Of a DNA stretch of 64,000 nucleotides, positions 1 through 64,000 are shown piece after piece. The stretch comes from an uncultured Kordiimonas sp. (lineage in GTDB: Bacteria; Pseudomonadota; Alphaproteobacteria; Sphingomonadales; Kordiimonadaceae), in contig CANMRM010000007.1 of the NCBI GenBank assembly GCA_947500295.1, forward strand, positions 1 through 64,000, written 5' to 3'. How positions within the stretch are numbered: position 1 is the first letter of the stretch; each line of letters begins with the position of its first letter. Below the pieces are notes generated by a model that saw only the letters and a list, made by a program, of their open reading frames with translations, was not told the DNA's origin and did not search any database. The position numbers and the translations under genes are program-made.

Positions 1-1
1 T

Positions 2-77
2 GGTCCCTTCGTCTAGTGGCCTAGGACGCTGCCCTTTCACGGCGGAAACACGGGTTCGAGTCCCGTAGGGATCACCA
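2..77 (+). tRNA. tRNA-Glu (UUC anticodon), first copy
   Basis: A full cloverleaf can be drawn. The acceptor stem GGTCCCT pairs with AGGGATC, the anticodon loop is CTTTCAC with TTC at 36-38, the T arm contains GGTTCGAGTCC, and the 3' CCA is encoded. It reads GAA/GAG codons. The gene starts one base into the window, so its promoter is not visible. An identical copy follows 22 bases downstream. Confidence 0.97.
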
Positions 78-99
78 TCAGTAGCGCCCTTGACCGGAT

Positions 100-175
100 G
101 GTCCCTTCGTCTAGTGGCCTAGGACGCTGCCCTTTCACGGCGGAAACACGGGTTCGAGTCCCGTAGGGATCACCA
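100..175 (+). tRNA. tRNA-Glu (UUC anticodon), second copy
   Basis: Base-for-base identical to the first tRNA-Glu copy, with the same encoded CCA. The 22-base spacer has no promoter-like element, so both copies are probably cut from one transcript that ends at the hairpin just downstream. Confidence 0.97.
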
Positions 176-182
176 ATCAAAG

Positions 183-209
183 AAGCTCCGCTGATGCGGG
201 GCTTTTTTT
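183..209 (+). terminator. Rho-independent terminator of the tRNA-Glu transcript
   Basis: A 9-bp stem (AAGCTCCGC with GCGGGGCTT, one G-T pair) closed by TGAT runs into a T tract. It lies 7 bases after the second tRNA. Confidence 0.9.
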
Positions 210-215
210 GTTTTG

Positions 216-1556
216 TTATTCCCGCGTTTGGCCCGCTCCGGCGCGGGCCATCAAATGCCTGAACGCTGCTTGCTCCCTGATGGGATCAAAGACAGGGTCC
301 ATCAACGTCAGTGGGGCGAAGCGGGAACGCTGGTCAATGGCCTTGGCGAGCAGTGCCAGAGCTGCGTCTTCCTCGCCAACCAGCATGCTTGTGAGAGCCA
401 GTGCCTCGGTTGCTGCCCCTGTCTTGGCTTGCTGGGCCTGCACAGCCTCATGATGCCACCCGTGAAAATCCTTCATGGTGCGAATACCCGGTCCATCAAG
501 GGGCCGCGTGGTGTCTGGCCAGTTGCCCGCATACTTTCTGGCAGCCTTCATTGCAGCGGACAGGTCCTGCAGTGCCAGTGCGGACTTCAGCTGACAATAG
601 ACCGCCGCCCGGGTATCTGAAGAGAGAACTTCAGCCTCGCGGCAAAGATTGTGGGCCTGCTCATAGTTGCGCGCATAATAGTGAAACCATCCGTGGTCGG
701 TGTGAACCAGCGCCGAAACCGGGTCGGCACGGTAAGCCTGATCTGAAGCGGCTATCGCTGAGGTGCCGTCCCCCTTAACTGTATAGACCATCGCTTTCAT
801 CGACCAGGCCTCGGCCAGCATATTGTCGAGCGCAAGCGCCCGGTCGGCGTGCTCAAGCGCGCTGTTCCAATCCCAGTCCCGCGCTGCGGCGATCATGGCA
901 CGCACCAGGTGGGTGCGGGGCACATCTTCGACACCGAGCGCTAAGGCAACATACCTTTCGGCGTCCGCATAGCGGGTTTGCCGAACGGCAACGTCCGCCA
1001 ACCCGGCCAATGCCTTTGCGTGCTTTCCGTCCAGCGCCAGGGCTTGCTCGAAGTATGTGGCGGCGTCCGCGACTGATTGAGGTGCGCCGTCCAGCAGCAG
1101 GTGCTTGCCCTTGAGGAACTGGCGCTCTGCCGGTGTGGGTGCGGCCCTATCGCTGGTGGGCCAAGCCACCAAACCGGCAAGGACTGATACCACCACAATG
1201 AACATGACAAGGGCTATCCGCTGTCTGATAGCGCTGGCCTTCACCTTCTGGACAGTACCGACAAACCGATATCCCCCGCGTGGCACAGTCTCGATACAGA
1301 TGGGCGCTGCCGCCGTTTCGTTCAGGGCGGTTCTGATATCCCTGATGATAAGGGGGATTGCTTTTGTGTGATCAACGGCTCGGTCACCCCACAGCAGCGT
1401 TCGAATACTGTCGTGGCTGACAGTGTTGCCGGCGTTGTCGATCAAGAGTTTGAGAACCTGCAGCGCTTGATGCCTTAGTCTGATCGGCGTGCCCTCGCGC
1501 TGCAATTGCAGAGGGTTTTCTGAAAAGGAGAATTCGGAGAATCGCCATGTAGTCAT
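216..1556 (-). CDS. ToxR/CadC-type membrane transcriptional regulator with TPR domain
   Basis: Predicted 446-residue inner-membrane regulator. The N-terminal ~100 residues look like an OmpR/ToxR winged helix: the segment IRLRHQALQVLKLLIDNAG is followed by VPRGGYRFVG, the usual end of the wing. One transmembrane helix follows (IALVMFIVVVSVLAGLVAW), and the rest is alpha-helical TPR-like repeats that would sit in the periplasm. The frame opens further upstream at a GTG (1691). I prefer the ATG at 1556 because the winged helix begins right after it and the extra residues look non-coding. The Shine-Dalgarno match is weak either way. It diverges from the secreted-protein gene at 1705, a plausible target. 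The signal sensed is unknown. Confidence 0.8.
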   Translation of the reverse strand: MTTWRFSEFSFSENPLQLQREGTPIRLRHQALQVLKLLIDNAGNTVSHDSIRTLLWGDRAVDHTKAIPLIIRDIRTALNETAAAPICIETVPRGGYRFVGTVQKVKASAIRQRIALVMFIVVVSVLAGLVAWPTSDRAAPTPAERQFLKGKHLLLDGAPQSVADAATYFEQALALDGKHAKALAGLADVAVRQTRYADAERYVALALGVEDVPRTHLVRAMIAAARDWDWNSALEHADRALALDNMLAEAWSMKAMVYTVKGDGTSAIAASDQAYRADPVSALVHTDHGWFHYYARNYEQAHNLCREAEVLSSDTRAAVYCQLKSALALQDLSAAMKAARKYAGNWPDTTRPLDGPGIRTMKDFHGWHHEAVQAQQAKTGAATEALALTSMLVGEEDAALALLAKAIDQRSRFAPLTLMDPVFDPIREQAAFRHLMARAGAGQTRE

Positions 1557-1704
1557 GACGTTACCATACGGTTGAAACAGCCATTCTGACAAGGCGTGCA
1601 TGTGTTGGAAAAACCGACATTTAGGAAGATTTAGGCAGACTTTGCCGTCCGCGTTGAAAACATTCGACTGACTTTCATCAAATAGAAACACGCGGGGAAA
1701 TCAC

Positions 1705-2280
1705 ATGAAATTTTTCAAACACATCGCGGCAACGCTTCTTTTCTCGGGGCTGGTGTTTCCGGCTCAGGGAGCGGACGAGTCTGTTGAGCCATTATCTCCA
1801 GCAAAAGCACTCGACGCTCTGATGGGTGACCTGGTGCGGGGCGGCGAATGGCGGACGCCCAACCCGGACTATAAAGAGGGAGAGAATGCACCAACTCATT
1901 ACAGCCTTCGATACTCCTGGGGGCCCTACAAACAGCATGTCGCGGGTGAGCTTCTCGGTGTATTTGAAACTGAGGAGGGAGAAAAGCTGGTTCGTTTCTG
2001 GTCGCTTTATACCTTTTACAATCCGGTGACAGGAGAAGCGGCTGCGCACCAGATTGGCTGGAATGGCTCGATCGGCAGCGGCGTCATTTTTCTCGATGGG
2101 GAAAACCACGTTAACATTGAGCAACGCTTCTTTGGTATTGATGGCAGCCTCAAGGATGTTAGGCACGTTGAAACCATGAACGCGGCGCGGGATCAGTTTT
2201 TGTCAGATGTTTACGAGAAGAGCGGCGAGGGCGAGTGGATAGAAGCCCGGGATTGGGTCTGGACCAAGCATGTAGGGTAG
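1705..2280 (+). CDS. Secreted protein of unknown function
   Basis: 191 residues. The signal peptide has a charged start (MKFFKH), a hydrophobic core and a likely cut after PAQG. The mature part is rich in beta-prone and aromatic stretches (RYSWGPY, RFWSLYTFYNP), as in small lipocalin-like or heme-binding-like periplasmic proteins, but I do not recognise a family. The start has a good GGGGA ribosome site 6 bases upstream. The 148-base gap to the divergent ToxR-like regulator probably holds both promoters. Confidence 0.75.
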   Translation: MKFFKHIAATLLFSGLVFPAQGADESVEPLSPAKALDALMGDLVRGGEWRTPNPDYKEGENAPTHYSLRYSWGPYKQHVAGELLGVFETEEGEKLVRFWSLYTFYNPVTGEAAAHQIGWNGSIGSGVIFLDGENHVNIEQRFFGIDGSLKDVRHVETMNAARDQFLSDVYEKSGEGEWIEARDWVWTKHVG

Positions 2281-2481
2281 AGGCAGGCATTATTCGACGT
2301 GTTCTGCCGCCGCCGGTTGTTGTAGTGCAGCGACGCTGGTTCTGTGGCACAAGCTCTCTCGCGTGCAGGCCGTGTTTTGCTGCTTTGAGCATCGTCAATT
2401 TTTGCCTTTTCAAAGTATGACACCGTCACCTCAATTGGGGATGGGCGCGCCGCGGCGTCCGAATCTAATGGGGAGTGAAAA

Positions 2482-2682
2482 ATGGACTATAAAATCCTGC
2501 GCGTGGTGTTTGAGCGCCATACCAAAAGCCCAGTCACCTTGATTGATGACGGCATCAAACACCTTGAAGACCTTGTGCATGAACATATCGAGGACGGCTG
2601 GCAACCGATGGGTGGCGCAGATTTCGAGCAGGGCGACCTGTATCCGCTCGGTATCATCCAGACGATGGTCAGGGGACACTGA
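2482..2682 (+). CDS. Small DUF1737-like protein
   Basis: 66 residues starting MDYKILRVVF. The layout YKI...LEDLVHEHIEDGWQPMGG...IIQTMVR matches my memory of DUF1737 proteins, which carry a central GW.P.GG motif and a terminal QAMVR-like segment. Function unknown; no signal peptide or membrane segment, so probably cytoplasmic. The ATG follows GGGGAG at a sensible spacing. The ~200 bases before it hold no other gene I can support. Confidence 0.65.
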   Translation: MDYKILRVVFERHTKSPVTLIDDGIKHLEDLVHEHIEDGWQPMGGADFEQGDLYPLGIIQTMVRGH

Positions 2683-2816
2683 TCCTGGCAGTTAACCGGG
2701 CGCGGCATCGCCTATGCAGCGCACATTGTTGTTCGTTGTCAACAGGGTTGAGCCTGATCAAATATTTGCGGCATCGATTGTGTCATCCTGAGAATGGTTC
2801 AATCAGGAGAGTTTCA

Positions 2817-3125
2817 ATGAGACGATCACTCACCCCGCTATTTTTAATGCTGACGCTGGCTCTGACGTCGCCCGCGTTTGCCCAATCCGCGTATTTTGCC
2901 GGCATGTTCGCCCAAGGTTGTGACAGCGTTGGGCGCTGTGTGGCAGAAGCACAGACAGTAGCACAGTCTGTATGCGCGAAACTGGGTTACGGGCACGTAG
3001 CAACGCCGACGCGTGAAAGCGAAATCCTGGTTATCGCAGGTGGTGGTGCGCAGGGAAATTTTACCTGGCAGGCGCCTGTAAACTGTACAAATCAAGCCTC
3101 TGATGGCAGCAAGCCTTCGGGCTGA
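2817..3125 (+). CDS. Small secreted protein of unknown function, cysteine-containing
   Basis: 102 residues with a clear signal peptide (MRRSLTPLFLMLTLALTSPAFA, cut after AFA). The mature ~80 residues hold four cysteines (GCDSVGRC, VCAKLGYG, PVNC), which may form two disulfides in the periplasm. I chose the ATG at 2817 because AGGAG lies upstream and the signal peptide begins there; the frame opens earlier at 2736. A terminator follows. No family recognised. Confidence 0.7.
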   Translation: MRRSLTPLFLMLTLALTSPAFAQSAYFAGMFAQGCDSVGRCVAEAQTVAQSVCAKLGYGHVATPTRESEILVIAGGGAQGNFTWQAPVNCTNQASDGSKPSG

Positions 3126-3138
3126 CCGCAGCACACAA

Positions 3139-3168
3139 AAAAGCCTCACTCAACCGGGCGAGGCTTTT
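3139..3168 (+). terminator. Rho-independent terminator
   Basis: AAAAGCCTC pairs with GAGGCTTTT around a 12-base loop, 13 bases after the secreted-protein stop codon. Confidence 0.75.
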
Positions 3169-3581
3169 GAAGGCCAGAATAGCAGGTTGGGGAGGGCAAC
3201 CCGCGCTGGAGATAAGTTTGCCGTTCAGGTCACCGAAAACATGAAGAAGAGAAAGCTTGATACGGCAACGAGGTTAAAGGCGACGACTAGGGTGGAGGCG
3301 GTTTGGCTGGTGTGTCTCATTGTTGGTCTCTGGTCTTTTAGTTGGTTCGTTCAGGGGTTTCATTCATCTTGTGTTCATCACGGAATTCCATATAGGCACG
3401 GCTTGCTCACCTTTTGAGACCCCAAAGATCACAACTGTGTGTTCGTTTTTTGAGAACGCTTTTGGAAGGCCCCGTTTTTGCCATCATCTGGAGGCATGAC
3501 AACGTCCACTGTGTATCGTGTCACGAAAATCTTGTCGGGACCGCCGTGACACCGGTATAGTGGAGCGAAGTGGAGGCCTTC
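3169..3581. other. Intergenic region without a supported gene
   Basis: About 410 bases. A 104-codon + strand frame crosses it, but it starts inside the preceding gene, runs through its terminator and resembles nothing known. The promoter of the four-gene set beginning at 3582 should lie here; I cannot point to its elements. Confidence 0.5.
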
Positions 3582-4583
3582 ATGAGTGTGAAAGCGCAAA
3601 AACGGGCGCGCAGGGTATATAGATGCCTTCTGGCGGGGACTGTTGTCGGACTGCAGGCATTTCATGTAAGCGCCACCGATGAGCAGAAAGCGCCAGTGTT
3701 GAAGGTGCTTTCCTACAATATCAACGGCCTGCCGCCGCCCCTCAAGAAAAACAAACCGCCCCTTTTTGAAAGAATTGCCGAGATTTTGCGTGAACGCCGA
3801 GCGGCGGGCACGCAGCCTCATGTTGTGGTTTTGCAGGAAGCCTTCGACAAGCGTACCTCCGTCATCGCGGACACCACCGGATACGCTTATGTGTTCAAAG
3901 GGCCGGGACGGCGCGATACGTCAAAAGCCGGCAGTGCCCACTGGACGCAGGGTACCCGCAAAGCCTATGCGCAGCGACCCATTCCCCAAAAGATTACTGG
4001 CAGCGGATTATATATTCTTTCAGATTTTCCGATCGTTGACGCCAAATACAAAGCTTTCGATTCGGATGCGTGTGCCGGTTTTGACTGCCTGTCCAACAAA
4101 GCCATCCAGTTTGCCCGTGTTGAAACACCGTTTGCGGCTGAGCCCATTGATATTGTGAATTCACATTTCAATTCCCGGGGCTCGGCAAAGGCGCCCGGCA
4201 AAATTACGCTGAAGGCTCATCAACGCCAAACTGACACGCTTGCAAAGTTTCTGGATCAGTTCCGCACGGGTTATCCCATTGTGATTGCAGGTGATTTCAA
4301 CACCAAACAGGACAAGCGTTACAAGTATTTCCGGGAACATATTGCGCTGAATGACGCCGGTGAGGCCTGTGTGTCTGTCCCGGGATCGTGCGCAATTGCC
4401 GACGGCACGAAACAGGAAGAAATTCTTTATCGAACCAATGACAAGCAGTTCTATGGCGGCAGCGCCGAAGTCACACTTGAGCCGGTGTGGATGGCGCGCA
4501 ATTTTGATGAATTGCTGAACGGCCGCGCCCTGTCGGACCATCTTGGCTATGAGGTGCATTACCGGGTGATCGTGAATGAATAG
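3582..4583 (+). CDS. Secreted endonuclease/exonuclease/phosphatase (EEP) family phosphodiesterase
   Basis: 333 residues, exported: basic N-terminus, hydrophobic stretch, probable cut near HVSA. The EEP fold signatures appear in order: LSYNINGLP (metal-binding Asn), VVLQEAF (metal-binding Glu), NSHFNSR, AGDFNTK (catalytic Asp/Asn) and a final LSDHLGYEV (catalytic His). Enzymes of this family hydrolyse phosphodiesters in lipids (neutral sphingomyelinase-like) or nucleic acids. Secretion and the SDH ending lean toward a lipid or extracellular substrate, but the substrate cannot be read from sequence. The ATG at 3582 is preferred over an in-frame GTG at 3570 because GGAGG lies 5 bases before it. 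It is first in a set of four overlapping genes. Confidence 0.85.
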   Translation: MSVKAQKRARRVYRCLLAGTVVGLQAFHVSATDEQKAPVLKVLSYNINGLPPPLKKNKPPLFERIAEILRERRAAGTQPHVVVLQEAFDKRTSVIADTTGYAYVFKGPGRRDTSKAGSAHWTQGTRKAYAQRPIPQKITGSGLYILSDFPIVDAKYKAFDSDACAGFDCLSNKAIQFARVETPFAAEPIDIVNSHFNSRGSAKAPGKITLKAHQRQTDTLAKFLDQFRTGYPIVIAGDFNTKQDKRYKYFREHIALNDAGEACVSVPGSCAIADGTKQEEILYRTNDKQFYGGSAEVTLEPVWMARNFDELLNGRALSDHLGYEVHYRVIVNE

Positions 4584-5409
4584 TTGGATGCGCTGGGTTG
4601 TGCTTGGGATTGTTTCAGGCAGCCTTGCGGGGGCCGTGCGCGCAAACGATGTGGACGCGAGCTTTGGTGGACGCCCGATTTATATCGAAGCAGACGAATT
4701 TGAAGACGAGCGAAAGCGGGACAGCTGGGCCGGGCAGCTTGGTTTTGGTATTTCGGCGGCACCGCGTTTCATTGGCGCTGACGAGCATCTGGCCAGCCTC
4801 GGTTTTGATCTGAAGATCAGTTACAAGGATCGCCTGTTTCTTGAGAATAACCGGATTGGTGCCGTTCTCTATCGATCTCGATTTTTGCGGGGTGGCGTTA
4901 TCGGCCGCTGGAACCTGGGGCGGATCGACAATGGCTCACTCAATGCTCTCAATACGCTGCCTGAAGTGGATGAGGCGTTTGAAGTTGGGGCTTTTGCTGC
5001 GACCTCTTTTTACAAGTTGTTTTTAACCGGAGAACTATATTTCGGCGCAAGCGATCAGTTGAAAGGGACCAGTTTCGAGCTTGAGGCGGGTTATACCTTC
5101 GAGCCTGACAGCGAATGGCGTATTACGCCGATACTGGGCGCTGTATGGGGCTCAGGCCGGTATCTTGATACGTTTTTTGGCGTGCCTGAGGGTAACCCGG
5201 ACTTTGCCGCATACAACCCGGATGGTGGGCTGTATGAGACTTACGCGGAAATTGCTACGGAACGACGTTTGGGCAAAAATTGGCTGTTGAAGGGAAGTTT
5301 CCGGTTTTCAGAGCTGTTAAACGGTGCCGCAGACAGCCCGATTGTCAGGTCTGATGTAGGGTCCCGGGACCAGCTTGAAGCCTTTGTAGGCATTGTGTGG
5401 TTATTCTGA
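4576..5409 (+). CDS. MipA/OmpV family outer-membrane protein
   Basis: 277 residues with a signal peptide cut after VRA. The body has alternating hydrophobic/polar strands and ends in IVWLF with a terminal aromatic, typical of outer-membrane barrels. WAGQLGFGISAAPRFIGAD near the mature N-terminus matches the conserved start of MipA/OmpV proteins. E. coli MipA bridges the murein hydrolase MltA and PBP1B, while other members act in outer-membrane stress. It overlaps the EEP gene by 8 bases and the dipeptidase gene by 1, so the set is probably co-translated. Confidence 0.85.
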   Translation: MNSWMRWVVLGIVSGSLAGAVRANDVDASFGGRPIYIEADEFEDERKRDSWAGQLGFGISAAPRFIGADEHLASLGFDLKISYKDRLFLENNRIGAVLYRSRFLRGGVIGRWNLGRIDNGSLNALNTLPEVDEAFEVGAFAATSFYKLFLTGELYFGASDQLKGTSFELEAGYTFEPDSEWRITPILGAVWGSGRYLDTFFGVPEGNPDFAAYNPDGGLYETYAEIATERRLGKNWLLKGSFRFSELLNGAADSPIVRSDVGSRDQLEAFVGIVWLF

Positions 5410-6110
5410 TGAAACAAAATAGCGCATGGTTGTTCGGGTTTGCGGTCGCAGTGGTGGCAGCCGCGTATTTTTATGTGAGGGGAACGTCAGACATGCATGA
5501 TGGCTTCGTGGATGTGCAAGAGTTTGTTCCTGGAATCATTGTGGAACCCCGGTATGCGGGGAGTGATAACTTCATCGGCTCACCGATCACCGGGTATGAA
5601 GCCGAAAAAGTGATTGTTTCCCGCGCCGTCGCCTCAGCTTTGGCGAAGGTGCAGGCTGAACTCGCCGGGCAGGGGATGGCCCTCAAGCTCTATGATGGAT
5701 ACAGGCCTCAGCAGGCGGTTGATCATTTCATTCGCTGGATCGCTGACCCGGCAGACACGAAAATGAAGGCCAGGTACTATCCGGACATCAATAAGGCTGA
5801 TCTTGTGGAGCTTGGGTATATTGCCGAGAAATCAGGACATAGCAGAGGAGGCTCGGTCGACCTGACAATCGTTCGCCTTGCTGATGACGGAAGCTGGCAA
5901 GAGCTCGATATGGGAAGCCATTGGGATCTCTTCGATACCCGCTCTCACGCCGGGTCTAAAGAGGTTGGACTGGCGGCGCAGGCCAATCGCAAACTGCTTG
6001 CGGATATAATGCTGGAGAATGGTTTTCGCCCCTATGCGGAAGAATGGTGGCACTTCACTATATCTCCTGAACCGTATCCTGATACGTACCATAATTTTCC
6101 AATAAAATAA
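5409..6110 (+). CDS. D-alanyl-D-alanine dipeptidase, VanX/DdpX family, membrane-anchored
   Basis: 233 residues. A single N-terminal hydrophobic segment (AWLFGFAVAVVAAAYFYV) acts as signal anchor, so the enzyme faces the periplasm. The zinc site of the M15D peptidases is intact: SGHSRGGSVDLT supplies the first His and Asp, and EEWWHFT the catalytic Glu and last His. LYDGYRPQQA carries the family's conserved Arg. The reaction is hydrolysis of D-Ala-D-Ala, here more likely for peptidoglycan turnover or nutrition than vancomycin resistance, since no vanA/vanH is nearby. The ATG overlaps the stop of the MipA gene (TGATG). Confidence 0.88.
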   Translation: MKQNSAWLFGFAVAVVAAAYFYVRGTSDMHDGFVDVQEFVPGIIVEPRYAGSDNFIGSPITGYEAEKVIVSRAVASALAKVQAELAGQGMALKLYDGYRPQQAVDHFIRWIADPADTKMKARYYPDINKADLVELGYIAEKSGHSRGGSVDLTIVRLADDGSWQELDMGSHWDLFDTRSHAGSKEVGLAAQANRKLLADIMLENGFRPYAEEWWHFTISPEPYPDTYHNFPIK

Positions 6111-7033
6111 TGAATTTAAAGATTTATTTTAATGTAAAAAGTGAAGATTGGATACGAAGCTGGCCAGCCCTTTGTTTCATGCTGGCCCTGCTTGTTACCC
6201 CGTCCGTATCTGCGGCAGAAAGTGCGGGTGCGGCCGATCTGAAACGCGGCTATGCGGACAGCCGGTTTGGCCAGATACACTACCGCATATCGCGCCCGGG
6301 TCATGAGACTGCAAAAAAGACAGCAGTTGTTGCCCTGCATTTGTCGCCGAACTCTGGGCAGGTGTTTTCGGCTTTTCTGCCACTGTTGGGGCGTGACCGG
6401 CTTACAATCGCACCTGACTACCCGGGGTACGGTATGTCGGACCCGATTAATGGCGTGCAGCGGATAGAGGACTATGCTGGTGCCATGTTGGATGCGATTG
6501 ACAGCCTGGACACGGGAACGACTGTTGATCTGCTGGGGTATCACACTGGCACGGCGGTGGCGCTTGAGATGGCGCGACAACGACCAGCCGCAGTGCGCAG
6601 GATTCTGCTTGTGGCAGTGCCCGTTCTGACGGAAGAAGAGCGCGCGGCGGGCGCCGCTCTGCCGATGATAGCCTTCGATGAAGGCGGGGATTTTGCAAAA
6701 GAAGAGTGGCGCCGTTCCTGGAAATGGCGCGGGCCAGGGCAAAGCGAAGCTTCTGTTTTTGCTACCTTTTCAGAAAAAATGCGCCCAGGTGTGCGCGAAC
6801 GCGGTGCCAAGGCAATTCTTGCATACGATATCGCACCGGTTCTGACATCCGCCGCCCATCCGATGATGATTGTGCGTGTACAGGACGATTTGTGGACTGC
6901 CACCGCCAGGGCCCGGGCATTGCGGCCCGATGCCGAGTATCTTGAATTGTCGGAGTTCGGTCACGGGCTCTTCCATGCCGCACCCGGCCGCATGGAAGAG
7001 ATTGCCCGGAGTTTCTTCGATAGCAATCCATAA
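6110..7033 (+). CDS. Secreted alpha/beta hydrolase with Thr at the nucleophile position
   Basis: 307 residues. A signal peptide or anchor lies around residues 18-36 (ALCFMLALLVTPSVSAAE). The alpha/beta hydrolase fold shows in APDYPGYGMSD (oxyanion-side strand), LLGYHTGTAVALEMA (nucleophile elbow), PMMIVRVQDDLW (acid loop region) and FGHGLFH (catalytic His). The elbow reads G-Y-H-T-G, so residue 146 is Thr where Ser is usual. Some relatives may share this, but it leaves activity uncertain. The ATG overlaps the dipeptidase stop (TAATG), and it is the last gene of the set. Substrate unknown. Confidence 0.82.
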   Translation: MNLKIYFNVKSEDWIRSWPALCFMLALLVTPSVSAAESAGAADLKRGYADSRFGQIHYRISRPGHETAKKTAVVALHLSPNSGQVFSAFLPLLGRDRLTIAPDYPGYGMSDPINGVQRIEDYAGAMLDAIDSLDTGTTVDLLGYHTGTAVALEMARQRPAAVRRILLVAVPVLTEEERAAGAALPMIAFDEGGDFAKEEWRRSWKWRGPGQSEASVFATFSEKMRPGVRERGAKAILAYDIAPVLTSAAHPMMIVRVQDDLWTATARARALRPDAEYLELSEFGHGLFHAAPGRMEEIARSFFDSNP

Positions 7034-7131
7034 CCATCGACATTGTCACGCCAGACTGAACCGCCTGTTTTCAACCAATATACCGCTCGGCAAGCGGTTC
7101 GACAGACAGGTGGATTAAGCCGCATCAAGTT

Positions 7132-8493
7132 TTAGACGGACAGCAAAAGATACCTTGTCTCCCAGGGACTTAGCACTGAAGAATAGCTGTCATACTCCAT
7201 TTCCTTGGCGTCCAGATAGGTTTCCACAAAAGCTTCACCGAGCACTTCCTTGAGGGCATCGCTGCGGCGCATGTTTTTGATGCCGTCGAGGAAATGTCGC
7301 GGCAGGGCGCGGCTGGTGACATCGTAGGCAGACCCTTTGAATTCAGCTGAGGGTTTCAGGCCTTCTTTCATGCCCAGATAGCCGCACGCCAGCGAGATAG
7401 CGATCGCGAAGTAGGGGTTCACGTCCGAACCGGCAACCCGGTTTTCGATACGACGACTTTCGCGTGCGCCTGAAGGAACCCGCAAGCCCACGGAACGGTT
7501 CTCCCGGCTCCAGTGGGTGTTGGTGGGCGCGGACAGGCCCATGGCAAACCGGCGGTAGCTGTTCACAAAGGGCGCAATCAACGGCATGGCTTCTTGGAGA
7601 TACTTCTGAAGACCGGCAATGTGTGACAGGAACAGCGGTGTATTTTCGCCGTTTGCGTCGGCAAAGATGTTTTTGCCACTATCCATGCTTTCAACCGACT
7701 GGTGGATGTGCATGGCACTGCCAAAACTGTCAGGGTAGGGGCTGGCCATGAAGCTGGCGAACATATTGTGGTGGATTGCGACCTGCCTGAGGATGCGTTT
7801 GAACAGGAAAGACTGATCCGCGACGTTAAGGGCGGGGCCGTGAAACACGTTGAACTCGAACTGCGCGGGTCCGGCTTCGTGAATGAGTGTGTCCACATTG
7901 ATACCCTGGGCTTCGCATGCGTCATATATATCGTCAAAATATGCTGAAAATTCATCAAGGCTGTCGATCGAGAATGGCGCGGAGCCACTATCTCGCCTCC
8001 CGGATGCGCCTTTTGGTGCCTTGGGCCTTGCTTCCACGTCTTCCTGTTTCTCGAGCAGGTAAAACTCGAATTCAGGCGCAACAATGGGCCGCCACCCTTC
8101 GGCTTCATAAAGTTCCAGCACCCGGCGGAGCACCTGCCGAGGCGAAAAGTCCACGGGGTCGCCGTTTTCGAGTTCGGCGTCGCAGATCACCGTTGCGGTG
8201 GGTTCTGACTGCCAGGGGGTCATGCAGATGGTATCGAGGTCGGGCTTCAGGATGACATCCCGTTCTATCTCGCTCAGATAGTCATTAAGGGCATATTCGC
8301 CCGTGACGGTAAGTCCGAACACAGTTTCAGGCATGCGCAACCCGCCGGTTTGCATGCCCTCAATGAACTTGACGCGTGGCATGGATTTACCACGGGCGAT
8401 GCCGGCGTTATCCGCAATCATGCACTCGATATCGTCAATGTTTTCCGTTTTTAACCAGCGATCCAGTTCTTCGATGCGGGCTGCATCAACCAT
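7132..8493 (-). CDS. puuA: Glutamine synthetase-type gamma-glutamylpolyamine synthetase (PuuA-like), copy 1
   Basis: 453 residues, the usual length of PuuA/GlnA3-type enzymes. Metal and ATP sites are present: PEFEFYL, EAGPAQFEFNV, AMHIHQS, NSYRR, NRSVGLRVP and RIENRVAGSDVNPY. The absence of the adenylylation tyrosine loop of GlnA and the adjacent PuuD-like hydrolase favour ligation of glutamate to an amine (putrescine, other polyamines, ethanolamine) over ammonia assimilation. It is the last gene of a leftward set, membrane protein - puuD - puuA, with a 51-base gap to puuD. Which amine is used is not visible. Confidence 0.88.
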   Translation of the reverse strand: MVDAARIEELDRWLKTENIDDIECMIADNAGIARGKSMPRVKFIEGMQTGGLRMPETVFGLTVTGEYALNDYLSEIERDVILKPDLDTICMTPWQSEPTATVICDAELENGDPVDFSPRQVLRRVLELYEAEGWRPIVAPEFEFYLLEKQEDVEARPKAPKGASGRRDSGSAPFSIDSLDEFSAYFDDIYDACEAQGINVDTLIHEAGPAQFEFNVFHGPALNVADQSFLFKRILRQVAIHHNMFASFMASPYPDSFGSAMHIHQSVESMDSGKNIFADANGENTPLFLSHIAGLQKYLQEAMPLIAPFVNSYRRFAMGLSAPTNTHWSRENRSVGLRVPSGARESRRIENRVAGSDVNPYFAIAISLACGYLGMKEGLKPSAEFKGSAYDVTSRALPRHFLDGIKNMRRSDALKEVLGEAFVETYLDAKEMEYDSYSSVLSPWETRYLLLSV

Positions 8494-8544
8494 AGAACAC
8501 CTTTTCGGCCGCCATTGCTGGGAACCGTCCTTCTGTGCAGCGTG

Positions 8545-9303
8545 CTATATATCATGTGACTTTGATGTTTGATAGCGTCGGGCAGCATCGCCAAATGCCC
8601 CAAATATGCGGTCTGATTGTGAGTTTTCCCAAGACTGCCACTCGGGGTGCCATTGCACAGCAAGAGCAAACCCGTTGGTTCCCTGGACCGACACCGCCTC
8701 AATCGTTGTGTCGTCCGCTTCTGCCTCCACCCTGAGGGCCGGGGCAAGCTCGTTGATTCCTTGCCCATGAACAGAATTCACCATGAATTCGTTTTCTCCG
8801 ACAATCTGATGCAGCAGGCCACCATCGGCAACTGTGACAGAATGAGCGGGCCCATACTGGGCTTCAATGGGGTCTTCCGGGTTTTCCCGATGGTCGAAAC
8901 GGCCGTCCACTTCCTGCAGACGGGGGTGTAAACTGCCGCCCAGCGCGACGTTGAGCTCCTGAAAGCCACGGCAAATACCCAACAGTGGCATACCCAGCGA
9001 TAAAACCGAGGGTATGAGATCAAATGATAACTGATCCCGTGCATTGTCTTCATGCTCGCCTGCTGGTGCGGACGGCTCACCGTAATGATGTCGTGCGATA
9101 TTGCTGTAGCCGCCTGTCAGCAACAGGCCGGCCAGTGAGCGAAGAAAATCGCCCGCTTGTACCTGTGCGCTTAACGCAGGAACGAGGAGCGGCACACAGT
9201 CTGCCGACCGAACGAGCGCCTGCAGATACTTGTCACCGGTCTGGTGGTACATGTGCAGTCCCTGTCTGCCGGTCTCGCATACAACGCCAACAACCGGTTT
9301 CAT
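8545..9303 (-). CDS. puuD: Gamma-glutamyl-gamma-aminobutyrate hydrolase (PuuD-like), class I glutamine amidotransferase fold
   Basis: 252 residues. The peptidase C26 catalytic triad is visible: Cys111 in LLGICRGFQELNV, and His219 and Glu221 in VQWHPEW. GLLLTGGYSNI forms the oxyanion-side loop. In the Puu pathway this enzyme releases glutamate from gamma-glutamyl-GABA after oxidation. The ATG overlaps the stop of the upstream membrane-protein gene (ATGA), so the two are translationally coupled. Its product would be a substrate for the aminotransferase at 17227. Confidence 0.9.
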   Translation of the reverse strand: MKPVVGVVCETGRQGLHMYHQTGDKYLQALVRSADCVPLLVPALSAQVQAGDFLRSLAGLLLTGGYSNIARHHYGEPSAPAGEHEDNARDQLSFDLIPSVLSLGMPLLGICRGFQELNVALGGSLHPRLQEVDGRFDHRENPEDPIEAQYGPAHSVTVADGGLLHQIVGENEFMVNSVHGQGINELAPALRVEAEADDTTIEAVSVQGTNGFALAVQWHPEWQSWENSQSDRIFGAFGDAARRYQTSKSHDI

Positions 9304-10160
9304 GACGTTTCTCCGGCCACACTCGTTGATTTTGTTTCGCTTTCCTCATGCCACTGCAACAAATTCATTTCGATGAAGAAGAAGGCGACAATCCATATGA
9401 AGGCATCCCAGAAATCCATGAAGGTTCCATAGATGCCCCAAATCACGGCAGCCGCGACAAGTATCAGGTAAAGAACAGCCTTCAAATAGGCATTGATGCG
9501 GTAAAGCCTGTCTGTCAGTTCCCCGCGCAACTGCAGAAAGACATCGATCCACAAAACAAGCACCACCATCAACCAGGTGCCCGCATTGGTCACTTCCGTG
9601 TAACCGAGCAATATCCCTTCGGAGTATGGTTTGCTGGCGGACAGTATACTTTCGGTGATGTTGGCATGATAGGGTCCCGCACCAACCGCAGAGCAGGTTT
9701 CAGCCGTCAAAGAAGAATACTTATCCAGCTCCACCATATAGCTAAGATAGGTGCCCACCGCATCGCATGTGTTTGAGAGGTCAACAGGCTCGAAGGCGAG
9801 CACAAACATCAGTTTTTTGAAGTACCCCAGAAATGCCAGCACAATGAAAAAGTAACAAACCGCAGCAACACCGTTTATTGACCAGCGCACAATGCCTTTG
9901 TGTTGCTCATCTTCAATAACCCAGGTTTCAAGCTCCAGCATCAGCAGGAGAACGAACCACGACAGACTGTCAATCGCCTGCGGGAAAGCGTCATAAAACT
10001 CTGAAAACCCGACACCGTTACGGAAGCGATGCCCCGCGGAAGCCAGGTCTTCCAGCGTAAAATGCACGACATTATAGAGGATGATGACATAGATGCCGTA
10101 TTTCAGAAGCTGGTACAGCGTGCTGGTTTTTATGCCAAGATATGAGCCGGACAACGCCAT
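9300..10160 (-). CDS. Polytopic membrane protein of unknown function in the Puu-like set
   Basis: About 286 residues with five or six hydrophobic helices: LLKYGIYVIILYNVVHF, SLSWFVLLLMLEL, AAVCYFFIVLAFLGYF, WLMVVLVLWIDVFLQL, VLYLILVAAAVIWGIYG and DAFIWIVAFFFIEMNLL. No transporter or sensor signature is recognised. The frame opens earlier (10295), but the ATG at 10160 removes a polar stretch and starts just before the first helix. It is the first gene of the leftward set and overlaps puuD by 4 bases. A role in moving or sensing the amine substrate is only a guess from position. Confidence 0.72.
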   Translation of the reverse strand: MALSGSYLGIKTSTLYQLLKYGIYVIILYNVVHFTLEDLASAGHRFRNGVGFSEFYDAFPQAIDSLSWFVLLLMLELETWVIEDEQHKGIVRWSINGVAAVCYFFIVLAFLGYFKKLMFVLAFEPVDLSNTCDAVGTYLSYMVELDKYSSLTAETCSAVGAGPYHANITESILSASKPYSEGILLGYTEVTNAGTWLMVVLVLWIDVFLQLRGELTDRLYRINAYLKAVLYLILVAAAVIWGIYGTFMDFWDAFIWIVAFFFIEMNLLQWHEESETKSTSVAGETS

Positions 10161-10372
10161 AGTGAAGTTTCTCTCAGCTTGGGTTGCATGCCAGATGCAA
10201 ATTCCAATGAAACCTGTAACATAAACGACATTGTGATCACAAAAATCATGCCCGTACAAGGGCCTAATGCGCTTTTCCCTGCTTGACAAATGCAACCAAT
10301 CCGACAGAAGTTAGCCGCATGTTGGGGTGTCGGTGATACACAGGCTTCATAGGTCTGTAATGATTGGCAAAA

Positions 10373-11722
10373 ATGGCTATCGAGCTGAAAAGAGAATTCG
10401 ACACATTCCGCCACGCACACCCGGATATCCAGGTGCTTGAAGTTCTGCTTGCAGACATCAACGGGATTTTTCGAGGCAAGCAGCTGCCCATCTCTGCGCT
10501 GGACAAGATTTCATCTGGCAAGCTGTGTTTTCCCATCACGACGCCTTTCCTTACAACCAATGGTGCCAACGCGGAAAAAACGCTGGACGAGTTCGGGAGC
10601 GACCCGGATCGTTTGTGTGTTGCTGTGCCGGGTACTTTGAAGCCGGTGCCTTGGGCGGCGCGACCAACCGCGCAGCTACAAATTGAGATGGTCGCAGACG
10701 ACGGTACGGCGTTTTTCGCCAGTCCGAGAACAGTTCTGTCACACGCTGTCGATAAGCTGAATGACATCGGCCTCACAGCCGTTTCAGCGATTGAATATGA
10801 ATTTTTTCTTTTTAAGGTCGGTACTCAGCCGCCAGAGCCGCTTACACCTCCAAACGGTTTGCCGCATGCGGCAGACGCCAATTGCTACAACCTTGATGTT
10901 TTCAGCGATTACGCTCCTTTAATGCAAGAAATTGAGGCTGCGGCGCTGGAGCAGGGTATTCAGGTTGAAGGCCTGGTATGCGAGTATGGCAATGGCCAGT
11001 TTGAAGTGAACCTAAACCATCAGGCGGACGCCCTGAAAACCTGCGACGAGGCCCTGATGCTGAAGCGGGTCATTCGCGGTGTTGCGCACAAGCATGGTTT
11101 GCTCGCAAGCTTTATGGCGAAACCGCTGGCCGACGAGGTCGGGAGTGGGTTGCACGCTCATGTCAGCCTTGTAAATCAAGCAGGTGACAATGTTTTTGCA
11201 GGAGCGGACGGGGAAAAACTTCTGAAACATGCTGTTGCGGGAATGCTCGACACCATGCCTGCAGCCACAGCTATTTTTGCGCCAAACGCGAACAGTTTCC
11301 GGCGTTTTGATGCCGAATGGTTTGCGCCGGTAGTTCGTAACTGGGGTGAAAACAACCGGCGGCTGGCGCTTCGCCTGCCGCTCTCCGATAAAAACAATCG
11401 CCGTTTCGAACACCGGGTGAGCGGCGCAGATGCGTCGCCGCATCTCGTGTTGGCCGCCATCCTGGCGGGAACGCATCATGGCCTGATCAATGAGCTTGAG
11501 CCGCCGGCACCTCTTGGGGAATTTGACCTTGTTGACTTTGCGAATGTCCTGCCACCCAGATGGAAGATGGCACTGGACCAGCTTCAAGCAGATAGCACGC
11601 TGATATCCTACTTTGGTGAAAAGTTCATCTCGCTTTATCTGCAAGTTCGGGAGTCGGAAGAAGAAGAAGCTCACCGTAGCTATTTTGCGGCGGATCATGA
11701 GCAGTATCTGAGAATTCTATAA
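10373..11722 (+). CDS. Glutamine synthetase-type gamma-glutamylamine ligase (PuuA-like), copy 2
   Basis: 449 residues with an active-looking GS C-domain: SAIEYEFFLFK, EYGNGQFEVNLNH, GSGLHAHVSL, NSFRRFD, NNRRLALRLP and RFEHRVSGADASPH. It is clearly divergent from the copy at 7132 (for example HAHVS against HIHQS, RVSGADASPH against RVAGSDVNPY), so this is not a recent duplicate and it may take another amine. The start is the ATG at 10373; an in-frame TTG lies 9 bases before. The Shine-Dalgarno is weak. It heads a rightward set with the PuuB-like oxidase 20 bases downstream. Confidence 0.87.
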   Translation: MAIELKREFDTFRHAHPDIQVLEVLLADINGIFRGKQLPISALDKISSGKLCFPITTPFLTTNGANAEKTLDEFGSDPDRLCVAVPGTLKPVPWAARPTAQLQIEMVADDGTAFFASPRTVLSHAVDKLNDIGLTAVSAIEYEFFLFKVGTQPPEPLTPPNGLPHAADANCYNLDVFSDYAPLMQEIEAAALEQGIQVEGLVCEYGNGQFEVNLNHQADALKTCDEALMLKRVIRGVAHKHGLLASFMAKPLADEVGSGLHAHVSLVNQAGDNVFAGADGEKLLKHAVAGMLDTMPAATAIFAPNANSFRRFDAEWFAPVVRNWGENNRRLALRLPLSDKNNRRFEHRVSGADASPHLVLAAILAGTHHGLINELEPPAPLGEFDLVDFANVLPPRWKMALDQLQADSTLISYFGEKFISLYLQVRESEEEEAHRSYFAADHEQYLRIL

Positions 11723-11742
11723 ATTACAGTGACCTAGTTTAT

Positions 11743-13059
11743 ATGCGCATTAGAGATTCCATTCATTCCGATCAGTTGCCGCCGTCCTATTATGCGGCCA
11801 CAAGCAGCTATAAAGACCCCTTCAGGCGGCTGGAAGGCAATGTGCGGGCAGAAGTGTGCGTCATTGGCGGCGGTTACTCTGGTGTTGCGACAGCACTGGC
11901 GCTCGCAGAACAGGGTGTGGATGTCGCGTTGGTGGAGCAGAACCTGATTGGTTGGGGCGCTTCCGGACGCAATGGCGGTCAGGTGCTGGGCGGTTTTGGC
12001 CCCGAGCAATGCGACTATGAAAAGTACGAGAAAATATACGGTAAGGCAGATGCTGAACGCATGTGGCAGGAAGGCATCCGCTGCGTGGACCTCGTACGGG
12101 AGAATGTGTCTCGCTACCAGATCGACTGCGACTTAACAGACGGTTATTTTGATGCCGCCATGAACAATCGCGACATGGACGATCTGGCGGAGGCCAAGGA
12201 GACGCTGGAAACCCATGGATTTCCCCATCAGCTCGAACTGATCGACAGACAGCGCCTCAAAGCCGTTGTCGGCTCAGATCGGTACATTGGCGGGCTTGTC
12301 AACACAGGCTGGGCGCACTGTCACCCTCTCAACCTTGTGCGGGGCGAGGCCAAAGCCGCCGAGACTTTGGGGGCAAACATCTTCGAGGATGCAAGGGTAT
12401 CCAGCCTTGACTACCGCGAAGACGGCGTGGTTGTCGACATGGACTGGTGCCGTGTGACAGCGGACAGGATTGTGCTCGCCTGCAATGCCTATCTGGGGAA
12501 CCTTGTGCCAAAACTCGCTAGCCGCATGCTCCCGGTCGGCAGCTACATCATTGCGACTGAACCACTGGGCGACGCACTTGCGGCAGACATCCTGCCGGGC
12601 AACCACGCGGTTTGCGATCAGCGGTGGGCACTGGACTATTTTCGCATGTCGGCCGACAAACGTCTGCTGTTTGGTGGTGTTGCGACATATACCGGGCGCC
12701 ACCCCAAAGATCTGGTAAAGAAAATGCGCCCGAAGATGCTGAAGGTTTTTCCCCAGCTTGCAGACGTCAAGATAGATTATCAGTGGGGTGGCTACTTGAG
12801 CGTAGGCATGAACCGGATTCCGCAGGTTGGGCAGCTGGATGAGCGGACATATTATGCACAAGGTTATGCCGGTCATGGCGTTGCGCCGTCCCATAGCGCC
12901 GGTCGCATGATCGCCGATGCCATCTCGGGAGATGACGAAACACTCCGGATTGTCGAACGCGTGAAACATCGCCCTTTTCCCGGCGGGCGGTTATTCCGGA
13001 AACCAATTCTGGCAACCGGCATGGCGTTCGAACAATTCAAGGAACTGATGCGTTTTTAA
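11743..13059 (+). CDS. puuB: FAD-dependent gamma-glutamylputrescine oxidoreductase (PuuB-like)
   Basis: 438 residues of the DAO/GlcD family. The N-terminal FAD-binding motif is VCVIGGGYSGVATALALAEQ, followed by GASGRNGGQVLGGF, typical of PuuB/OrdL proteins. A C-terminal YAQGYAGHGVAPSHSAG segment closes the FAD site. It would oxidise the terminal amine of a gamma-glutamyl-amine to an aldehyde. It directly follows a PuuA-like ligase. The expected next enzyme, an aldehyde dehydrogenase (PuuC), is not in the window. Confidence 0.9.
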   Translation: MRIRDSIHSDQLPPSYYAATSSYKDPFRRLEGNVRAEVCVIGGGYSGVATALALAEQGVDVALVEQNLIGWGASGRNGGQVLGGFGPEQCDYEKYEKIYGKADAERMWQEGIRCVDLVRENVSRYQIDCDLTDGYFDAAMNNRDMDDLAEAKETLETHGFPHQLELIDRQRLKAVVGSDRYIGGLVNTGWAHCHPLNLVRGEAKAAETLGANIFEDARVSSLDYREDGVVVDMDWCRVTADRIVLACNAYLGNLVPKLASRMLPVGSYIIATEPLGDALAADILPGNHAVCDQRWALDYFRMSADKRLLFGGVATYTGRHPKDLVKKMRPKMLKVFPQLADVKIDYQWGGYLSVGMNRIPQVGQLDERTYYAQGYAGHGVAPSHSAGRMIADAISGDDETLRIVERVKHRPFPGGRLFRKPILATGMAFEQFKELMRF

Positions 13060-13083
13060 GACCTTTTCTGCTATGACCATCTC

Positions 13084-14691
13084 ATGACAAGACTATCTGG
13101 AAGAGGCGGTGGCCCGCCACGGCAGTTTACAAAGGCTGATGCCCAGTCGTTCCTGAAACGTGGCTATGATGCCCTAAATCGTGGGGACTTCAGGGAAGCA
13201 GGGGCCTGTAGCCAGCTTATTCTCAAATATATGCCCAAAATGCCGGAAGTGCATTTCCTGATTGGCCTGATCGGGATCGAAAGTCGCGACTGGGGTACCG
13301 CAACACGTGCGTTCAAGAATGTAGTAGCACTTGATGAAGCGCATGGGGCAGGCTGGGCGCAGTTGGCGCGCGCCTTTGTAACGTCCGGCCAGTACGCTAA
13401 CGCGGAGACAGCGCTCAAGCGTGCCGAAGCGTTGCCGACCCGGGACCCCCTGGTGATGGATGTTATCGGGACAGTGTTTAGTTTGCTGGGTGACCAGCCC
13501 GCTGCCCTGTCCTGGTACGATAAGGCTGTAGAGCAGTCACAATCCCCGGTTTATGAACTGAGCCGCGCGAAAGCCCTGACGTTTCTGGGGCGGCTGCGGG
13601 AAGCGGAAACCGCCCTGAACAAAGTGCTTGAGGTGCGGCCGGACGCTGCGCAGGCGCACTGGATGAAATCGCGGCTGCATAAGGCCAAGGACACAAAGCA
13701 TATCGATGAAATGCAAAGTCTTGTGTTTGAGGTGCCGGACCAGAGCGAAGCGGCCAGTTTTCTCTACTATGCGATCGGCAAGGAAAAAGAGGATCTGGAA
13801 GATTGGGATGCTGCGTTCGGAGCTTATGAGAAAGGTGCGTGTGCGCGCCGGTCTGCCGTGTCGTTTGACGAAGAAGCCGAAGAGGCGATGTTTGAAGCCC
13901 TGGAAAAGGCCTTTGACAAGACATGGCTGAAAGAGGCAGGGGACGGAGACCCGGATTCTTCGCCCGTTTTTATCATCGGACAGCCGCGGACGGGCACGAC
14001 ACTTGTCGAGCGCATTATTACCGCGCACAGTGACGTATCATCTGCTGGCGAGTTGCAGCAGTTTGCAATGTCAATCAAACGCCTGTCCGGCATTGTTTCC
14101 CCGAAACCGATGACGGCTGAAATTGTTTCCCGGGCCAGAGACATTGATCCGGCAGAACTCGGCCAGATGTATCTGAACACGACCCGCACTGTCCGTGGGC
14201 AGACCATGCGTTTTGTCGACAAGATGCCGGTGAATTATCTGTATGCGCCGCTGATCGCGGCGGCGCTGCCCAATGCCAAGATTGTTCATGTGACGCGCAA
14301 TCCGATGGATAGCTGCTTCTCAAGTTTCAAACAGCTATTTGCCGAAGCCTATTATCATTCCTATGACCTTCAGGAGATGGCCCGCCACCACGTGCGTTAC
14401 CGACGCCTTATGGATAGATGGAAGGACGTTCTGGGCGCCAGAATGTTCGAAGTTTCATATGAGAAACTAGTTGAAGATACCGAGTTAAACTCAAGAAATT
14501 TAATTAAATATCTGAATCTAGAGTGGCAAGATGCATGTCTGGCATTTCACGATCAGTCCTCAAGTGTGACGACAGCCAGCGCAGCACAGGTACGGGAAAA
14601 AGCCCACACAAGGTCTGTGGGGCTTTGGCGGCGCTATGAAAACCAGCTGGCGCCCGTGCGCAGGATTTTGGCCGATGCCAAGATTATTTGA
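13084..14691 (+). CDS. TPR-repeat sulfotransferase
   Basis: 535 residues. Roughly residues 20-280 form TPR repeats. From 295 a sulfotransferase domain begins with the PAPS 5'-phosphosulfate loop FIIGQPRTGTTLVE, and a 3'-phosphate-binding segment KIVHVTRNPMDSCFSSF lies later. These proteins transfer sulfate from PAPS; the acceptor is unknown and the TPRs may select it. It lies 24 bases after puuB and just before a TonB-dependent receptor. Such TPR-sulfotransferases are often found beside TonB receptors in alphaproteobacteria (from memory). Confidence 0.85.
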   Translation: MTRLSGRGGGPPRQFTKADAQSFLKRGYDALNRGDFREAGACSQLILKYMPKMPEVHFLIGLIGIESRDWGTATRAFKNVVALDEAHGAGWAQLARAFVTSGQYANAETALKRAEALPTRDPLVMDVIGTVFSLLGDQPAALSWYDKAVEQSQSPVYELSRAKALTFLGRLREAETALNKVLEVRPDAAQAHWMKSRLHKAKDTKHIDEMQSLVFEVPDQSEAASFLYYAIGKEKEDLEDWDAAFGAYEKGACARRSAVSFDEEAEEAMFEALEKAFDKTWLKEAGDGDPDSSPVFIIGQPRTGTTLVERIITAHSDVSSAGELQQFAMSIKRLSGIVSPKPMTAEIVSRARDIDPAELGQMYLNTTRTVRGQTMRFVDKMPVNYLYAPLIAAALPNAKIVHVTRNPMDSCFSSFKQLFAEAYYHSYDLQEMARHHVRYRRLMDRWKDVLGARMFEVSYEKLVEDTELNSRNLIKYLNLEWQDACLAFHDQSSSVTTASAAQVREKAHTRSVGLWRRYENQLAPVRRILADAKII

Positions 14692-14813
14692 TGCCAAGTC
14701 TCTGAATTTGTGATGTAATTAACGCTTGGGGAAGCGTGCAATTACAAATGCACCATTCGATAAGAATAGCGGACCGTTTGAAAGGCGGCCGTGCGATACT
14801 TTTGGAGGAAACA

Positions 14814-17162
14814 ATGGGCGCAGATACCATCAATGTTGACCCGCTTTTTCACACTGTTGACAAGTCTCGGATTGCAGGTTCTTTGAAAACCGGCGTGTCG
14901 CTTGTGGCGCTGCTGGCACTAACGTCACCGGCATTCGCTCAAAACACGCAAAACAGCGACAATGTCATCGAAGAGGTGATCGTTACCGCGCAGAAACGGG
15001 CTCAATCCGTACAGGATGTCCCGATTGCGATTTCTGCATTTGATGCTGCTTTTACCAAGCGAACCAATCTGGACGACGTGAAAGACCTGGTGAAGTTCAC
15101 GCCTGGCCTGGCTGGTGACAGTAAAGACAGCTTCATTGATCTGATCAGCATTCGCGGTATTTTGACCAATGATTTTGGTGTAGGCGGTGACCCCTCGGTC
15201 GCGATTTTCAAAAACGGCTTTTATCAGGGACGCAACGGCGTTGCTGTATCATCCCTGTTTGATATGGAACGGGCTGAAGTGCTGAGGGGGCCACAGGGTT
15301 TTCTGTTTGGTCGGAACGCCATTGGCGGTGCGATCAGCCTGCATACGGCAAAACCTTCCTTCGACGGTAATAGTGGATATGTGGAAGCCGGATTTGGCGA
15401 GCGCGACATCATGGAATTCGAGGGGGCCTTCAATGCGGTCCTCAGCGACAAGTTGGCCCTTCGTGTCGCCGGCTACCATAGTGAAGAAGATGGCTACGTG
15501 GATAATTTCGCGCGCCCCGACCAGGACCCTTTGATTGCCCACAATAAGTCTGCATTTCGGGGCACGCTGGCATACCAGGGCGAGAAGGTGGATGCCTGGT
15601 TCTCGATTGAATATGAAAACCGCGATCAGAGCGGCACTGTGTACCGGGCTATCGTGGATGACGAAATTTTCCCGCTGCTCGCCGATAATGTCGAAGGTGT
15701 CACCAACCGCGGCAACTTGCGCGACACAGACAGTAACCAGGCGTTGGGCGAGTTTGATAACGGTGAAATCTGGTCCTTCAATGGCCAGATAGATGTGGAC
15801 CTCGGGTTTGCGACACTCACGTCGTTAACCGGCTACAAGACCCATACCTATGATTATGCCGAAGATTTTGACGGTCTGCCGATATCGGTAAATGATTACA
15901 ATCAGGATCAGGACGGCAACTACTTCGAGCAGGAACTGCGATTGGTAGGGGACACAGACGGCCCACTGAGCTGGTATGCTGGTGTTTCCTATTATCGAGA
16001 GGACATTGATGCGCTTTTCAGCCAGCGGATCGACGAGGAAGTGATCTGTGGAGCCTACTATTATTATACCTGTGCAGACCTGTTTGCTTACTATGAGTAT
16101 CCGGAATTTACGGCCAGCCCCAACCAACTGACCGAAAGCAACCGTGTACGCGGCGATTTTGAAGGGTGGGGGGCTTACCTCGATCTGAATTACGCCGTTA
16201 ACGACCGACTCGAATTGGGTGTTGGCCTTCGTTATACATATGATAAAAAAGATATGGAAATCAATATCTTGCCGGTCGATAGCGAGCTGGGCCCATTCTA
16301 TATTTTTGGTGTCACGACAGATGGTTTTGTGGATAGCAGCGCAAGCTGGGACGATCTGACTCCGCGTTTCGTTGCACGCTATCATGCCAATGACGACTGG
16401 ACTTTGTACGGAAGTGTCACGCGCGGATACAAATCCGGCGGTTTCGGCAGTTTCGCTATTGTACCGGGGCCGGACGGCGTCAGTGACGATGCTGTGGTGC
16501 TACCCGGCGCCAGTCTCAACGAATTCGACCCGGAGACAGTATGGTCGTATGAATTGGGTGCGAAAGGCGATTTGTTGGACAGCCGACTGCGGTTGGATAT
16601 TGCAGCATACCACTATCGCTACACTGATTTGCAGCTCAGTTTCTTCGATAATGGCGATCGGGTTGTCAACATCGGTAAAGTGAAAGCCTTTGGCGTAGAG
16701 GCAAGCGCGCAGGCGATCCTGAGCGAAAACTTTGACCTTTATCTCACCGGATCCTTCAACGACACCGAAGTTTCTGACGCGGAAGACATCTTCCCGGGCA
16801 GTGACGGTAACCGGCTTGGTGATGTGCCCAAATGGGTCATGTCCGGCGTCGCGACCTACCACACACCGCTTGCTGATGAGGGTGAGTTGAACATCAATAT
16901 TGACTGGCGGACGCAATCAAGCGCGTTTGGCGGGATAGAGAATATAGAGATTGCTCGCAACCCGGGATGGACGGACGTCAGTCTTCGCGCCAGCTATGTG
17001 GCCGATGCAGGTTGGTCAGTAACGGCCTACGTGGAAAACGTGTTCGACGAAGTTTACTTCGACGGCACCAATGAAGGCGGCGACATCCAACCGCATACCT
17101 TCTTTGGCGTAAGCCGGCCTCGTACCTTCGGTGTTCGAATGCGGTATGCCTTTGGCGAATAA
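14814..17162 (+). CDS. TonB-dependent outer-membrane receptor
   Basis: 782 residues. The signal peptide ends at SPAFA; a TonB-box-like EEVIVTAQKR follows at the mature N-terminus, then the plug (VPIAISAFDA, RGILTNDFGVGGDPSVAIF, VLRGPQGFLFGRNAIGGAI) and a 22-strand-type barrel ending in MRYAFGE. This is the iron-complex/sugar receptor type (FecA-like) common in marine alphaproteobacteria. The ATG at 14814 has GGAGGAAAC upstream; the frame opens earlier at 14736. The ligand is unknown. Its position between amine-catabolism genes suggests uptake of a nitrogen-containing compound, an inference only. A terminator follows. Confidence 0.93.
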   Translation: MGADTINVDPLFHTVDKSRIAGSLKTGVSLVALLALTSPAFAQNTQNSDNVIEEVIVTAQKRAQSVQDVPIAISAFDAAFTKRTNLDDVKDLVKFTPGLAGDSKDSFIDLISIRGILTNDFGVGGDPSVAIFKNGFYQGRNGVAVSSLFDMERAEVLRGPQGFLFGRNAIGGAISLHTAKPSFDGNSGYVEAGFGERDIMEFEGAFNAVLSDKLALRVAGYHSEEDGYVDNFARPDQDPLIAHNKSAFRGTLAYQGEKVDAWFSIEYENRDQSGTVYRAIVDDEIFPLLADNVEGVTNRGNLRDTDSNQALGEFDNGEIWSFNGQIDVDLGFATLTSLTGYKTHTYDYAEDFDGLPISVNDYNQDQDGNYFEQELRLVGDTDGPLSWYAGVSYYREDIDALFSQRIDEEVICGAYYYYTCADLFAYYEYPEFTASPNQLTESNRVRGDFEGWGAYLDLNYAVNDRLELGVGLRYTYDKKDMEINILPVDSELGPFYIFGVTTDGFVDSSASWDDLTPRFVARYHANDDWTLYGSVTRGYKSGGFGSFAIVPGPDGVSDDAVVLPGASLNEFDPETVWSYELGAKGDLLDSRLRLDIAAYHYRYTDLQLSFFDNGDRVVNIGKVKAFGVEASAQAILSENFDLYLTGSFNDTEVSDAEDIFPGSDGNRLGDVPKWVMSGVATYHTPLADEGELNINIDWRTQSSAFGGIENIEIARNPGWTDVSLRASYVADAGWSVTAYVENVFDEVYFDGTNEGGDIQPHTFFGVSRPRTFGVRMRYAFGE

Positions 17163-17170
17163 ATGATAAT

Positions 17171-17202
17171 GGAGCCAGCCGGATGGGCTGGCTTCCTTTT
17201 TT
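17171..17202 (+). terminator. Rho-independent terminator after the TonB receptor
   Basis: A 10-bp stem (GGAGCCAGCC with GGCTGGCTTC, one G-T pair) with loop GGATG, then six Ts. Confidence 0.88.
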
Positions 17203-17226
17203 GGGGAAGTAGAGAGAGAGGTTACG

Positions 17227-18552
17227 ATGGCCCACGACATGAGGCGCATCAACGATGACATGGCAGCCTACTGGATGCCGTTCACGCCAAACAAAGCGTT
17301 CAAGTCCAACCCGCGCCTTCTGGAAAGTGCGGACGGACTTTACTACACATCAACAGATGGCAGGCAGGTTTTTGATGGATCTTCCGGGCTCTGGTGCTGT
17401 GCACTGGGTCACAATCAGCCAAAGATTGTGGAGGCAATCCGGGATCAGGCCGGCAAGCTGGACTATGCCACTTCGTTTGGATATGCGCACCCGGCGGCGT
17501 TTGAACTGGCCAATACACTGGCGAGCCGAATGCCGGGTGATCTCAATCATGTCTTTTACACCAACAGCGGCTCGGAGTCGGTTGAAACGGCGCTCAAGAT
17601 TGCCCTGGGTTACCACCGTTTGCGCGGAGAGGGGCAACGTGTTCGCCTTATAGGGCGCGAAGGCGGCTATCATGGCGTGGGTTTTGGCGGCATCAGCGTG
17701 GGCGGCATGGTCAATAACCGGAAATTCTTCGGAGCCCTGTTGCCCGGTGTGGACCATATGCCGCTGCCCTATGATGACCGAATGCGTCGTTCGGTGGGTC
17801 AGCCACAAATGGGCGCGGACTACGCAGACGCCCTGGAAGACATTTTGACACTGCATGACCCGTCAACCGTAGCTGCGGTGATTGTGGAGCCGGTTGCGGG
17901 GTCGGCTGGCGTGTATGTACCGCCGGTCGGATATCTGGAAAAACTGCGGGAGATAACCCGCAAGCACGGTATTCTGCTTATCTTCGATGAGGTGATCACA
18001 GGGTTTGGACGGCTTGGTTACGCAACCGCCGCAGAGCGTTTTGGGGTAGAGCCTGATCTCATCACCACCGCCAAGGCGCTTAACAACGGGTCTGTCCCGA
18101 TGGGAGCTGTCGCAGTGCAAAGTGATATCTATGAAACTTTCATGGCTGAAGGCGGTGAAGGCGTGGAATTTTTCCATGGCTATACTTATTCCGCGCACCC
18201 GCTTGCGGTTGCTGCCGCCAAGGCTACGCAGGAGCTTTATGAAGAGCTGGATGCCTTTGGCAACGTAAGGGCGCTTGAGGGATACTTTGGCGAGGCTATG
18301 CACCATTTGGCCGAAGCTGATGTGATTGGCGATGTACGGCATCTAGGATTCATGGCGGCATTGACGTTTAACCAGATTGATAGAAAGCCTATGAGCCGAT
18401 CCTCAAAAATATTCGGCCGCGCTTTCGAAAATGGTTTGAAAGTGCGCCTGTCTGCCGATCACATCGCAATCGCACCGCCCATAATCAGTCAAAAATCGGA
18501 TATTGACCTTATTGTAGACCGCATGCGGAAGACCATATCTGATGTTGGATAA
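17227..18552 (+). CDS. Class III PLP aminotransferase (omega-amino acid:pyruvate type)
   Basis: 441 residues. The PLP lysine is Lys283 in TTAKALNNGSVPMG; Asp254 in LLIFDEVITGFGRLG binds the ring nitrogen; YTNSGSESVETALK binds the phosphate. The N-terminal YWMPFTPNKAFK matches omega-amino acid:pyruvate transaminases, which convert beta-alanine, GABA or other amines. This fits as the step after PuuD releases GABA. The ATG has a purine-rich AGAGAGAGG ribosome site. It follows the receptor's terminator, so it has its own promoter within the ~60-base gap or relies on read-through. Confidence 0.9.
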   Translation: MAHDMRRINDDMAAYWMPFTPNKAFKSNPRLLESADGLYYTSTDGRQVFDGSSGLWCCALGHNQPKIVEAIRDQAGKLDYATSFGYAHPAAFELANTLASRMPGDLNHVFYTNSGSESVETALKIALGYHRLRGEGQRVRLIGREGGYHGVGFGGISVGGMVNNRKFFGALLPGVDHMPLPYDDRMRRSVGQPQMGADYADALEDILTLHDPSTVAAVIVEPVAGSAGVYVPPVGYLEKLREITRKHGILLIFDEVITGFGRLGYATAAERFGVEPDLITTAKALNNGSVPMGAVAVQSDIYETFMAEGGEGVEFFHGYTYSAHPLAVAAAKATQELYEELDAFGNVRALEGYFGEAMHHLAEADVIGDVRHLGFMAALTFNQIDRKPMSRSSKIFGRAFENGLKVRLSADHIAIAPPIISQKSDIDLIVDRMRKTISDVG

Positions 18553-18581
18553 TCAACAATAAGCCTGCAGGCAGTACGACA

Positions 18582-18836
18582 GTGAACGCTAAAGCGAAAA
18601 AAATTATGCCAGCCAGCCGAATTGGCAGATTGGTGGTGGGTGTCCTTCTGATTATAGGCGGCATTCTCGGCTTCCTGCCTGTGCTTGGTTTCTGGATGAT
18701 TCCACTGGGGTTCATCATCCTGTCAGTCGATTTTCCCTTTATCCGCAAGCGCAGAAGGCGGATCGAGGTTCGACTGGGGCGATGGTGGAAAGAACGCAAA
18801 GATCGCAAGTTGCGCAAAAAGGACGGAAGTTTATGA
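18582..18836 (+). CDS. Small PGPGW-like membrane protein
   Basis: 84 residues: a basic start, then two close hydrophobic segments (LVVGVLLIIGGILGFLP and FWMIPLGFIILSVDFPF), then a very basic tail (RKRRRRIEVRLGRWWKERKDRK). The core GFLPVLGFWMIPLGF resembles small PGPGW-type transmembrane proteins of unknown function. The start is a GTG with a modest upstream AGGCAG; an ATG at 18606 is possible. It overlaps the downstream dehydratase by 4 bases. Confidence 0.7.
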   Translation: MNAKAKKIMPASRIGRLVVGVLLIIGGILGFLPVLGFWMIPLGFIILSVDFPFIRKRRRRIEVRLGRWWKERKDRKLRKKDGSL

Positions 18837-19813
18837 GCCTGGCAATTTCTATCGACGATGTCCGGTCGGCCGCCGAACAGATCAAGGGTGTTGCAGTGCG
18901 TACACCCCTGATCGAGAACATTAGACTGAATGAGCTTGCCGGGGGGCGGGTATTCGTGAAGCCGGAATGTCTGCAACATACCGGTTCCTTCAAGTTCCGC
19001 GGCGCCTACAATCGTTTGTCCAGACTAAGCGAAGAAGAAAAAAAGCGTGGTGTTTTGGCCTTTTCAAGTGGCAACCATGCGCAGGGAGTTGCTCGGGCGG
19101 CCCAGTTGCTGGGGGTATCAGCAACAATTGTTATGCCAGAAGATGCTCCCACGCTGAAACTTGAGGCTACACGCGGCTATGGCGCAGATGTGGTTCTTTA
19201 CGATCGCTATAAAGAAGACCGGGAAGAAGTGGCACACCGTGTTGCGGGCGATAGCGGCGTTATTGTCGTTCCTCCCTACAATGACCCTCATATTATGGCC
19301 GGGCAGGGCACGTCTGCGCTGGAAGCCGCAGAAGACCTGAAAGCCCTGGGGTTGACACCGGATCAGGCGCTTGTTTGTTGTGGCGGTGGTGGATTGGCGT
19401 CGGGTTCCTTTACAGTTTACGGTGATTTGTTTCCGGGCATGCAAGGCTATGCGGTGGAACCTGAAGAGTTTGATGACGTAAAACGTTCGCTCGAGACAGG
19501 TGAAATACAGTCGGTAGACTTCGGTGCGCGTTCGATATGCGATGCCTTGTTAACCCCGAGCCCGGGGGCTCTGACGTTTCCGGTTCTTCAGAAAAACGGC
19601 GTTAAGGGGCTGACAATTTCTGATGATGAAGCCCGTGCAGCCGTAGGGTTTGCTGCTCGGTTTTTGAAACTGATCGCGGAGCCAGGGGGGGCAGCCGCAC
19701 TGGCGGCAGTCCTGGCCGGTAAAATCGAGACTGCTGGCAAAACCACTGTCTGTATCATTTCAGGGGGTAATATTGACCCGGCGCTATTGAGGGATTGTCT
19801 ATCAGACATTTAA
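18833..19813 (+). CDS. PLP-dependent threonine/serine dehydratase-like enzyme
   Basis: 326 residues of the fold-type II family. The PLP lysine is Lys54 in TGSFKFRGAYNRL; FSSGNHAQGVA is the substrate loop; CCGGGGLASG is the phosphate-binding glycine loop; IISGGNID closes the site. Without a C-terminal ACT regulatory domain it resembles catabolic threonine dehydratase or serine racemase rather than biosynthetic IlvA. The likely reaction is Thr to 2-oxobutyrate plus ammonia, or the serine equivalent. The ATG at 18833 overlaps the stop of the preceding gene (ATGA). Confidence 0.88.
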   Translation: MSLAISIDDVRSAAEQIKGVAVRTPLIENIRLNELAGGRVFVKPECLQHTGSFKFRGAYNRLSRLSEEEKKRGVLAFSSGNHAQGVARAAQLLGVSATIVMPEDAPTLKLEATRGYGADVVLYDRYKEDREEVAHRVAGDSGVIVVPPYNDPHIMAGQGTSALEAAEDLKALGLTPDQALVCCGGGGLASGSFTVYGDLFPGMQGYAVEPEEFDDVKRSLETGEIQSVDFGARSICDALLTPSPGALTFPVLQKNGVKGLTISDDEARAAVGFAARFLKLIAEPGGAAALAAVLAGKIETAGKTTVCIISGGNIDPALLRDCLSDI

Positions 19814-19924
19814 AATAAAACCCGGTTTTCGGCATGATTCTATCTTGGCGCATGGCTGCTGTTGCGCTATAGAATCATCAAATTCAGGAACAGGGCCCGA
19901 AGAAAACCAGAGGGGTAGATCGCC

Positions 19925-20041
19925 GTGAGCATGAAAATTGACGATCAGGAAGTCACCTATAATGCGTTTATCAGATACAGCGTACGGTCGCTTATCGCGA
20001 TTATCGTTGTCTTGGCGTTGATGGCACTTTTTGTAGCCTGA
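19925..20041 (+). CDS. aa3-type cytochrome c oxidase subunit IV-like small membrane protein
   Basis: 38 residues from the GTG (36 from the ATG at 19931): a short polar N-terminus (MKIDDQEVTYNAFIRYS) and one transmembrane helix (LIAIIVVLALMALFVA). The pattern E.TY..F...-helix-LMALF matches the bacterial aa3-type cytochrome oxidase subunit IV family, where one helix contacts the oxidase in the inner membrane. AGGGG lies about 10 bases before the GTG. No other oxidase genes are nearby, so it is an orphan. A strong terminator follows. Small size leaves some doubt. Confidence 0.68.
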   Translation: MSMKIDDQEVTYNAFIRYSVRSLIAIIVVLALMALFVA

Positions 20042-20063
20042 TACGAACAACATAGGCTGAATC

Positions 20064-20092
20064 AAAAAAGCGTCCTTGCGGACGCTTTTTTT
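20064..20092 (+). terminator. Rho-independent terminator, probably bidirectional
   Basis: AAAAAAGCGTCC pairs perfectly with GGACGCTTTTTT around TTGC. A and T tracts on the two sides let it stop both the small gene before it and the hspQ gene converging from the right. Confidence 0.92.
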
Positions 20093-20120
20093 GTTGCTGT
20101 TTTCTGTGACCGCCAACAGG

Positions 20121-20465
20121 CTAATGCCGAGGAAAGGCTTTCAACTGGTAACGGCCATCTTTCAGGTCACCGAACAACTCTGGCACCTCAGGGTGGTTGA
20201 TGGGCTCATCCGTAACATCAGGCAGCAAGTTCTGCTGGGAAACATAAGCTTCGTAGCTGGACTCGTCGTTTTCGGCGAACAGGTGGTAAAAAGGCTGGTC
20301 TTTTTCCGGCCTTATTTCCGCAGGAATACTCTGCCACCACTCATCGGAATTGGCGAACTCTGGGTCGACGTCAAAAATTACGCCGCGGAACGGAAAATAC
20401 TTGTGACGAACAACCTGTCCGATATTGAATAGCGGTGATTTTGACACCGTCGTGTTGTAGTTCAT
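20121..20465 (-). CDS. hspQ: HspQ, hemimethylated-DNA-binding/heat-shock protein
   Basis: 114 residues. The YccV/HspQ domain is recognisable: FNIGQVVRHKYFPFRGVIFD, then DEWW...IPAEIRPEKDQPFYHLFAE and YEAYVSQQNLLPD. E. coli HspQ is a small cytoplasmic protein that affects DnaA stability and acts as a specificity enhancer of the Lon protease. GGAG precedes the ATG at good spacing. It stands alone, converging on the terminator at 20064. Confidence 0.93.
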   Translation of the reverse strand: MNYNTTVSKSPLFNIGQVVRHKYFPFRGVIFDVDPEFANSDEWWQSIPAEIRPEKDQPFYHLFAENDESSYEAYVSQQNLLPDVTDEPINHPEVPELFGDLKDGRYQLKAFPRH

Positions 20466-20751
20466 TGGTTACTCCTTACCAACGCGTCAGATAAGCATGT
20501 GCAAACTGATTGTCAATCATTGCTCTCGACATCGTGTTTGCTAACAGATGATCACAGAGTTCTGGCCGATTGACGGCAGCAATGTGGCACCGAATTCGCA
20601 TAGCGAAATCGCAGGCTTAGCGCGGCTTTCGTCGATTTTTCCTGTGCTGGCGGGCGGTTTATTTCTTAAAACCGTCATGTTTTGGCAATCAAATTGACGG
20701 TTTTCGCCTATAGGAAAAGCGGATGATGAGATGGTATTGGAATAAGAAAAA

Positions 20752-20943
20752 ATGAATGATTCGATCAGCCACGAGGGTCTTAAGAGACTTGTAAACCTGG
20801 AACTTTCACGGTTGGGATTAACCGATCCTGTTGAAGCAAGGCGCGTGATGCAGGGCAGGGTTGGTGCGTATGATACCGATGGCAGGGCCATCAGTGCAGG
20901 CATCAACTGCTATTTTTCCCGACACGTGACGAGAGAGCACTAA
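20752..20943 (+). CDS. Possible small protein of unknown function
   Basis: 63 residues beginning MNDSISHEGLKRLVNLE, mixed charge, no signal peptide or membrane helix. The ribosome site is weak (GGAATAAG). Composition looks coding-like, but I recognise no relative. The ~285 bases upstream contain no other gene, only a TTGACG-type hexamer near 20695 that might be a -35 element. A chance frame is a real alternative. Confidence 0.38.
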   Translation: MNDSISHEGLKRLVNLELSRLGLTDPVEARRVMQGRVGAYDTDGRAISAGINCYFSRHVTREH

Positions 20944-20962
20944 GCCTCGTTGCCACCAAGTG

Positions 20963-21184
20963 TTAAGCTTCTGGTTCGAGAAGCCTGTGCAGATGCACAA
21001 CCACATATTTGGTCAGCGCGTCGTCGACATTAGCCTGGCTAACACTGCGCCAGGCGTTTTCCGCTTCAGAGTAGCTACCGTAGATTCCAACAATATCCAC
21101 CTTTGACAGGTCTTTGAAATCCAGAGACTGTGGGTCTTCCACTTGTCCACCAAAAACAAGATGCAGAAGTTGCTTGTCGGCCAT
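20963..21184 (-). CDS. DUF4170 protein
   Basis: 73 residues. The core LLHLVFGGQVEDP...VDIVGIYGSYSEAENAWRS...YVVVHLHRLLEP fits DUF4170, a small cytoplasmic family typical of alphaproteobacteria with unknown function. The ATG follows AGGGA. It diverges from the ACT-domain gene at 21323 across a ~140-base promoter gap. Confidence 0.85.
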   Translation of the reverse strand: MADKQLLHLVFGGQVEDPQSLDFKDLSKVDIVGIYGSYSEAENAWRSVSQANVDDALTKYVVVHLHRLLEPEA

Positions 21185-21322
21185 GGCATTGTTCCCTATT
21201 CAATAAAGGTGGGCGCATTTACCTGCGGGTAGCGCTTTTGAAACTAGTCAAGCGGCGCCTGTGTATCAAATTCGGCACAAAACTCCACCTTTTTCTGCCG
21301 CGTAGCGAGGATTTTCCATCAG

Positions 21323-21856
21323 ATGGCCAAAACTGAAAACTTTCTTGTTTCGATCGTTGGCAAAGATCAGGTCGGTATCGTGTCAGACGTGACGGGGTAT
21401 CTTTTTGATGTGGGTGCCAACATTGCTGACAGTTCATACGCTGTTCTTGGCGAGGGGTTTGAGTTTTCTGCGGTCACAACTTTTGTTGATGGGCCGGCAA
21501 CGGAAGAAATTTCCACGGGACTTGCAGCGCTGGGAGCGCTTGCAGGGGCCCGCATAACCGTCTTGCCTTTTGACTTTGATACGGCCCGGGCGGAAACAGC
21601 CACCATTTCCCATACTGTTGAAATCACGGGTGGGGATCGGCCGGGGTTGATCGCCCGCATCAGTGAGGTCCTGATGGATTACGACGCCAATATTGTCCGG
21701 ATGAGCAGCAAGCGGCATGTCGATGGAGAGGGCGAAGCACATTACCGGACGCGTTTCGCAATATGTGCCGCGCAGGACCGCGTTCAGGCGATGGAAGCAG
21801 CCCTCTACAACACCGCGGGCAGTTTGCGGCTTGAATGCCGGATCGAGACCGTCTGA
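21323..21856 (+). CDS. Tandem ACT-domain protein, GcvR-like
   Basis: 177 residues with two ACT-like units: FLVSIVGKDQVGIVSDVTGYLFD from residue 5 and HTVEITGGDRPGLIARISEVLMD from about 95. Both carry the G..DRPG-type ligand-binding turn. GcvR in E. coli has this layout and represses the glycine-cleavage activator GcvA in the presence of glycine-poor conditions; here no gcv gene is near, so only an amino-acid-sensing role is inferred. It converges with mlaC on a shared hairpin. Confidence 0.82.
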   Translation: MAKTENFLVSIVGKDQVGIVSDVTGYLFDVGANIADSSYAVLGEGFEFSAVTTFVDGPATEEISTGLAALGALAGARITVLPFDFDTARAETATISHTVEITGGDRPGLIARISEVLMDYDANIVRMSSKRHVDGEGEAHYRTRFAICAAQDRVQAMEAALYNTAGSLRLECRIETV

Positions 21857-21861
21857 TACAG

Positions 21862-21890
21862 AAAAGGGCGCCATCTGGCGCCCTGACTTT
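21862..21890. terminator. Bidirectional terminator between convergent genes
   Basis: GGGCGCCA and TGGCGCCC form a strong 8-bp stem with a minimal loop. It is preceded by AAAA (giving TTTT on the minus strand) and followed by a T-rich run on the plus strand, so it serves the ACT-domain gene and the converging mlaC. Confidence 0.75.
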
Positions 21891-21910
21891 CTCTCATTTT
21901 ACCGGAACAG

Positions 21911-22522
21911 CTATTCTGCGTCGTCGGATTGATCTTTCAGCCAATCAATAAGGCCGTCGACGCCGACATCCTTCACCTTTGAAGAAAAGACGTCTCTGTT
22001 GGTAATCATAAGATTGATGCCCTCAAATTCGAGGTTCACAATCTGGAATTCTCCGGATTTTTTGCGCACGCGCCAATCGGCGAGGATGGGCTCACCGTCA
22101 TCGCGTTGCACTTCTGTGCGGACAAACACGTGTCCATTACGGCCAGACGCTGGTTTGGTGCCAATCACTTCAAGTTCGCGAAACCCGATTTGGGTCATAC
22201 GCTTGTCGAACTCGGTAATGATATAGTCGCTCATGGCCTGCATGTAGCGATCGCGCTGTTCCGCGGTGGCGGTGCGATAATGCCTTCCGAGCATACCGCG
22301 AGCGAGCAAGCTGATGTCTGTAGCCTGCTCGAAAATCGCGCGGAACGCTGTTTCGCGCTCCGCTTCCGTAACTTTGCTATCGCTCCATACAGCGATGGTT
22401 TCACTCGCTAAACCTTCGATGAATTCGATGGCGCCACGTGTGTCATCGACAGCTTTGTCCTGGGCAACGGCAGGCATAGCCGCCACCCAGAGAACTGCGA
22501 GAAATGATGCTATTTTTTTCAT
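21911..22522 (-). CDS. mlaC: MlaC/Ttg2D-family periplasmic phospholipid-binding protein
   Basis: 203 residues with a signal peptide cut after AVAQ. The mature protein shows the MlaC pattern: FRAIFEQATDISLLARGMLGRHYRTATAEQ, then a beta-rich half with VNLEFEGINLMITNRDVF. MlaC shuttles phospholipids between the outer and inner membranes. No mlaDEF or mlaA is adjacent, which is common in alphaproteobacteria. It lies 42 bases downstream of the cytochrome c gene on the same strand, so the two are probably co-transcribed. Confidence 0.88.
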   Translation of the reverse strand: MKKIASFLAVLWVAAMPAVAQDKAVDDTRGAIEFIEGLASETIAVWSDSKVTEAERETAFRAIFEQATDISLLARGMLGRHYRTATAEQRDRYMQAMSDYIITEFDKRMTQIGFRELEVIGTKPASGRNGHVFVRTEVQRDDGEPILADWRVRKKSGEFQIVNLEFEGINLMITNRDVFSSKVKDVGVDGLIDWLKDQSDDAE

Positions 22523-22564
22523 TGTTGTCCTCTAGTCGCTGTCGTGGGCCGATATCTGGCCTTC

Positions 22565-22996
22565 TTATTCGGCAGCTTCAACTGTTGAATCCCGCAAATA
22601 GGCCATCAGGTCTTTGCGGTCTTGTTCTTTACGAAGACCGGCAAAGGCCATTTTGTTGCCAGGCAGGAAAGTTCGGGGTTGAGCCAGCCAGTCATTCAAA
22701 TTCTGTTCAGTCCAAACAAAATCTGCTTCCGCAAGGGCTTTTGAATACTTGAATCCCTCACGACCACCGGCTTGCCGGCCAAACAGGTTATCCAGATTAG
22801 GGCCAATCCGACGCCGCGCGGTCGCAGTCAGATTATGACAGGCTTTGCACCGGTTGAACAAGCGCTGTCCTTTGGTCGCATCGCCTTGCGAGGAAATGCT
22901 GGTGTCTGACGGATCGGCGTTAGCTGCAGGAATGGCAAAAAGGGCAGGGGCCGCCGCCATTGCCACATATACAGCTGTCTTAGCAATAAACTTCAT
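22565..22996 (-). CDS. Periplasmic class I c-type cytochrome
   Basis: 143 residues: signal peptide (cut after ANA), then one heme motif, CKACH, and a downstream Met ligand in LPGNKMAFAGL. The spacing and the segment RRRIGPNLDNLFGRQAG match cytochrome c2/c-552-type electron carriers, which pass electrons to terminal oxidases or other periplasmic partners. The frame opens earlier (23125), but the ATG at 22996 has GGAG upstream and starts the signal peptide. Confidence 0.92.
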   Translation of the reverse strand: MKFIAKTAVYVAMAAAPALFAIPAANADPSDTSISSQGDATKGQRLFNRCKACHNLTATARRRIGPNLDNLFGRQAGGREGFKYSKALAEADFVWTEQNLNDWLAQPRTFLPGNKMAFAGLRKEQDRKDLMAYLRDSTVEAAE

Positions 22997-23165
22997 CAAT
23001 CGCTCCACATATATTCCATTCACACCCGGCGTTTGCCGGCATAGTGGGTTCAGCAGTCTGAACCGTCGCTGAACATAATGGCACTGACCAGTGTGGTCGA
23101 CGGTGCATTCGGTCGCAGCTGGCATTGGTTAGCGCGCCGGTGTCCCGGCGCACCATGATCTATCT

Positions 23166-24734
23166 CTAGCTTTGCCCTTTTACGTACGGTTTTATCTCTC
23201 CGGATTTTATCCTGGTGAAATAGTCGTCAAGCATGGCCCGGACCTCTTTGCGCAGCAGGAAGAGGCCAAGAATGTTCGGGAAACCAATTGCCAACAACAG
23301 TGCATCTGCCATGTCCATCACTGGTGCCAGCGACATTGCCGACCCGACAATGAGGACAAGCAAATATGACACCTTGAAGGCGAAGTCTGCGTTTTTGTTA
23401 TTACCGAACAACCACAGGAACGAGCGCTGGCCGTAGTAGAACCAGGTTATCGATGTCGAGAAGGCGAACATCACGACAGCAACCGTCAGAATATATGGGA
23501 ACCAGTCTATCACCGTCGCAAATGCTTTGGACGTCAGGGCGATACCTGCCAGGGTTCCGGAGGCTGTCGGGTCAACAGACCCTGTCAAAATGATAACCAG
23601 CGCAGTGATCGTACAGATTACCACGGTGTCAATGAAGGGCTCAAGCAACGCAACCAGTCCCTCGGAGACAGGTTCCTTTGTTTTTGCCGCGGAGTGCGCG
23701 ATCGAAGCAGACCCCAGCCCGGCCTCGTTCGAGAATGTGGCGCGGCGCAGACCCTGGATCAGAACACCGATGATACCGCCTGCTGCACCTTCTCCGGTGA
23801 AGGCTCCGGCGAAGATCTGCCCAAATGCAGCGGGAACGTCACCAATGTGACCGAAGATCACGAACATTGATGCTGTTACGTAGGTGACCGCCATGATGGG
23901 GACCAGAAACTCGGTAACATGGGTGATTTGGCGAATACCGCCAATAATTACGAGCCCAACTGCCATGGCAAAGACAATGCCGAACAGCCAAGGCCGACCA
24001 AAGAACAGGCTGCTTTCGCCGCCGGTCAGCGCCGCCAGTTCATTGGTGAACTGGATCGAAGATTGGTTCACCTGGAACATTGCGCCGGCACCGTATGCGC
24101 CGCCGATGATGAAGACAGCCGCAATAACAGCAAGAATTTTGCCCAGGCCCGGGAAGCCCTGATTGGCCAGGCCTTTGGTCAGGTAATACATGGGGCCGCC
24201 CGAAACAACGCCGTGTTCATCGATTTCGCGGTATTTTACACCGAGCGTACATTCAACAAATTTGGACGTCATGCCAAACAGACCGGCAAGGATCATCCAG
24301 AAGGTTGCGCCCGGGCCGCCAACAGAAATGGCAATGGCAACACCGGCGATATTGCCGAGCCCCACTGTCCCGGAAACCGCGGCTGTCAGAGCCTGGAAGT
24401 GAGTTACCTCGCCCGGATCTGTTGGATCATCATAAGTTCCTTTGACGATGCGGATCGATTGGCCGAATCCCCGAATGTTAGGGAAACCCATGTAAAAGCT
24501 GAAGAATATACCGCCGCCAAGAAGCCAGAGCACAATGAACGGAATAGGTGGTAAGGCGCCGATAACATCTTGCAAGGTAAAGAAAATAATTCCCGATACA
24601 AACTCGCTAACCGGTCCCATAAACGCGTTGACGGCTTCAACAAACGTGCCGTCATTGTCCTGGGCCAATGCCCCCGGTGCCGCAATACTGGCAGCTACGC
24701 CGGCAAGTGCAAAAAGTGCCAACAGGCGTTTCAT
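23166..24734 (-). CDS. Sodium:alanine symporter (AGCS family)
   Basis: 522 residues with about ten transmembrane helices. Family landmarks include SGTVGLGNIAGVAIAISVGG, GPGATFWMILAGLFGMTSKF, GGPMYYL and RATFSNEAGLGSASIAHSAAK. It imports alanine or glycine with sodium, which fits a marine lifestyle. The N-terminus has a signal-like segment ending in GALAQ before the first core helix, as in some marine relatives. The start at 24734 follows a G-rich ribosome site; the frame opens earlier at 24827. Confidence 0.93.
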   Translation of the reverse strand: MKRLLALFALAGVAASIAAPGALAQDNDGTFVEAVNAFMGPVSEFVSGIIFFTLQDVIGALPPIPFIVLWLLGGGIFFSFYMGFPNIRGFGQSIRIVKGTYDDPTDPGEVTHFQALTAAVSGTVGLGNIAGVAIAISVGGPGATFWMILAGLFGMTSKFVECTLGVKYREIDEHGVVSGGPMYYLTKGLANQGFPGLGKILAVIAAVFIIGGAYGAGAMFQVNQSSIQFTNELAALTGGESSLFFGRPWLFGIVFAMAVGLVIIGGIRQITHVTEFLVPIMAVTYVTASMFVIFGHIGDVPAAFGQIFAGAFTGEGAAGGIIGVLIQGLRRATFSNEAGLGSASIAHSAAKTKEPVSEGLVALLEPFIDTVVICTITALVIILTGSVDPTASGTLAGIALTSKAFATVIDWFPYILTVAVVMFAFSTSITWFYYGQRSFLWLFGNNKNADFAFKVSYLLVLIVGSAMSLAPVMDMADALLLAIGFPNILGLFLLRKEVRAMLDDYFTRIKSGEIKPYVKGQS

Positions 24735-24990
24735 ACATAGTCCCCCTTCAATAGGATACTCTCTGAGCGGTCTTTCACGTCGCCACTCTATAAATCCTGA
24801 GCGCGGCCTAGGCCCGCCACTGCTCAAAGTTGTCCGGCATGCTAGCCGCTATGGGCCATAGGCTCAATGGAAAGATGGCCTTGGTCAAAAAAGGGTGATG
24901 TTCTTTGAATTCTGACATTCACCTGTGCTGGAGAAGCCGGTATTTCCTGAGGATAATTCCATGAGGCCAAGGTAAAACTTTAATAAGCTT

Positions 24991-25006
24991 TTAACGGGCA
25001 GTTAAC
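24991..25006. promoter_or_regulatory. Consensus CtrA box upstream of the DUF2336 gene
   Basis: TTAA-CGGGCAG-TTAAC is an exact match to the full CtrA recognition sequence TTAA-N7-TTAAC used in the alphaproteobacterial cell-cycle circuit. It lies 83 bases before the GTG of the DUF2336 gene, in a ~350-base region with no other gene. Confidence 0.6.
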
Positions 25007-25088
25007 TTGTTTCGCCTACCGTTACTCCAGCGCTTTGGCATCTGCATCAAAGCACGTCTGAAATTCGTAACTCTAGGGGATTCCCACC

Positions 25089-26216
25089 GTGTCAGATGAT
25101 ACAACCCTCTCCAGTGCTGATGTAGCCAAACTCCTGCAGGATCCTAACAGCGAAAACCGGGCAACTGCCGCCGAAAAGGTCGCAGGCACCTTTTCGGGTG
25201 ATTCTCTGAGCGACGCCGAGCGTGCCATCGCTGAAGATATTTTCCGGGCCATGGTTAAAGATGCGGCTGTGCGCGTGCGTGAGGCGCTTTCAGATAGCCT
25301 CAAGGACAACCCCATGGTGCCGCACGATGTTGCAACGGCGCTCGCCAAGGATGTGGAAAGCGTGGCGATGCCGATGATTGAATCGTCGTCGGTACTGACG
25401 GATGAAGACCTGGTAGAAATTGTAAGCACCCGCAGCGTCGATGTTCAAAAGGCTGTGGCCGGGCGGGCGACCGTGTCTGAACGGGTTGCGGATGCACTTG
25501 TTGATACGGAAGATGAAGACGTGGTTGCCGCATTGGTCGAGAATGCGGGTGCGCGTATGAATGAAGGTACGTTCGACCGGGTGCTGGACCAGTTCGGCGA
25601 CAGCGAAAAAGTAAATGCCCCCATGGCCCGCCGCGAAGACCTGCCTGTTGGCGTTTCAGAGCGGTTGGTGACGCTCGTTTCCGAACAGTTGCGTGACCAC
25701 ATCATGACCAACCATGAGATTTCACCAACAACAGCGGCAGACCTTTTGCTTGAAAGTCGTGAAAAGGCGACTGTTTCATTGGTTGAAGGCGGAAATCAGC
25801 GCACGGTTCAGGAACTGGTCGACCAGCTTGCTGAAAATGGAAGGCTGACGCCCACCCTGATGCTGCGGGCCCTGTGCATGGGTGACACAACTTTCTTTGA
25901 GGTGGCGCTTGCCAAAAAAGCCGACATCCCCGTTCTTAACGCCTATAAACTGGTGCATGACGGCGGTGACCTTGGCCTGAAGCGCTTGTTTGAAGTCACA
26001 GATATGCCACCGCAATTCCTGGCGATGGCGCGTGCGGCCCTGGATGTTTCCACGGAAATGGTGGAAACCGGCGGCGATGATCGCGACATGTATAAAAAAC
26101 TGATGATTGAACGCGTGTTAACCCAGGTCGAGGATGAAATTGATACCGAAAATCTGGATTATCTGATTGGCAAACTGGGTTCCGTGCATAATGGCGGACC
26201 ATCCGCAGCTCAGTAA
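25089..26216 (+). CDS. DUF2336 repeat protein
   Basis: 375 residues, acidic and almost entirely helical, with HEAT-like alternation (DVAKLLQDPNSENRATAAEKV, VREALSDSLKDNPMVP, PVGVSERLVTLVSEQLRD). This matches DUF2336, found mostly in alphaproteobacteria and of unknown biochemical function. No signal peptide, so cytoplasmic. The start is GTG with AGGGG nine bases upstream. A perfect CtrA box lies in the leader, suggesting cell-cycle or motility-linked expression. A strong terminator follows. Confidence 0.87.
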   Translation: MSDDTTLSSADVAKLLQDPNSENRATAAEKVAGTFSGDSLSDAERAIAEDIFRAMVKDAAVRVREALSDSLKDNPMVPHDVATALAKDVESVAMPMIESSSVLTDEDLVEIVSTRSVDVQKAVAGRATVSERVADALVDTEDEDVVAALVENAGARMNEGTFDRVLDQFGDSEKVNAPMARREDLPVGVSERLVTLVSEQLRDHIMTNHEISPTTAADLLLESREKATVSLVEGGNQRTVQELVDQLAENGRLTPTLMLRALCMGDTTFFEVALAKKADIPVLNAYKLVHDGGDLGLKRLFEVTDMPPQFLAMARAALDVSTEMVETGGDDRDMYKKLMIERVLTQVEDEIDTENLDYLIGKLGSVHNGGPSAAQ

Positions 26217-26245
26217 CCCGTTTTTGACAAATTGATTATACAGGG

Positions 26246-26271
26246 AAGCCCGGGCAGCCGGGCTTTTTTTG
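26246..26271 (+). terminator. Rho-independent terminator
   Basis: AAGCCCGG pairs with CCGGGCTT around GCAG and runs into seven Ts, 30 bases after the DUF2336 stop. Confidence 0.93.
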
Positions 26272-26273
26272 TT

Positions 26274-27638
26274 TTAGCGGCTGTTTGCCGGAAGCCAGAG
26301 GGCAATTTCCGGCCAAATCAGTATTGCCAGCAGGCCAAGAAGTTGCAAAAGCACAAAAGGAATGATGCCTCGGTATATGTCCTTCAATTCCACCATGCTT
26401 CCAGCAGCGCCTTTCATATAAAACAAGGCAAACCCGAACGGTGGGGTCAGGAAACTGGTTTGCAGATTTACAGCCATCAGGATTGCGAACCACATTGTGG
26501 TGAGGCCGGGATCAGGCAGGTGGCCACCGAAATCCAGATGGGCGATAATCGGGGCAAATACCGGCAGAATAATTAGCGTGATCTCTATCCAGTCAAAAAA
26601 GAAACCCAGCAAAAACACCGCAATCATCAAAACCAGCAACACGGCCCAGCCACCCGTGCCGGTTGATTGAATAATATGCAGTATCTGATCATGACCACCA
26701 AGAAGGGCAAAAACATATGAGAAAGCCGTAGCACCGACAAAAAGGCCGAAGAGCATGGTCGTCGTCAGTGTGGAACGTTCAACCACCTCGCGCAGCACGG
26801 TATAGCGCAGTTCGCCCCGTACGCGTGCCAGAACCAGTGCCCCGAATGCGCCAACGCCGCTGGCTTCGGTCGGTGTCGCAAAGCCACCAAATATAGACCC
26901 AAGCACCGCAGCGATTAGCAGGAGGGGAGGCAGAAAACTCCTGAAAACCATGCCAACAGTCAGTGGTGGCGCGTCCGGGTCTGCGACAAGAGCGGGCGCC
27001 AGCGACGCGTTGAGGCTGGTGCGGGCGAAAATGTAAATCAGGTAAAACCCCGCAAGCATCAGACTGGGGATAACTGCTGCGAGAAACAACCCACCAGCTG
27101 ACGTCCCGAGCAGGTCCGCCATCACCACAAGCATGATGGACGGCGGCAGCAAGATACCCAAGGTGCCAGAGGCAGCAATTGTCCCTGTTGCCAGTGGTTT
27201 GTTGTAGCCGCGTTCGAGCATAACCGGTAGTGCCATCAGGGTCATCATTACGACGCTGGCGCCAATAATGCCGGTCGTTGCCGCCAGTATCACGCCGAGC
27301 AGAGTAACGGAGAGTGCAAGGCCGCCCGGCACCCGGCGTGTCATGAGTTGCAGCGTATTCAGCAAATCGCGTGCAATGCCACTGCGTTCCATCATGGTGC
27401 CCATGAAAATGAACATTGGAATGGCAACAAGGATTTGCTTGTTGACAACGCCGCCAAAAATCCTGCTGACAACAAGGAAGAAACTGTTGGGGTTTTCGAT
27501 GCCCATCAAGACAGCCAGGCCCCAGAAAGCCAGGCCGACGCCGCCGAGGATGAAGGCAATGGGAAAACCGCTGAACAACAGAGGAACCAGACAGGCAAAC
27601 ATCAGGAAAGGCAGGAAGGTGATGAAAAACTCCATCAT
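26274..27638 (-). CDS. dctM: TRAP transporter large permease (DctM-like)
   Basis: 454 residues with about twelve hydrophobic helices. DctM features include IFMGTMMERSGIARDLL near the N-terminus, LGILLPPSIMLVVMADLLGTSAG, GFATPTEASGVGAFGALVLA and LTPPFGFALFYMKG. It is the channel-forming subunit of a sodium-driven TRAP importer in the inner membrane. It overlaps the small permease gene by 4 bases, giving the order DctP-DctQ-DctM on the minus strand. Confidence 0.93.
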   Translation of the reverse strand: MMEFFITFLPFLMFACLVPLLFSGFPIAFILGGVGLAFWGLAVLMGIENPNSFFLVVSRIFGGVVNKQILVAIPMFIFMGTMMERSGIARDLLNTLQLMTRRVPGGLALSVTLLGVILAATTGIIGASVVMMTLMALPVMLERGYNKPLATGTIAASGTLGILLPPSIMLVVMADLLGTSAGGLFLAAVIPSLMLAGFYLIYIFARTSLNASLAPALVADPDAPPLTVGMVFRSFLPPLLLIAAVLGSIFGGFATPTEASGVGAFGALVLARVRGELRYTVLREVVERSTLTTTMLFGLFVGATAFSYVFALLGGHDQILHIIQSTGTGGWAVLLVLMIAVFLLGFFFDWIEITLIILPVFAPIIAHLDFGGHLPDPGLTTMWFAILMAVNLQTSFLTPPFGFALFYMKGAAGSMVELKDIYRGIIPFVLLQLLGLLAILIWPEIALWLPANSR

Positions 27639-28201
27639 GCGGCCTCTCCTTTGGGCGGTTTGACAGCAAAACCGGTTCTGTCATGCAGTGTGTCCGGCCC
27701 AAAAAGGAAAACAAAAGCCTCGATAAGACGGGCGATTGCAGCCATGCCAAGGGTCAGGAAACCGATGGGGATTGCTGCTTTGATGATCCAGCGATTTGGA
27801 AGGCCTGTCGCGGAGGGGCTTGCCTCATTATATTCAAGGCTATAGCCGACATAGTCGATCCCAAACCAGATGACCGACGAGATATAGGGCAGCAGAAAAA
27901 ACAGGCAGCCCAGTAATTCAACCCAGGCTTTGGTGCGCGCGGAAAAGCGTTCGCTGGCAAGCTCGATGCGCACATGCGCGTCGCGGCTGTAGGCCCAGCC
28001 GAGAGCCAACAGGAAGAGGGCACCGTGCAGGTGCCACTCCAGCTCCTGGAGTTTTGTCGAACCAATAACAAACCAATGCCGAAGTGTTACATCGGTCATG
28101 ATCACCAGGATCAGCAGCACAATCAGCCATGCAGACACCCGGCCAAGTCGTTCGGCTATATGCTTCAGCAGCGCAGAAAGCGACAGCAACCGGTTCATCA
28201 T
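27635..28201 (-). CDS. dctQ: TRAP transporter small permease (DctQ-like)
   Basis: 188 residues with four helices. The conserved DctQ feature ELEWHLHGALFLLALGWAY plus DAHVRIEL is present. Two adjacent ATG codons (28201 and 28198) overlap the upstream DctP stop. The longer frame, opening at 28270 inside dctP, is unlikely. The subunit pairs with DctM. Confidence 0.9.
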   Translation of the reverse strand: MMNRLLSLSALLKHIAERLGRVSAWLIVLLILVIMTDVTLRHWFVIGSTKLQELEWHLHGALFLLALGWAYSRDAHVRIELASERFSARTKAWVELLGCLFFLLPYISSVIWFGIDYVGYSLEYNEASPSATGLPNRWIIKAAIPIGFLTLGMAAIARLIEAFVFLFGPDTLHDRTGFAVKPPKGEAA

Positions 28202-29271
28202 TCGTTTTTCAGGTAACCGCGTTCGGCCCAGCCTTTGTATTTTGCCCGGAATTCCATGAGAGACTGCCATGCGCGAGCAAAATTTTCGTCCTCGGCCTGC
28301 AGCTCAATCGCGACTTCATCCCAAGCTGCTTCAAGTGCTGCGAGAATTTCGGGGGACCAAGTGTGTATCTGCACGCCTTTGGATTCAAGGCGGGCCATGG
28401 CGTCAGCTTGTAGTGCCTCTCCTTCAGAAAGGCCATGCCGCACGTTGGCGGAGCAGGTTGTCTCAATCATATGCTGTTGATTGCTGGACAGGGAATTCCA
28501 AGCATCCAAATTGACCATCAGCTCAAAAAATGTCGATTGTTGATGCCAGCCGGGCAGATAATAGTGTTTGGCAACCTCATAGAAACCCATCCGTTCATCA
28601 ACAGCAGGCATTGCGTACTCGGTGGCGTCAATCGTCCCCAGTTCCAGTGCCTGATATATCTCGCCGCCGGCAATCAGCTGGGGTGCGGCCCCAATTTTTT
28701 CCATAACTTTGCCACCAAGGCCAAAAAAACGAATTTTTAGGCCTCGGAAATCTTCAATCGACTGTATTTCCTTCTTAAACCAACCCGACGCTTCGGGAGG
28801 GGTTACGCCGCAAATGATGCCGTGAATATTGTGACTATGATAGATTTCCTCAAAGAGGGCCTTGCCGCCGCCAAAATCAAACCAGGCGAGATATTCCGGT
28901 GCAGAAGGCCCAAATGGAACCGAAGCAAACAACTGTAGGGCGGGCTCTTTACCTGCCCAGTATCCGGGCGTGGACCACCCGGCTTCAACCGCGCCGTAGC
29001 TGACAGCATCAAATGTTTCGAACGGCGGGGCAAGCACGCCGGGTTCGTGGAACTTCAGCTCGATGTCGCCACTGGAGATAAGCAGTAGTTCGTCGGCCAA
29101 TCGCTTGCCAAGTGTACCAATTTGCAAAAGCGTGGACGGGTAGGTGCTGGTCATGCGCCAGCGAACAGGGTCGCCGGTCCCCGGTGCATTCTCTTCGGTT
29201 GTTGGCGTATCGGGCGCGCTGCAGGCTGCAAGCGCAAGCGACACCGCGACGGAAAGTGATCTGAAAACCAT
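28198..29271 (-). CDS. dctP: TRAP transporter substrate-binding protein (DctP-like), predicted lipoprotein
   Basis: 357 residues. The DctP fold shows in WRMTSTYPSTLLQIGTLGKRLADEL, the family helix IEDFRGLKIRFFGLGGKVMEKIGA and EYAMPAVDERMGFYEVAKHYYLPG. The latter resembles TRAP receptors for 2-oxoacids or mannitol-like substrates; the exact ligand is unknown. The N-terminus is a lipoprotein signal, with lipobox LAAC at about residues 14-17, so the receptor would be membrane-tethered. I use the ATG at 29271 rather than an in-frame TTG three codons upstream. It lies 20 bases after the coiled-coil protein gene. Confidence 0.9.
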   Translation of the reverse strand: MVFRSLSVAVSLALAACSAPDTPTTEENAPGTGDPVRWRMTSTYPSTLLQIGTLGKRLADELLLISSGDIELKFHEPGVLAPPFETFDAVSYGAVEAGWSTPGYWAGKEPALQLFASVPFGPSAPEYLAWFDFGGGKALFEEIYHSHNIHGIICGVTPPEASGWFKKEIQSIEDFRGLKIRFFGLGGKVMEKIGAAPQLIAGGEIYQALELGTIDATEYAMPAVDERMGFYEVAKHYYLPGWHQQSTFFELMVNLDAWNSLSSNQQHMIETTCSANVRHGLSEGEALQADAMARLESKGVQIHTWSPEILAALEAAWDEVAIELQAEDENFARAWQSLMEFRAKYKGWAERGYLKNE

Positions 29272-29291
29272 ATGCCCCAACCTTTAAGGAA

Positions 29292-32096
29292 TTAGCTGAA
29301 TTTTTTCAGCGACTGGCCAAGCAGGATGTAGAGCTTGCCCATATCCGAGGATATAAGGGTGACGGAAAGTGCGCTGCCTTTGTCCCCAATCATAGCGCGC
29401 TCCATAAGCCCTTCGAAGTCTCGGCAATACCGCGCCACAGTTTCGCGGAATTCACTGTCCAGCTTGTACTTGTCGGCAATTGCCTTGCGTGTTGACCTGT
29501 CACCCATCTTAAGCGTTCGCCGCATGAAAACAGATTTGTCCCCTTCAAGATAGTCTTCCCATATATTGTCGGGCAGGTCATGAGAGAGAGCCTTGTTGAT
29601 GTCGATGGAGGCGGATTGCAGGCTTTCCATCAAAAGAGCTGATGTGCGGGCAAACTCGTTCTTGGTCGCCGAAACTATGCGGTTTTCTATCTCCGAGGTT
29701 TTTTCGATAAAGTGATCAGCCTGCTGGGCGATTTTATCAGCTTCGGTACCCAGACGCATGGCAAGCAGGGCGCTTTCTTTCTCCGCCCGTTCGGCACTTT
29801 CCTCATAGTCGGCCAAAACGCGATTGAGCGTTGCCTGCATTTGTTCCTGCAGGAAGGTTATGCGCTCTCCGGCTTTGTCGCTGATGTTGCCGATACTGAC
29901 TGTCAGTTCTTCGCCGGTTTGCTCAACTGAACTTCTCATTTCGGATTGAGCACGCTCCGTCTGATCCATGAGTGCCTGGCTTGCGGCATCAAGGCGTTCG
30001 GCTGCTTCTGTTGAGCTTTCAGCAAATTGTGCGATTTGGGCGTCCATTCGCTCCGTCGACTTGTCAAGGCTCTGGATGACATCACCGGCTTCTTCGATTA
30101 TGCGCTCGCGCTCGCCGGCAAACGCTTCTGCTGCCCGGCCGAGCTTTTGGCTGGTCTCATGGAGCTGTTCATCCAGCACGGACGCGTTTTTGCTGAGGTC
30201 TTCGCTCTGTTGCTTTACAGAACCAGCCGCTTCCGATGCGGTTTCTTCCATGTGTGAAACGGCAGCTGTGAGCGAACTGGTTTTCTCGCTCAGGAAAACC
30301 TCTGTTTCGCCTGCTTTTTCCTGCAGAGTGGCTGTTTGCGCGGTGAAACGCTCTGCCGCTTCGATAACCCTGTCGGCTGCGTCGCCAGAAGCGGCGCTGA
30401 GTGCATCCCGCTGGCGGGTGAGGTCTTCTTCAAGCCGGGAGAGTTTCATCCGGGTATCACCAAGGAGTTCCGCCAGTGCACCGCTCTGTTCACTCATGGT
30501 TCCCTGAACACCCTCAATCTCAGTGCGGGTTTCAGCGGACTGTTCGGCCAATGAACGGGCTCGTTCTTCAATTTTACCTGCGCTGTCTGACAGGGACTGA
30601 CCCGCAGTTTCGCCAGCTTTGGCAAGTTCAGCCATCTGATCCTCAACGCCTGCGCGCAATTGGCGGATATGTTGAAGAGTGCGTTCAGCGGTCGCTTCCG
30701 CTTCCTGCGTCGCTGCAGAGTTCTGTTCAGCAATCGTCGACAGCGTTGAATCAAGCGCTCGCCTGGCGCGTTCCAGACCATCCTCCAGGACAAGATCAAC
30801 CTGTTTGGCGTGTTCGAGCACCTGCTTGCCGGTTTGTTCGGTGGTTTCAAGCGTTTGAGCGCTAACCCGTTCACTGGTTTCCAGCGCAGACGTGCTGTGG
30901 GCTTCAAGGGACTGCCCCGCTTCATCCAGCATGGCTTTTGCCCGGCCCACTGTCTCGATTATCTGATCCGACATGAATTGCGCGCGATCCGAGAAGACCT
31001 TTGACACATCATTGGTGCTTTCAAGAGCTTCAGTTGCTGCGGTCCGCACTTCGCCGACGTGTGTGCGCAGACTTTCTTCGATTTTAGCCGATTCCGCGGC
31101 TGCCAGCTCCGCAAGCTCTTTCAAGACCGTGCCTTGCGTGCTCATATGCTCCGAGAGTTCGGCTGAGCGCCCTTCGAGGCCTTCAACATCATGGCGGAAC
31201 TTTTCCATGCCGCCGAGCACCTTGTCAGTGACAGCCTGCAACCGCAATTCTACATCTACTGCGATGTCCTGAACTTCATTGACCCGGCTGCTGACATGAT
31301 CGCCCGCTTTGTCGAGGCGTGTTTCGAAATCTTCAGTGGCTTTGCCGAAGGCTTCCAGACTGCTGTTAACCCGGTCGCGTGCATGATCGGCTGACGCAGC
31401 CGCTGCAGTGCCGGCGCCTTCGACGCGAGCACTCATGTCGTTGACATTGCTCTCAAGAGCCGTAATCCGGGTTTCGACATCTTTGGTAAGATCCTGGATG
31501 GCCAACCGTTCTCTTTCAAGCAGCTCCTTGATGCTGGCTGTTCGGGCCTCGGTATCCGCAGTTGCAGAGAAGAGGTCGCTAATTTGAGACTGGAACCGGT
31601 TTTCAAGGTTGCCAAGACGGTCCGACGCCAGGTCCGCGACAGCGTCGATATTGGTGATTTCCTTGACCAGCGACTTATTTAGTTCTGCCAGGCGTTTTTC
31701 GGCGAGTTCAACAGGCGCGACAGCTCGATCCAGGTTCTGGGAAATTGCAAGGCGTCGTTCCAGAAGCGGGTCCGTACGCTGGAAGGCCAGTGCAATCAGC
31801 CAAAAAATCGCAACTGGCGTGCTGTAACCTGCGACAAGGCTGGCGAGCGCGATGGGATCAAGAGGGATGCCTCCGGCGGGAATAACGGCAAACAGATAGT
31901 AAGCGGCAAGCCCTGTCCAAATTGTCGAAGCCGCACCGGCCAGCACGACAGGCATAAGGCGCCTTAAGTTGCGAGCCCGCTGATTGGCATGCGCTTCACT
32001 TTTTTCAGCCGTTTCAGGAGATGCTGCTGCATTCTCGTCAGGCTTGGTATCTTTTTGCGAATTCACGTCTGGAAAATCCAGGTCCACTCTTGACAT
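29292..32096 (-). CDS. Large membrane-anchored coiled-coil protein of unknown function
   Basis: 934 residues. A disordered acidic N-terminus leads to two transmembrane helices (about residues 48-70, MPVVLAGAASTIWTGLAAYY, and 80-105, ALASLVAGYSTPVAIFWLIA). Some 700 residues of Ala/Glu/Gln-rich coiled coil follow, without Pro or Cys in the rod. The last ~100 residues form a conserved-looking globular tail (LPDNIWEDYLEGDKSVFMRR...KLYILLGQSLKKF). It resembles methyl-accepting signalling helices or apolipoprotein-like rods by composition, but HAMP, receptor and signalling-hairpin motifs are not evident. A scaffold or polarity role is a guess. The TRAP genes follow after 20 bases. Confidence 0.85.
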   Translation of the reverse strand: MSRVDLDFPDVNSQKDTKPDENAAASPETAEKSEAHANQRARNLRRLMPVVLAGAASTIWTGLAAYYLFAVIPAGGIPLDPIALASLVAGYSTPVAIFWLIALAFQRTDPLLERRLAISQNLDRAVAPVELAEKRLAELNKSLVKEITNIDAVADLASDRLGNLENRFQSQISDLFSATADTEARTASIKELLERERLAIQDLTKDVETRITALESNVNDMSARVEGAGTAAAASADHARDRVNSSLEAFGKATEDFETRLDKAGDHVSSRVNEVQDIAVDVELRLQAVTDKVLGGMEKFRHDVEGLEGRSAELSEHMSTQGTVLKELAELAAAESAKIEESLRTHVGEVRTAATEALESTNDVSKVFSDRAQFMSDQIIETVGRAKAMLDEAGQSLEAHSTSALETSERVSAQTLETTEQTGKQVLEHAKQVDLVLEDGLERARRALDSTLSTIAEQNSAATQEAEATAERTLQHIRQLRAGVEDQMAELAKAGETAGQSLSDSAGKIEERARSLAEQSAETRTEIEGVQGTMSEQSGALAELLGDTRMKLSRLEEDLTRQRDALSAASGDAADRVIEAAERFTAQTATLQEKAGETEVFLSEKTSSLTAAVSHMEETASEAAGSVKQQSEDLSKNASVLDEQLHETSQKLGRAAEAFAGERERIIEEAGDVIQSLDKSTERMDAQIAQFAESSTEAAERLDAASQALMDQTERAQSEMRSSVEQTGEELTVSIGNISDKAGERITFLQEQMQATLNRVLADYEESAERAEKESALLAMRLGTEADKIAQQADHFIEKTSEIENRIVSATKNEFARTSALLMESLQSASIDINKALSHDLPDNIWEDYLEGDKSVFMRRTLKMGDRSTRKAIADKYKLDSEFRETVARYCRDFEGLMERAMIGDKGSALSVTLISSDMGKLYILLGQSLKKFS

Positions 32097-32289
32097 TAGT
32101 GCCGCCCCTTAGCCCCAAAAGTCTTGCCTTAACAGTTTCATTTTCATGACACAGCGTCAACAGTTCCGTCGTCCTTCAGGGTGCTAACTGCCTCTTTTGC
32201 CTATCAGATATGGCAAAATCATGGATTTATTGTATGGTATTTGTGTTTTAGGCCATAAAGCTCAAACAAAATTTAAGTGGGACGGGGCC

Positions 32290-32550
32290 ATGACTGAAAC
32301 ATTGGAACAGCCGCGGACAAAACGGTCTGCGCCGAGTGCAGCACAGCGTCGGTATCTGGAGCGCGGTCTCGCGGAGCCCGGCGGCAAACTGCCATTGTTT
32401 GACAAGCATGGGCAACGTATCAAGGACCAGACCATCCGGTCCTGCATAAAAAACGGGTGGGCGAAACGTTGGTACCGAAATCCGATAAAACCCGACTGGT
32501 TGGTGTGCAAGTTGACAGCATCCGGCCGGGATGTCCTGAAAGTGAAATAG
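32290..32550 (+). CDS. Small conserved alphaproteobacterial protein, possible winged helix
   Basis: 86 residues. The segment SAAQRRYLERGLAEPGGKLPLFD...QTIRSCIKNGWAKRWYRNPIKPDWLVCKLTASGRDVLK looks like a small conserved cytoplasmic protein with a wing-like hairpin before LTASGRDVL, reminiscent of MarR-like wings. ACGGGG precedes the ATG at 32290; the frame opens earlier at 32197. It starts a rightward series of phosphorelay genes, 17 bases before the HPt gene. DNA binding is only a suggestion. Confidence 0.7.
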   Translation: MTETLEQPRTKRSAPSAAQRRYLERGLAEPGGKLPLFDKHGQRIKDQTIRSCIKNGWAKRWYRNPIKPDWLVCKLTASGRDVLKVK

Positions 32551-32567
32551 TCTGAAAGTGTTGGCCT

Positions 32568-32924
32568 GTGGTTGAATCGTCCTGGGATGAAGGTACCGTG
32601 CTGGATGAAAGGCACCTGCGCGAGTTTACCGGCGGTGACTTTGAATTTCAAAAACAGGTGCTCGGTATGTTTCTTGAGCATGCCCCAAAATATCTGGAAA
32701 TTTTGTGCCGCTCTGACAACGATAACTGGCGATCAGATGCCCACAAACTCAAGGGTGCGGCGCGCAGTATTGGCGCCTGGCGTCTGGCACGCGAGGCGGA
32801 GAGGGCGGAACAGATGGGATATCCACCCGAGAATGATCCCCGAAGAGTTCGTATCGGCAAGGAGCTTTTAGTGCGGCTGGAGCAAACCATTCTTGCCATT
32901 CAGGAACTCGATAATGGTCAGTAA
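32568..32924 (+). CDS. HPt (histidine phosphotransfer) domain protein
   Basis: 118 residues forming one HPt four-helix bundle. The phospho-accepting His59 sits in AHKLKGAARSIGA, a good match to the canonical HxxKG motif. It would relay phosphate between a hybrid kinase and a receiver; no histidine kinase is in the window. The start is a GTG and the ribosome site is unclear. It lies in tandem with a receiver-domain gene and a second HPt-like gene. Confidence 0.88.
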   Translation: MVESSWDEGTVLDERHLREFTGGDFEFQKQVLGMFLEHAPKYLEILCRSDNDNWRSDAHKLKGAARSIGAWRLAREAERAEQMGYPPENDPRRVRIGKELLVRLEQTILAIQELDNGQ

Positions 32925-33010
32925 TATATAATAGATTTGACCCGACGGCGGATTGGCCGCTAGACTCTGTCCAAGGGGGTCAAGCCATAGGTTTGACGTA
33001 AGGTTATTAT

Positions 33011-33562
33011 ATGAGTGATTACGATTTTGATCGGGTGAACGTTTTGCTGGCAGAAGATAGCCCGTTTATCCGGTCACTGCTTGTCAATTCACTGAAAGTG
33101 TTAGGGGTTGGCAACGTATTTGCCGTTGAGCACGGTGGAGACGCCATCCACTTTCTTCAGCGGGTCAAAAATGAGCCGATGCGGGTCGGCGTTCAGCAGA
33201 TTGATATCATTATTTCCAATTGGGACATGCATCCCATTGACGGGATGATGTTCTTGCGCTGGGTGCGTCGGCACAAGGACAGTCCCGACCGGTTCGTGCC
33301 TTTTATGCTGATCACCAGCTACACCGAGCCTGAGCGTATCATCCAGGCGAGGGAAATGGGCGTCAGCGACATGCTGGCAAAGCCGTTCACCATCAAGCAT
33401 ATCGGGGAAAAACTGATTTCAATAATCGAACGACCACGGCAGTTCGTTCATACAAAGGACTTTTTCGGCCCGGATCGACGACGCCAGAAACTGGAACATG
33501 CCGGGCCGGAACGACGCATATTGACGGATAAGAGTGAAGGCGTGGAGATTATCCGTGGATAG
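33011..33562 (+). CDS. CheY-like receiver protein lacking the phosphoacceptor Asp
   Basis: 183 residues. Receiver features: acidic pair Glu15-Asp16 (LLAEDSPFIR), LITSYTEPE (Thr/Ser switch region) and MLAKPF (conserved Lys). The strand that normally reads ISDWxMP has Asn70 instead (IIISNWDMHPIDG, codon AAT), so Asp-phosphorylation as usual is not expected. A ~50-residue basic tail (FFGPDRRRQKLEHAGPERR) replaces an output domain. Its last 8 bases overlap the next gene. It may act as a phosphorylation-independent partner or sink for the neighbouring HPt proteins; that is an inference. Confidence 0.88.
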   Translation: MSDYDFDRVNVLLAEDSPFIRSLLVNSLKVLGVGNVFAVEHGGDAIHFLQRVKNEPMRVGVQQIDIIISNWDMHPIDGMMFLRWVRRHKDSPDRFVPFMLITSYTEPERIIQAREMGVSDMLAKPFTIKHIGEKLISIIERPRQFVHTKDFFGPDRRRQKLEHAGPERRILTDKSEGVEIIRG

Positions 33563-34058
33563 CAAAAAAGTCATCGTTCGATTTTATCGTTTCAAGAACC
33601 GCCTGAAGGAAAAAACAGCGGGGTTGGCGCCTGGGAAAACGTCGATTTCCACCGATGCTCTGGAAGCAGCTGAAAAAGCGCTCAATAAAATGTCGGAGGA
33701 TTACCCGGATTGGGTTTCAGGTTTGATCGTGAAACTGCAGGAGCAACATGGCCGCTGTGTTGACACACCCGAGAAACGGCACGAGTTTTTCGAAGAAATC
33801 AACCACATTGCCCATGACATGAAGGGGCAGGGCGGTACGTTCGGTTATCCGCTTATCACCGATTTTGCCGATAGTCTTTATGGATTTACCGTCAAAAAGC
33901 CCGGCGATATCAGCGACAACCAGATCGAGCTCGTGAAATCACATGTTGATTCCATGCGCGCCGTTATTCGCGGTCGTGTCTCGGGAGACGGCGGTGAAAT
34001 TGGCGCCGAGCTTGCGAAAAGCCTGGAAGAAGCGATCAAAAAATACGCGGATAAATAA
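33555..34058 (+). CDS. HPt-like domain protein
   Basis: 167 residues. A basic N-terminus (~30 residues) is followed by a helical domain with INHIAHDMKGQGGTFGYPL, an HPt-type motif in which His87 would be phosphorylated (HDMKG compared with HxLKG). The start is a GTG at 33555, overlapping the receiver gene by 8 bases, with GTGGAG seven bases upstream; the frame opens at 33534. It likely partners the Asn-containing receiver upstream. A terminator follows. Confidence 0.8.
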   Translation: MDSKKVIVRFYRFKNRLKEKTAGLAPGKTSISTDALEAAEKALNKMSEDYPDWVSGLIVKLQEQHGRCVDTPEKRHEFFEEINHIAHDMKGQGGTFGYPLITDFADSLYGFTVKKPGDISDNQIELVKSHVDSMRAVIRGRVSGDGGEIGAELAKSLEEAIKKYADK

Positions 34059-34091
34059 GGGCGGCCCCCTATCGGGAAGCCGCTCTTTTTC
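34059..34091 (+). terminator. Terminator of the phosphorelay genes, overlapping the end of the phosphatase gene
   Basis: GGGCGGCCCC pairs with GGGAAGCCGCTC (AA bulge) around TATC, then five Ts. The hairpin lies within the last codons of the convergent alkaline phosphatase gene. Confidence 0.65.
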
Positions 34092-35637
34092 TCAGATCAA
34101 GGGCGTGGTCAATAATGTGAAAAATCACATTTTGCTCCATTGTTCCGGTTGCAAGATGCGCCCAGGGGCCAATCGCAAACAATGCAACATCTTCCCCGCC
34201 GTGCGTCTCGCTTCTGGTGGGCACCAACGCCTGCTGCATATGATCGATAGACTCTGCTTCTTTCGAAGTCAGGGCCGGGCGTTCACCCTCAACGGCACCG
34301 TGGCCATTGTGGTAGCCCAGCGTCGTATAAGGTTTGCCGTCGCGAGCCAGTTCCGGTGTATTACCTATCAATTCGATGGGCGTAACCAGTCCGAATATCG
34401 GGTTACCTCTCCGAGGGTAGCCCGCGATGGTGAAGACGTGACTATGGTCGGCTGTGACCAGGATAAGGGTTTCAGAAAGGTCAACCATCTCCGCGGCTTT
34501 TGCCACAGCCTCTGACAAAGCAACAGCATCGTGCAATGCCCGCTGCGCATTGCCCATATGGTGACCATGATCAACCCGACCACCTTCAACCATCAGGTAA
34601 AACCCGTTTTCATTTCGGGACAACATGTTGATGGCTGTCTCGGTCATTTCCGTCAGGGATGGCTGAACGGAGGGAGTGGAGGGGCGCTCTTCACGATCCA
34701 GTTCATAATCCATATGGCTGCCATCGAAGAGGCCAAGAAGCCTGTTTGTTGACCCCACATCGACGGAAAGCAAGCCATCACGGTCCGCGACGTAGGCAGC
34801 ATCATTACTGGATGCAATCCACTCGTTTACGAGGTTGCGCCCGTCTTTACGGCGCCCACCGTCAACGTCTTCAGGAAAGAAATTCCCGCGTCCGCCTCCC
34901 AGCGCAACTTCAAGTCCATTACCGCCCAGAGTGCCAAGTATTTGGGACGCTATATCCGAGCAACCTTCGATGCCCTCTGCGGGCATGTCACCATCGCTTT
35001 CCCATTCCCGGATTGGGGAAACAGCATAAACGGCGGCTGGTGTCGCGTGGGTCAGGCGTGCTGTTGATACGACGCCTGTGCTCATGCCGATTTGTTCTGC
35101 ATATCCCGCGATCGGTGTAAGGGTATTGGCCGCGATGTTTTCGCAGCTGCGTTGCATCTGCTCAGGGCCTGTATTGATAACACCGACCCGTGTCTTGATG
35201 CCGGTATTGAGGGCAGATGCCGTTCCTGCGGAATCTGGTACCTGAGCATCTACATTGTATGTCTTTACCAGCGCTGTGTAGGGGAAGCGCTCAAAGCTCA
35301 GAAAATTTTCTTCTCCAGGCTTTCCCTGAAGCTGGCCTTCGAGGATGCGTGCGGCAGTAAGCGTTGATACACCCATGCCATCTCCCACAAACAGAATGAC
35401 ATTTTTTGCGCGCCGCGTGTTGGGCTGGATTGCCAACCTCGTCTGGATTGCTGCCGCGCCGTCCTGCATCCAGGATTGTGTGGTACCAAGCATTTCTTCT
35501 GTCAACGGGACGGCAGTGTGATCCGCGGTACTTGTTTCTTGCTGAGCCACAACACTGTTGCAAGTGAGCGCAAGTGTCAGGGCAACTGATCCTGCCATGG
35601 TCGTGAAGAGCCGATGGCCCTGAAGCTTGTTATTCAT
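34069..35637 (-). CDS. phoA: Alkaline phosphatase (PhoA family)
   Basis: 522 residues with a signal peptide cut near SVVAQ. Active-site features: Asp86 in VGDGMGVSTLTAARI, nucleophile Ser136 in VPDSAGTASALNTGIK, and metal ligands in VEGGRVDHGHHMGN and VTADHSHVF, then a late YHNGHG. A periplasmic zinc/magnesium phosphomonoesterase that frees phosphate from organic esters. The ATG at 35637 has AGGAAA upstream; the frame opens at 35667. A Pho box could not be identified with confidence. The ~310 bases to the next gene hold no other gene. Confidence 0.94.
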   Translation of the reverse strand: MNNKLQGHRLFTTMAGSVALTLALTCNSVVAQQETSTADHTAVPLTEEMLGTTQSWMQDGAAAIQTRLAIQPNTRRAKNVILFVGDGMGVSTLTAARILEGQLQGKPGEENFLSFERFPYTALVKTYNVDAQVPDSAGTASALNTGIKTRVGVINTGPEQMQRSCENIAANTLTPIAGYAEQIGMSTGVVSTARLTHATPAAVYAVSPIREWESDGDMPAEGIEGCSDIASQILGTLGGNGLEVALGGGRGNFFPEDVDGGRRKDGRNLVNEWIASSNDAAYVADRDGLLSVDVGSTNRLLGLFDGSHMDYELDREERPSTPSVQPSLTEMTETAINMLSRNENGFYLMVEGGRVDHGHHMGNAQRALHDAVALSEAVAKAAEMVDLSETLILVTADHSHVFTIAGYPRRGNPIFGLVTPIELIGNTPELARDGKPYTTLGYHNGHGAVEGERPALTSKEAESIDHMQQALVPTRSETHGGEDVALFAIGPWAHLATGTMEQNVIFHIIDHALDLRKRAASR

Positions 35638-35951
35638 TCTAATTTCCTGTGCCGAAACTGTGCTCATAGGCCTAGCAAGGAACGCCTGGCGTTAAAAGGC
35701 CTTTATTTGCCTCGCAGGTTTTCACGGTGAGGCTGCCCGTCGTTGGCTGTGATTATAGCGTTTTCGATGACGGTTTCGTGAAAGGAATACACCTCTCGTT
35801 TAAGGGTTTAGCAGAAAGTCGCAGGGAGCCATCGACTGGTCGAGCAATGCTTCAGTTTCACCCGCTGCGCACCCATGTTGAATGAGCAGTCGGCACAAAA
35901 TGACCGGCTGGCAATCAAAATCAGCGACAGAACGTTAGCGAGGAGAAAATC

Positions 35952-36473
35952 ATGAGAAACGTTCAATCCCCAACTCCCCATGGTCAATCAGGTTCTTTGA
36001 AGGCGTCACTTGCCTCTTTGGCTCTGATCGGAACATTTGCCTTTGCCGGAGCGGCGCAGGCAGATCAGGACATCAGTTTGAAGTCCTGGGCTAAACAAGC
36101 AGATCAATCGGTTGATGACGTGATGCGCTATCCGTCATTTGCGATGAAGCGTGGCTATTCAGGCCGCTCGGTTTTCCATGTCACTGTCGACCGCGAGGGC
36201 AATGTTCTCGAGAGCGAGCTCGTCGATAGCACTGGCGATGTCAGCCTAAGGAGCGCGGCCAGCCGTGTTGTAAAGCGTGCAGAGTTTCCTGCGTTGCCTG
36301 CAAGCTATGATGAAGACCAGCTTCGATTTAGCCTGCGGCTGAATTACATCATTGCAGGCTCGCCAGCCAAGGCGCGCGCTCTGATGCGAGATGCTGAGGT
36401 TCGCAGTGAAGAAATTTCTTCGGGCACACCGGTCGCTGGCCGGATCAGCATCCTGTCTGCGTCTGCGGATTGA
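35952..36473 (+). CDS. Secreted TonB C-terminal domain-like protein
   Basis: 173 residues with an extended N-region before a signal peptide (SLASLALIGTFAFAGAAQA). The mature part has the TonB C-terminal pattern: YPSFAMKRGYSGRSVFHVTVDREGNVLESELVDSTGD...LRSAASRVVKRAEFPALPA. There is no N-terminal anchor helix followed by a Pro-rich spacer, so it is not a standard energy transducer; these isolated domains often act as periplasmic binding modules. The ATG follows GAGGAG. A perfect terminator follows. Confidence 0.83.
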   Translation: MRNVQSPTPHGQSGSLKASLASLALIGTFAFAGAAQADQDISLKSWAKQADQSVDDVMRYPSFAMKRGYSGRSVFHVTVDREGNVLESELVDSTGDVSLRSAASRVVKRAEFPALPASYDEDQLRFSLRLNYIIAGSPAKARALMRDAEVRSEEISSGTPVAGRISILSASAD

Positions 36474-36503
36474 TAGCAGCCGGTCGCGACAGAACGTAAC
36501 CAT

Positions 36504-36534
36504 AAAAAAGAGGTGCCTCGGCACCTCTTTTTTT
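36504..36534. terminator. Bidirectional terminator
   Basis: AAAAAAGAGGTGCC and GGCACCTCTTTTTT form a 14-bp perfect stem with loop TC. It lies between the TonB-like gene and the stop of the convergent CoxE-like gene and fits both strands. Confidence 0.93.
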
Positions 36535-37708
36535 AGCGCCTCAATTCTTTCATGGCGCTGTCGATCCCGGATAGCGTGAGCGGGAACATCTTGTCATGCA
36601 TCAGGGTTTTCATAATTTGAATTGATTGACTGTAACGCCAATGATCTTCCGGTATTGGATTTAGCCAGACGGCCCGGTTGTAGATGTTGGTTACCCTGTT
36701 CATCCATACTTCGCCGGATTCTTCGTTCCAGTGCTCGACCGAGCCGCCGGGGTAGGTGATTTCGTAGGGACTCATTGAGGCGTCCCCAATGAAGATCACT
36801 TTGTAATCGTGCGGGTATGTGTGCAGGACGTCCATCGTAGATTTGAAATCATTGTGCCGCCTGCTGTTATCCTTCCAGACCCGCTCATAAAGGCAGTTGT
36901 GGAAATAAAAGAATTCCAGGTGCTTGAACTCGCTGCTGGCGGCTGAAAACAATTCTTCACAGACCTTGATGTGTGGGTCCATGGAGCCGCCAACGTCGAA
37001 GAATAGCAGTAGTTTCACCGCATTATGCCGCTCTGGTATCATCTTGATATCAAGGTAACCATTGTGAGCGGTCGCTTGAATGGTGCCGTCCAGGTCCAGT
37101 TCGGTTGCTTCGCCCTCCCGGGCAAATTGACGGAGTTTTCGCAGCGCAATTTTGATGTTGCGGGTGCCGAGTTCAACGCTGTCATCCAAATTCTTGTATT
37201 CGCGCTTGTCCCAGACTTTCAGGGCACGGCCATGGCGGCCTTTGTCCTGGCCAATACGAACGCCTTCAGGATTGTAACCATATGCGCCAAAGGGACTTTT
37301 TCCGGCAGTTCCGATCCATTTATTGCCACCTTGGTGTCGTTTCTCTTGTTCTTCCAGACGTTTCTTGAGCGTTTCCATGATCTCATCCCAGTCTCCCAGG
37401 GACTTGATTTTTTCCATCTCTTCTTTACTCAAATACAGTTCTGCAAGCTTCTCAAGCCACTCTTTGGGAATGTCGACAGTTTCATCGTCGCCAATAAATT
37501 CGATGCCTTCAAAGACTTTGCCAAACACACGGTCAAACTTGTCGAGGTTGGCTTCGTCTTTTACGAATGTGGAACGGGAAAGATAATAGAAGTCGTCCAC
37601 GCTATAGTCAGCGCAGCCGGCCTGCATCGCTTCCATCAGCGTCAAATACTCTTTGATGCTGACGGGAATTCCGTTGTCTTTCAGCGCATAGAAAAAATTG
37701 GTGAACAT
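36533..37708 (-). CDS. CoxE-like von Willebrand factor A protein
   Basis: 391 residues. The N-terminal half is charged and helical. A vWA domain begins near residue 230 with LLLFFDVGGSMDPHI, where the metal-binding MIDAS reads D-x-G-x-S rather than the usual D-x-S-x-S. VIFIGDASMSPYE provides the third metal ligand region. These CoxE-type proteins act with MoxR ATPases as chaperones for metal-cofactor insertion or complex assembly; the client here is unknown. It lies 15 bases downstream of the MoxR gene. Confidence 0.88.
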   Translation of the reverse strand: MFTNFFYALKDNGIPVSIKEYLTLMEAMQAGCADYSVDDFYYLSRSTFVKDEANLDKFDRVFGKVFEGIEFIGDDETVDIPKEWLEKLAELYLSKEEMEKIKSLGDWDEIMETLKKRLEEQEKRHQGGNKWIGTAGKSPFGAYGYNPEGVRIGQDKGRHGRALKVWDKREYKNLDDSVELGTRNIKIALRKLRQFAREGEATELDLDGTIQATAHNGYLDIKMIPERHNAVKLLLFFDVGGSMDPHIKVCEELFSAASSEFKHLEFFYFHNCLYERVWKDNSRRHNDFKSTMDVLHTYPHDYKVIFIGDASMSPYEITYPGGSVEHWNEESGEVWMNRVTNIYNRAVWLNPIPEDHWRYSQSIQIMKTLMHDKMFPLTLSGIDSAMKELRR

Positions 37709-37723
37709 GGCCTGAACCTGATT

Positions 37724-38569
37724 CTAGACGGATTTACGCCGGTTCATGAAGGCGAGCCTCTCAAACAGATGTACATCTTGTTCGTTTTTCAGGAGCGCAC
37801 CATGTAGCGGAGGAATAAGGCTGTTTGGGTCCTTTGATTTCAGGACTTCCTCCGGCAGTTCTTCAGCCAATAATAGCTTCAGCCAATCAAGCAGTTCACT
37901 GGTTGACGGCTTTTTCTTCAGGCCCGGAACTTCACGAATTTCGAAAAATATGTTGAGGGCATCTTTGACCAGCTTATTCGAGATGTCTGGGTAATGCACA
38001 TCGATAATTTCTTTCATTGTATCTTCATCAGGGAACTTGATGAAGTGAAAGAAGCAGCGGCGCAAAAAGGCGTCCGGGAGTTCTTTTTCATTATTCGATG
38101 TGATGATGACGATCGGGCGGTTGACCGCTTTGACGGTTTCGCCGGTTTCATAAACATGAAACTCCATACGGTCCAACTCAAGCAAAAGGTCGTTCGGAAA
38201 TTCAATGTCTGCCTTGTCAATCTCGTCGATCAGGAGTATCGGCGCTTTTTCGCTGGTGAAAGCTTCCCACAATTTACCCTTCTTGATGTAATTGCGGATG
38301 TCCTTGACCTTTTCGTCGCCAAGTTGGCTGTCGCGGAGGCGCGAAACCGCGTCATATTCATAGAGGCCTTGCTGTGCCTTTGTCGTCGATTTGATGTGCC
38401 ATTCGATCAGGTCGGTGCCGAACGCGTCGGCAACTTCCTGGGCCAGAACGGTTTTGCCAGTGCCTGGCTCACCTTTAATGAGAAGGGGGCGGCGCAGTGT
38501 GGCTGCTGCATTTACGGCAACTTTAAGGTCTTCAGTTGCCACATAATTTTCGGTGCCTGCAAACTGCAT
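37724..38569 (-). CDS. MoxR-family AAA+ ATPase
   Basis: 281 residues. Walker A is GEPGTGKT at 33-40, Walker B LLIDEIDKAD, sensor 1 VIITSNNEKELPDAFLRRCFF containing the arginine-finger region. It matches the MoxR subgroup that pairs with CoxE-type vWA proteins. ATP hydrolysis would power maturation of a partner complex. It is first of the two-gene set. The ~215 bases to flaG contain only inverted repeats (for example GTGCCA/TGGCAC at 38739-38752) without T tracts. Confidence 0.92.
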   Translation of the reverse strand: MQFAGTENYVATEDLKVAVNAAATLRRPLLIKGEPGTGKTVLAQEVADAFGTDLIEWHIKSTTKAQQGLYEYDAVSRLRDSQLGDEKVKDIRNYIKKGKLWEAFTSEKAPILLIDEIDKADIEFPNDLLLELDRMEFHVYETGETVKAVNRPIVIITSNNEKELPDAFLRRCFFHFIKFPDEDTMKEIIDVHYPDISNKLVKDALNIFFEIREVPGLKKKPSTSELLDWLKLLLAEELPEEVLKSKDPNSLIPPLHGALLKNEQDVHLFERLAFMNRRKSV

Positions 38570-38786
38570 GAACGGGATACTCCTGCAACAATATTCGAAT
38601 TAGGCACAACATAGGGCAAAGCCACGGCATTTCCACCAATTAGATAATGAAGTTGTTACTGGATAAACAATTGCAATTGGGCAAGCAAAAATACCTCGCT
38701 TCGCAGCCCCAGAATTGGCGCACAAAGCAAGTGATCCTGTGCCAGGTGGCACTGGCCCTTTAAGGCCGCAGTCTTAGGCCTGCAGC

Positions 38787-39200
38787 CTAAATGGTGTCGT
38801 CCAGCAAAAGCCCCTCAAGACCTCTGTAATAAGACAGAAACTTGAGGATGTTTTCCGGCGGAAACTGCCGGATTACTTCGCCTGATTCATCGTCGACGCT
38901 ATAATATACAAACCGCCCGGTCTCATCGTCCTTGTCGATACGCAGACGCGTGTTGGGGATCTGTTCGACTTCAGGAATAAAGTCTTCCAGAACCTCAGCT
39001 GCCTGCTCGAAAGGATCCTTGGCTACTTGAGGGATTGTCCCATCTGAGCCAGAACCTGTCGGTTGCACAATAGTGCCTTCTGTTGGCGTAGCCGCCTTGG
39101 TCGTTCCGCGTTCAACGCTGTCTGACCCTGGGCTACGCGAGGTAGTGGTTTTCAGGTTTACAACCTGAGCACCGCTGCCGCTGCTACCAATTTCAGTCAT
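38787..39200 (-). CDS. flaG: FlaG-family flagellar protein
   Basis: 137 residues: a Ser/Thr/Gly-rich disordered N-terminus (~65 residues), then a FlaG domain RLRIDKDDETGRFVYYSVDDESGEVIRQFPPENILKFLSYY. FlaG influences filament length or assembly. It lies 150 bases downstream of a flagellin with no sigma-54 match of its own, so it is probably transcribed with that flagellin. Confidence 0.88.
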   Translation of the reverse strand: MTEIGSSGSGAQVVNLKTTTSRSPGSDSVERGTTKAATPTEGTIVQPTGSGSDGTIPQVAKDPFEQAAEVLEDFIPEVEQIPNTRLRIDKDDETGRFVYYSVDDESGEVIRQFPPENILKFLSYYRGLEGLLLDDTI

Positions 39201-39349
39201 CGTTCCACTCCGAACGTGTTCTTCTGATCCGCGTCAATTGATGCTCGAAAGGAGCAACTAACTACTCAGTACAGATACAGACGCGATCAACTAGAGTTCC
39301 GATCGTCAGGATCTGAGTGAGCCCTCAGGGAGCTCACCCAGAATCGTTC

Positions 39350-40177
39350 TTATCGGAAGAGCCCGAGAACTGTCGAAGGTGCCTGATTGGCAATCGACAG
39401 TGCTTGTAAACCAAGCTGCTGACGTACCTGCAAGGCCTGCAGATTTGCAGACTCACTCGCGAGGTCGGCGTCAACCAGGTTACCAATACCCACTTCGAGG
39501 GCATCAGACAGCTGACTCACAAATGTTCCTTGTAGATCCAGGCGCGATGCTCCTGAACCAAGTTCGGAAAGGGCTGTATTCACGTTCGCAATCGAAGACT
39601 CGATATTGTCCACCGCTGCAGACGCTGCTGCTGCGGTTCCAATGCCTTGACTGGCGGTAATCGTTACGTTTGCGCCACCAAGAGACAGATCCTGCGCGGC
39701 AACCGTAATCGTGTTGCTGCCAGTGTCGTTGGTAATAGCCGTTACAGCGTCGCCGCCGCTTTCCACAACGTTTGTACCATTGAATTCAGCGTTAGAAACG
39801 ATCGAAGTGATCTGATCCCGAAGCTGACCAAAGTCATTGTTGAGGGAGTTACGGCTGGCCGTATCCAGACCAGAGTCTTTTGCGGCAACCGCTTTTTCCT
39901 TCAGCTCAATGAGCAGGTCAGAAACAGCTTCGCCCGCGGCGATAGCCACGTCGATAGTAGACTGAGAACGATCAAGTGAAGACTTAACCGCATTCAGGCC
40001 AGCAACGTCGCCCCGAAGAGTTTGGGCAATGGCAAATGTTGCAGCATCATCTTTCGCTGATGCAACTCTCAAACCCGTATTAATACGGTTTTGAACAGTA
40101 CCAAGGTCACTGGTAGTTTTGTTGAGGTTTTGCAGGGCTGCAAACGCACCTGCATTGGTGTTTACCGAAAAAGCCAT
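39350..40177 (-). CDS. Flagellin, tandem copy 1
   Basis: 275 residues made of the conserved D0/D1 N-terminal (MAFSVNTNAGAFAALQNLNK...INTGLRVASAKDDAA) and C-terminal (VDADLASESANLQALQVRQQLGLQALSIANQ) helices, with only a short centre. That is the compact alphaproteobacterial type (Caulobacter flagellins are ~273). It is exported through the flagellar type III system and polymerises into the filament. Ser/Thr residues in the centre (NDTGSNTITV, TITASQ) are candidate pseudaminylation sites. It is nearly identical to copy 3. The sigma-54 promoter and leader hairpins are listed separately. Confidence 0.97.
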   Translation of the reverse strand: MAFSVNTNAGAFAALQNLNKTTSDLGTVQNRINTGLRVASAKDDAATFAIAQTLRGDVAGLNAVKSSLDRSQSTIDVAIAAGEAVSDLLIELKEKAVAAKDSGLDTASRNSLNNDFGQLRDQITSIVSNAEFNGTNVVESGGDAVTAITNDTGSNTITVAAQDLSLGGANVTITASQGIGTAAAASAAVDNIESSIANVNTALSELGSGASRLDLQGTFVSQLSDALEVGIGNLVDADLASESANLQALQVRQQLGLQALSIANQAPSTVLGLFR

Positions 40178-40184
40178 TTTGCTT

Positions 40185-40236
40185 CTCCTTTTTGGAGTTT
40201 ATATCGAGCTTTTTGCTCGCAGGGACTTTTTGTCCC
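40185..40236 (-). promoter_or_regulatory. Flagellin copy 1 mRNA leader with three A5-loop hairpins
   Basis: Reading the mRNA from the predicted +1 (about 40237): GGGAC-AAAAA-GTCCC, then CGAGC-AAAAA-GCTCG, then CTCC-AAAAA-GGAG. The GGAG arm is the Shine-Dalgarno (AAGGAG, 7-8 bases before ATG). All three stems are perfect and all loops are AAAAA. Architecture shared with copies 2 and 3; see findings. Confidence 0.7.
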
Positions 40237-40247
40237 GAAAGCATATC

Positions 40248-40263
40248 TGCAATATCGGTGCCA
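40248..40263 (-). promoter_or_regulatory. Sigma-54 promoter of flagellin copy 1
   Basis: TGGCACCGATATTGCA on the minus strand matches TGGCAC-N5-TTGCA exactly, with the -24 GG and -12 GC properly spaced. It lies 71 bases before the ATG. Confidence 0.88.
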
Positions 40264-40402
40264 ATGCCGGCAAATGTTACCGATTTCATAAGTCTTTGAA
40301 ATATATAATTAAAAAAATTAGAACAGTGTATTCTGCAATCGAACAATATAGGCAGAATTTGCCGGGCAGGCAGAAGTAACCTACCGGATTGAGTGAAAGT
40401 GG

Positions 40403-40434
40403 GAAAAAATTGCCGGTGGGCCGGAGCCCACCGG
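40403..40434 (-). terminator. Terminator of flagellin copy 2
   Basis: On the minus strand CCGGTGGGC pairs with GCCCACCGG around TCCG and is followed by CAATTTTTT. It starts 8 bases after the stop codon. Confidence 0.85.
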
Positions 40435-40442
40435 GCGAATGT

Positions 40443-41270
40443 TTACTGGAATAACCCTGTAACTGCTTGCGGCGCCTGGTTGGCAATGGACAAGGCCTGA
40501 AGGCCCAGCTGTTGCTTAACCTGAAGCGCCTGCAGATTGGCAGACTCTTTGGCGAGATCTGCATCAACAAGGTTTCCAATACCCACTTCGATCGCGTCAC
40601 GAAGACGCTCGACGAACTGAGCCTGCAATTCCAACCGGTTTGCACCAGACCCCAATCGTGACAATGATGTGTTCACGTTTGCGATTGATGACTCGATGTT
40701 TGCTACTGCGGCTGATGCGCCAGCGGCCGTCCCGATCGATTGTGTAGAGGTAATCGTAACATTTCCGCCTCCCAACGATAGATCCTGTGCAGCAATAGTA
40801 ATTGTATTGCTGCCGTCATCGTTGGTAATGGCGGTGATGGCATCGCCACCATTTTCCACTACGTTGGTGCCATTGAATTCTGCATTCTGCACAATCGAGG
40901 TGATTTGGTTCCTCAGTTGAGTGAAATCATTGTTCAATGACGTCCGGCTTGCTGTATCCAGACCACCGTCTTTCGCAGCTACAGCCTTTTCTTTCATTTC
41001 GATGAGAAGGTCCGACACAGCTTCACCCGCGGCAATTGCTACATCAATGGACGACAAAGCACGATCAATGGAGCTCGTCGCGGCACGAATACCGGATACG
41101 TCAGCCCTCAATGTTTGTGCGATAGCAAAAATTGCACTGTTGTCTTTTGATGAAGCCACACTGAGCCCCGTGTTAATTGCAGTTTGCACTTTTTCCAGTT
41201 GCCCAGATGTTCGGTTCAGGTTTTGAAGCGCGTCCAGAGCTGCTGCATTTGTGTTCACTGAAAAAGTCAT
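40443..41270 (-). CDS. Flagellin, tandem copy 2
   Basis: 275 residues of the same compact D0/D1 type (MTFSVNTNAAALDALQNLNR... and ...LGLQALSIANQAPQAVTGLFQ). It is less like copies 1 and 3 than they are to each other: QLEKVQTAINTGLSVASSKDNSA, and VERLRDAIEVGIGN near the C-terminus. Multiple flagellins usually occupy different segments of the filament. Its leader has two of the conserved hairpins and its own sigma-54 promoter and terminator. Confidence 0.97.
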   Translation of the reverse strand: MTFSVNTNAAALDALQNLNRTSGQLEKVQTAINTGLSVASSKDNSAIFAIAQTLRADVSGIRAATSSIDRALSSIDVAIAAGEAVSDLLIEMKEKAVAAKDGGLDTASRTSLNNDFTQLRNQITSIVQNAEFNGTNVVENGGDAITAITNDDGSNTITIAAQDLSLGGGNVTITSTQSIGTAAGASAAVANIESSIANVNTSLSRLGSGANRLELQAQFVERLRDAIEVGIGNLVDADLAKESANLQALQVKQQLGLQALSIANQAPQAVTGLFQ

Positions 41271-41276
41271 GTGTCG

Positions 41277-41313
41277 TCTCCTTTTGAGAATGTAAATTTG
41301 AGCCTTTCTGCTC
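41277..41313 (-). promoter_or_regulatory. Flagellin copy 2 mRNA leader hairpins
   Basis: In mRNA order: GAGC-AGAAAG-GCTC (41313-41300), then TCTC-AAAAG-GAGA (41289-41277), whose GAGA arm is part of the GGAG Shine-Dalgarno. Same layout as copies 1 and 3, with one hairpin fewer. Confidence 0.6.
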
Positions 41314-41327
41314 TCGAAGACGTTAAG

Positions 41328-41343
41328 CGCAAGGACTGTGCCA
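41328..41343 (-). promoter_or_regulatory. Sigma-54 promoter of flagellin copy 2
   Basis: TGGCACAGTCCTTGCG on the minus strand; -24 GG and -12 GC are in register and TTGC is present. It lies 58 bases before the ATG. Confidence 0.87.
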
Positions 41344-41493
41344 CGGTAAGTTATTGAAAAATATGAATAATTATTGAGGTGTGCAGGAGGTCGGCAACTA
41401 AAGCTCAGAACAAGCGGAAATTAATGCCACCCTAAAGGCGAAATCTGCCGACTGAATCCTGGAACGAACCAGCGACGATAGTTAGATCGAGAT

Positions 41494-41519
41494 AAAAAAA
41501 AGGGCCCCGAAGGGCCCTT
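41494..41519 (-). terminator. Terminator of flagellin copy 3
   Basis: On the minus strand AAGGGCCC pairs with GGGCCCTT around TTCG, then a run of eight Ts. About 26 bases after the stop. Confidence 0.93.
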
Positions 41520-41544
41520 AAAGGTGTGATCCCAAAGGAACCAC

Positions 41545-42372
41545 TTACCGGAATAGTGAAAGTACTGTACTTGGTGCCTGGTTGGCGATCGACAGAGCCT
41601 GGAGGCCAAGCTGCTGTTTCACCTGCAGGGACTGCAAGTCAGCACTTGCTTGTGCAAGGTCCGCGTCCACAAGGTTACCAATACCCACTTCAATCGCATC
41701 CGAGAGCTGGCCAACAAATGTTGCCTGCAGTTCAAGTCGGGATGCGCCTGAACCAAGCTCGGATAGAGAGGTGTTCACGTTGGCAATCGAGGACTCGATG
41801 TTGTCCACAGCTGCGGATGCAGCAGCAGCAGTAGCGATTCCCTGAGTTGCGGTAATTGTGACATTGCCGCCGCCCAATGAGAGGTCCTGTGCTGCAACGG
41901 TGATTGTGTTGCTACCGGTATCATTGGTGATAGCCGTGATAGCATCGCCGCCATTTTCCACAACATTGGTACCATTGAACTCGGCATTTTGGACGATAGA
42001 GGTGATCTGATCGCGCAGCTGGCCGAAGTCATTGTTGAGCGAGTTCCGGCTGGCAGTGTCCAGGCCAGTATCTTTCGCTGCAACAGCTTTTTCTTTGAGC
42101 TCGATCAAAAGGTCCGAAACCGCTTCGCCGGCGGCGATGGCTACGTCGATAGACGAGTTGGCGCGATCCAGTGATGACTTCACGGCATTAAGGCCGGCAA
42201 CGTCACCGCGCAATGTTTGCGCAATAGCGAAGGTAGCAGCATCATCTTTTGCAGACGATACTTTCAAACCCGTGTTAATCTGGGTTTGGATCGTATTAAG
42301 GTCCCGGGTGGTTGCGTTGAGGTTTTGCAGGGCTGCAAACGCACCTGCATTGGTGTTTACAGAAAACGCCAT
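41545..42372 (-). CDS. Flagellin, tandem copy 3
   Basis: 275 residues, nearly the same as copy 1 (MAFSVNTNAGAFAALQNLNA...). I start at 42372, where the flagellin N-terminus and the GGAG ribosome site sit; the frame opens 30 codons upstream, across the leader hairpins. It is the upstream member of the three-flagellin array, downstream of flbT-flaF. It carries its own sigma-54 promoter, leader and terminator, so it is an independent transcription unit. Confidence 0.97.
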   Translation of the reverse strand: MAFSVNTNAGAFAALQNLNATTRDLNTIQTQINTGLKVSSAKDDAATFAIAQTLRGDVAGLNAVKSSLDRANSSIDVAIAAGEAVSDLLIELKEKAVAAKDTGLDTASRNSLNNDFGQLRDQITSIVQNAEFNGTNVVENGGDAITAITNDTGSNTITVAAQDLSLGGGNVTITATQGIATAAAASAAVDNIESSIANVNTSLSELGSGASRLELQATFVGQLSDAIEVGIGNLVDADLAQASADLQSLQVKQQLGLQALSIANQAPSTVLSLFR

Positions 42373-42379
42373 TGATGTA

Positions 42380-42434
42380 TCTCCATTCTGAGAGTTGTTC
42401 AGAGCTTTTTGCTCACGGAGGCCTTTTGCTTCCG
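42380..42434 (-). promoter_or_regulatory. Flagellin copy 3 mRNA leader with three hairpins
   Basis: In mRNA order from the predicted +1 (about 42435): CGGAAGC-AAAAG-GCCTCCG (7 bp, one wobble), GAGC-AAAAA-GCTC, and TCTC-AGAATG-GAGA. The last covers the Shine-Dalgarno. The stem sequences differ from copy 1 while pairing is kept, which looks like compensatory change. Confidence 0.7.
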
Positions 42435-42445
42435 AAGTCTTATCG

Positions 42446-42461
42446 AGCAGGAGGCATGCCA
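42446..42461 (-). promoter_or_regulatory. Sigma-54 promoter of flagellin copy 3
   Basis: TGGCATGCCTCCTGCT on the minus strand: GG and GC in register, TGGCA kept, -12 element CTGCT. It lies 74 bases before the ATG. Confidence 0.78.
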
Positions 42462-42859
42462 ATTTTGCCGACCGGTGCGAGAAAAATTTATAACTTTATG
42501 AAATAAAAGATAAAATTGAACACAATGGCGTTTTGTGATGGGGCGTCGGGGCAAAAGCTGCCTGATGCAGAGTGTCAGTTTTTGCCGGGTAGGGGGCTGG
42601 TTCGGTGGGAAAAATTTGCCTTACTGAGAAAAAATTGCCGACCTGTGGTTCTCTACTTTCCCTTCCTGTGGGCGCGTATAAAGAAATGCGCGAGCCTGGG
42701 ACACTGTTCACCCCATAAGGCATAGTACAGTGATCGGGCAGAGTCCGCTAAAACGCGGGTTTAGTGACTGAAAAATTATGGAAACAGGTCTGGCGGCGGC
42801 GGGACCTAGGCGCGCTTAAAAGGCGTAAAAGGCCCGGTTTCCAATCTATGGCTGGTTTT
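42462..42859. other. Intergenic region between flagellin copy 3 and flaF
   Basis: About 400 bases without a supported gene. Short frames on either strand lack ribosome sites and known motifs. No clear terminator for flaF was found. Confidence 0.5.
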
Positions 42860-43270
42860 TTACAGGGTGGCGTTAACCGGCTGCGGCGCAGGCGCGTCCG
42901 CTTGGGCACCTGCCTGCAATTTTGCCTGGTCAGCCAAGCCTTCCATAATGGTTTTGTTGATGTTGATCAGGCTTTCGATGCTTTCCTGGCCGCGCATCAC
43001 GAGAGAGGAGTGTTTGGATACCCAAATGGAGAGCGAAATAATGCCGGCGCGCAGCCCATCCGGCAATTGATTGCCTTTTGCACCGCAATCGCTGGAGAAT
43101 ACGGACCACATACGGCGGTTCCAGTCCAGTGCGGCAATGGTATCGGACGCTGTAACGGGTTTGTCTTTCACTTCTATCAGCGCATTTGTTACTTGAGCAA
43201 ACAAGCGGTATTCAACCTGGCTGGGCGTTTCAGCTGACGTCTGGGCTTTTTGATAGGCTTGATAAGACAT
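42860..43270 (-). CDS. flaF: Flagellin biosynthesis regulator FlaF
   Basis: 136 residues: MSYQAYQKAQTSAETPSQVEYRLF is the FlaF N-terminal signature, with NRRMWSVFSSDCGAKGNQLP in the centre. In Caulobacter FlaF is a flagellin secretion chaperone and promotes flagellin translation, opposing FlbT. It lies 18 bases downstream of flbT in one operon. The C-terminal ~20 residues (GAQADAPAPQPVNATL) are a disordered tail. Confidence 0.95.
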   Translation of the reverse strand: MSYQAYQKAQTSAETPSQVEYRLFAQVTNALIEVKDKPVTASDTIAALDWNRRMWSVFSSDCGAKGNQLPDGLRAGIISLSIWVSKHSSLVMRGQESIESLININKTIMEGLADQAKLQAGAQADAPAPQPVNATL

Positions 43271-43288
43271 TAAAATTTCCGTTTACCT

Positions 43289-43687
43289 CTAAGTACCTGT
43301 GTCTCCAATGCGGCTCGTTTCAAACTCAATCAGTTTTTTGCAGGTCATCAGCGCTTTATAATAGTTTTTACCCATCACATCGCGGCTGATCTGAACGCAA
43401 TTATTCACCGCCTCCGGGCTGGAGATTGCGCTCATAAACTCGGTCATCCGCAGCACAAACTCTTCATAATATTTGCTGGTGTTACCCTGATCCATATACA
43501 TCAGCATGATCGGAAAATAGATCCGTTTTGCTGGTGAATTCACATCTTCTTCCTGCAAAATGTCCTTTTCTCGTAAGATTGAAGCCTTATTGTGAACGAT
43601 CAGCGTCGTCCGCCGATCAACATTTGCAATTACTGCGCCATTTATCACCAGACGTTCGTCCGGCTTCAAAGAAAGCTTCAGCGCCAT
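43289..43687 (-). CDS. flbT: Flagellin translation repressor FlbT
   Basis: 132 residues. ALKLSLKPDERLVINGAVI at the N-terminus and the following KASILREKDILQEEDVNSPAKRIYFPIMLMYM match FlbT. In Caulobacter FlbT binds the leader of fljK flagellin mRNA and promotes its decay until the hook is finished. It is transcribed from a sigma-54 promoter 121 bases upstream and has a small hairpin (CCGAG/CTCGG, 43698-43715) just before its own GGAGG ribosome site. The structured leaders of the neighbouring flagellins are plausible targets. Confidence 0.96.
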   Translation of the reverse strand: MALKLSLKPDERLVINGAVIANVDRRTTLIVHNKASILREKDILQEEDVNSPAKRIYFPIMLMYMDQGNTSKYYEEFVLRMTEFMSAISSPEAVNNCVQISRDVMGKNYYKALMTCKKLIEFETSRIGDTGT

Positions 43688-43807
43688 ATAATCCTCCCCG
43701 AGAGTTTCAGCTCGGTAATTTCTGCCTTTATCTGGGTGTTTCCAGGCTGCAGATGTGTTCGAGCTTACTGCTGAAATCTTAATTTTCGCTTATATCATAA
43801 GGTGTTT

Positions 43808-43823
43808 TGCAGAAACAGTGCCA
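43808..43823 (-). promoter_or_regulatory. Sigma-54 promoter of flbT-flaF
   Basis: TGGCACTGTTTCTGCA on the minus strand has -24 GG and -12 GC in register. Ten bases away a second sigma-54 match points the other way. Confidence 0.85.
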
Positions 43824-43833
43824 GAATTTTTCT

Positions 43834-43849
43834 TGGCATCTGCTTTGCA
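43834..43849 (+). promoter_or_regulatory. Sigma-54 promoter of the FlmG-like gene
   Basis: TGGCATCTGCTTTGCA on the plus strand, GG and GC in register, TTGCA exact. Predicted +1 is near 43860, about 57 bases before the GTG at 43917. Confidence 0.85.
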
Positions 43850-43916
43850 CTATGTTGGAACCAGTAAATGAATTGTCCGATCAGTGTTCTGTAGACGGAC
43901 AAACTTGGAGGCGGAT

Positions 43917-45653
43917 GTGGCGTCAGGCAGAAAAAAAACACGTAAGCCAGCTCATAAAATCCAGAAGTCAAAACTGGAAAAACTTGGACTGGTTGAAACC
44001 GGAGCAAGCCTGTCGGACATTCGGAAATCTTTGAAGCTCGGGCAAAAGCACGCTGAGAAAGGCGAGTGGGCTGATGCTGTAAAGCATCTGCTTGTTGCCT
44101 GGGACGCAATGCCTGAAGACCTTTCAATCCTGACAGTGCTTGCCCATGCCTTGGCGCAGCTCGGCGTCAGAGAGCATGCGATATCGGTATTGCAGCGCGC
44201 GCTGGAGGTTCACGAGCCCACAGCCGAGCTTATTGGCATAATTTTGCGGCTTGCCCTCGAAATGGGCTTTTATGAGATTGCAGTTAAGCTCGGGCAGCAG
44301 TTGGTTTTGTTGGAGCCCACAAACCCCGGCAACTATGTAAATCTTGCCACAGCATATTCTGGTATGCGCCAATATGATGAGAGCATCAGCATGCTGCAGG
44401 AAGTTCTGCCGAGCTTCCCAACCAACGCCGACCTTTGGAATGTTCTGGCAACCCAGGTTCGTGAACGCGATGGGGTCGACGCTGCTGATGTCTTTTTTGA
44501 AGAAGCGCTAAAGCTTCGACCAAACGATGCAAAGATCATCAGTAATTATTCCATATCATATACTCGCCGGAATGATGTGGACAAGGCGCTGGAGTTGGCT
44601 CTGCGTTCAATTGCCGTTGATCCAAACTCGCCCGAGCCTCATGTAGGCGCCGCTCAATTTCTCTTTCTCAAGGGTCGGCTCGATGAAGCATGGGAGCATT
44701 ATGAATTCCGTTTGGATAGTCGACGCAAGTCCAATCAGACACAACACTACACACATAAGCTTCCGCTCTGGCAGGGTGAAGATATAGAGGGGAAATGCCT
44801 TTTCGTAACGGCGGAGCAGGGCATTGGTGATGAAGTCATGTGGGGCAGCTATCTGCCGTATCTGTATGACAAAGTTGAAAAACTGTACATCGGATGTGAC
44901 CCTCGCCTCGTCAGTATATATGAACGTCGTTTTCCGGAAGCCGTTGTAGGCAGTTACCTTGACAGGGTCATTTCCGGTTATCGATATCGTGTTTTTCCCG
45001 GTATTGAAAAGCTGATGAAAAGTGGCGAGGCCTCGATCGATTATTACACGCCAGTTGCCAGTGCCCCGAAGTTTGCCTGGCGGGCAAAATCAGACATCCA
45101 ACCCTATCCTGATGGCTACCTGATGCCGGATGCAAGCCGGGCATCAGAATTCAAGTTACGCCTGTCCGCGATTAGCGATAAGCCCAAGGTCGGCTTTGCA
45201 TGGCGAAGCGGTATCATTGCGTCAGAGCGGGCTTACCACTATGCAAGTATCGATGACCTCGGCCCGTTGATGTCACTGTCGGATCGAGTAGACTTCATCA
45301 ATTTGCAGTATGGTGATGTCACTGATGAGCTCGATATAATCAAAGAGAAGTATGGTGTTGTAGTCCACAATTTTGAGGATGTGGACCTTAAGGCAGATAT
45401 TGAAGCCAACCTGGCGATTGCTGCCAATAGTGACCTTGTCGTATCGTCGGTTTCAGCACCGGGAATGTTTTCGATGTCTACAGGGGCCAAAACGCTCCTG
45501 ATGTCCAGTACACGGCCTTGGTGGTGCTTCGGGCACGACAATAACGTCCCCTTTGCCAAGTGCGCGGAATTGTTCGGCAGTGAGCACGGAATTGATTGGC
45601 AGGATATTGTGACACGCGTTTCTGGTCGTGTAGCGGATATCATTGACGGATGA
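43917..45653 (+). CDS. flmG: FlmG-like TPR glycosyltransferase (flagellin pseudaminyl transferase candidate)
   Basis: 578 residues. A basic N-terminus is followed by TPR repeats (about 40-280, for example GEWADAVKHLLVAWDAMPED). A C-terminal glycosyltransferase domain of GT-B type holds FVTAEQGIGDEVMWGSYLPY, KVGFAWRSG and AANSDLVVSSVSAPGMFS. Caulobacter FlmG has this same layout: its TPR part binds flagellin and its GT part transfers pseudaminic acid. The context supports this, with a sigma-54 promoter divergent from flbT and pse genes immediately downstream. The GTG at 43917 is chosen because GGAGG lies 5 bases before it. Confidence 0.85.
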   Translation: MASGRKKTRKPAHKIQKSKLEKLGLVETGASLSDIRKSLKLGQKHAEKGEWADAVKHLLVAWDAMPEDLSILTVLAHALAQLGVREHAISVLQRALEVHEPTAELIGIILRLALEMGFYEIAVKLGQQLVLLEPTNPGNYVNLATAYSGMRQYDESISMLQEVLPSFPTNADLWNVLATQVRERDGVDAADVFFEEALKLRPNDAKIISNYSISYTRRNDVDKALELALRSIAVDPNSPEPHVGAAQFLFLKGRLDEAWEHYEFRLDSRRKSNQTQHYTHKLPLWQGEDIEGKCLFVTAEQGIGDEVMWGSYLPYLYDKVEKLYIGCDPRLVSIYERRFPEAVVGSYLDRVISGYRYRVFPGIEKLMKSGEASIDYYTPVASAPKFAWRAKSDIQPYPDGYLMPDASRASEFKLRLSAISDKPKVGFAWRSGIIASERAYHYASIDDLGPLMSLSDRVDFINLQYGDVTDELDIIKEKYGVVVHNFEDVDLKADIEANLAIAANSDLVVSSVSAPGMFSMSTGAKTLLMSSTRPWWCFGHDNNVPFAKCAELFGSEHGIDWQDIVTRVSGRVADIIDG

Positions 45654-45761
45654 ACAACGAGATACCTGACCCCAGATTCTGCGAGTGCGATCATCAACAG
45701 GCTGGTGCCATCATTTCGGGAAAAACACGGTGATCTGGCCGCAGTTGACTGCGATCGCCGA

Positions 45762-46835
45762 TTAAGCTGAATCTATCAATTTCCAGTTAGTCGCCTGCCC
45801 AGGTTTTACGTTTTCAGCGAGTTTTTTTCCTATCAGCTCCGGTAAAAATTTGGGTTTCAGCCCAAACCCCGGCCGGACACAAGCTATGTCACTTTCAGTA
45901 AGAATGTGCCCGGCTGGCATGTCTTTGGCAAAATAGAGAGAGCGTCTCGATTGTAGTGAGCCTTCTTCTTGTTCAATTGGGCCATATGTCGGCTGTCCCA
46001 GGGCGGCATGAGCAATTTTTACGGCGTCGGACATCCGTTTGAACTCTGCAGGCTCCAGTGAAAAAGCGGCGTCGGCCCCACCATCTGACCTGCTGAGCGT
46101 AAAATGCTTTTCTATGACTTGAGCGCCCAATGCGGTCGCTGCCACGGGTACGGACTCGGTAAGCGTGTGATCCGAAAGTCCAATTGGTACATTGTATGCG
46201 CTGGCAAGGTCTTTGATAGTCCGGAGATTGGCGGCTTCCGGTGGCGTGGGGTAGGCACTTATACAGTGCAATAAAATGATATCACACGCTCCTGCGCCCA
46301 CAGCTGCTTGCATCGCATCGTCAATTTCTTCCCGGTTGGCCAGTCCAGTAGACATGATAAGTGGCTTGCCAGTGCTTGCGGCCTTTCTTATCAGCGGTAT
46401 ATCAACGAGCTCGAACGAGGCGATTTTGTAGGCTGGCGCCTGTAGTGTTTCAAGAAAATCCACCGCTTCCAGGTCGAAAGGGCTGGAAAACATTGTAACG
46501 TCTAATTCAGCAGCATAGTCGAAAAGCGGTTTGTGCCATTCTTTGGGGGTCATGGCCTCGGTATATAGATCATGATAGCTTTGCCCCGCCCACAAACCAT
46601 CTTCTATCTGGAAATCCGGGTTGTCAGACTTCATGGTGATTTTATCAGGCTCATAAGTCTGGAGTTTGACCGCATCCGCACCAGCGTCGGCCGCAGCTTT
46701 CACCATTTTCAGCGCTCTGTTCAGGTCGCCCATATGATTGGCAGAGAGCTCGGCGATGACATAAGGGGGCAGGTCGGGGCTGATCAGGCGTCCGGCAATG
46801 TTGGGGCAAGTTGAATGGGCGTCTTCATTGGTCAT
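45762..46835 (-). CDS. pseI: Pseudaminic acid synthase PseI (NeuB/SAF family)
   Basis: 357 residues. An N-terminal TIM-barrel condenses phosphoenolpyruvate with the hexose: VIAELSANHMGDLNRA, ADAVKLQTYEPDKIT, IASFELVDIPLI, MSTGLANREEI, HCISAYPTP and IGLSDHT are NeuB landmarks. A C-terminal antifreeze-like SAF domain follows (RRSLYFAKDMPAGHILTESDI). Context identifies PseI rather than sialic or legionaminic acid synthase. The start overlaps the pseG stop by 11 bases, and it converges with flmG. Confidence 0.92.
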   Translation of the reverse strand: MTNEDAHSTCPNIAGRLISPDLPPYVIAELSANHMGDLNRALKMVKAAADAGADAVKLQTYEPDKITMKSDNPDFQIEDGLWAGQSYHDLYTEAMTPKEWHKPLFDYAAELDVTMFSSPFDLEAVDFLETLQAPAYKIASFELVDIPLIRKAASTGKPLIMSTGLANREEIDDAMQAAVGAGACDIILLHCISAYPTPPEAANLRTIKDLASAYNVPIGLSDHTLTESVPVAATALGAQVIEKHFTLSRSDGGADAAFSLEPAEFKRMSDAVKIAHAALGQPTYGPIEQEEGSLQSRRSLYFAKDMPAGHILTESDIACVRPGFGLKPKFLPELIGKKLAENVKPGQATNWKLIDSA

Positions 46836-47895
46836 GCTTGGTTTCCTTGATCAGCGCATTAGCAATGCGCCGGGCGCCATGGATGTCTAGTTCGCTCGGT
46901 ATTCGTTCAATGATTTTGGCGCGCTCTTCAGCTGATCGCCAAAGTATTTTTGATTCCCGCACAATATCCCCGATTATATTGTCAGTGTTCTCGTCTTGTG
47001 ATTGCCAATCTGTCCTGAGAGTTTTGCACCAGCTGACATGTGCGCCCTTGATTTGATTTGGCGCTGTGATCGCAAGGATAGTAGGGACTCGAAAAAGTGC
47101 AAGCTCCTGCACTGTTAATCCGCCTGCGCTAACAGCGATGCGAGCACGCTGGATAATGTCGGCCAGGTTGCCGCTATTGTGGTGATGGCGGAATTTTTTG
47201 ATGTTCAGCCGCGATAGTCGTTCAGCGTTGGGATATGCTGCACCCGTGACGGCTTCAATTGTTACTCCTGGCAAAGCATTTGACAAAGCAGACACCGTTG
47301 CGACAGTCATATCCAGCGGGTCACTGCCGCCAAAATTAACCAAAATCGAGTTTCTTTCCGCTGCAGCGCTACCAACATCAATCTTTTCCCGTTTGCTCAC
47401 AAAGCCATCGACCATGTCGGACCGAAAGGCGATAAAACGGGGACCCAGTAAAATGGCTGCGTCTGGTGCCCACTTGCTGTAGGTTTCTAGTTCTGCATGG
47501 GGTGAGGCATTTACTACAATGTCCGCATAGCATCGGCTGCCGGGCATATAATCGTCAAACCGAAGGGTTTTGATATTATTCTCCTGGAAAGTTCTTTCCA
47601 GTTCATAGTCCAGATGATAGCCGTCCAGCATCAGGAAAGACGCTTTTATCGACGTGGCCACATCCAGCAACCCTCGGGAAGAGCATTGTTCGTCTGTTAA
47701 GGGGACAATGCGAATGCCAGCATCTTCGATCCGGGGTCTCAACTGATCAGAAACACTTTGCATGGCAAAATAGACAGTGCACTTTTGCCCAACGAGATAT
47801 TCCGCAACTGCAAGGCACCGCATTGCATGCCCAATGCCAATTTGGCGATTGGCGTCTACCCTCACTAAGACGGTTTTTTTAATCGTTTCTAGCAC
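46825..47895 (-). CDS. pseG: UDP-2,4-diacetamido-2,4,6-trideoxy-beta-L-altropyranose hydrolase PseG
   Basis: 356 residues of MurG-like GT-B fold. Landmarks: VRVDANRQIGIGHAMRCLAVA (catalytic His in GHAMR), LVNFGGSDPLDMT and AVSAGGLTVQELALF. It removes UDP to release the free sugar for PseI. The start is GTG at 47895 with AAGGGG farther upstream than usual. A candidate sigma-54 promoter lies 126 bases upstream. It is followed directly by pseI. Confidence 0.92.
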   Translation of the reverse strand: MLETIKKTVLVRVDANRQIGIGHAMRCLAVAEYLVGQKCTVYFAMQSVSDQLRPRIEDAGIRIVPLTDEQCSSRGLLDVATSIKASFLMLDGYHLDYELERTFQENNIKTLRFDDYMPGSRCYADIVVNASPHAELETYSKWAPDAAILLGPRFIAFRSDMVDGFVSKREKIDVGSAAAERNSILVNFGGSDPLDMTVATVSALSNALPGVTIEAVTGAAYPNAERLSRLNIKKFRHHHNSGNLADIIQRARIAVSAGGLTVQELALFRVPTILAITAPNQIKGAHVSWCKTLRTDWQSQDENTDNIIGDIVRESKILWRSAEERAKIIERIPSELDIHGARRIANALIKETKHDQ

Positions 47896-48020
47896 GCTTG
47901 TTGACTACCCCTTGTCCGCTTCGCGCGAGGATGCAATTTGTAATCCAGCCATATTCCCAATCGCACCTATCCTTCAACTATAGCGTTGAGATGACGTGGG
48001 AAAAGGAATTTTATGTGATT

Positions 48021-48036
48021 AGCAATTTCAGAGCCA
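48021..48036 (-). promoter_or_regulatory. Candidate sigma-54 promoter of pseG-pseI
   Basis: TGGCTCTGAAATTGCT on the minus strand keeps -24 GG, -12 GC and TTGC; the fifth base is T rather than A. The leader to pseG would be ~115 bases. Confidence 0.55.
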
Positions 48037-48105
48037 AACTTATGGAACTGTTGAATAAATTGTGCCACGATTGAACATTGTCATCAACTGAACCGGACAG
48101 GCCTG

Positions 48106-48810
48106 ATGAAGTTAGCCGTAATTCCCGCAAGAGGCGGCAGCAAACGGATACCCAGAAAGAACATCAGGCACTTCCTGGGCAAACCTATTATCGCCTATTC
48201 CATCGAAACAGCATTGGAAAGCGGGCTCTTCGATGAAGTGATGGTCTCAACTGATGACGAAGAAATCGCGGACGTTGCAAGGAAATATGGGGCGTCTATT
48301 CCCTTTATGCGGCCGGAGGACATCGCCGATGACCATGCTGTCATTCTGGATGTATTGAAAAGTGTTCTCGCTTGGTTTGAAGATAATCGCAATCCTCCTG
48401 ACTATGTCTGCTGCATCTATGCGACGGCTCCCTTTATTAGGGCGGCGGACCTGCGCGAGGCCTTTGGCCGTGTTAATGGATCTGTGCATGGCGGCGCCAT
48501 GTCAGTGGCAAAATTTACGTTTCCAATTCAAAGAGCACTCAAGGTTGCAGAGACTGATTGCCTGAAAATGATAGATGAAAACCACCTGACAACGCGTTCA
48601 CAGGATTTGCCCGAAGCTTATATGGACGCGGCCCAATTCCTGCTGTTGCGCAAGGATGCATTGAAACAGTGTCGACAGAGCCCCCTTGAACAGGATCTGG
48701 CCCCGGTGGTTATTCCAACTGGTCGAGTGCAGGATATCGATACTCTGGAGGATTGGGACCGGGCGGAGTTGCTGTACCAGGTGATGCACAATCTCGATAG
48801 CGGTCATTAG
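48106..48810 (+). CDS. pseF: Pseudaminic acid cytidylyltransferase PseF
   Basis: 234 residues. The CMP-sugar synthetase signature VIPARGGSKRIPRKNIRHFLGKP is intact, and MVSTDDEEIADVARKYGA, YATAPFIRAADL and TGRVQDIDTLEDWDRAE follow. It activates pseudaminic acid with CTP to CMP-Pse for transfer to flagellin. The start is the ATG at 48106. It diverges from pseG across 210 bases; no sigma-54 match faces this gene. pseH follows after 11 bases. Confidence 0.94.
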   Translation: MKLAVIPARGGSKRIPRKNIRHFLGKPIIAYSIETALESGLFDEVMVSTDDEEIADVARKYGASIPFMRPEDIADDHAVILDVLKSVLAWFEDNRNPPDYVCCIYATAPFIRAADLREAFGRVNGSVHGGAMSVAKFTFPIQRALKVAETDCLKMIDENHLTTRSQDLPEAYMDAAQFLLLRKDALKQCRQSPLEQDLAPVVIPTGRVQDIDTLEDWDRAELLYQVMHNLDSGH

Positions 48811-48821
48811 GTGTTTTTTGC

Positions 48822-49388
48822 ATGGGATTGAGGTCAACAGTTGCAGCCATGAGCCTTCAGCCGGTGGAAGCTCTGGATATTGCAGAGCTTTTGCAACTTC
48901 TGGAAATTCGAAACCAAAGAGTGGTTCGTGAAAACAGCCGCGATGATCACATTATTGGCAGAGACGAACATATCGCCTGGGCGGAAGAGGTGGCCCAAGA
49001 TACCGCTCAGTGTTTCCTCGCGGTCCTTTATCAGGGAAAAATTGTTGGCGGGGCAGGGCTAAGACATATCGATCCCGTTGCCGCGCGGGCAGAGTGGTCT
49101 TTTTATCTGTCACGGCATGAACATGGTAAGGGTAAAGGGCTGGCGCTTGGCGTGGCGGCATTGGACCATTTTTTTTCCGAGTATCAACTTTTTGAAATCG
49201 TTGGAGAAACTTTGACGCACAACGCGATAAGTCAAAAAGTTCACCTGAACCTGGGCTTCAAATTGAAGTCGAAAAGACGGCGGGAGAAAGGAGCCGAAGC
49301 CGACTTCGATGAAATAATCACGTTTGGGCTCACGGCTGATGCGTGGCGAACCCGAAGGGCAGAGTTGTTTGCTGTGGACGGGAAGTGA
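48822..49388 (+). CDS. pseH: UDP-4-amino-4,6-dideoxy-N-acetyl-beta-L-altrosamine N-acetyltransferase PseH
   Basis: 188 residues, GNAT fold: an acetyl-CoA-binding segment YLSRHEHGKGKGLALGVAAL (analog of RxxGxG) and a following VGETLTHNAISQKVHLNLGFK. It acetylates the C4 amine made by PseC. Its position between pseF and pseB supports the assignment. Either the ATG at 48822 or that at 48849 could be the true start. Confidence 0.88.
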   Translation: MGLRSTVAAMSLQPVEALDIAELLQLLEIRNQRVVRENSRDDHIIGRDEHIAWAEEVAQDTAQCFLAVLYQGKIVGGAGLRHIDPVAARAEWSFYLSRHEHGKGKGLALGVAALDHFFSEYQLFEIVGETLTHNAISQKVHLNLGFKLKSKRRREKGAEADFDEIITFGLTADAWRTRRAELFAVDGK

Positions 49389-49449
49389 TTGCTCAATAGA
49401 CGTAAAACACGCACTGTTGCTGAACACCTATCATTGTGGTTTTCTTTTG

Positions 49450-49465
49450 TGGCATATGAGTTGCA
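49450..49465 (+). promoter_or_regulatory. Sigma-54 promoter of pseB-pseC
   Basis: TGGCATATGAGTTGCA on the plus strand: TGGCA and TTGCA are exact and correctly spaced, 52 bases before the pseB ATG. The whole 129-base gap between pseH and pseB has no other gene. Confidence 0.88.
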
Positions 49466-49517
49466 TTGTAATGTTGTTTTGAAAACATATAGTTAGACAG
49501 GATATACGGAGCCAATA

Positions 49518-50555
49518 ATGACATATACACAATTCTCCGGTGATGGTGCCGATATTGAAGGCAAGTCTATTCTGATAACTGGTGGAACGGGCTCGTTCGG
49601 GCGCACACTATTGAGAAACCTGCTCAATAATCACAATCCGAAAAAAGTTGTTATTTTGGCGCGTGGCGAGTTGATGCATTTTGAGCTGCAAAACACGCTA
49701 ACGGAAGACGAGAAAAAAAAGGTTCGGTTCTTTATTGGCGATGTTCGCGACGCCGACAGACTGATGATGGCTTTTCGCGGGATTGATATTGTCATTCATG
49801 CAGCCGCGCAAAAACAGGTTCCGCTCGCAGAGTACAATCCCTTTGAGTGTATTCGGACCAATGTTATCGGGGCGGAAAATGTTGTCCAGGCGGCTATTCG
49901 GGCTGGAGTCTCCAAAGTTATAGCGTTGTCTACTGACAAAGCGGTAAATCCGATCAACTTGTATGGTGCGAGCAAGCTGGCTTCTGACAAGATATTCGTG
50001 GCGGCGAATGCTTTGGCTTCCGGCACGGGCACGCGATTTTCAGTCGTGCGATACGGCAATGTCCTTGGTTCGCGCGGAAGCGTTATTCCCTTTTTCAGGA
50101 AACTGTTGAAAGAAGGCGCAAAAACGCTGCCGGTCACTGATGAACGTATGACCCGTTTCTGGATTACAGTAGAACAGGCCGTAGCGTTCACACTCACATG
50201 TATCGACACTATGCAGGGCGGCGAAATTTTTGTTCCCAAAATCCCGTCAATGCGCATAACAGATCTTGTGACAGCTTTGGCGCCGGAGATTGAAGTTGAA
50301 ATTGTTGGTGTTCGGCCGGGTGAAAAACTCCATGAGTTGATGATCACCGAACACAATGCGCCAACAACCATCGATGCCGGTGACCGTTACGTCATAGAAC
50401 CAGAGTGGAATTTCTGGAATCTGCCTGACGATGAAGAAGATCGCCCTCCGTTGGTCCCGCAAGGGTTTGAATATACCAGTGATCAAAATGATTGGTGGAT
50501 GACCGTCGAGGACCTCCGGGAAACACTTAAATCTATCCCTTACGGCGGCGAATGA
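49518..50555 (+). CDS. pseB: UDP-N-acetylglucosamine 4,6-dehydratase (inverting) PseB
   Basis: 345 residues, short-chain dehydrogenase fold. The NADP loop is LITGGTGSFGRTLLRN, the catalytic Tyr/Lys pair sits in NLYGASKLASDK and ALSTDKAVNP provides Thr/Asp/Lys. It is the FlmA/FlaA1 type that inverts C5 and starts pseudaminic acid synthesis. Its length is typical. pseC overlaps the last 4 bases. Confidence 0.95.
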   Translation: MTYTQFSGDGADIEGKSILITGGTGSFGRTLLRNLLNNHNPKKVVILARGELMHFELQNTLTEDEKKKVRFFIGDVRDADRLMMAFRGIDIVIHAAAQKQVPLAEYNPFECIRTNVIGAENVVQAAIRAGVSKVIALSTDKAVNPINLYGASKLASDKIFVAANALASGTGTRFSVVRYGNVLGSRGSVIPFFRKLLKEGAKTLPVTDERMTRFWITVEQAVAFTLTCIDTMQGGEIFVPKIPSMRITDLVTALAPEIEVEIVGVRPGEKLHELMITEHNAPTTIDAGDRYVIEPEWNFWNLPDDEEDRPPLVPQGFEYTSDQNDWWMTVEDLRETLKSIPYGGE

Positions 50556-51754
50556 GCGGATCAACAGATACCTTTTTGCCCTACGGCAGCCATTATGTCG
50601 ACGAGAGTGACATCGAGGCTGTAGTAGATGTGCTGAAAAATGGGCCGCTTACCTGCGGCCCCAAGGTCGATGAATTTGAAGCTGCCTTTGCCCGAAAAAT
50701 CGGTGTGTCCGATGCCATCGTGTGTGCAAATGGGACGGCTGCATTGCATTTGGCTTGTCTTGCCGCCGGCCTGCAGGAGGGCGACATCGCTATCGTGCCG
50801 GCCATCACTTTTCTGGCGACAGCAAATGCCGTACGAATGACCGGCGCTGAAGTATGCTTCGCTGATGTTAATCCGACAACGGGGCTGATGTCCCCAGATG
50901 ACCTGATTGATGCTTTCGAACGTTCGGGTAAGCGGGCCAAAGCCGTGCTGCCCGTGCATATGAACGGGCAGTCAGAGCATATGCAGGACATTGCCGCTTT
51001 TGCCAGCAGGCAGGGCATGGTGGTTATTTCTGATTGCTGCCATGCGCTTGGCGCTGAATACCTGAACTCGGGAAAGCCGGGGGATGGTCAGTTTGAAGCG
51101 TTCGGTACCTTTTCGCTTCATCCTGTTAAATCCATTGCAATGGGAGAGGGCGGAGTTGTTACCACCAATAACAGCGCTAAAGCCCATCTTCTCCGCCAAC
51201 TGCGCGGTCACGCGATGGAAAAAGACCCGGGACAGTGGTCAGATACCCAAGCCGGAACAGCTTTGGACGGAAAACCCAATCCCTGGTACTATGAGATGCA
51301 GAAGCTGGCATACAATTACCGGGCGACGGACATTCAATGTGCGCTGGGCCTCAGTCAGCTCAACAAACTGGATGGTTTTGTAGAGAAGCGTCGCAGTCTG
51401 GCAGCACACTATGATCGTCAATTAGCGCATCTGAACAATCGTGTTCGGGCAGTGCGACGATCAAATGACTGTGTTTCCGCCTGGCATCTTTATCCGGTCT
51501 TGATTGATTTTCCATATTGTGGGGGGGACAGAGCCGGCCTAATGGAAGCTTTGCATGCCTCCGGTGTCGGTACGCAGGTTCATTATGTTCCTGTTTCAAG
51601 GCAACCCTATTATGTTGAGCGATATGGGCATCTGAACTTACCGGGTGCAGAGAGCTATTATTCTCAAGTGCTGAGCCTGCCCATTTTTCCCGCCATGGAA
51701 CCGGCTGATGTTGATCGCGTGGTAAGGGCTTTGGCAGAAAACCTTGGCGGTTAA
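50552..51754 (+). CDS. pseC: UDP-4-amino-4,6-dideoxy-N-acetyl-beta-L-altrosamine transaminase PseC
   Basis: 400 residues, DegT/DnrJ/EryC1 family. HPVKSIAMGEGGVVTTNN holds the PLP lysine; ANGTAALHLACLAAGL and ISDCCHALGAEY are cofactor-binding segments; YNYRATDIQCALGLSQL is the family signature. It aminates the PseB product using glutamate. The start overlaps pseB by 4 bases (ATGA). FlmB in Caulobacter is the counterpart. Confidence 0.95.
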   Translation: MSGSTDTFLPYGSHYVDESDIEAVVDVLKNGPLTCGPKVDEFEAAFARKIGVSDAIVCANGTAALHLACLAAGLQEGDIAIVPAITFLATANAVRMTGAEVCFADVNPTTGLMSPDDLIDAFERSGKRAKAVLPVHMNGQSEHMQDIAAFASRQGMVVISDCCHALGAEYLNSGKPGDGQFEAFGTFSLHPVKSIAMGEGGVVTTNNSAKAHLLRQLRGHAMEKDPGQWSDTQAGTALDGKPNPWYYEMQKLAYNYRATDIQCALGLSQLNKLDGFVEKRRSLAAHYDRQLAHLNNRVRAVRRSNDCVSAWHLYPVLIDFPYCGGDRAGLMEALHASGVGTQVHYVPVSRQPYYVERYGHLNLPGAESYYSQVLSLPIFPAMEPADVDRVVRALAENLGG

Positions 51755-51846
51755 CCTTCCGCAAGACTGACACTCAAAACTCTTTATCCATCAAGCAATC
51801 GCAGGAGTGTACTCTCAACTCTTTCGCGCGTGCCGAGGCTACTGCA

Positions 51847-51894
51847 AAAAGAAAACCCTTGAGCTCAACACCAAAAGTGTCGAGATCAAGGGTT
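51847..51894 (-). terminator. Terminator of flagellin copy 4
   Basis: On the minus strand AACCCTTGATCTCGACAC pairs with GTGTTGAGCTCAAGGGTT (two mismatches) around TTTTG, followed by a T-rich TTCTTTTTG tail. Confidence 0.78.
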
Positions 51895-51930
51895 CAGAAA
51901 CGTCATAAGCTCTGCTGGCTTAGGCTGGTG

Positions 51931-52761
51931 CTATCCTTGGAAAAGCGAAAGAATAGACTGTGGCGACTGGTTGGCGATCGATAGCGCCTGAATGCCAAGC
52001 TGCTGCTTCACCTGCAGGGCCTGCAAGTTTGCACTTTCTTTGGCCAGGTCCGCATCGACGAGGTTGCCGATACCAATCTCAATCACATCCTGCAACTGAC
52101 CGGTAAAGCCTCGGCTTTGCTCCAGGGCTGTTGAACCAGAGCCAAGCTGGGTCAGAGCTGAATTCAGATTATTGATAGCGTTAGTAATATCCGTAACAGC
52201 GGCTGATGCGGTGTTTTGTGTGGAAATTGTCTGGTTAGTAGTTATTGGAATGTTGGAGCTGCTGAGCGTCAGTGTCTGGTGCGAAACTGTCAGGGTCTGT
52301 GTTGCATCAGCATTCGTGATGGCGACAATCGCATCCGTACCACCGTCGATAAGATTTGTTCCATTGAACTCCGCATTTTGAACTACAGATGTGATCTGAT
52401 CCCTTAGAGACACGAAGTCTTGACTGAGGGCATTTCTGCTTGTGGTGTCGAGCCCCTGGTCGGCAGCTGCAACTGCTTTTTCTTTCATCTCCAAAAGTAA
52501 ATCAGAGACTGCGCTCGCCGCGGCAAGGGCGACATCAACTGTTGAAATACCCCGGTCAAGAGACTGGGTAACAGCAGAAAGACCACGAAGGTCACTCCGC
52601 AACTTTTGCGCGATTGAAAATACCGCTGCATTATCTTTTGCAGACGAAATTCTCAGACCGGTATTAATTTTGGTTTGAGTGTCCTGAAGATCAGTACTCG
52701 TTTGATTCAAATTGCGCAATGCACTTAGTGCGCTGGCATTTACATTAATTGAAAAGGCCAT
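51931..52761 (-). CDS. Flagellin, separate copy 4
   Basis: 276 residues, compact type like the others, but the most divergent: MAFSINVNASALSALRNLNQ at the start and a central region rich in Ser/Thr/Asn (ADATQTLTVSHQTLTLSSSN, PITTNQTISTQNT). Termini keep the flagellin helices (LVDADLAKESANLQALQVKQ). It lies on the other side of the pse genes from the array. It has a sigma-54 promoter, but its leader lacks the A-loop hairpins and leaves the AGGAGAGG ribosome site free; a single CCGG-GTTT-CCGG stem is at 52796-52807. It may fill a special filament position. Confidence 0.96.
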   Translation of the reverse strand: MAFSINVNASALSALRNLNQTSTDLQDTQTKINTGLRISSAKDNAAVFSIAQKLRSDLRGLSAVTQSLDRGISTVDVALAAASAVSDLLLEMKEKAVAAADQGLDTTSRNALSQDFVSLRDQITSVVQNAEFNGTNLIDGGTDAIVAITNADATQTLTVSHQTLTLSSSNIPITTNQTISTQNTASAAVTDITNAINNLNSALTQLGSGSTALEQSRGFTGQLQDVIEIGIGNLVDADLAKESANLQALQVKQQLGIQALSIANQSPQSILSLFQG

Positions 52762-52821
52762 TTAACCTCTCCTGTTTATGACGTTTCTAAATACACCGGA
52801 AACCCGGCTTGAAGCTAATAA

Positions 52822-52837
52822 AGCAATAGGTGTGCCA
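52822..52837 (-). promoter_or_regulatory. Sigma-54 promoter of flagellin copy 4
   Basis: TGGCACACCTATTGCT on the minus strand, -24 and -12 in register, TTGC exact; 61 bases before the ATG. Confidence 0.87.
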
Positions 52838-53030
52838 AAATGATAAAAGTGATTAAGTATATGAAAAAACAAGGAAAAAAATAACTTTCTTATGTGAAAT
52901 ATGCATTGAGGCAAAAGATTCACTCCGCAGTTTTGGATGGAGAAAATAGCAGGCTGCAACTTCTGCCGGGCTGGGTGTGCGTGATAATGTTTGATCCAGC
53001 TGAAAATTCAGAAAAACGCCTGAAAAAAAA

Positions 53031-53375
53031 TCAGACTTTTTTCCCGGTCGCTGCGGAAGAATGACGTCGTCTTTGTTGTTTGCGGCTCCCGGCGCTTTGG
53101 CTCGCAGAGGTTGTTTGAGGAGCAGCCATGTTGCCGCCAACTGAAGCGGGTGCATACACGCCAGCGCGGGGTGCTGTATTGACCGAAGTAGTAACTTGGG
53201 GTCCGTGGGTGTCGCTTTTTCCTTGTGCCGATACGGCTTTGGCCAGTTCTGAAGAAAAGGGGATTCTTGGCGATTGCTTTGCCGTTGCGGCCAGCCTGGC
53301 CAAGGCCAGGTTTTGCTCAGGGCTGTTACCCGGATTGACCTGTACCTGTACGGGCGGGATGCCTCCACCTGGCAT
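53031..53375 (-). CDS. Small Pro/Ser/Gln-rich protein at the end of the flgI operon
   Basis: 114 residues, low complexity, with a basic tail (SRKQQRRRHSSAATGKKV). It starts MPGGGIPPVQVQVNPG. No known domain. It begins one base after the stop of the FlgN-like gene, so it is translated from the same message; its ribosome site would be inside that gene. Likely a disordered cytoplasmic flagellar accessory. Weak hairpins only in the ~270 bases downstream. Confidence 0.6.
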   Translation of the reverse strand: MPGGGIPPVQVQVNPGNSPEQNLALARLAATAKQSPRIPFSSELAKAVSAQGKSDTHGPQVTTSVNTAPRAGVYAPASVGGNMAAPQTTSASQSAGSRKQQRRRHSSAATGKKV

Positions 53376-53376
53376 A

Positions 53377-53859
53377 TTATATTACCTGATTGAGACTCAA
53401 GGACATGGGGCGGGCAGCTTTGGAAATTTGGTAGGCTGCATTCTGACCGTATGCTGTTACGGGGCGCTGCTGTTTGGCTACTTCTTCACCAACACTTTTG
53501 ATAAGCCCCTCGGCAACGGATTTCAATCTGAGCACAACACGTGCATGATCCCGCAGGATTTCCCGAAGCTTGTCGGTGACAAACTTGAGAAACTTGCGCT
53601 CTCCGGAGTCTTTTTCCCCCAGCAAATGCTCATTCATCTGTAACTGATTCATTGTGTTTTTGTATTCTGCCATCAGCTTGCTCTTTTGGCCATGCAGGGC
53701 CTGAGCTTCGCGAGTGCGGCGGAGTTTCAGCAAGTTAGTTTCTTGCGCAATGAGGTCACAAAGAGACGTCGTCAGCTTGACAAGTTTGGCGCCTGGGCCG
53801 GTAAGTTTCTCGGCAAATTGTTTTAGTTCGGGAGGGGGCGTGAATTCCAAAGCTGACAC
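53377..53859 (-). CDS. FlgN/FlbY-like flagellar export chaperone
   Basis: 160 residues, all helical: LVKLTTSLCDLIAQETNLLKLRRTREAQALHGQKSKLMAEY resembles FlgN-type chaperones for hook-filament junction proteins. In Caulobacter the gene order flgI-cheL-flbY is similar, supporting the label. The GTG start has AGGAGG upstream, placed in the end of the rod-binding gene. Confidence 0.72.
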   Translation of the reverse strand: MSALEFTPPPELKQFAEKLTGPGAKLVKLTTSLCDLIAQETNLLKLRRTREAQALHGQKSKLMAEYKNTMNQLQMNEHLLGEKDSGERKFLKFVTDKLREILRDHARVVLRLKSVAEGLIKSVGEEVAKQQRPVTAYGQNAAYQISKAARPMSLSLNQVI

Positions 53860-54192
53860 TTAGGCCTCCTGAAGTTTCAGGATCTCACGATAAACAGAGT
53901 CAGCAATGCCAACTCCACCTTGCTTCGCAAGCTCCTTACTCATCTCTTCAACCATCATGCCGCGGTAGACCTGCTCAGCATGACCCCCACCCATAAAGCC
54001 GTCTGTTGGAACAGTTTCAAACATGGGTGCGAGCATTTGAGAGAGAAATACTGCCTCGAATTGCTCTGCGGCTTCGCGCGCAGCGTTATTGTCCATACCA
54101 GTGAGGCGGCCTTTGCCCATGCCGGACTGAACAGCACGCAACTGCGCATCGATAACCTGGTCCTGTGCAGCGTTGACTGTGACTGTCTGCAT
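53860..54192 (-). CDS. flgJ: Rod-binding protein (FlgJ N-terminal domain; CheL-like)
   Basis: 110 residues. The rod-binding domain REAAEQFEAVFLSQMLAPMFETV...GGGHAEQVYRGMMVEEMSKELAKQGGVGIAD is complete. The peptidoglycan hydrolase half of enterobacterial FlgJ is absent, as is normal in alphaproteobacteria. It assists rod assembly in the periplasm. The ATG overlaps the flgI stop (TGATG). Confidence 0.9.
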   Translation of the reverse strand: MQTVTVNAAQDQVIDAQLRAVQSGMGKGRLTGMDNNAAREAAEQFEAVFLSQMLAPMFETVPTDGFMGGGHAEQVYRGMMVEEMSKELAKQGGVGIADSVYREILKLQEA

Positions 54193-55319
54193 CACATCAC
54201 CTGTATTTCTGCCTGCATGGCACCAGATGCCTTCACTGCCTGAAGGATCGAGATCATGTCTCGCGGGCCGATACCCAAAGCGTTCAAGCCGTCTACAAGA
54301 TCTTGCAAGGTGACTGCCGGTTCCAGCACGGTTAGCCGCTTGTCACTGCCATCGTCGATTTCGATGCCGGTCCGGTTCACCACCTGGGTCTGACCGCCCT
54401 GTGCAAACGCTCCAGGCTGGGATACCTGTGGCTCTTCGGAAATACTGATTGTCAGGTTGCCTTGGGCAATCGCGACTGAGTTTATGCGAACTTCGGCGCC
54501 TATGACGATAATACCAGTGCGCTCGTCTATTATGACACGGGCGCGTTGGTCAGGTGTCACAGACAGCTGTTCGATTTCTGTCAGAATGTCGACCATGGGG
54601 AGGCGGAAGCCGATCGGGCGTTCAATCTGGATAGTTGAGGGATCAAGTGTCCGGGCCATCGCGACTTGCAGATTGGTATTTATGGCCGCTGTTATACGAC
54701 GTGCGGTCGTCAGGTCTGGATTGTGCAACGACAGTTTTACAGCGTCCATATCGGAAAGTTCGAAGGGCAGCTCGCGCTCGACGATGCCACCATTTGCGAT
54801 ACGACCGTTGGTTGGCACCCCCTGCGTGACAGTCGCTGCTTCTCCTTGAGCCGAGAAACCGGCCACGGCCACAGCGCCTTGTGCCACCGCGTAAACTTCG
54901 CCGTCTGCACCAAGGAGGGGCGTGGCTATCAGTGTACCGCCCAGCAACGATTCCGCATCTCCAAGTGAGCTAACAGAAACATCAATCCGTGTGCCCTGGC
55001 GAGAAAAAGAGGGTAAATTGGCGGTGACCATAACCGCCGCTATGTTTTCTGGCCGCATGATGGTTTCTTTTGAATTGACACCCAGACGTTCCAGCATGGC
55101 TGTCAGGCTTTGCTGGGTGTATGGCACGTTCAGGAAAGTATCGCCTGTACCATCCAGTCCGACGACAAGGCCATAGCCTATCAACTGGTTTTCCCGAATA
55201 CCTTCAATTGCGACAATATCTTTAATCCTCGAAGGAACTGCGTCGGCTGATGGTGCCATGACGAAAGCTATGCCCATCAATATGATCGAAAGTTGGAAGA
55301 ATTTTCCCAAGCCGCGCAT
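54192..55319 (-). CDS. flgI: Flagellar P-ring protein FlgI
   Basis: 375 residues with a signal peptide (cut near ADA). SRIKDIVAIEGIRENQLIGYGLVVGLDGTGD is the FlgI start; VVNRTGIEID and the late VTLQDLVDGLNALGIGPRDMISILQAVKASGAMQAE close it. It forms the ring around the rod in the peptidoglycan layer. I start at 55319; the frame opens 31 codons earlier across the promoter. First gene of the flgI-flgJ-flgN-like operon, with a sigma-54 promoter and a CtrA-like box upstream. Diverges from fliX. Confidence 0.96.
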   Translation of the reverse strand: MRGLGKFFQLSIILMGIAFVMAPSADAVPSRIKDIVAIEGIRENQLIGYGLVVGLDGTGDTFLNVPYTQQSLTAMLERLGVNSKETIMRPENIAAVMVTANLPSFSRQGTRIDVSVSSLGDAESLLGGTLIATPLLGADGEVYAVAQGAVAVAGFSAQGEAATVTQGVPTNGRIANGGIVERELPFELSDMDAVKLSLHNPDLTTARRITAAINTNLQVAMARTLDPSTIQIERPIGFRLPMVDILTEIEQLSVTPDQRARVIIDERTGIIVIGAEVRINSVAIAQGNLTISISEEPQVSQPGAFAQGGQTQVVNRTGIEIDDGSDKRLTVLEPAVTLQDLVDGLNALGIGPRDMISILQAVKASGAMQAEIQVM

Positions 55320-55357
55320 TATGAGTTCCTTTTTTGGTCTGCTGTTAAGAACATGCG

Positions 55358-55372
55358 TTAATTGGTGCTTAA
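55358..55372. promoter_or_regulatory. CtrA-like box between flgI and fliX
   Basis: TTAA-TTGGTGC-TTAA fits the CtrA pattern TTAA-N7-TTAA (the final C is A here). It lies just downstream of the flgI sigma-54 elements, over the predicted start site, and 160 bases before fliX. Confidence 0.45.
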
Positions 55373-55375
55373 ATA

Positions 55376-55391
55376 AGCGAAAACTGTGCCA
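55376..55391 (-). promoter_or_regulatory. Sigma-54 promoter of flgI
   Basis: TGGCACAGTTTTCGCT on the minus strand, -24 TGGCAC exact and -12 GC in register; 57 bases before the ATG. Confidence 0.75.
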
Positions 55392-55531
55392 ACAAAAAAC
55401 AGCACTTAACACATTGATATTAAGGAGAAAAACTGAACAGTACCGGAATGCTATTGCATGCTGGCGGAATAATTTGCCGGATCACAGCGGCAAGGCTTGC
55501 TCTCATCATGGCAAGCGCCTAGATTGAGCCT

Positions 55532-55966
55532 ATGAAGATTACCGGACCCGGCCAAATACAATCAAAATCACTGAAAAAGACGTCTAAACAGGAGCCGTCT
55601 GACACAGGGGCATTTGTGCGCAACCTGGGTGGAGCGGGTGGCGCCGATGCACCACAAAATGTTGGCGGCGCCGCACCTTTGGCACCGGTGGATGCTCTAT
55701 TGTCTCTGCAAGAGGTGCCAGACGCGACGGATGGTCGCTCGAAAGGACTGGCCAGAGCCAGCGAAATGCTCGATTTGCTGGAGGAAATACGCAAAGGGAT
55801 TTTGTTGGGAGCAATCAGTGGCCCCAAGCTGCGTGTACTTGCTGACCTCGCCAGAAACCAGCGGCTCAACAATGACGAGTCACTTAAAAGTGACCCGAGG
55901 CTTCAGGAAATTCTTTCGGAAATTGAGCTTCGTTCCGAAGTGGAACTGGCGAAGTTAGGCCTTTAA
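55532..55966 (+). CDS. fliX: Flagellar assembly regulator FliX
   Basis: 144 residues. The N-terminal ~60 residues are Gly/Ala-rich and loose (KITGPGQIQSKS); the conserved C-terminal half RASEMLDLLEEIRKGILLGAISGPKLRVLADLARNQR is the FliX signature. In Caulobacter FliX couples flagellar assembly to the sigma-54 activator FlbD and sits divergent from flgI, as here. The activator itself is outside this window. Confidence 0.92.
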   Translation: MKITGPGQIQSKSLKKTSKQEPSDTGAFVRNLGGAGGADAPQNVGGAAPLAPVDALLSLQEVPDATDGRSKGLARASEMLDLLEEIRKGILLGAISGPKLRVLADLARNQRLNNDESLKSDPRLQEILSEIELRSEVELAKLGL

Positions 55967-56122
55967 TCCCATACACTTAACAACATGCACATCTTCGTGT
56001 GCCAGCAAGTCCTTGGGGCCCTCATAATTCGACTTGTTTCATTCGGCATAAAACACTATAAAGCGCCCAGCCTTTCGGGGGGACCGCGGGGCATCCTATA
56101 GTGCGTTTGTTAGGGAGTTGTT

Positions 56123-56554
56123 ATGTCCGACACCAATTCGGGGGTAAAGTTGCCAAAGGGTTACGTGCCGTCATCTGACGAGGAATTCATGAATGCTAAG
56201 CAGCTTGAGTATTTTCGCCGCAAGCTCATGGACTGGAAAGATGATATCCTTAAAGAGTCCGCTGAAACACTGCACAATCTGCAAGAAGATAATTTGAGGG
56301 AACCGGATATAGCCGACCGGGCTTCGTCGGAAACAGATTGGTCTGTTGAACTGCGTACACGAGATCGGCAGCGGAAACTGGTTTCAAAAATTGATTCAGC
56401 TCTTCGCCGCATTGAAGAAGGCGAATATGGTTATTGTGAAGTAACCGGCGAGCCTATTAGCCTACGGCGCCTGGATGCGCGGCCCATCGCAACGATGACG
56501 ATTGAAGCGCAGGAAGCACATGAACGGGCAGAGAAAGTTCACCGGGACGACTGA
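56123..56554 (+). CDS. dksA: DksA-family RNA polymerase-binding factor, zinc-site-poor
   Basis: 143 residues. A coiled-coil DILKESAETLHNLQEDNLREPDIADRASSETDW carries the conserved DxxDxA tip (DIADRAS). The C-terminal finger reads YGYCEVTGEPISLRRLDARPIATMTIEAQE, so three of the four zinc cysteines are replaced (C-T-T-A). I recall this as common in alphaproteobacterial DksA. The protein binds the secondary channel of RNA polymerase and works with ppGpp. It is transcribed rightward and followed by a terminator. Confidence 0.93.
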   Translation: MSDTNSGVKLPKGYVPSSDEEFMNAKQLEYFRRKLMDWKDDILKESAETLHNLQEDNLREPDIADRASSETDWSVELRTRDRQRKLVSKIDSALRRIEEGEYGYCEVTGEPISLRRLDARPIATMTIEAQEAHERAEKVHRDD

Positions 56555-56580
56555 CAGGTCCGACCGAGTAGAATGAAACA

Positions 56581-56607
56581 AAAGGGGGCATTTGCTCCCT
56601 TTTTTTG
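56581..56607 (+). terminator. Terminator of dksA
   Basis: AAAGGGGGC pairs with GCTCCCTTT (one wobble) around ATTT, then a T tract. Confidence 0.85.
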
Positions 56608-56614
56608 TGGACCC

Positions 56615-56652
56615 CAAAAAAAGAGGCCGGCCCCATGTTTGGGTCGCCGGCC
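56615..56652 (-). terminator. Terminator of the flgF-G-A-H operon
   Basis: On the minus strand GGCCGGC pairs with GCCGGCC around a 14-base loop that itself holds a GACCC/GGGGC pairing, then TCTTTTTTT. About 90 bases after the flgH stop. Confidence 0.85.
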
Positions 56653-56741
56653 ACTGCAAGCATACCGCAAGCAGAATTCAAGTTGGCTTTATTCGATAAT
56701 TCGGTAAGTAGTTTCCTTAAGTACACACCTCCTGGATTTGA

Positions 56742-57545
56742 TTAGAATGGGAAGACGATGTCATACAGCTGGGTCCCATAACGAGGCTGTTGGACATCAG
56801 TAATTTGCCCTTTACCACCATACGAAATTCTCGCTTCGGCGATTTGGGTATGGGCAATCGTGTTGCTTGAGGAAATGTCCTCCGGCCTCACGATACCTGC
56901 GAGCAGTAGCTCGCGTTTTTCGAAATTGACACGAACTTCCTGCCGGCCCTGGATAACCATATTACCGTTAGGCAAGACGTCGGTCACAATGGCAGCAACG
57001 GTCATGTTGATGGCTTCGCTGCGGTTGACGGTGCCTGTACCATTATAGGAAGTTGTGGAATCTGCATCTACGAGAGATCCGGCTGTCACACTAGGCCTTG
57101 GGTCGGGCGTAACGGGCAAGCCTGTTGTCGGGTCTATGGGCACACTGCCATGCAGCAAATTTTGGAGTTTCTGTTCGAATCCCAGAAAATTGGTCAATCC
57201 CGCATTTTCAGCAGTTGTCCTGGCACGGGTAGTCGTATTGCCGATCTGAGCATTGTCTGCGATCGCGATGTTTACAGTAAGAATGTCTCCGACGCGGTTC
57301 GCCCTTTGGTCCTTGAAGAAAGCCCGGGCTCCGGTGCGCCACAATGAATTGGCCTGATGTCTTGCTGGCTCTGTAATAGGCATCGGAAGGCTGATCGAGC
57401 GTTGTGCAAGCGGCGCCTTGATGTCTTTTATCGGAGTCATCTCAGGGGCTTTTCCGATGTTGCTCACCCTGTCAATGCTGCCGCACGCGGCTAGCGCCAG
57501 TAATGCAACACTCGAAGTGAAAGTTGTTAGCCGTTTGATGTGCAT
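56742..57545 (-). CDS. flgH: Flagellar L-ring protein FlgH
   Basis: 267 residues, a lipoprotein (signal LLALAACGS). LWRTGARAFFKDQRANRVGDILTVNIAI is the FlgH signature and GNMVIQGRQEVRVNFEKRELLLAGIVRPEDIS is the conserved C-terminal part. It forms the outer-membrane ring. The ATG at 57545 follows AGGAGA; a TTG six codons earlier is less likely. Last gene of the operon. Confidence 0.95.
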   Translation of the reverse strand: MHIKRLTTFTSSVALLALAACGSIDRVSNIGKAPEMTPIKDIKAPLAQRSISLPMPITEPARHQANSLWRTGARAFFKDQRANRVGDILTVNIAIADNAQIGNTTTRARTTAENAGLTNFLGFEQKLQNLLHGSVPIDPTTGLPVTPDPRPSVTAGSLVDADSTTSYNGTGTVNRSEAINMTVAAIVTDVLPNGNMVIQGRQEVRVNFEKRELLLAGIVRPEDISSSNTIAHTQIAEARISYGGKGQITDVQQPRYGTQLYDIVFPF

Positions 57546-57582
57546 TGCACGTCTCCTGATCAATCGTTCGGTTACACTTTGC

Positions 57583-58557
57583 TTAACGTGAGCCCAGTGC
57601 CAGCGTAGGACCGGAGAGGACTTCGACCTGTCCGGTGCGGATAATTTTGGCGTCTACAGTTTGACGCGATTTTGGATTCAAAATACGGATTGTATCGCCG
57701 ATCCCGCCATTTTCGAGCGCGCGCCCTGCCGCGGTCAAAACCATCGCCCGCGTCCTGACAACCATTGTCACAGCGTCTCCTTTGGTGATGGCAACAGGAG
57801 CGACAATATCGCTTGCTGTTATGGGCTTGTCGGTGCGAGCAGGGCGACGCACTGTCATGCCGATAAGATCCGAGCTGCTCAAAATGGCACGACCATTCAG
57901 GCGGTTGGTGGGAAACTTGATCCAGGCCAGATCGCTTTGCTGAATGGTTTCACCGGGCATGACGTTGCGATTGAATACTGGAATGTCACGTACTTGCTCG
58001 ATGCCGCCTCGCAGGCTGATTTTGTCTGGAACGTCGCCGCCTGAGGGCACTTGAATAGTGACGGAGAAACGATCTTTGCGTTCGGTCAGCGCAAAACCTT
58101 CGATTTCAATATCAAGCAGGCTTACCCCAACGGGCACAATCAGCCCATCGTTCCGGCCATACAGGCGAATTTGACTCTCTTCATTCGCGCCGTGGTCGAT
58201 TGCAAGCCCGAGGAGCAAGTCCGACAGTTCACTCACCGGAATGGTGTCTGAATAGCGTCTGAGGCTCACACGTTTCAGATATTCTGGCCTTTGCCAATCA
58301 ATGTCATATTTGTCTGCGATACGCTGCAGATCTCTTCCGGACACTGTCATGGACTTGCCGGGAGCAGGGGCCTCGAATGCGATTACGTCGGTTTTTTCGC
58401 CAATGTCGTCAAACAGATCACCCAGTGTGACTAACCTGCCGTCAACAGCGATGTTTTCCTTGAGATCTGACGCTGCAGCCGGAGTAACCGTTTCCAGCGA
58501 AAAGAACGCTATCGCTAAGAAAAGCCCTAAACCTGATCGCTTAATCATGCTGATCAT
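57583..58557 (-). CDS. flgA: Flagellar P-ring assembly chaperone FlgA
   Basis: 324 residues with signal peptide (cut after PAAA). The C-terminal SAF domain holds IPVFNRNVMPGETIQQSDLAWIK and GMTVRRPARTDKPITASDIVAP, then GDAVTMVVRTRAMVLTAAGRALENGGIGDTIRILN. It aids FlgI polymerisation. I choose the ATG at 58557 (GGGAG seven bases upstream) over one at 58605 that would overlap flgG; 13 bases separate it from flgG. Longer than enteric FlgA (~219), as usual in alphaproteobacteria. Confidence 0.93.
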   Translation of the reverse strand: MISMIKRSGLGLFLAIAFFSLETVTPAAASDLKENIAVDGRLVTLGDLFDDIGEKTDVIAFEAPAPGKSMTVSGRDLQRIADKYDIDWQRPEYLKRVSLRRYSDTIPVSELSDLLLGLAIDHGANEESQIRLYGRNDGLIVPVGVSLLDIEIEGFALTERKDRFSVTIQVPSGGDVPDKISLRGGIEQVRDIPVFNRNVMPGETIQQSDLAWIKFPTNRLNGRAILSSSDLIGMTVRRPARTDKPITASDIVAPVAITKGDAVTMVVRTRAMVLTAAGRALENGGIGDTIRILNPKSRQTVDAKIIRTGQVEVLSGPTLALGSR

Positions 58558-58570
58558 TGCCTTGCTCCCG

Positions 58571-59356
58571 TTAGCGGAGGTTGTTTGCGGCTTGCAACAT
58601 TTCATCCGCGGTTTGGATTACTTTGGAGTTGAGCTCGTAAGCGCGCTGTGCAGAGATCATTGCTGTGATCTCGGACACCGCGTTGACGTTTGATTGCTCA
58701 AGAAAGCCTTGCATAATAGCGCCATAGCCATTCTGGGACGGCACGCCGAGTACCGGAGCACCAGACGCCTGGCTTTCCAACAGCATGTTGCTGCCGATGG
58801 CCTCTAAACCCACTTCATTGGGAAAAATCACCAGATTGAGCCTACCGGCGTTAGCTGGTGCCGTTGCGCCAGCCTCGAGGAATTCTACGTCACCTTGCTC
58901 ATTGATGCTGACGTCAGTTGCGGTTTGCGGGACAACAATGGCGGGTTGCACCACGTATCCTTCAGGCGTTACAAGCTGACCGGTCTGGTCGATTTGGAAT
59001 GATCCCGCCCGTGTGTAGGCATCCTGGCCATCGGGCAATTGGATCTGGAAGAACCCGCGCCCATTTACTGCCAGGTCAAAGGTATTGCCTGTGTTCTGGA
59101 GACTACCCTGATCTGTAATCCGGTAGATACCTGCGGCCCGCACACCGACACCAACCTGGATGCCGCTTGGAACGACAGTGCCGGTATCGGAGGAGTTGGC
59201 TCCAACACGTTCAATGTTTTGATATAGAAGATCCTGGAATTCAGCGCGCTGACGCTTGAACCCTGTCGTATTCATGTTGGCGATGTTGTTTGAGACAACC
59301 TCGATGTTCAACTGCTGGGCCAACATACCCGTCGCTGCAGTACTAAGAGCTTTCAT
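58571..59356 (-). CDS. flgG: Distal rod protein FlgG
   Basis: 261 residues. The start MKALSTAATGMLAQQLNIEVVSNNIANMNTTGFKRQRAEFQDLLYQ is the FlgG signature, and QGFLEQSNVNAVSEITAMISAQRAYELNSKVIQTADEMLQAANNLR is the closing rod motif. It follows flgF by 37 bases. RBS AGGATGG. Confidence 0.97.
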   Translation of the reverse strand: MKALSTAATGMLAQQLNIEVVSNNIANMNTTGFKRQRAEFQDLLYQNIERVGANSSDTGTVVPSGIQVGVGVRAAGIYRITDQGSLQNTGNTFDLAVNGRGFFQIQLPDGQDAYTRAGSFQIDQTGQLVTPEGYVVQPAIVVPQTATDVSINEQGDVEFLEAGATAPANAGRLNLVIFPNEVGLEAIGSNMLLESQASGAPVLGVPSQNGYGAIMQGFLEQSNVNAVSEITAMISAQRAYELNSKVIQTADEMLQAANNLR

Positions 59357-59393
59357 GATTCCATCCTTTGCGTTTGCAAACTGTCACGTGACC

Positions 59394-60140
59394 TTAGTTC
59401 ACACGTCCAAGCCGCTTCAGAGCGTCTTCCCGCATGTCCTCATATCCAGAAGATTGCCGGCTCGCGTTTTGATACGCGCGCATCACATCAATCATCTCGG
59501 TCATGGACTCGATTGCGTTTACATTTGAGTTTTCATAGGCCTTGGACCGCACCGAGACATCCGTCATGTCCTCGGCGTCATCAGGGGCCTGCGGTGTTTC
59601 GTACAGGGATGACCCGCGTCTCTTCATGTCTTGCTCGTTGCTGAACTTCGCCAGACCCAGCTTGGCTTTTTCACCATTGCTGCTCGAGATTGTGCCGTCA
59701 TCTGCTATCGAAATGTCGACCTCATCCTCGTCAAACTGAATGTCCTGACCACTGTCATCCAGCACACGTTCGCCACTGAGCAAAGTCAGGTAACGTTCTG
59801 AATCAACGGTCATTCGACCATTTCGCGTGTACAGGGTTTCCCCATCACTGCCGGTAACACTTAAATAGGCGCGGCCGTTGATGAAGACATCAAGCGGGTT
59901 ATTGGTTGGAACCATTGTGCCTGTTTCCAGGTTTCGCAAAACACCGTGGTCCATAACGTAGGAGATTTTACCTCCGCTAGTGGCCGCGGCGCCCGGTGCA
60001 TCCACCAAATGCTGCCTGAAAACGACTTTTTCTTTATTAAAGGCTGTTGTCGACATGTTTGCAATATTGTGTGCAACAACATCCATGCGCCTCTTAAGCG
60101 CCGCTTTATGAGCCAACCCGACAAATAGTGCGGTATCCAT
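59394..60140 (-). CDS. flgF: Proximal rod protein FlgF
   Basis: 248 residues. MDTALFVGLAHKAALKRRMDVVAHNIANMSTTAFNKEKVVF is the FlgF start; NVNAIESMTEMIDVMRAYQNASR is the C-terminal rod motif. It begins the flgF-flgG-flgA-flgH operon, the order seen in Caulobacter. The ATG at 60140 is preferred over 60167. Sigma-54 promoter upstream. Confidence 0.96.
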   Translation of the reverse strand: MDTALFVGLAHKAALKRRMDVVAHNIANMSTTAFNKEKVVFRQHLVDAPGAAATSGGKISYVMDHGVLRNLETGTMVPTNNPLDVFINGRAYLSVTGSDGETLYTRNGRMTVDSERYLTLLSGERVLDDSGQDIQFDEDEVDISIADDGTISSSNGEKAKLGLAKFSNEQDMKRRGSSLYETPQAPDDAEDMTDVSVRSKAYENSNVNAIESMTEMIDVMRAYQNASRQSSGYEDMREDALKRLGRVN

Positions 60141-60199
60141 TGTTATTCTCCTGCTTTTGCAGTCCACCCGCTTTCCGCGGGATTTGTTGAACCTACATA

Positions 60200-60215
60200 A
60201 GCAGAAACCGTGCCA
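60200..60215 (-). promoter_or_regulatory. Sigma-54 promoter of the flgF operon
   Basis: TGGCACGGTTTCTGCT on the minus strand, TGGCACG exact, -12 GC in register; 60 bases before the flgF ATG. Confidence 0.87.
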
Positions 60216-60393
60216 CTAAAAATAATATATATAAAACAATGATATAGATATATTTTAGGAATTCTGAATGTCGTGGAAGGTCAGATTATGCCGAGCCAAA
60301 ACTTCCCAGCCCGGCAGGTTTGTCGTCTGCATCAAAAACTGTATCAATTATCGCTACAATTTCTTTTGCGACCTGCTAAAGTTTCACGGCTTG

Positions 60394-60401
60394 TTAACCA
60401 T
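60394..60401 (+). promoter_or_regulatory. Possible CtrA half-site upstream of fliL
   Basis: TTAACCAT, the alphaproteobacterial CtrA half-site, 143 bases before the fliL ATG, in the ~390-base divergent region between flgF and fliL. Short, so it may be chance. Confidence 0.3.
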
Positions 60402-60448
60402 ATCGCCCTAATAATAGTAGAACGGTGGAACGTGGGAAGGCTGATAGC

Positions 60449-60464
60449 TGGCAGGTTGTTGGCG
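60449..60464 (+). promoter_or_regulatory. Possible sigma-54 promoter of the fliL operon
   Basis: TGGCAGGTTGTTGGCG on the plus strand keeps GG and GC at the right spacing but the -12 element is TGGC, not TTGC. About 73 bases before fliL. Confidence 0.4.
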
Positions 60465-60536
60465 CCTCGATCTAAAAGTCGATGAGCACATGCAGTTGGC
60501 CGCAGGTCGCAGAATTCCCATAAAGGACTTGATTAT

Positions 60537-61109
60537 ATGGCAGATGATCTTGAGGAAACTCTGGGTGAAGCGGAACTTGTTGAGGGGCTCGAGAAAAAGC
60601 GATTCAGCGGTAAGACACTTGTTGTAATTGCAGCAGGTGCGGTCGTTGCACTTCTGGTCATTATCGGCGTTACCAGTCTGTTTGGCGGAGAAGATGAAAC
60701 CTCCGGCGAGGATCCTGAAATTGAGCGGTTGGCACAGGAAGCTGCAGACCGCAGAGAACAAGCCGCCCAGTTGGAACAAGACCGGTCGAACGAAGAATTG
60801 CAGCTTTTATTTGTCGAGTTGGATGAACAGCGCTTTAATTTAAACACCGGTGGACAGGGCAGCAGTTTTTTAAGCGCCAAGATTATCCTGGAAGTGGACC
60901 GTGAGAGTTACCGTTCCGACCTTGAGGCGAAAATGCCGAGAATTCTGGACGAATTCAATACCTACATGCGCGAGCTACGCCCCGAAGATCTTGATGGATC
61001 AGCCGGTATATTCAGGCTCAAGGAAGAATTGCTGATGCGTATCAATCAGGCTGTAGCACCCACGCGGGTGAAAGATGTGCTGTTCCAACAGTTTTTGGTT
61101 CAGGGTTAA
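60537..61109 (+). CDS. fliL: Flagellar basal body-associated protein FliL
   Basis: 190 residues: cytoplasmic start, one transmembrane helix (TLVVIAAGAVVALLVIIGVTSLFGG), an acidic linker, then the FliL periplasmic domain (LSAKIILEVDRESYRSDLEAKMPRILDEF...INQAVAPTRVKDVLFQQFLVQ). It surrounds the stator and aids torque or swimming. RBS AAAGGA. It heads fliL-fliM-DUF6468-motE-cheZ. Confidence 0.94.
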   Translation: MADDLEETLGEAELVEGLEKKRFSGKTLVVIAAGAVVALLVIIGVTSLFGGEDETSGEDPEIERLAQEAADRREQAAQLEQDRSNEELQLLFVELDEQRFNLNTGGQGSSFLSAKIILEVDRESYRSDLEAKMPRILDEFNTYMRELRPEDLDGSAGIFRLKEELLMRINQAVAPTRVKDVLFQQFLVQG

Positions 61110-61154
61110 GGAATTTGGCGCTTCAGGCGCAGGCTGTTAAGCGAGGACAAGTCC

Positions 61155-62318
61155 ATGGCGGACGAAGATGAACCCGTAGACGAAGAGGCCATGCTCGCCG
61201 AATGGGAGGCTATGGCCGAAGAGGGTGAAGCCGACGCAGAGAATTCGGGTGACGATGAGCAGATGGCTGCAGAGTGGGAAGCCATGGCGGATTCTGATGC
61301 GTCGGAAGAAGAGGATGAAGACGGCCCCTCTTCAGGCCGGGTGCTGGATCAGGATGAGATCGACAGCCTGCTTGGTTTTGACGGTGATGCTGACGCTGGA
61401 GAAATGACAGGTATTCATGCGCTGATTAACAGCGCACTTGTGTCATATGAACGCCTGCCAATGCTCGACATTATTTTTGACCGTATGGTTCGAATGATGT
61501 CCACGTCCCTCAGAAATTTTACTTCTGATAACATTGAGGTTTCACTGGATAATATTACGTCCGTTCGCTTCGGTGATTACCTGAATTCCATACCGTTGCC
61601 GGCGATGCTTGGCGTGTTTCGGGCAGAAGAGTGGGACAACTACGGTCTCATGACAATTGACTCGAGCCTGATCTATTCGATTGTGGATGTGCTTTTGGGC
61701 GGGCGTCGGGGCACAGCAGCCATGCGAATTGAAGGGCGCCCCTATACAACAATCGAGCAAACGCTGGTTGAACGAATGATTTCTGTTGTCCTCAAGGATA
61801 TGTGCGGTGCATTCGAGCCATTGTCGCCGGTCAACTTCACTTTCGATCGCCTGGAAACAAATCCACGTTTCGCAACCATCGCCCGGCCACCTAACGCGGC
61901 CGTTTTGATTAAGCTGCGTGTGGATATGGAAGACCGTGGTGGTCGTCTGGAAGTGCTTTTCCCCTATGCGACGCTGGAGCCGGTTCGGGAGCTTTTACTT
62001 CAACGCTTCATGGGCGAGAAGTTTGGTCGCGACACGATTTGGGAGACCCACCTTGCAACCGAGCTGTGGCGTGCTGATGTTGATTTGAGTGCCATCATGG
62101 ACGAGGTCAGCATGTCGCTGGGTGATGTGATGAATTTTGAAGTTGGCCAGACAATCCTCTTTAACAAAACACCAAAAGATGAAGTTGTGCTGAAATGCGG
62201 TGATGTTCCGATGGTCAGTGGTGCCATTGGCCGGTCGGGGCAGCATGTTGCGGTAATGGTGCGTCATACGGCGGACCGTTTGGCCATTGAAGATGAAAAT
62301 ATGGCGGGAGTGAGCTAG
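61155..62318 (+). CDS. fliM: Flagellar motor switch protein FliM
   Basis: 387 residues. The first ~60 are very acidic and contain the segment AEWEAMA twice (residues 15-21 and 39-45). The CheY-binding/anchoring motif VLDQDEIDSLLGF is at 63-75, then the switch domain (GIHALINSALVSYERLPMLDIIFDRMVRMM) and a C-terminal SpoA-like domain. Enteric FliM has its CheY-binding motif at the very N-terminus, so the acidic extension is a lineage feature. Forms the C ring with FliG and FliN. Confidence 0.95.
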   Translation: MADEDEPVDEEAMLAEWEAMAEEGEADAENSGDDEQMAAEWEAMADSDASEEEDEDGPSSGRVLDQDEIDSLLGFDGDADAGEMTGIHALINSALVSYERLPMLDIIFDRMVRMMSTSLRNFTSDNIEVSLDNITSVRFGDYLNSIPLPAMLGVFRAEEWDNYGLMTIDSSLIYSIVDVLLGGRRGTAAMRIEGRPYTTIEQTLVERMISVVLKDMCGAFEPLSPVNFTFDRLETNPRFATIARPPNAAVLIKLRVDMEDRGGRLEVLFPYATLEPVRELLLQRFMGEKFGRDTIWETHLATELWRADVDLSAIMDEVSMSLGDVMNFEVGQTILFNKTPKDEVVLKCGDVPMVSGAIGRSGQHVAVMVRHTADRLAIEDENMAGVS

Positions 62319-62743
62319 TGGACGGTCTTTCAAGTCTGGTCGTTGATGGTGTGCTGGCGCTCTTGCTTGTCGCCGCAATTGTTGTTTGCTTTTTCGTTTA
62401 TCGCCGGCTTGGGACCATTAAAGAAGGCCAGGCTGAACTCCGTCTGCTGGTGGACCAGCTGAACCACGCCGTTGTCGAAGCGCAACGAAGCGTTGCCAAT
62501 CTGAAGCAGTCCGCCGCCGAGGTGGAAGGCCGACTTCAGGTTGAAACAAAACGGGCAAGTTCCCTGGCTGATGAATTAGGCCTGATAACCGAGGCTGGAA
62601 ACAATCTGGCTGATCGTATCGAGCGCGGGTTGACCGGCGCTGGACAGCAATCCAGGTCCGACGCCGGTCAGGGCTCAACAGAGCAGGTTCGTGAAAAGCA
62701 ACAGCAGAAAGAGATTCTCTCTGCGTTGCGGGAAGCACGTTGA
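62318..62743 (+). CDS. DUF6468 single-helix membrane protein
   Basis: 141 residues: an N-terminal membrane helix (LVVDGVLALLLVAAIVVCFFVY) and a coiled-coil tail (DQLNHAVVEAQRSVANLKQSAAEVEGRL). It matches DUF6468, a family found next to fliM in alphaproteobacteria. Function unknown; motor or stator accessory by position. The GTG start overlaps the fliM stop (TAGTG). Confidence 0.8.
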   Translation: MDGLSSLVVDGVLALLLVAAIVVCFFVYRRLGTIKEGQAELRLLVDQLNHAVVEAQRSVANLKQSAAEVEGRLQVETKRASSLADELGLITEAGNNLADRIERGLTGAGQQSRSDAGQGSTEQVREKQQQKEILSALREAR

Positions 62744-62774
62744 AAATAATGGTTAGAAACGAGGGAATACCGGG

Positions 62775-63452
62775 ATGAGTTCCAATGTTATTAGTCGTTT
62801 GAGGTTGTTTCCGCTGCTTATGGTAGTCGCCGGCGTGGCTTTGGCGCTGAGGGCTTTTGACGTATATAGCGGTTTTGAGCTGCTGAATGCCCCCGTTCAG
62901 GCGCAGGAACAAGAGCAGCCAGCAGATACGGATGATGCAGGCAGTGACACTGATGGTGCTGCAGAAACCGATAGTGCAATAGCACCGCAAACAACGTCCA
63001 GGCCGCCCATCGTTGTCGGGCTGCCTGATGATGAAGAGATGGAGCTCATCACACAGTTGCGCCAACGCCGGGAGGCCCTGGAAGCGCGGGCGACGCAATT
63101 GGATTTGCAGGAGCAACTGCTGGAGAGCACAGAAAAACGCATCAATGACAAGATTGTTCAGCTGGAAGTGCTGGAAGATCGCATCAAGAGTCATCTTCGC
63201 CTTTTTGAGGAGAAGGAAACCGAGCAGCTGCAAAGCATTGTGAGCATTTATGAAACGATGAAGCCAAAAGAGGCGGCTCCAAGGTTCGAGGCGCTCTCCC
63301 TGCAGACCCAACTGGATTTGGTTCAGTTGATGAATCCGCGGAAGGTGGCAGCTCTTATGGAAAAGATGACGCCTCAAAAAGCGTCGGTATTGACGACCGA
63401 ACTTGCAACCAAGGCGCAACCTCCCAGCATTGGAGCGGTACAAAGCAACTAA
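62775..63452 (+). CDS. motE: MotE-like motility protein (MgtE N-domain-like)
   Basis: 225 residues: signal or anchor helix (residues 10-30), acidic linker, coiled coil (LITQLRQRREALEARATQLDLQEQLLE), then IVSIYETMKPKEAAPRFEALSLQTQLDLVQLMNPRKVAALMEKMTPQKAS, the MgtE-N-like motif of MotE. In rhizobia MotE is a chaperone for the stator partner MotC. No motC is in the window. Confidence 0.82.
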   Translation: MSSNVISRLRLFPLLMVVAGVALALRAFDVYSGFELLNAPVQAQEQEQPADTDDAGSDTDGAAETDSAIAPQTTSRPPIVVGLPDDEEMELITQLRQRREALEARATQLDLQEQLLESTEKRINDKIVQLEVLEDRIKSHLRLFEEKETEQLQSIVSIYETMKPKEAAPRFEALSLQTQLDLVQLMNPRKVAALMEKMTPQKASVLTTELATKAQPPSIGAVQSN

Positions 63453-63499
63453 GTAGTGGGCGAGTGACAAAATAAGACATCGATTTCAGGAGCGAGCTT

Positions 63500-64000
63500 A
63501 TGGCCAAGCGGGCAGTAGCTGTAACAATTGAAGAGAGAACAGAAGATCTGCGAAAAGAACGCGGGGATGCCGTCTCCGTCGACGACATTGGCGGTGTAGT
63601 ATTGTCGCTGGTGGAGGGATCTGCGCAGGGTGATGATGTGGAAAGCATCGCCACCGAATTGCGTGATCTTCTTGACTATATTGGTGCGGCTAAATCTGAA
63701 CTCGTCGGCATGCAGCCAAAATCACTTTCGCATCGGGATATTCCGGACGCAGGAGAACAACTGGATGCGATTGTGGCTGCAACAGAAGATGCTGCATCGA
63801 CCATTATGGATGCCGCTGACAGCGTCAGCGAAATAGCGACGGAAGTTGAAGGCAAGCCAGCTGAAAAACTTGAGGCCATTTCGACAGAGCTGTTTCAGGC
63901 TTCCAGTTTTCAGGACCTGACAGGGCAGAGGATTACCAAAGTAACTCGTACGCTTGCTCACCTCGAAGAGAGGTTATCCGCACTTGCGGAAGCGATCGGC
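63500..64000 (+). CDS. cheZ: CheZ-like chemotaxis phosphatase, cut by the window end
   Basis: 167 residues visible, still open at base 64000. Helical protein with ELFQASSFQDLTGQRITKVTRTLAHLEERL; the SSFQDLTGQRI segment is the CheZ active-site helix, where the Gln (QDLTGQ) attacks phospho-Asp of CheY. The ATG at 63500 has AGGAG nine bases upstream. It follows motE by 47 bases. Confidence 0.87.
   Translation, partial: MAKRAVAVTIEERTEDLRKERGDAVSVDDIGGVVLSLVEGSAQGDDVESIATELRDLLDYIGAAKSELVGMQPKSLSHRDIPDAGEQLDAIVAATEDAASTIMDAADSVSEIATEVEGKPAEKLEAISTELFQASSFQDLTGQRITKVTRTLAHLEERLSALAEAIG

Follow-up and report, generated by a model that had tools for sequence, protein, structure and literature searches.

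The mRNA leaders of three structural flagellin genes in an uncultured Kordiimonas sp. carry chains of small hairpins which share an A-rich loop and end on the ribosome-binding site, and these hairpins form a conserved RNA element. Covariation and an independent sample of Alphaproteobacteria both lend that conclusion good support. The best reading of the chain, to which we would give a probability of about two in three, is that of a multi-copy RNA operator for FlbT in which the hairpin over the Shine-Dalgarno sequence serves as the switch. An ARAA-loop chain of this kind allows probable FlbT targets to be searched for throughout the Alphaproteobacteria, its defined loop and interchangeable stems make FlbT recognition testable with few RNA mutants, and it suggests a way for one flagellin to be spared.

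Architecture of the hairpin chain

All of the A-loop hairpins lie on the minus strand of the window (the whole stretch of 64,000 nucleotides that was analysed), where sequence reading together with a hairpin scan places three, two and three of them in the leaders of copies 1, 2 and 3, respectively (Table 1). The loops are of the AAAAN or AGAAN type, and the last hairpin of each leader, H3, pairs the Shine-Dalgarno sequence. A sequence-only reading had described such a chain in the three leaders, ending on the ribosome site, and every hairpin that it listed was recovered by reading or scan, including the two in copy 2, which it had rightly credited with the last two hairpin types alone (an H2 type and H3). 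The loops that it named (AAAAA, AAAAG and AGAAAG) are present, though the description is better given as ARAA plus 0–2 bases, as with the AGAATG loop of H3 in copy 3. The H1 of copy 3 is missing from the list of perfect-stem hairpins because of one internal A.C mismatch, and a covariance model match extends over this leader (42373–42436, E 1.5e-13). With both strands counted along the entire window, the chance level of ARAA hairpins that have a stem of at least 4 and a loop of 4–6 is 0.33 per kb.

Table 1. Positions of the promoter elements, hairpins and genes discussed in the text.
Feature	Position	Strand	Sequence or match	Basis
Sigma-54-type promoter element, copy 1	40249..40263	-	GG-N10-GC	pattern match alone
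Copy 1 H1	40222..40236	-	GGGAC-AAAAA-GTCCC, loop AAAAA	reading and scan; covariation in relatives
Copy 1 H2	40205..40219	-	CGAGC-AAAAA-GCTCG, loop AAAAA	reading and scan; covariation in relatives
Copy 1 H3	40185..40197	-	CTCC-AAAAA-GGAG, 3' arm GGAG is the Shine-Dalgarno	reading and scan; own-arm pairing
Structural flagellin, copy 1	39350..40177	-
Sigma-54-type promoter element, copy 2	41329..41343	-		pattern match alone
Copy 2 hairpin (H2 type)	41300..41313	-	GAGC-AGAAAG-GCTC, loop AGAAAG	reading and scan
Copy 2 H3	41277..41289	-	TCTC-AAAAG-GAGA, loop AAAAG, pairs Shine-Dalgarno	reading and scan
Structural flagellin, copy 2	40443..41270	-
Sigma-54-type promoter element, copy 3	42447..42461	-		pattern match alone
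Copy 3 H1	42416..42434	-	CGGAAGC-AAAAG-GCCTCCG, loop AAAAG, one internal A.C mismatch	by eye; covariance model
Copy 3 H2	42402..42414	-	GAGC-AAAAA-GCTC, loop AAAAA	reading and scan
Copy 3 H3	42380..42393	-	TCTC-AGAATG-GAGA, loop AGAATG, pairs Shine-Dalgarno	reading and scan
Structural flagellin, copy 3	41545..42372	-
flaF	42860..43270	-	PF07309, E 1.2e-32	Pfam match
flbT, proposed hairpin reader	43289..43687	-	PF07378, E 3e-44	Pfam match
Divergent fourth flagellin	51931..52761	-	61 percent identity to copy 1; leader without A-loop hairpin

If the C of GG-N10-GC is taken as position -12, the predicted +1 falls at 40237 for copy 1 and at 42435 for copy 3, and H1 therefore begins at +2 in both, in agreement with the earlier claim that it starts within one base of the predicted +1. 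The first hairpin of copy 2 begins at the predicted +5. With regard to stability, the median energies are -4.8 and -5.6 kcal/mol for the stable H1 and H2 and -2.5 kcal/mol for the weak H3. As a whole, the leader of copy 1 has a stability z of -3.92, and the other two leaders show no unusual stability (z -0.86 for copy 2 and 0.11 for copy 3). In the minimum-energy folds for copies 1 and 2 the Shine-Dalgarno sequence takes a partner other than its H3 arm.

Conservation of the element among relatives

The chain is also found ahead of structural flagellin genes in the order of Kordiimonas, the Maricaulales and the Caulobacterales. The 230 leaders from relatives hold 264 ARAAN hairpins where shuffling gives 3.65, and there is likewise an excess over control stretches; shuffled leaders hold one ARAA hairpin in 9.05 of 230 cases and two in 0.2. 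Of 262 five-base loops, 236 have C-G as the closing pair. Where a relative's leader has both a hairpin and a sigma-54 site, 68 of 132 have the first ARAAN hairpin starting 12–15 nt past the C of the element, or near the predicted +1 to +4, and a further 21 leaders have a hairpin and no recognised sigma-54 site. Many leaders in the class-wide sample carry one hairpin only. When the Kordiimonas genome is searched with a covariance model of the transcribed part, only these flagellin leaders score above noise, and in 25 chosen genomes of the order all but one of the 54 matches that reach E 1e-3 (53) run up to the start of a flagellin gene. The leaders compared with Rfam matched none of its families.

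Among these relatives the stems change yet re-pair, and the loops stay constant. RNAalifold on a MAFFT alignment recovered H2 alone, and the covariation tests that followed used a hand-written structure and loop-anchored comparisons (some alignment rows contain N). The covariation score is 0.420 against 0.207 in shuffled and at most 0.156 in slid controls; the number of pairs changed on both sides, 12 against 10.7 in shuffles, shows no excess. In a tree-aware test the seven strongest of 378 stem-column pairs are all H1 or H2 pairs, and H3 pairs are not significant in the fixed register used, which misplaces the TCTC-AGAATG-GAGA type by one base. An arm-swap test, where the loop length floats from 4 to 6, the null has the same freedom and duplicate arms are removed, finds that H1, H2 and H3 each pair better with their own arm than with swapped arms, kinship among the sequences being ignored. 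The contention that stem sequences differ while pairing is kept is thus upheld by the score, by the tree-aware test for H1 and H2, and by the arm swap.

FlbT as the candidate reader of the loops

What might read such a chain? In Caulobacter FlbT, together with FljJ, is described as acting on the 5' untranslated regions of flagellin mRNAs (Anderson and Gober 2000; Ardissone 2020), an action on leaders known since 2000 for which a review lists no motif and treats the mechanism as unsettled. In the present genome flbT and flaF lie directly upstream of the flagellin genes. Judged from the sequences, a constant A-rich loop on varying stems fits the loop as a protein contact point, and the chain looks like a landing site for FlbT, which restrains the making of the filament up to completion of the hook. 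In a sample of Alphaproteobacteria, 52 of 80 FlbT-bearing genomes have an A-loop hairpin in a flagellin leader as against 1 of 45 lacking FlbT, an association that is confounded with phylogeny and flagellar type. The sampling is uneven because the genomes lacking FlbT are the best-scoring flagellin matches with one leader each and the FlbT genomes contribute up to four, and 2 of the 180 fetched loci had no usable leader. The sampled leaders of 28 of the 80 FlbT genomes hold no A-loop hairpin, and 66 of 133 leaders are without any. FlbT is present in 23 of 23 genomes whose match in the class-wide covariance search adjoins a flagellin or the flbT operon; among the 21 flagellin cases, the assignment of G059 rests on a gene start truncated at a contig end. 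In five of the 28 class genomes where this model (R1) matches at E 1e-3 or better, the match is next to no flagellin and no flbT (G324, G303, G075, G086 and G307, two of them with FlbT); these matches, with E 4.8e-5 or worse, are taken as chance.

The divergent flagellins bear on the same question, with A-loop hairpins absent from 38 of 44 leaders of the fourth type and from 16 of 19 FljJ-like ones. In three Caulobacterales genomes (L134, L149 and L152) the structural flagellins have one or two hairpins, with the exception of L152_4154, which has stems of 3 and no hairpin, and the divergent gene, presumably FljJ on the basis of its divergence and of gene order, has none. The fourth flagellin is not favoured as an FljJ orthologue, as in a quick tree of 52 chosen proteins the two fall into separate supported clades and a joint clade is near rejection (p-AU 0.053); the chain-free flagellins hence make up two clades and not one. 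The earlier proposal of an FlbT-responsive element is partly sustained, in that the hairpins go with FlbT and are mostly missing from divergent flagellins, a kind to which the Caulobacter co-repressor belongs. Either comparison might have told against FlbT. The proposal is weakened by the hairpin-free FlbT genomes and the confounding with flagellar type.

For Kordiimonas we infer a contact of FlbT with the loops, a clamp on H3 and the following order of events. The leader would act in cis as an RNA operator, its two or three successive hairpins sharing one small loop, C-ARAAN-G with variants of 4–6 loop bases, where recognition would be by the loop and the stems would merely present it. H1 and H2 would act as stable docking sites, and FlbT, perhaps oligomeric and with a regulatory flagellin as co-repressor, may contact several loops together. 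Because H3 is weak alone and its 3' arm holds the Shine-Dalgarno sequence, binding is proposed to clamp this hairpin and to block initiation. The clamp would probably favour mRNA decay and last until the hook is complete, with element-free flagellin genes escaping repression and being made first. What is described of Brucella, with FlbT as an activator, counts against this operator reading, as do the leaders with one hairpin or none, the fixed-register result for H3, the lack of excess in pairs changed on both sides, the ordinary stability of the copy 2 and copy 3 leaders, the folds that engage the Shine-Dalgarno sequence outside H3 and the division of the chain-free flagellins into two clades.

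Other roles for such hairpins are less probable. They might be 5' stability elements that shield an abundant flagellin mRNA, with the A-rich loop as a good cap and FlbT uninvolved, and the first hairpin does sit at about +1 to +4 in roughly half of the leaders with both features, as a protective 5' stem-loop would. Yet stability requires no fixed loop, whereas here it is the loop that does not vary, most leaders of divergent flagellins are free of A-loop hairpins, the final hairpin is bound up with the Shine-Dalgarno sequence, and leaders of FlbT-less genomes have hairpins but none of 60 with an ARAA loop at a stem of 5 or more, all of which makes this explanation unlikely. It is also quite unlikely that the loops are read by an antisense RNA or another RNA-binding protein such as Hfq, the distal face of which prefers A-R-N repeats. 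ARAA agrees with the Poly(A)/ARN preference listed for Hfq in a review, but Hfq favours single strands and what is retained here is a short loop on a conserved stem. Hfq is expected also in FlbT-less Alphaproteobacteria, which nevertheless show the hairpins in the single case of 45 given above.

The inverted repeats could alternatively be DNA sites of FlbD, IHF or another transcription factor beside the sigma-54 promoter. The repeats are indeed close to the promoter element, and the H1 mismatches in the fixed alignment (A.C 26 against G.U 21) do not favour RNA. When counted from loop anchors, however, G.U mismatches outnumber A.C by 32 to 11 (p 0.002, the sequences being related). The repeats share no stem sequence (46 different among 49), H3 keeps to the Shine-Dalgarno sequence, and by eye some A-loop elements sit in intergenic stretches where no separate sigma-54 site is recognised, so that a DNA site is highly improbable.

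Comparison with known systems and a possible CsrA kinship of FlbT

The operator proposed for FlbT shares with the Caulobacter system the genes flbT and flaF, flagellins of the sigma-54 type, the leader as point of action and a divergent flagellin set off from those under control. It differs in that the descriptions drawn on for Caulobacter name no motif, whereas covariation here reveals successive hairpins that all keep an ARAA loop. The literature searched holds no earlier description of an ARAA-loop element, although Anderson and Gober (2000) may describe leader loops. The flg-Rhizobiales RNA (RF01736) is likewise described with three stem-loops in an alphaproteobacterial flagellar leader, but its repeated loops hold GGGA, unlike the ARAA here. 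Its covariance model did not match the flagellin leaders tested and gave one match over the cut-off in 38 genomes, preceding flgF. The flagellin leaders controlled by CsrA (RsmA) and FliW are similar in having several hairpin sites, one of them over the Shine-Dalgarno sequence, and in coupling synthesis to assembly, and an analogy of this control with FlaF/FlbT is drawn in PMC4894983. CsrA is described as reading GGA in loops, whereas the Kordiimonas loops are AAAAN or AGAAN and GGA lies instead in the 3' arm of H3; no match to CsrA (PF02599) was found in the Kordiimonas genome (G000).

The N-terminus of FlbT resembles CsrA by eye, and their kinship was examined for this reason. Tentatively, and with more doubt than conviction, FlbT could be a far-diverged CsrA-like protein with a flagellin-binding helical tail, the ARAA arrays being its operator code, such that FlbT/ARAA would replace CsrA/GGA across the Alphaproteobacteria as the link between hook assembly and the synthesis of the filament, and a flagellin with an array-free leader would supply the checkpoint signal. 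Profile comparisons of FlbT and CsrA gave 29, 14 and 41 percent, and 30 (full length) and 72 percent (N-terminus), varying with the profile used; the score was 25.1, and none of 200 column shuffles exceeded 18.2. CsrA is absent among the Pfam, PDB-sequence and structure matches of FlbT; the N-terminal part of FlbT has no fold match above Z 2.9, and nothing in Foldseek reached E 0.001. CsrA is a strand-swapped dimer, and a kinship with it may escape fold searches of this kind. Many four-helix bundles resemble the helical part of FlbT (best Z 9.8, 2.0 Å over 80), including the flagellar export chaperone 1orj (Z 7.9, 3.0 Å over 85). FlbT and CsrA seldom coincide: across a sample of 190 genomes, assumed to be G000, G032, G038 and G059–G245, both proteins occur in 1, FlbT only in 63, CsrA only in 35 and neither in 91, and among the flagellin-bearing genomes of the sample the counts are 1, 40, 31 and 17, respectively, with kinship among the genomes ignored in both tallies.

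Hairpins in the flagellin leaders

The minus strand of the window carries flbT, flaF, three tandem flagellin genes (copies 1 to 3) and flaG, with a fourth flagellin, 61 percent identical to copy 1, lying some 9.5 kb from the three tandem copies. A GG-N10-GC promoter element can be recognised by eye before each of the four. The sequence-only reading held that a chain of A-loop hairpins in the three tandem leaders forms an FlbT-responsive RNA element, and the hairpins were found where it had placed them, on reading the sequence and, apart from the mismatched first hairpin of copy 3, also in a hairpin scan of the window, which detected no A-loop hairpin in the fourth leader. A fifth flagellin elsewhere in the genome (L005, contig C3; 51 percent identity to copy 1) has neither a recognised sigma-54 site nor an A-loop hairpin. 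CGGCAA and TTGCCG words, seen by eye to recur upstream of copy 3 and near the other flagellin promoters, are perhaps activator (FlbD-type) sites. Between the flagellin genes, terminator-like hairpins point to separate transcripts, and a single such site may be chance, because the scan gave 7 against 4.9 +/- 2.3 in shuffles.

Positions of the features discussed
Feature	Sequence	Positions	Strand
flbT	window	43289-43687	-
Fourth flagellin	window	51931-52761	-
Terminator-like hairpin	window	40413-40434	-
Terminator-like hairpin	window	41500-41519	-
CGGCAA / TTGCCG words	window	42460-42690	
Copy 1 minimum-energy fold	window	40160-40200	
A-loop leader, short ORF, flbT	L178 (genome G250)	1441-2221	
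Model match away from flagellin starts	G020:C1	978425	

Among 230 different flagellin leaders, from loci of the Kordiimonas order, Maricaulales and Caulobacterales, AAAAT, AAAAG, AAAAA, AAAAC and AGAAN predominate as five-base loops on stems of at least 4. These leaders hold 264 ARAAN hairpins against 3.65 +/- 1.85 expected from 20 dinucleotide shuffles, counts that are not independent events because the leaders are related to one another; counted likewise, 227 stretches lying further upstream hold 17 and 230 coding stretches hold 7. A C-G pair closes 236 of 262 ARAAN hairpins. The covariance model, made from 43 leaders and covering 63 positions of the transcribed part only, matches copy 1 at E 3.6e-16, copy 3 at E 1.5e-13 and copy 2 weakly (E 0.036), with the next match in the same genome at E 0.10. 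Of its 54 matches at E <=1e-3 across 25 selected genomes of the order, 53 end at a flagellin start.

None of 14 loci had an Rfam match above threshold, and permissive scans, covering the window stretch and 8 loci, placed nothing on the leaders. RF01736 is also a flagellar leader RNA of Alphaproteobacteria; its over-cut-off match occurs in 1 of 38 genomes, lies before flgF and has GGGA loops. The action of FlbT on such leaders is already known; no earlier description of the A-loop element was found by title, abstract or passage within the literature searched, and an FlbT recognition code would, if confirmed, be new.

Covariation of the stems

The A-loop chain is genuine: a covarying RNA element that occurs in flagellin leaders of many alphaproteobacterial families. 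For 119 leaders of at most 85 percent identity, the structure of three hairpins (H1 to H3, the 3' arm of H3 holding the Shine-Dalgarno) has a covariation score of 0.420. Reshuffling the 3' letters gives 0.207, with none of 500 reaching the observed score, and sliding the arms gives 0.024-0.156. Paired cells make up 85.2 percent, against 71.0, and pairs changed on both sides are not above shuffles (12 versus 10.7). When the substitutions of each column were replayed 500 times on the flagellin tree, H1 pairs 71-84, 72-83 and 73-82 and H2 pair 114-126 exceeded every replay, and H2 pair 115-125 all except one; the remaining H1 and H2 pairs gave p 0.012 to 0.042, bar the H1 closing pair (p 0.41), and those of H3 p 0.07 to 0.28. 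The top seven of 378 stem-column pairs are H1 or H2 stem pairs.

An arm-swap test let loops vary between 4 and 6 bases, in the null as well; own arms form more contiguous pairs than arms swapped among leaders in H1 (3.71 versus 2.14; 70 distinct), H2 (3.49 versus 2.22; 84 distinct) and H3 (3.05 versus 2.40; 58 distinct; maximum of 2000 permutations 2.76). Joint arm changes in H3 include CTTC/GAAG, GTTT/AAAC, CCGT/ACGG and CTCC/GGAG. Covariation among relatives, which the earlier claim required, supports a conserved RNA element well; the H3 pairs do not reach significance on the tree, where their register was fixed. Loop-anchored mismatches lean to the RNA strand (G.U 32, A.C 11, p 0.002), whereas those of H1 in the fixed alignment do not (G.U 21, A.C 26).

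FlbT and the exempt flagellins

Most likely, the chain is the FlbT operator of the structural flagellin mRNAs. In an even draw of 385 alphaproteobacterial genomes, FlbT occurs in 135 and a model match at E <=0.01 in 51, the own genome counted. In 28 other genomes with a match at E <=1e-3, the best lies before a flagellin in 21, before an operon of an 81-aa ORF, flbT and flaF in two (G250, G342) and elsewhere in 5; FlbT is present in all 23 genomes with a match at a flagellin or the flbT operon. A model-free count found at least one ARAA hairpin in the flagellin leaders of 52 of 80 genomes with FlbT and 1 of 45 without (Fisher p 2e-13, uncorrected for kinship), or in 67 of 133 and 1 of 45 leaders, where shuffles expect 5.5 and 1.0. 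The last 45 nt hold 49 hairpins in the 133 FlbT leaders (1.8 expected) and 1 in the 45 others (0.4 expected); the 49 comprise 46 different sequences, the mark of repeated stem rebuilding around a constant loop. Since the genomes differ in flagellar type, the link is an association and not proof of contact.

In G250 and G342 (loci L178 and L177) flbT is preceded by a short ORF without an NCBIfam match, which has 81 aa in L178 and is similar in L177, and this ORF in turn by an A-loop leader bearing a sigma-54-like site; in L178 flaF follows flbT. From this arrangement FlbT autoregulation appears possible.

In a FastTree phylogeny of 224 flagellins, members without A-loop hairpins make up 2 percent in a structural-flagellin clade of the Kordiimonas order (n=95) and 5 percent in a Maricaulales and Caulobacterales clade (n=62). 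The fourth-flagellin clade has 38 of 44 members without them and 6 with one; a second divergent clade (n=19), which we take to include FljJ of Caulobacterales from its divergence and gene order, has 16 without, two with one and one with two. Because these clades are separate, the exemption may have had two origins. At five loci (L095, L113, L118, L132, L140), downstream flagellins of tandem genes, which have no recognised promoter, retain in their leaders an A-loop hairpin plus one of the form CCGT-AGAA-ACGG; as the Shine-Dalgarno sits further 3' there, the retained loop hairpin does not cover it.

Probable mode of action and the FlbT protein

Published work, including a review, describes FlbT as binding flagellin 5' UTRs and repressing up to completion of the hook-basal body, and Brucella FlbT as an activator. 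For Caulobacter it gives FljJ as the sole flagellin bound by FlbT, the pair repressing the other five flagellins until FljJ is secreted. Absence of the element from divergent flagellins fits this model, because a co-repressor must be made first.

As isolated segments, H1 (median -4.8 kcal/mol) and H2 (-5.6) are stable, and H3 (-2.5) is weak. Because so weak a hairpin over the Shine-Dalgarno would alone hardly stop ribosomes, and a protein gripping its loop could, the leader is probably a multivalent operator in which H3 acts as switch. Folding predictions speak against a simple form of this picture: whole-leader stability is unusual in copy 1 (z -3.92) and not in copies 2 (-0.86) and 3 (0.11), and in the predicted folds of copies 1 and 2 the Shine-Dalgarno pairs with bases other than the H3 arm. 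In the minimum-energy fold of copy 1 it pairs with codons 2-5, leaving the start codon in an AAAATG loop, a predicted alternative to H3.

FlbT residues 47-132 form a predicted four-helix bundle. This helical part matches many structures, among them the flagellar export chaperone 1orj (Z 7.9, 3.0 A over 85), which would be in line with flagellin binding, yet the four-helix arrangement is common. An hhalign alignment of the N-terminal 45 residues with CsrA gives 14 to 72 percent depending on the profile, a suggestive comparison that makes kinship a lead and not a finding. Structure searches listed no CsrA, with nothing above Z 2.9 for the N-terminal part and no Foldseek match at E <=0.001, which need not speak against kinship because CsrA is a strand-swapped dimer. 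In the AlphaFold model (mean pLDDT 85) helices come after five short strands, and FlbT and CsrA seldom occur in the same genome among the sampled Alphaproteobacteria.
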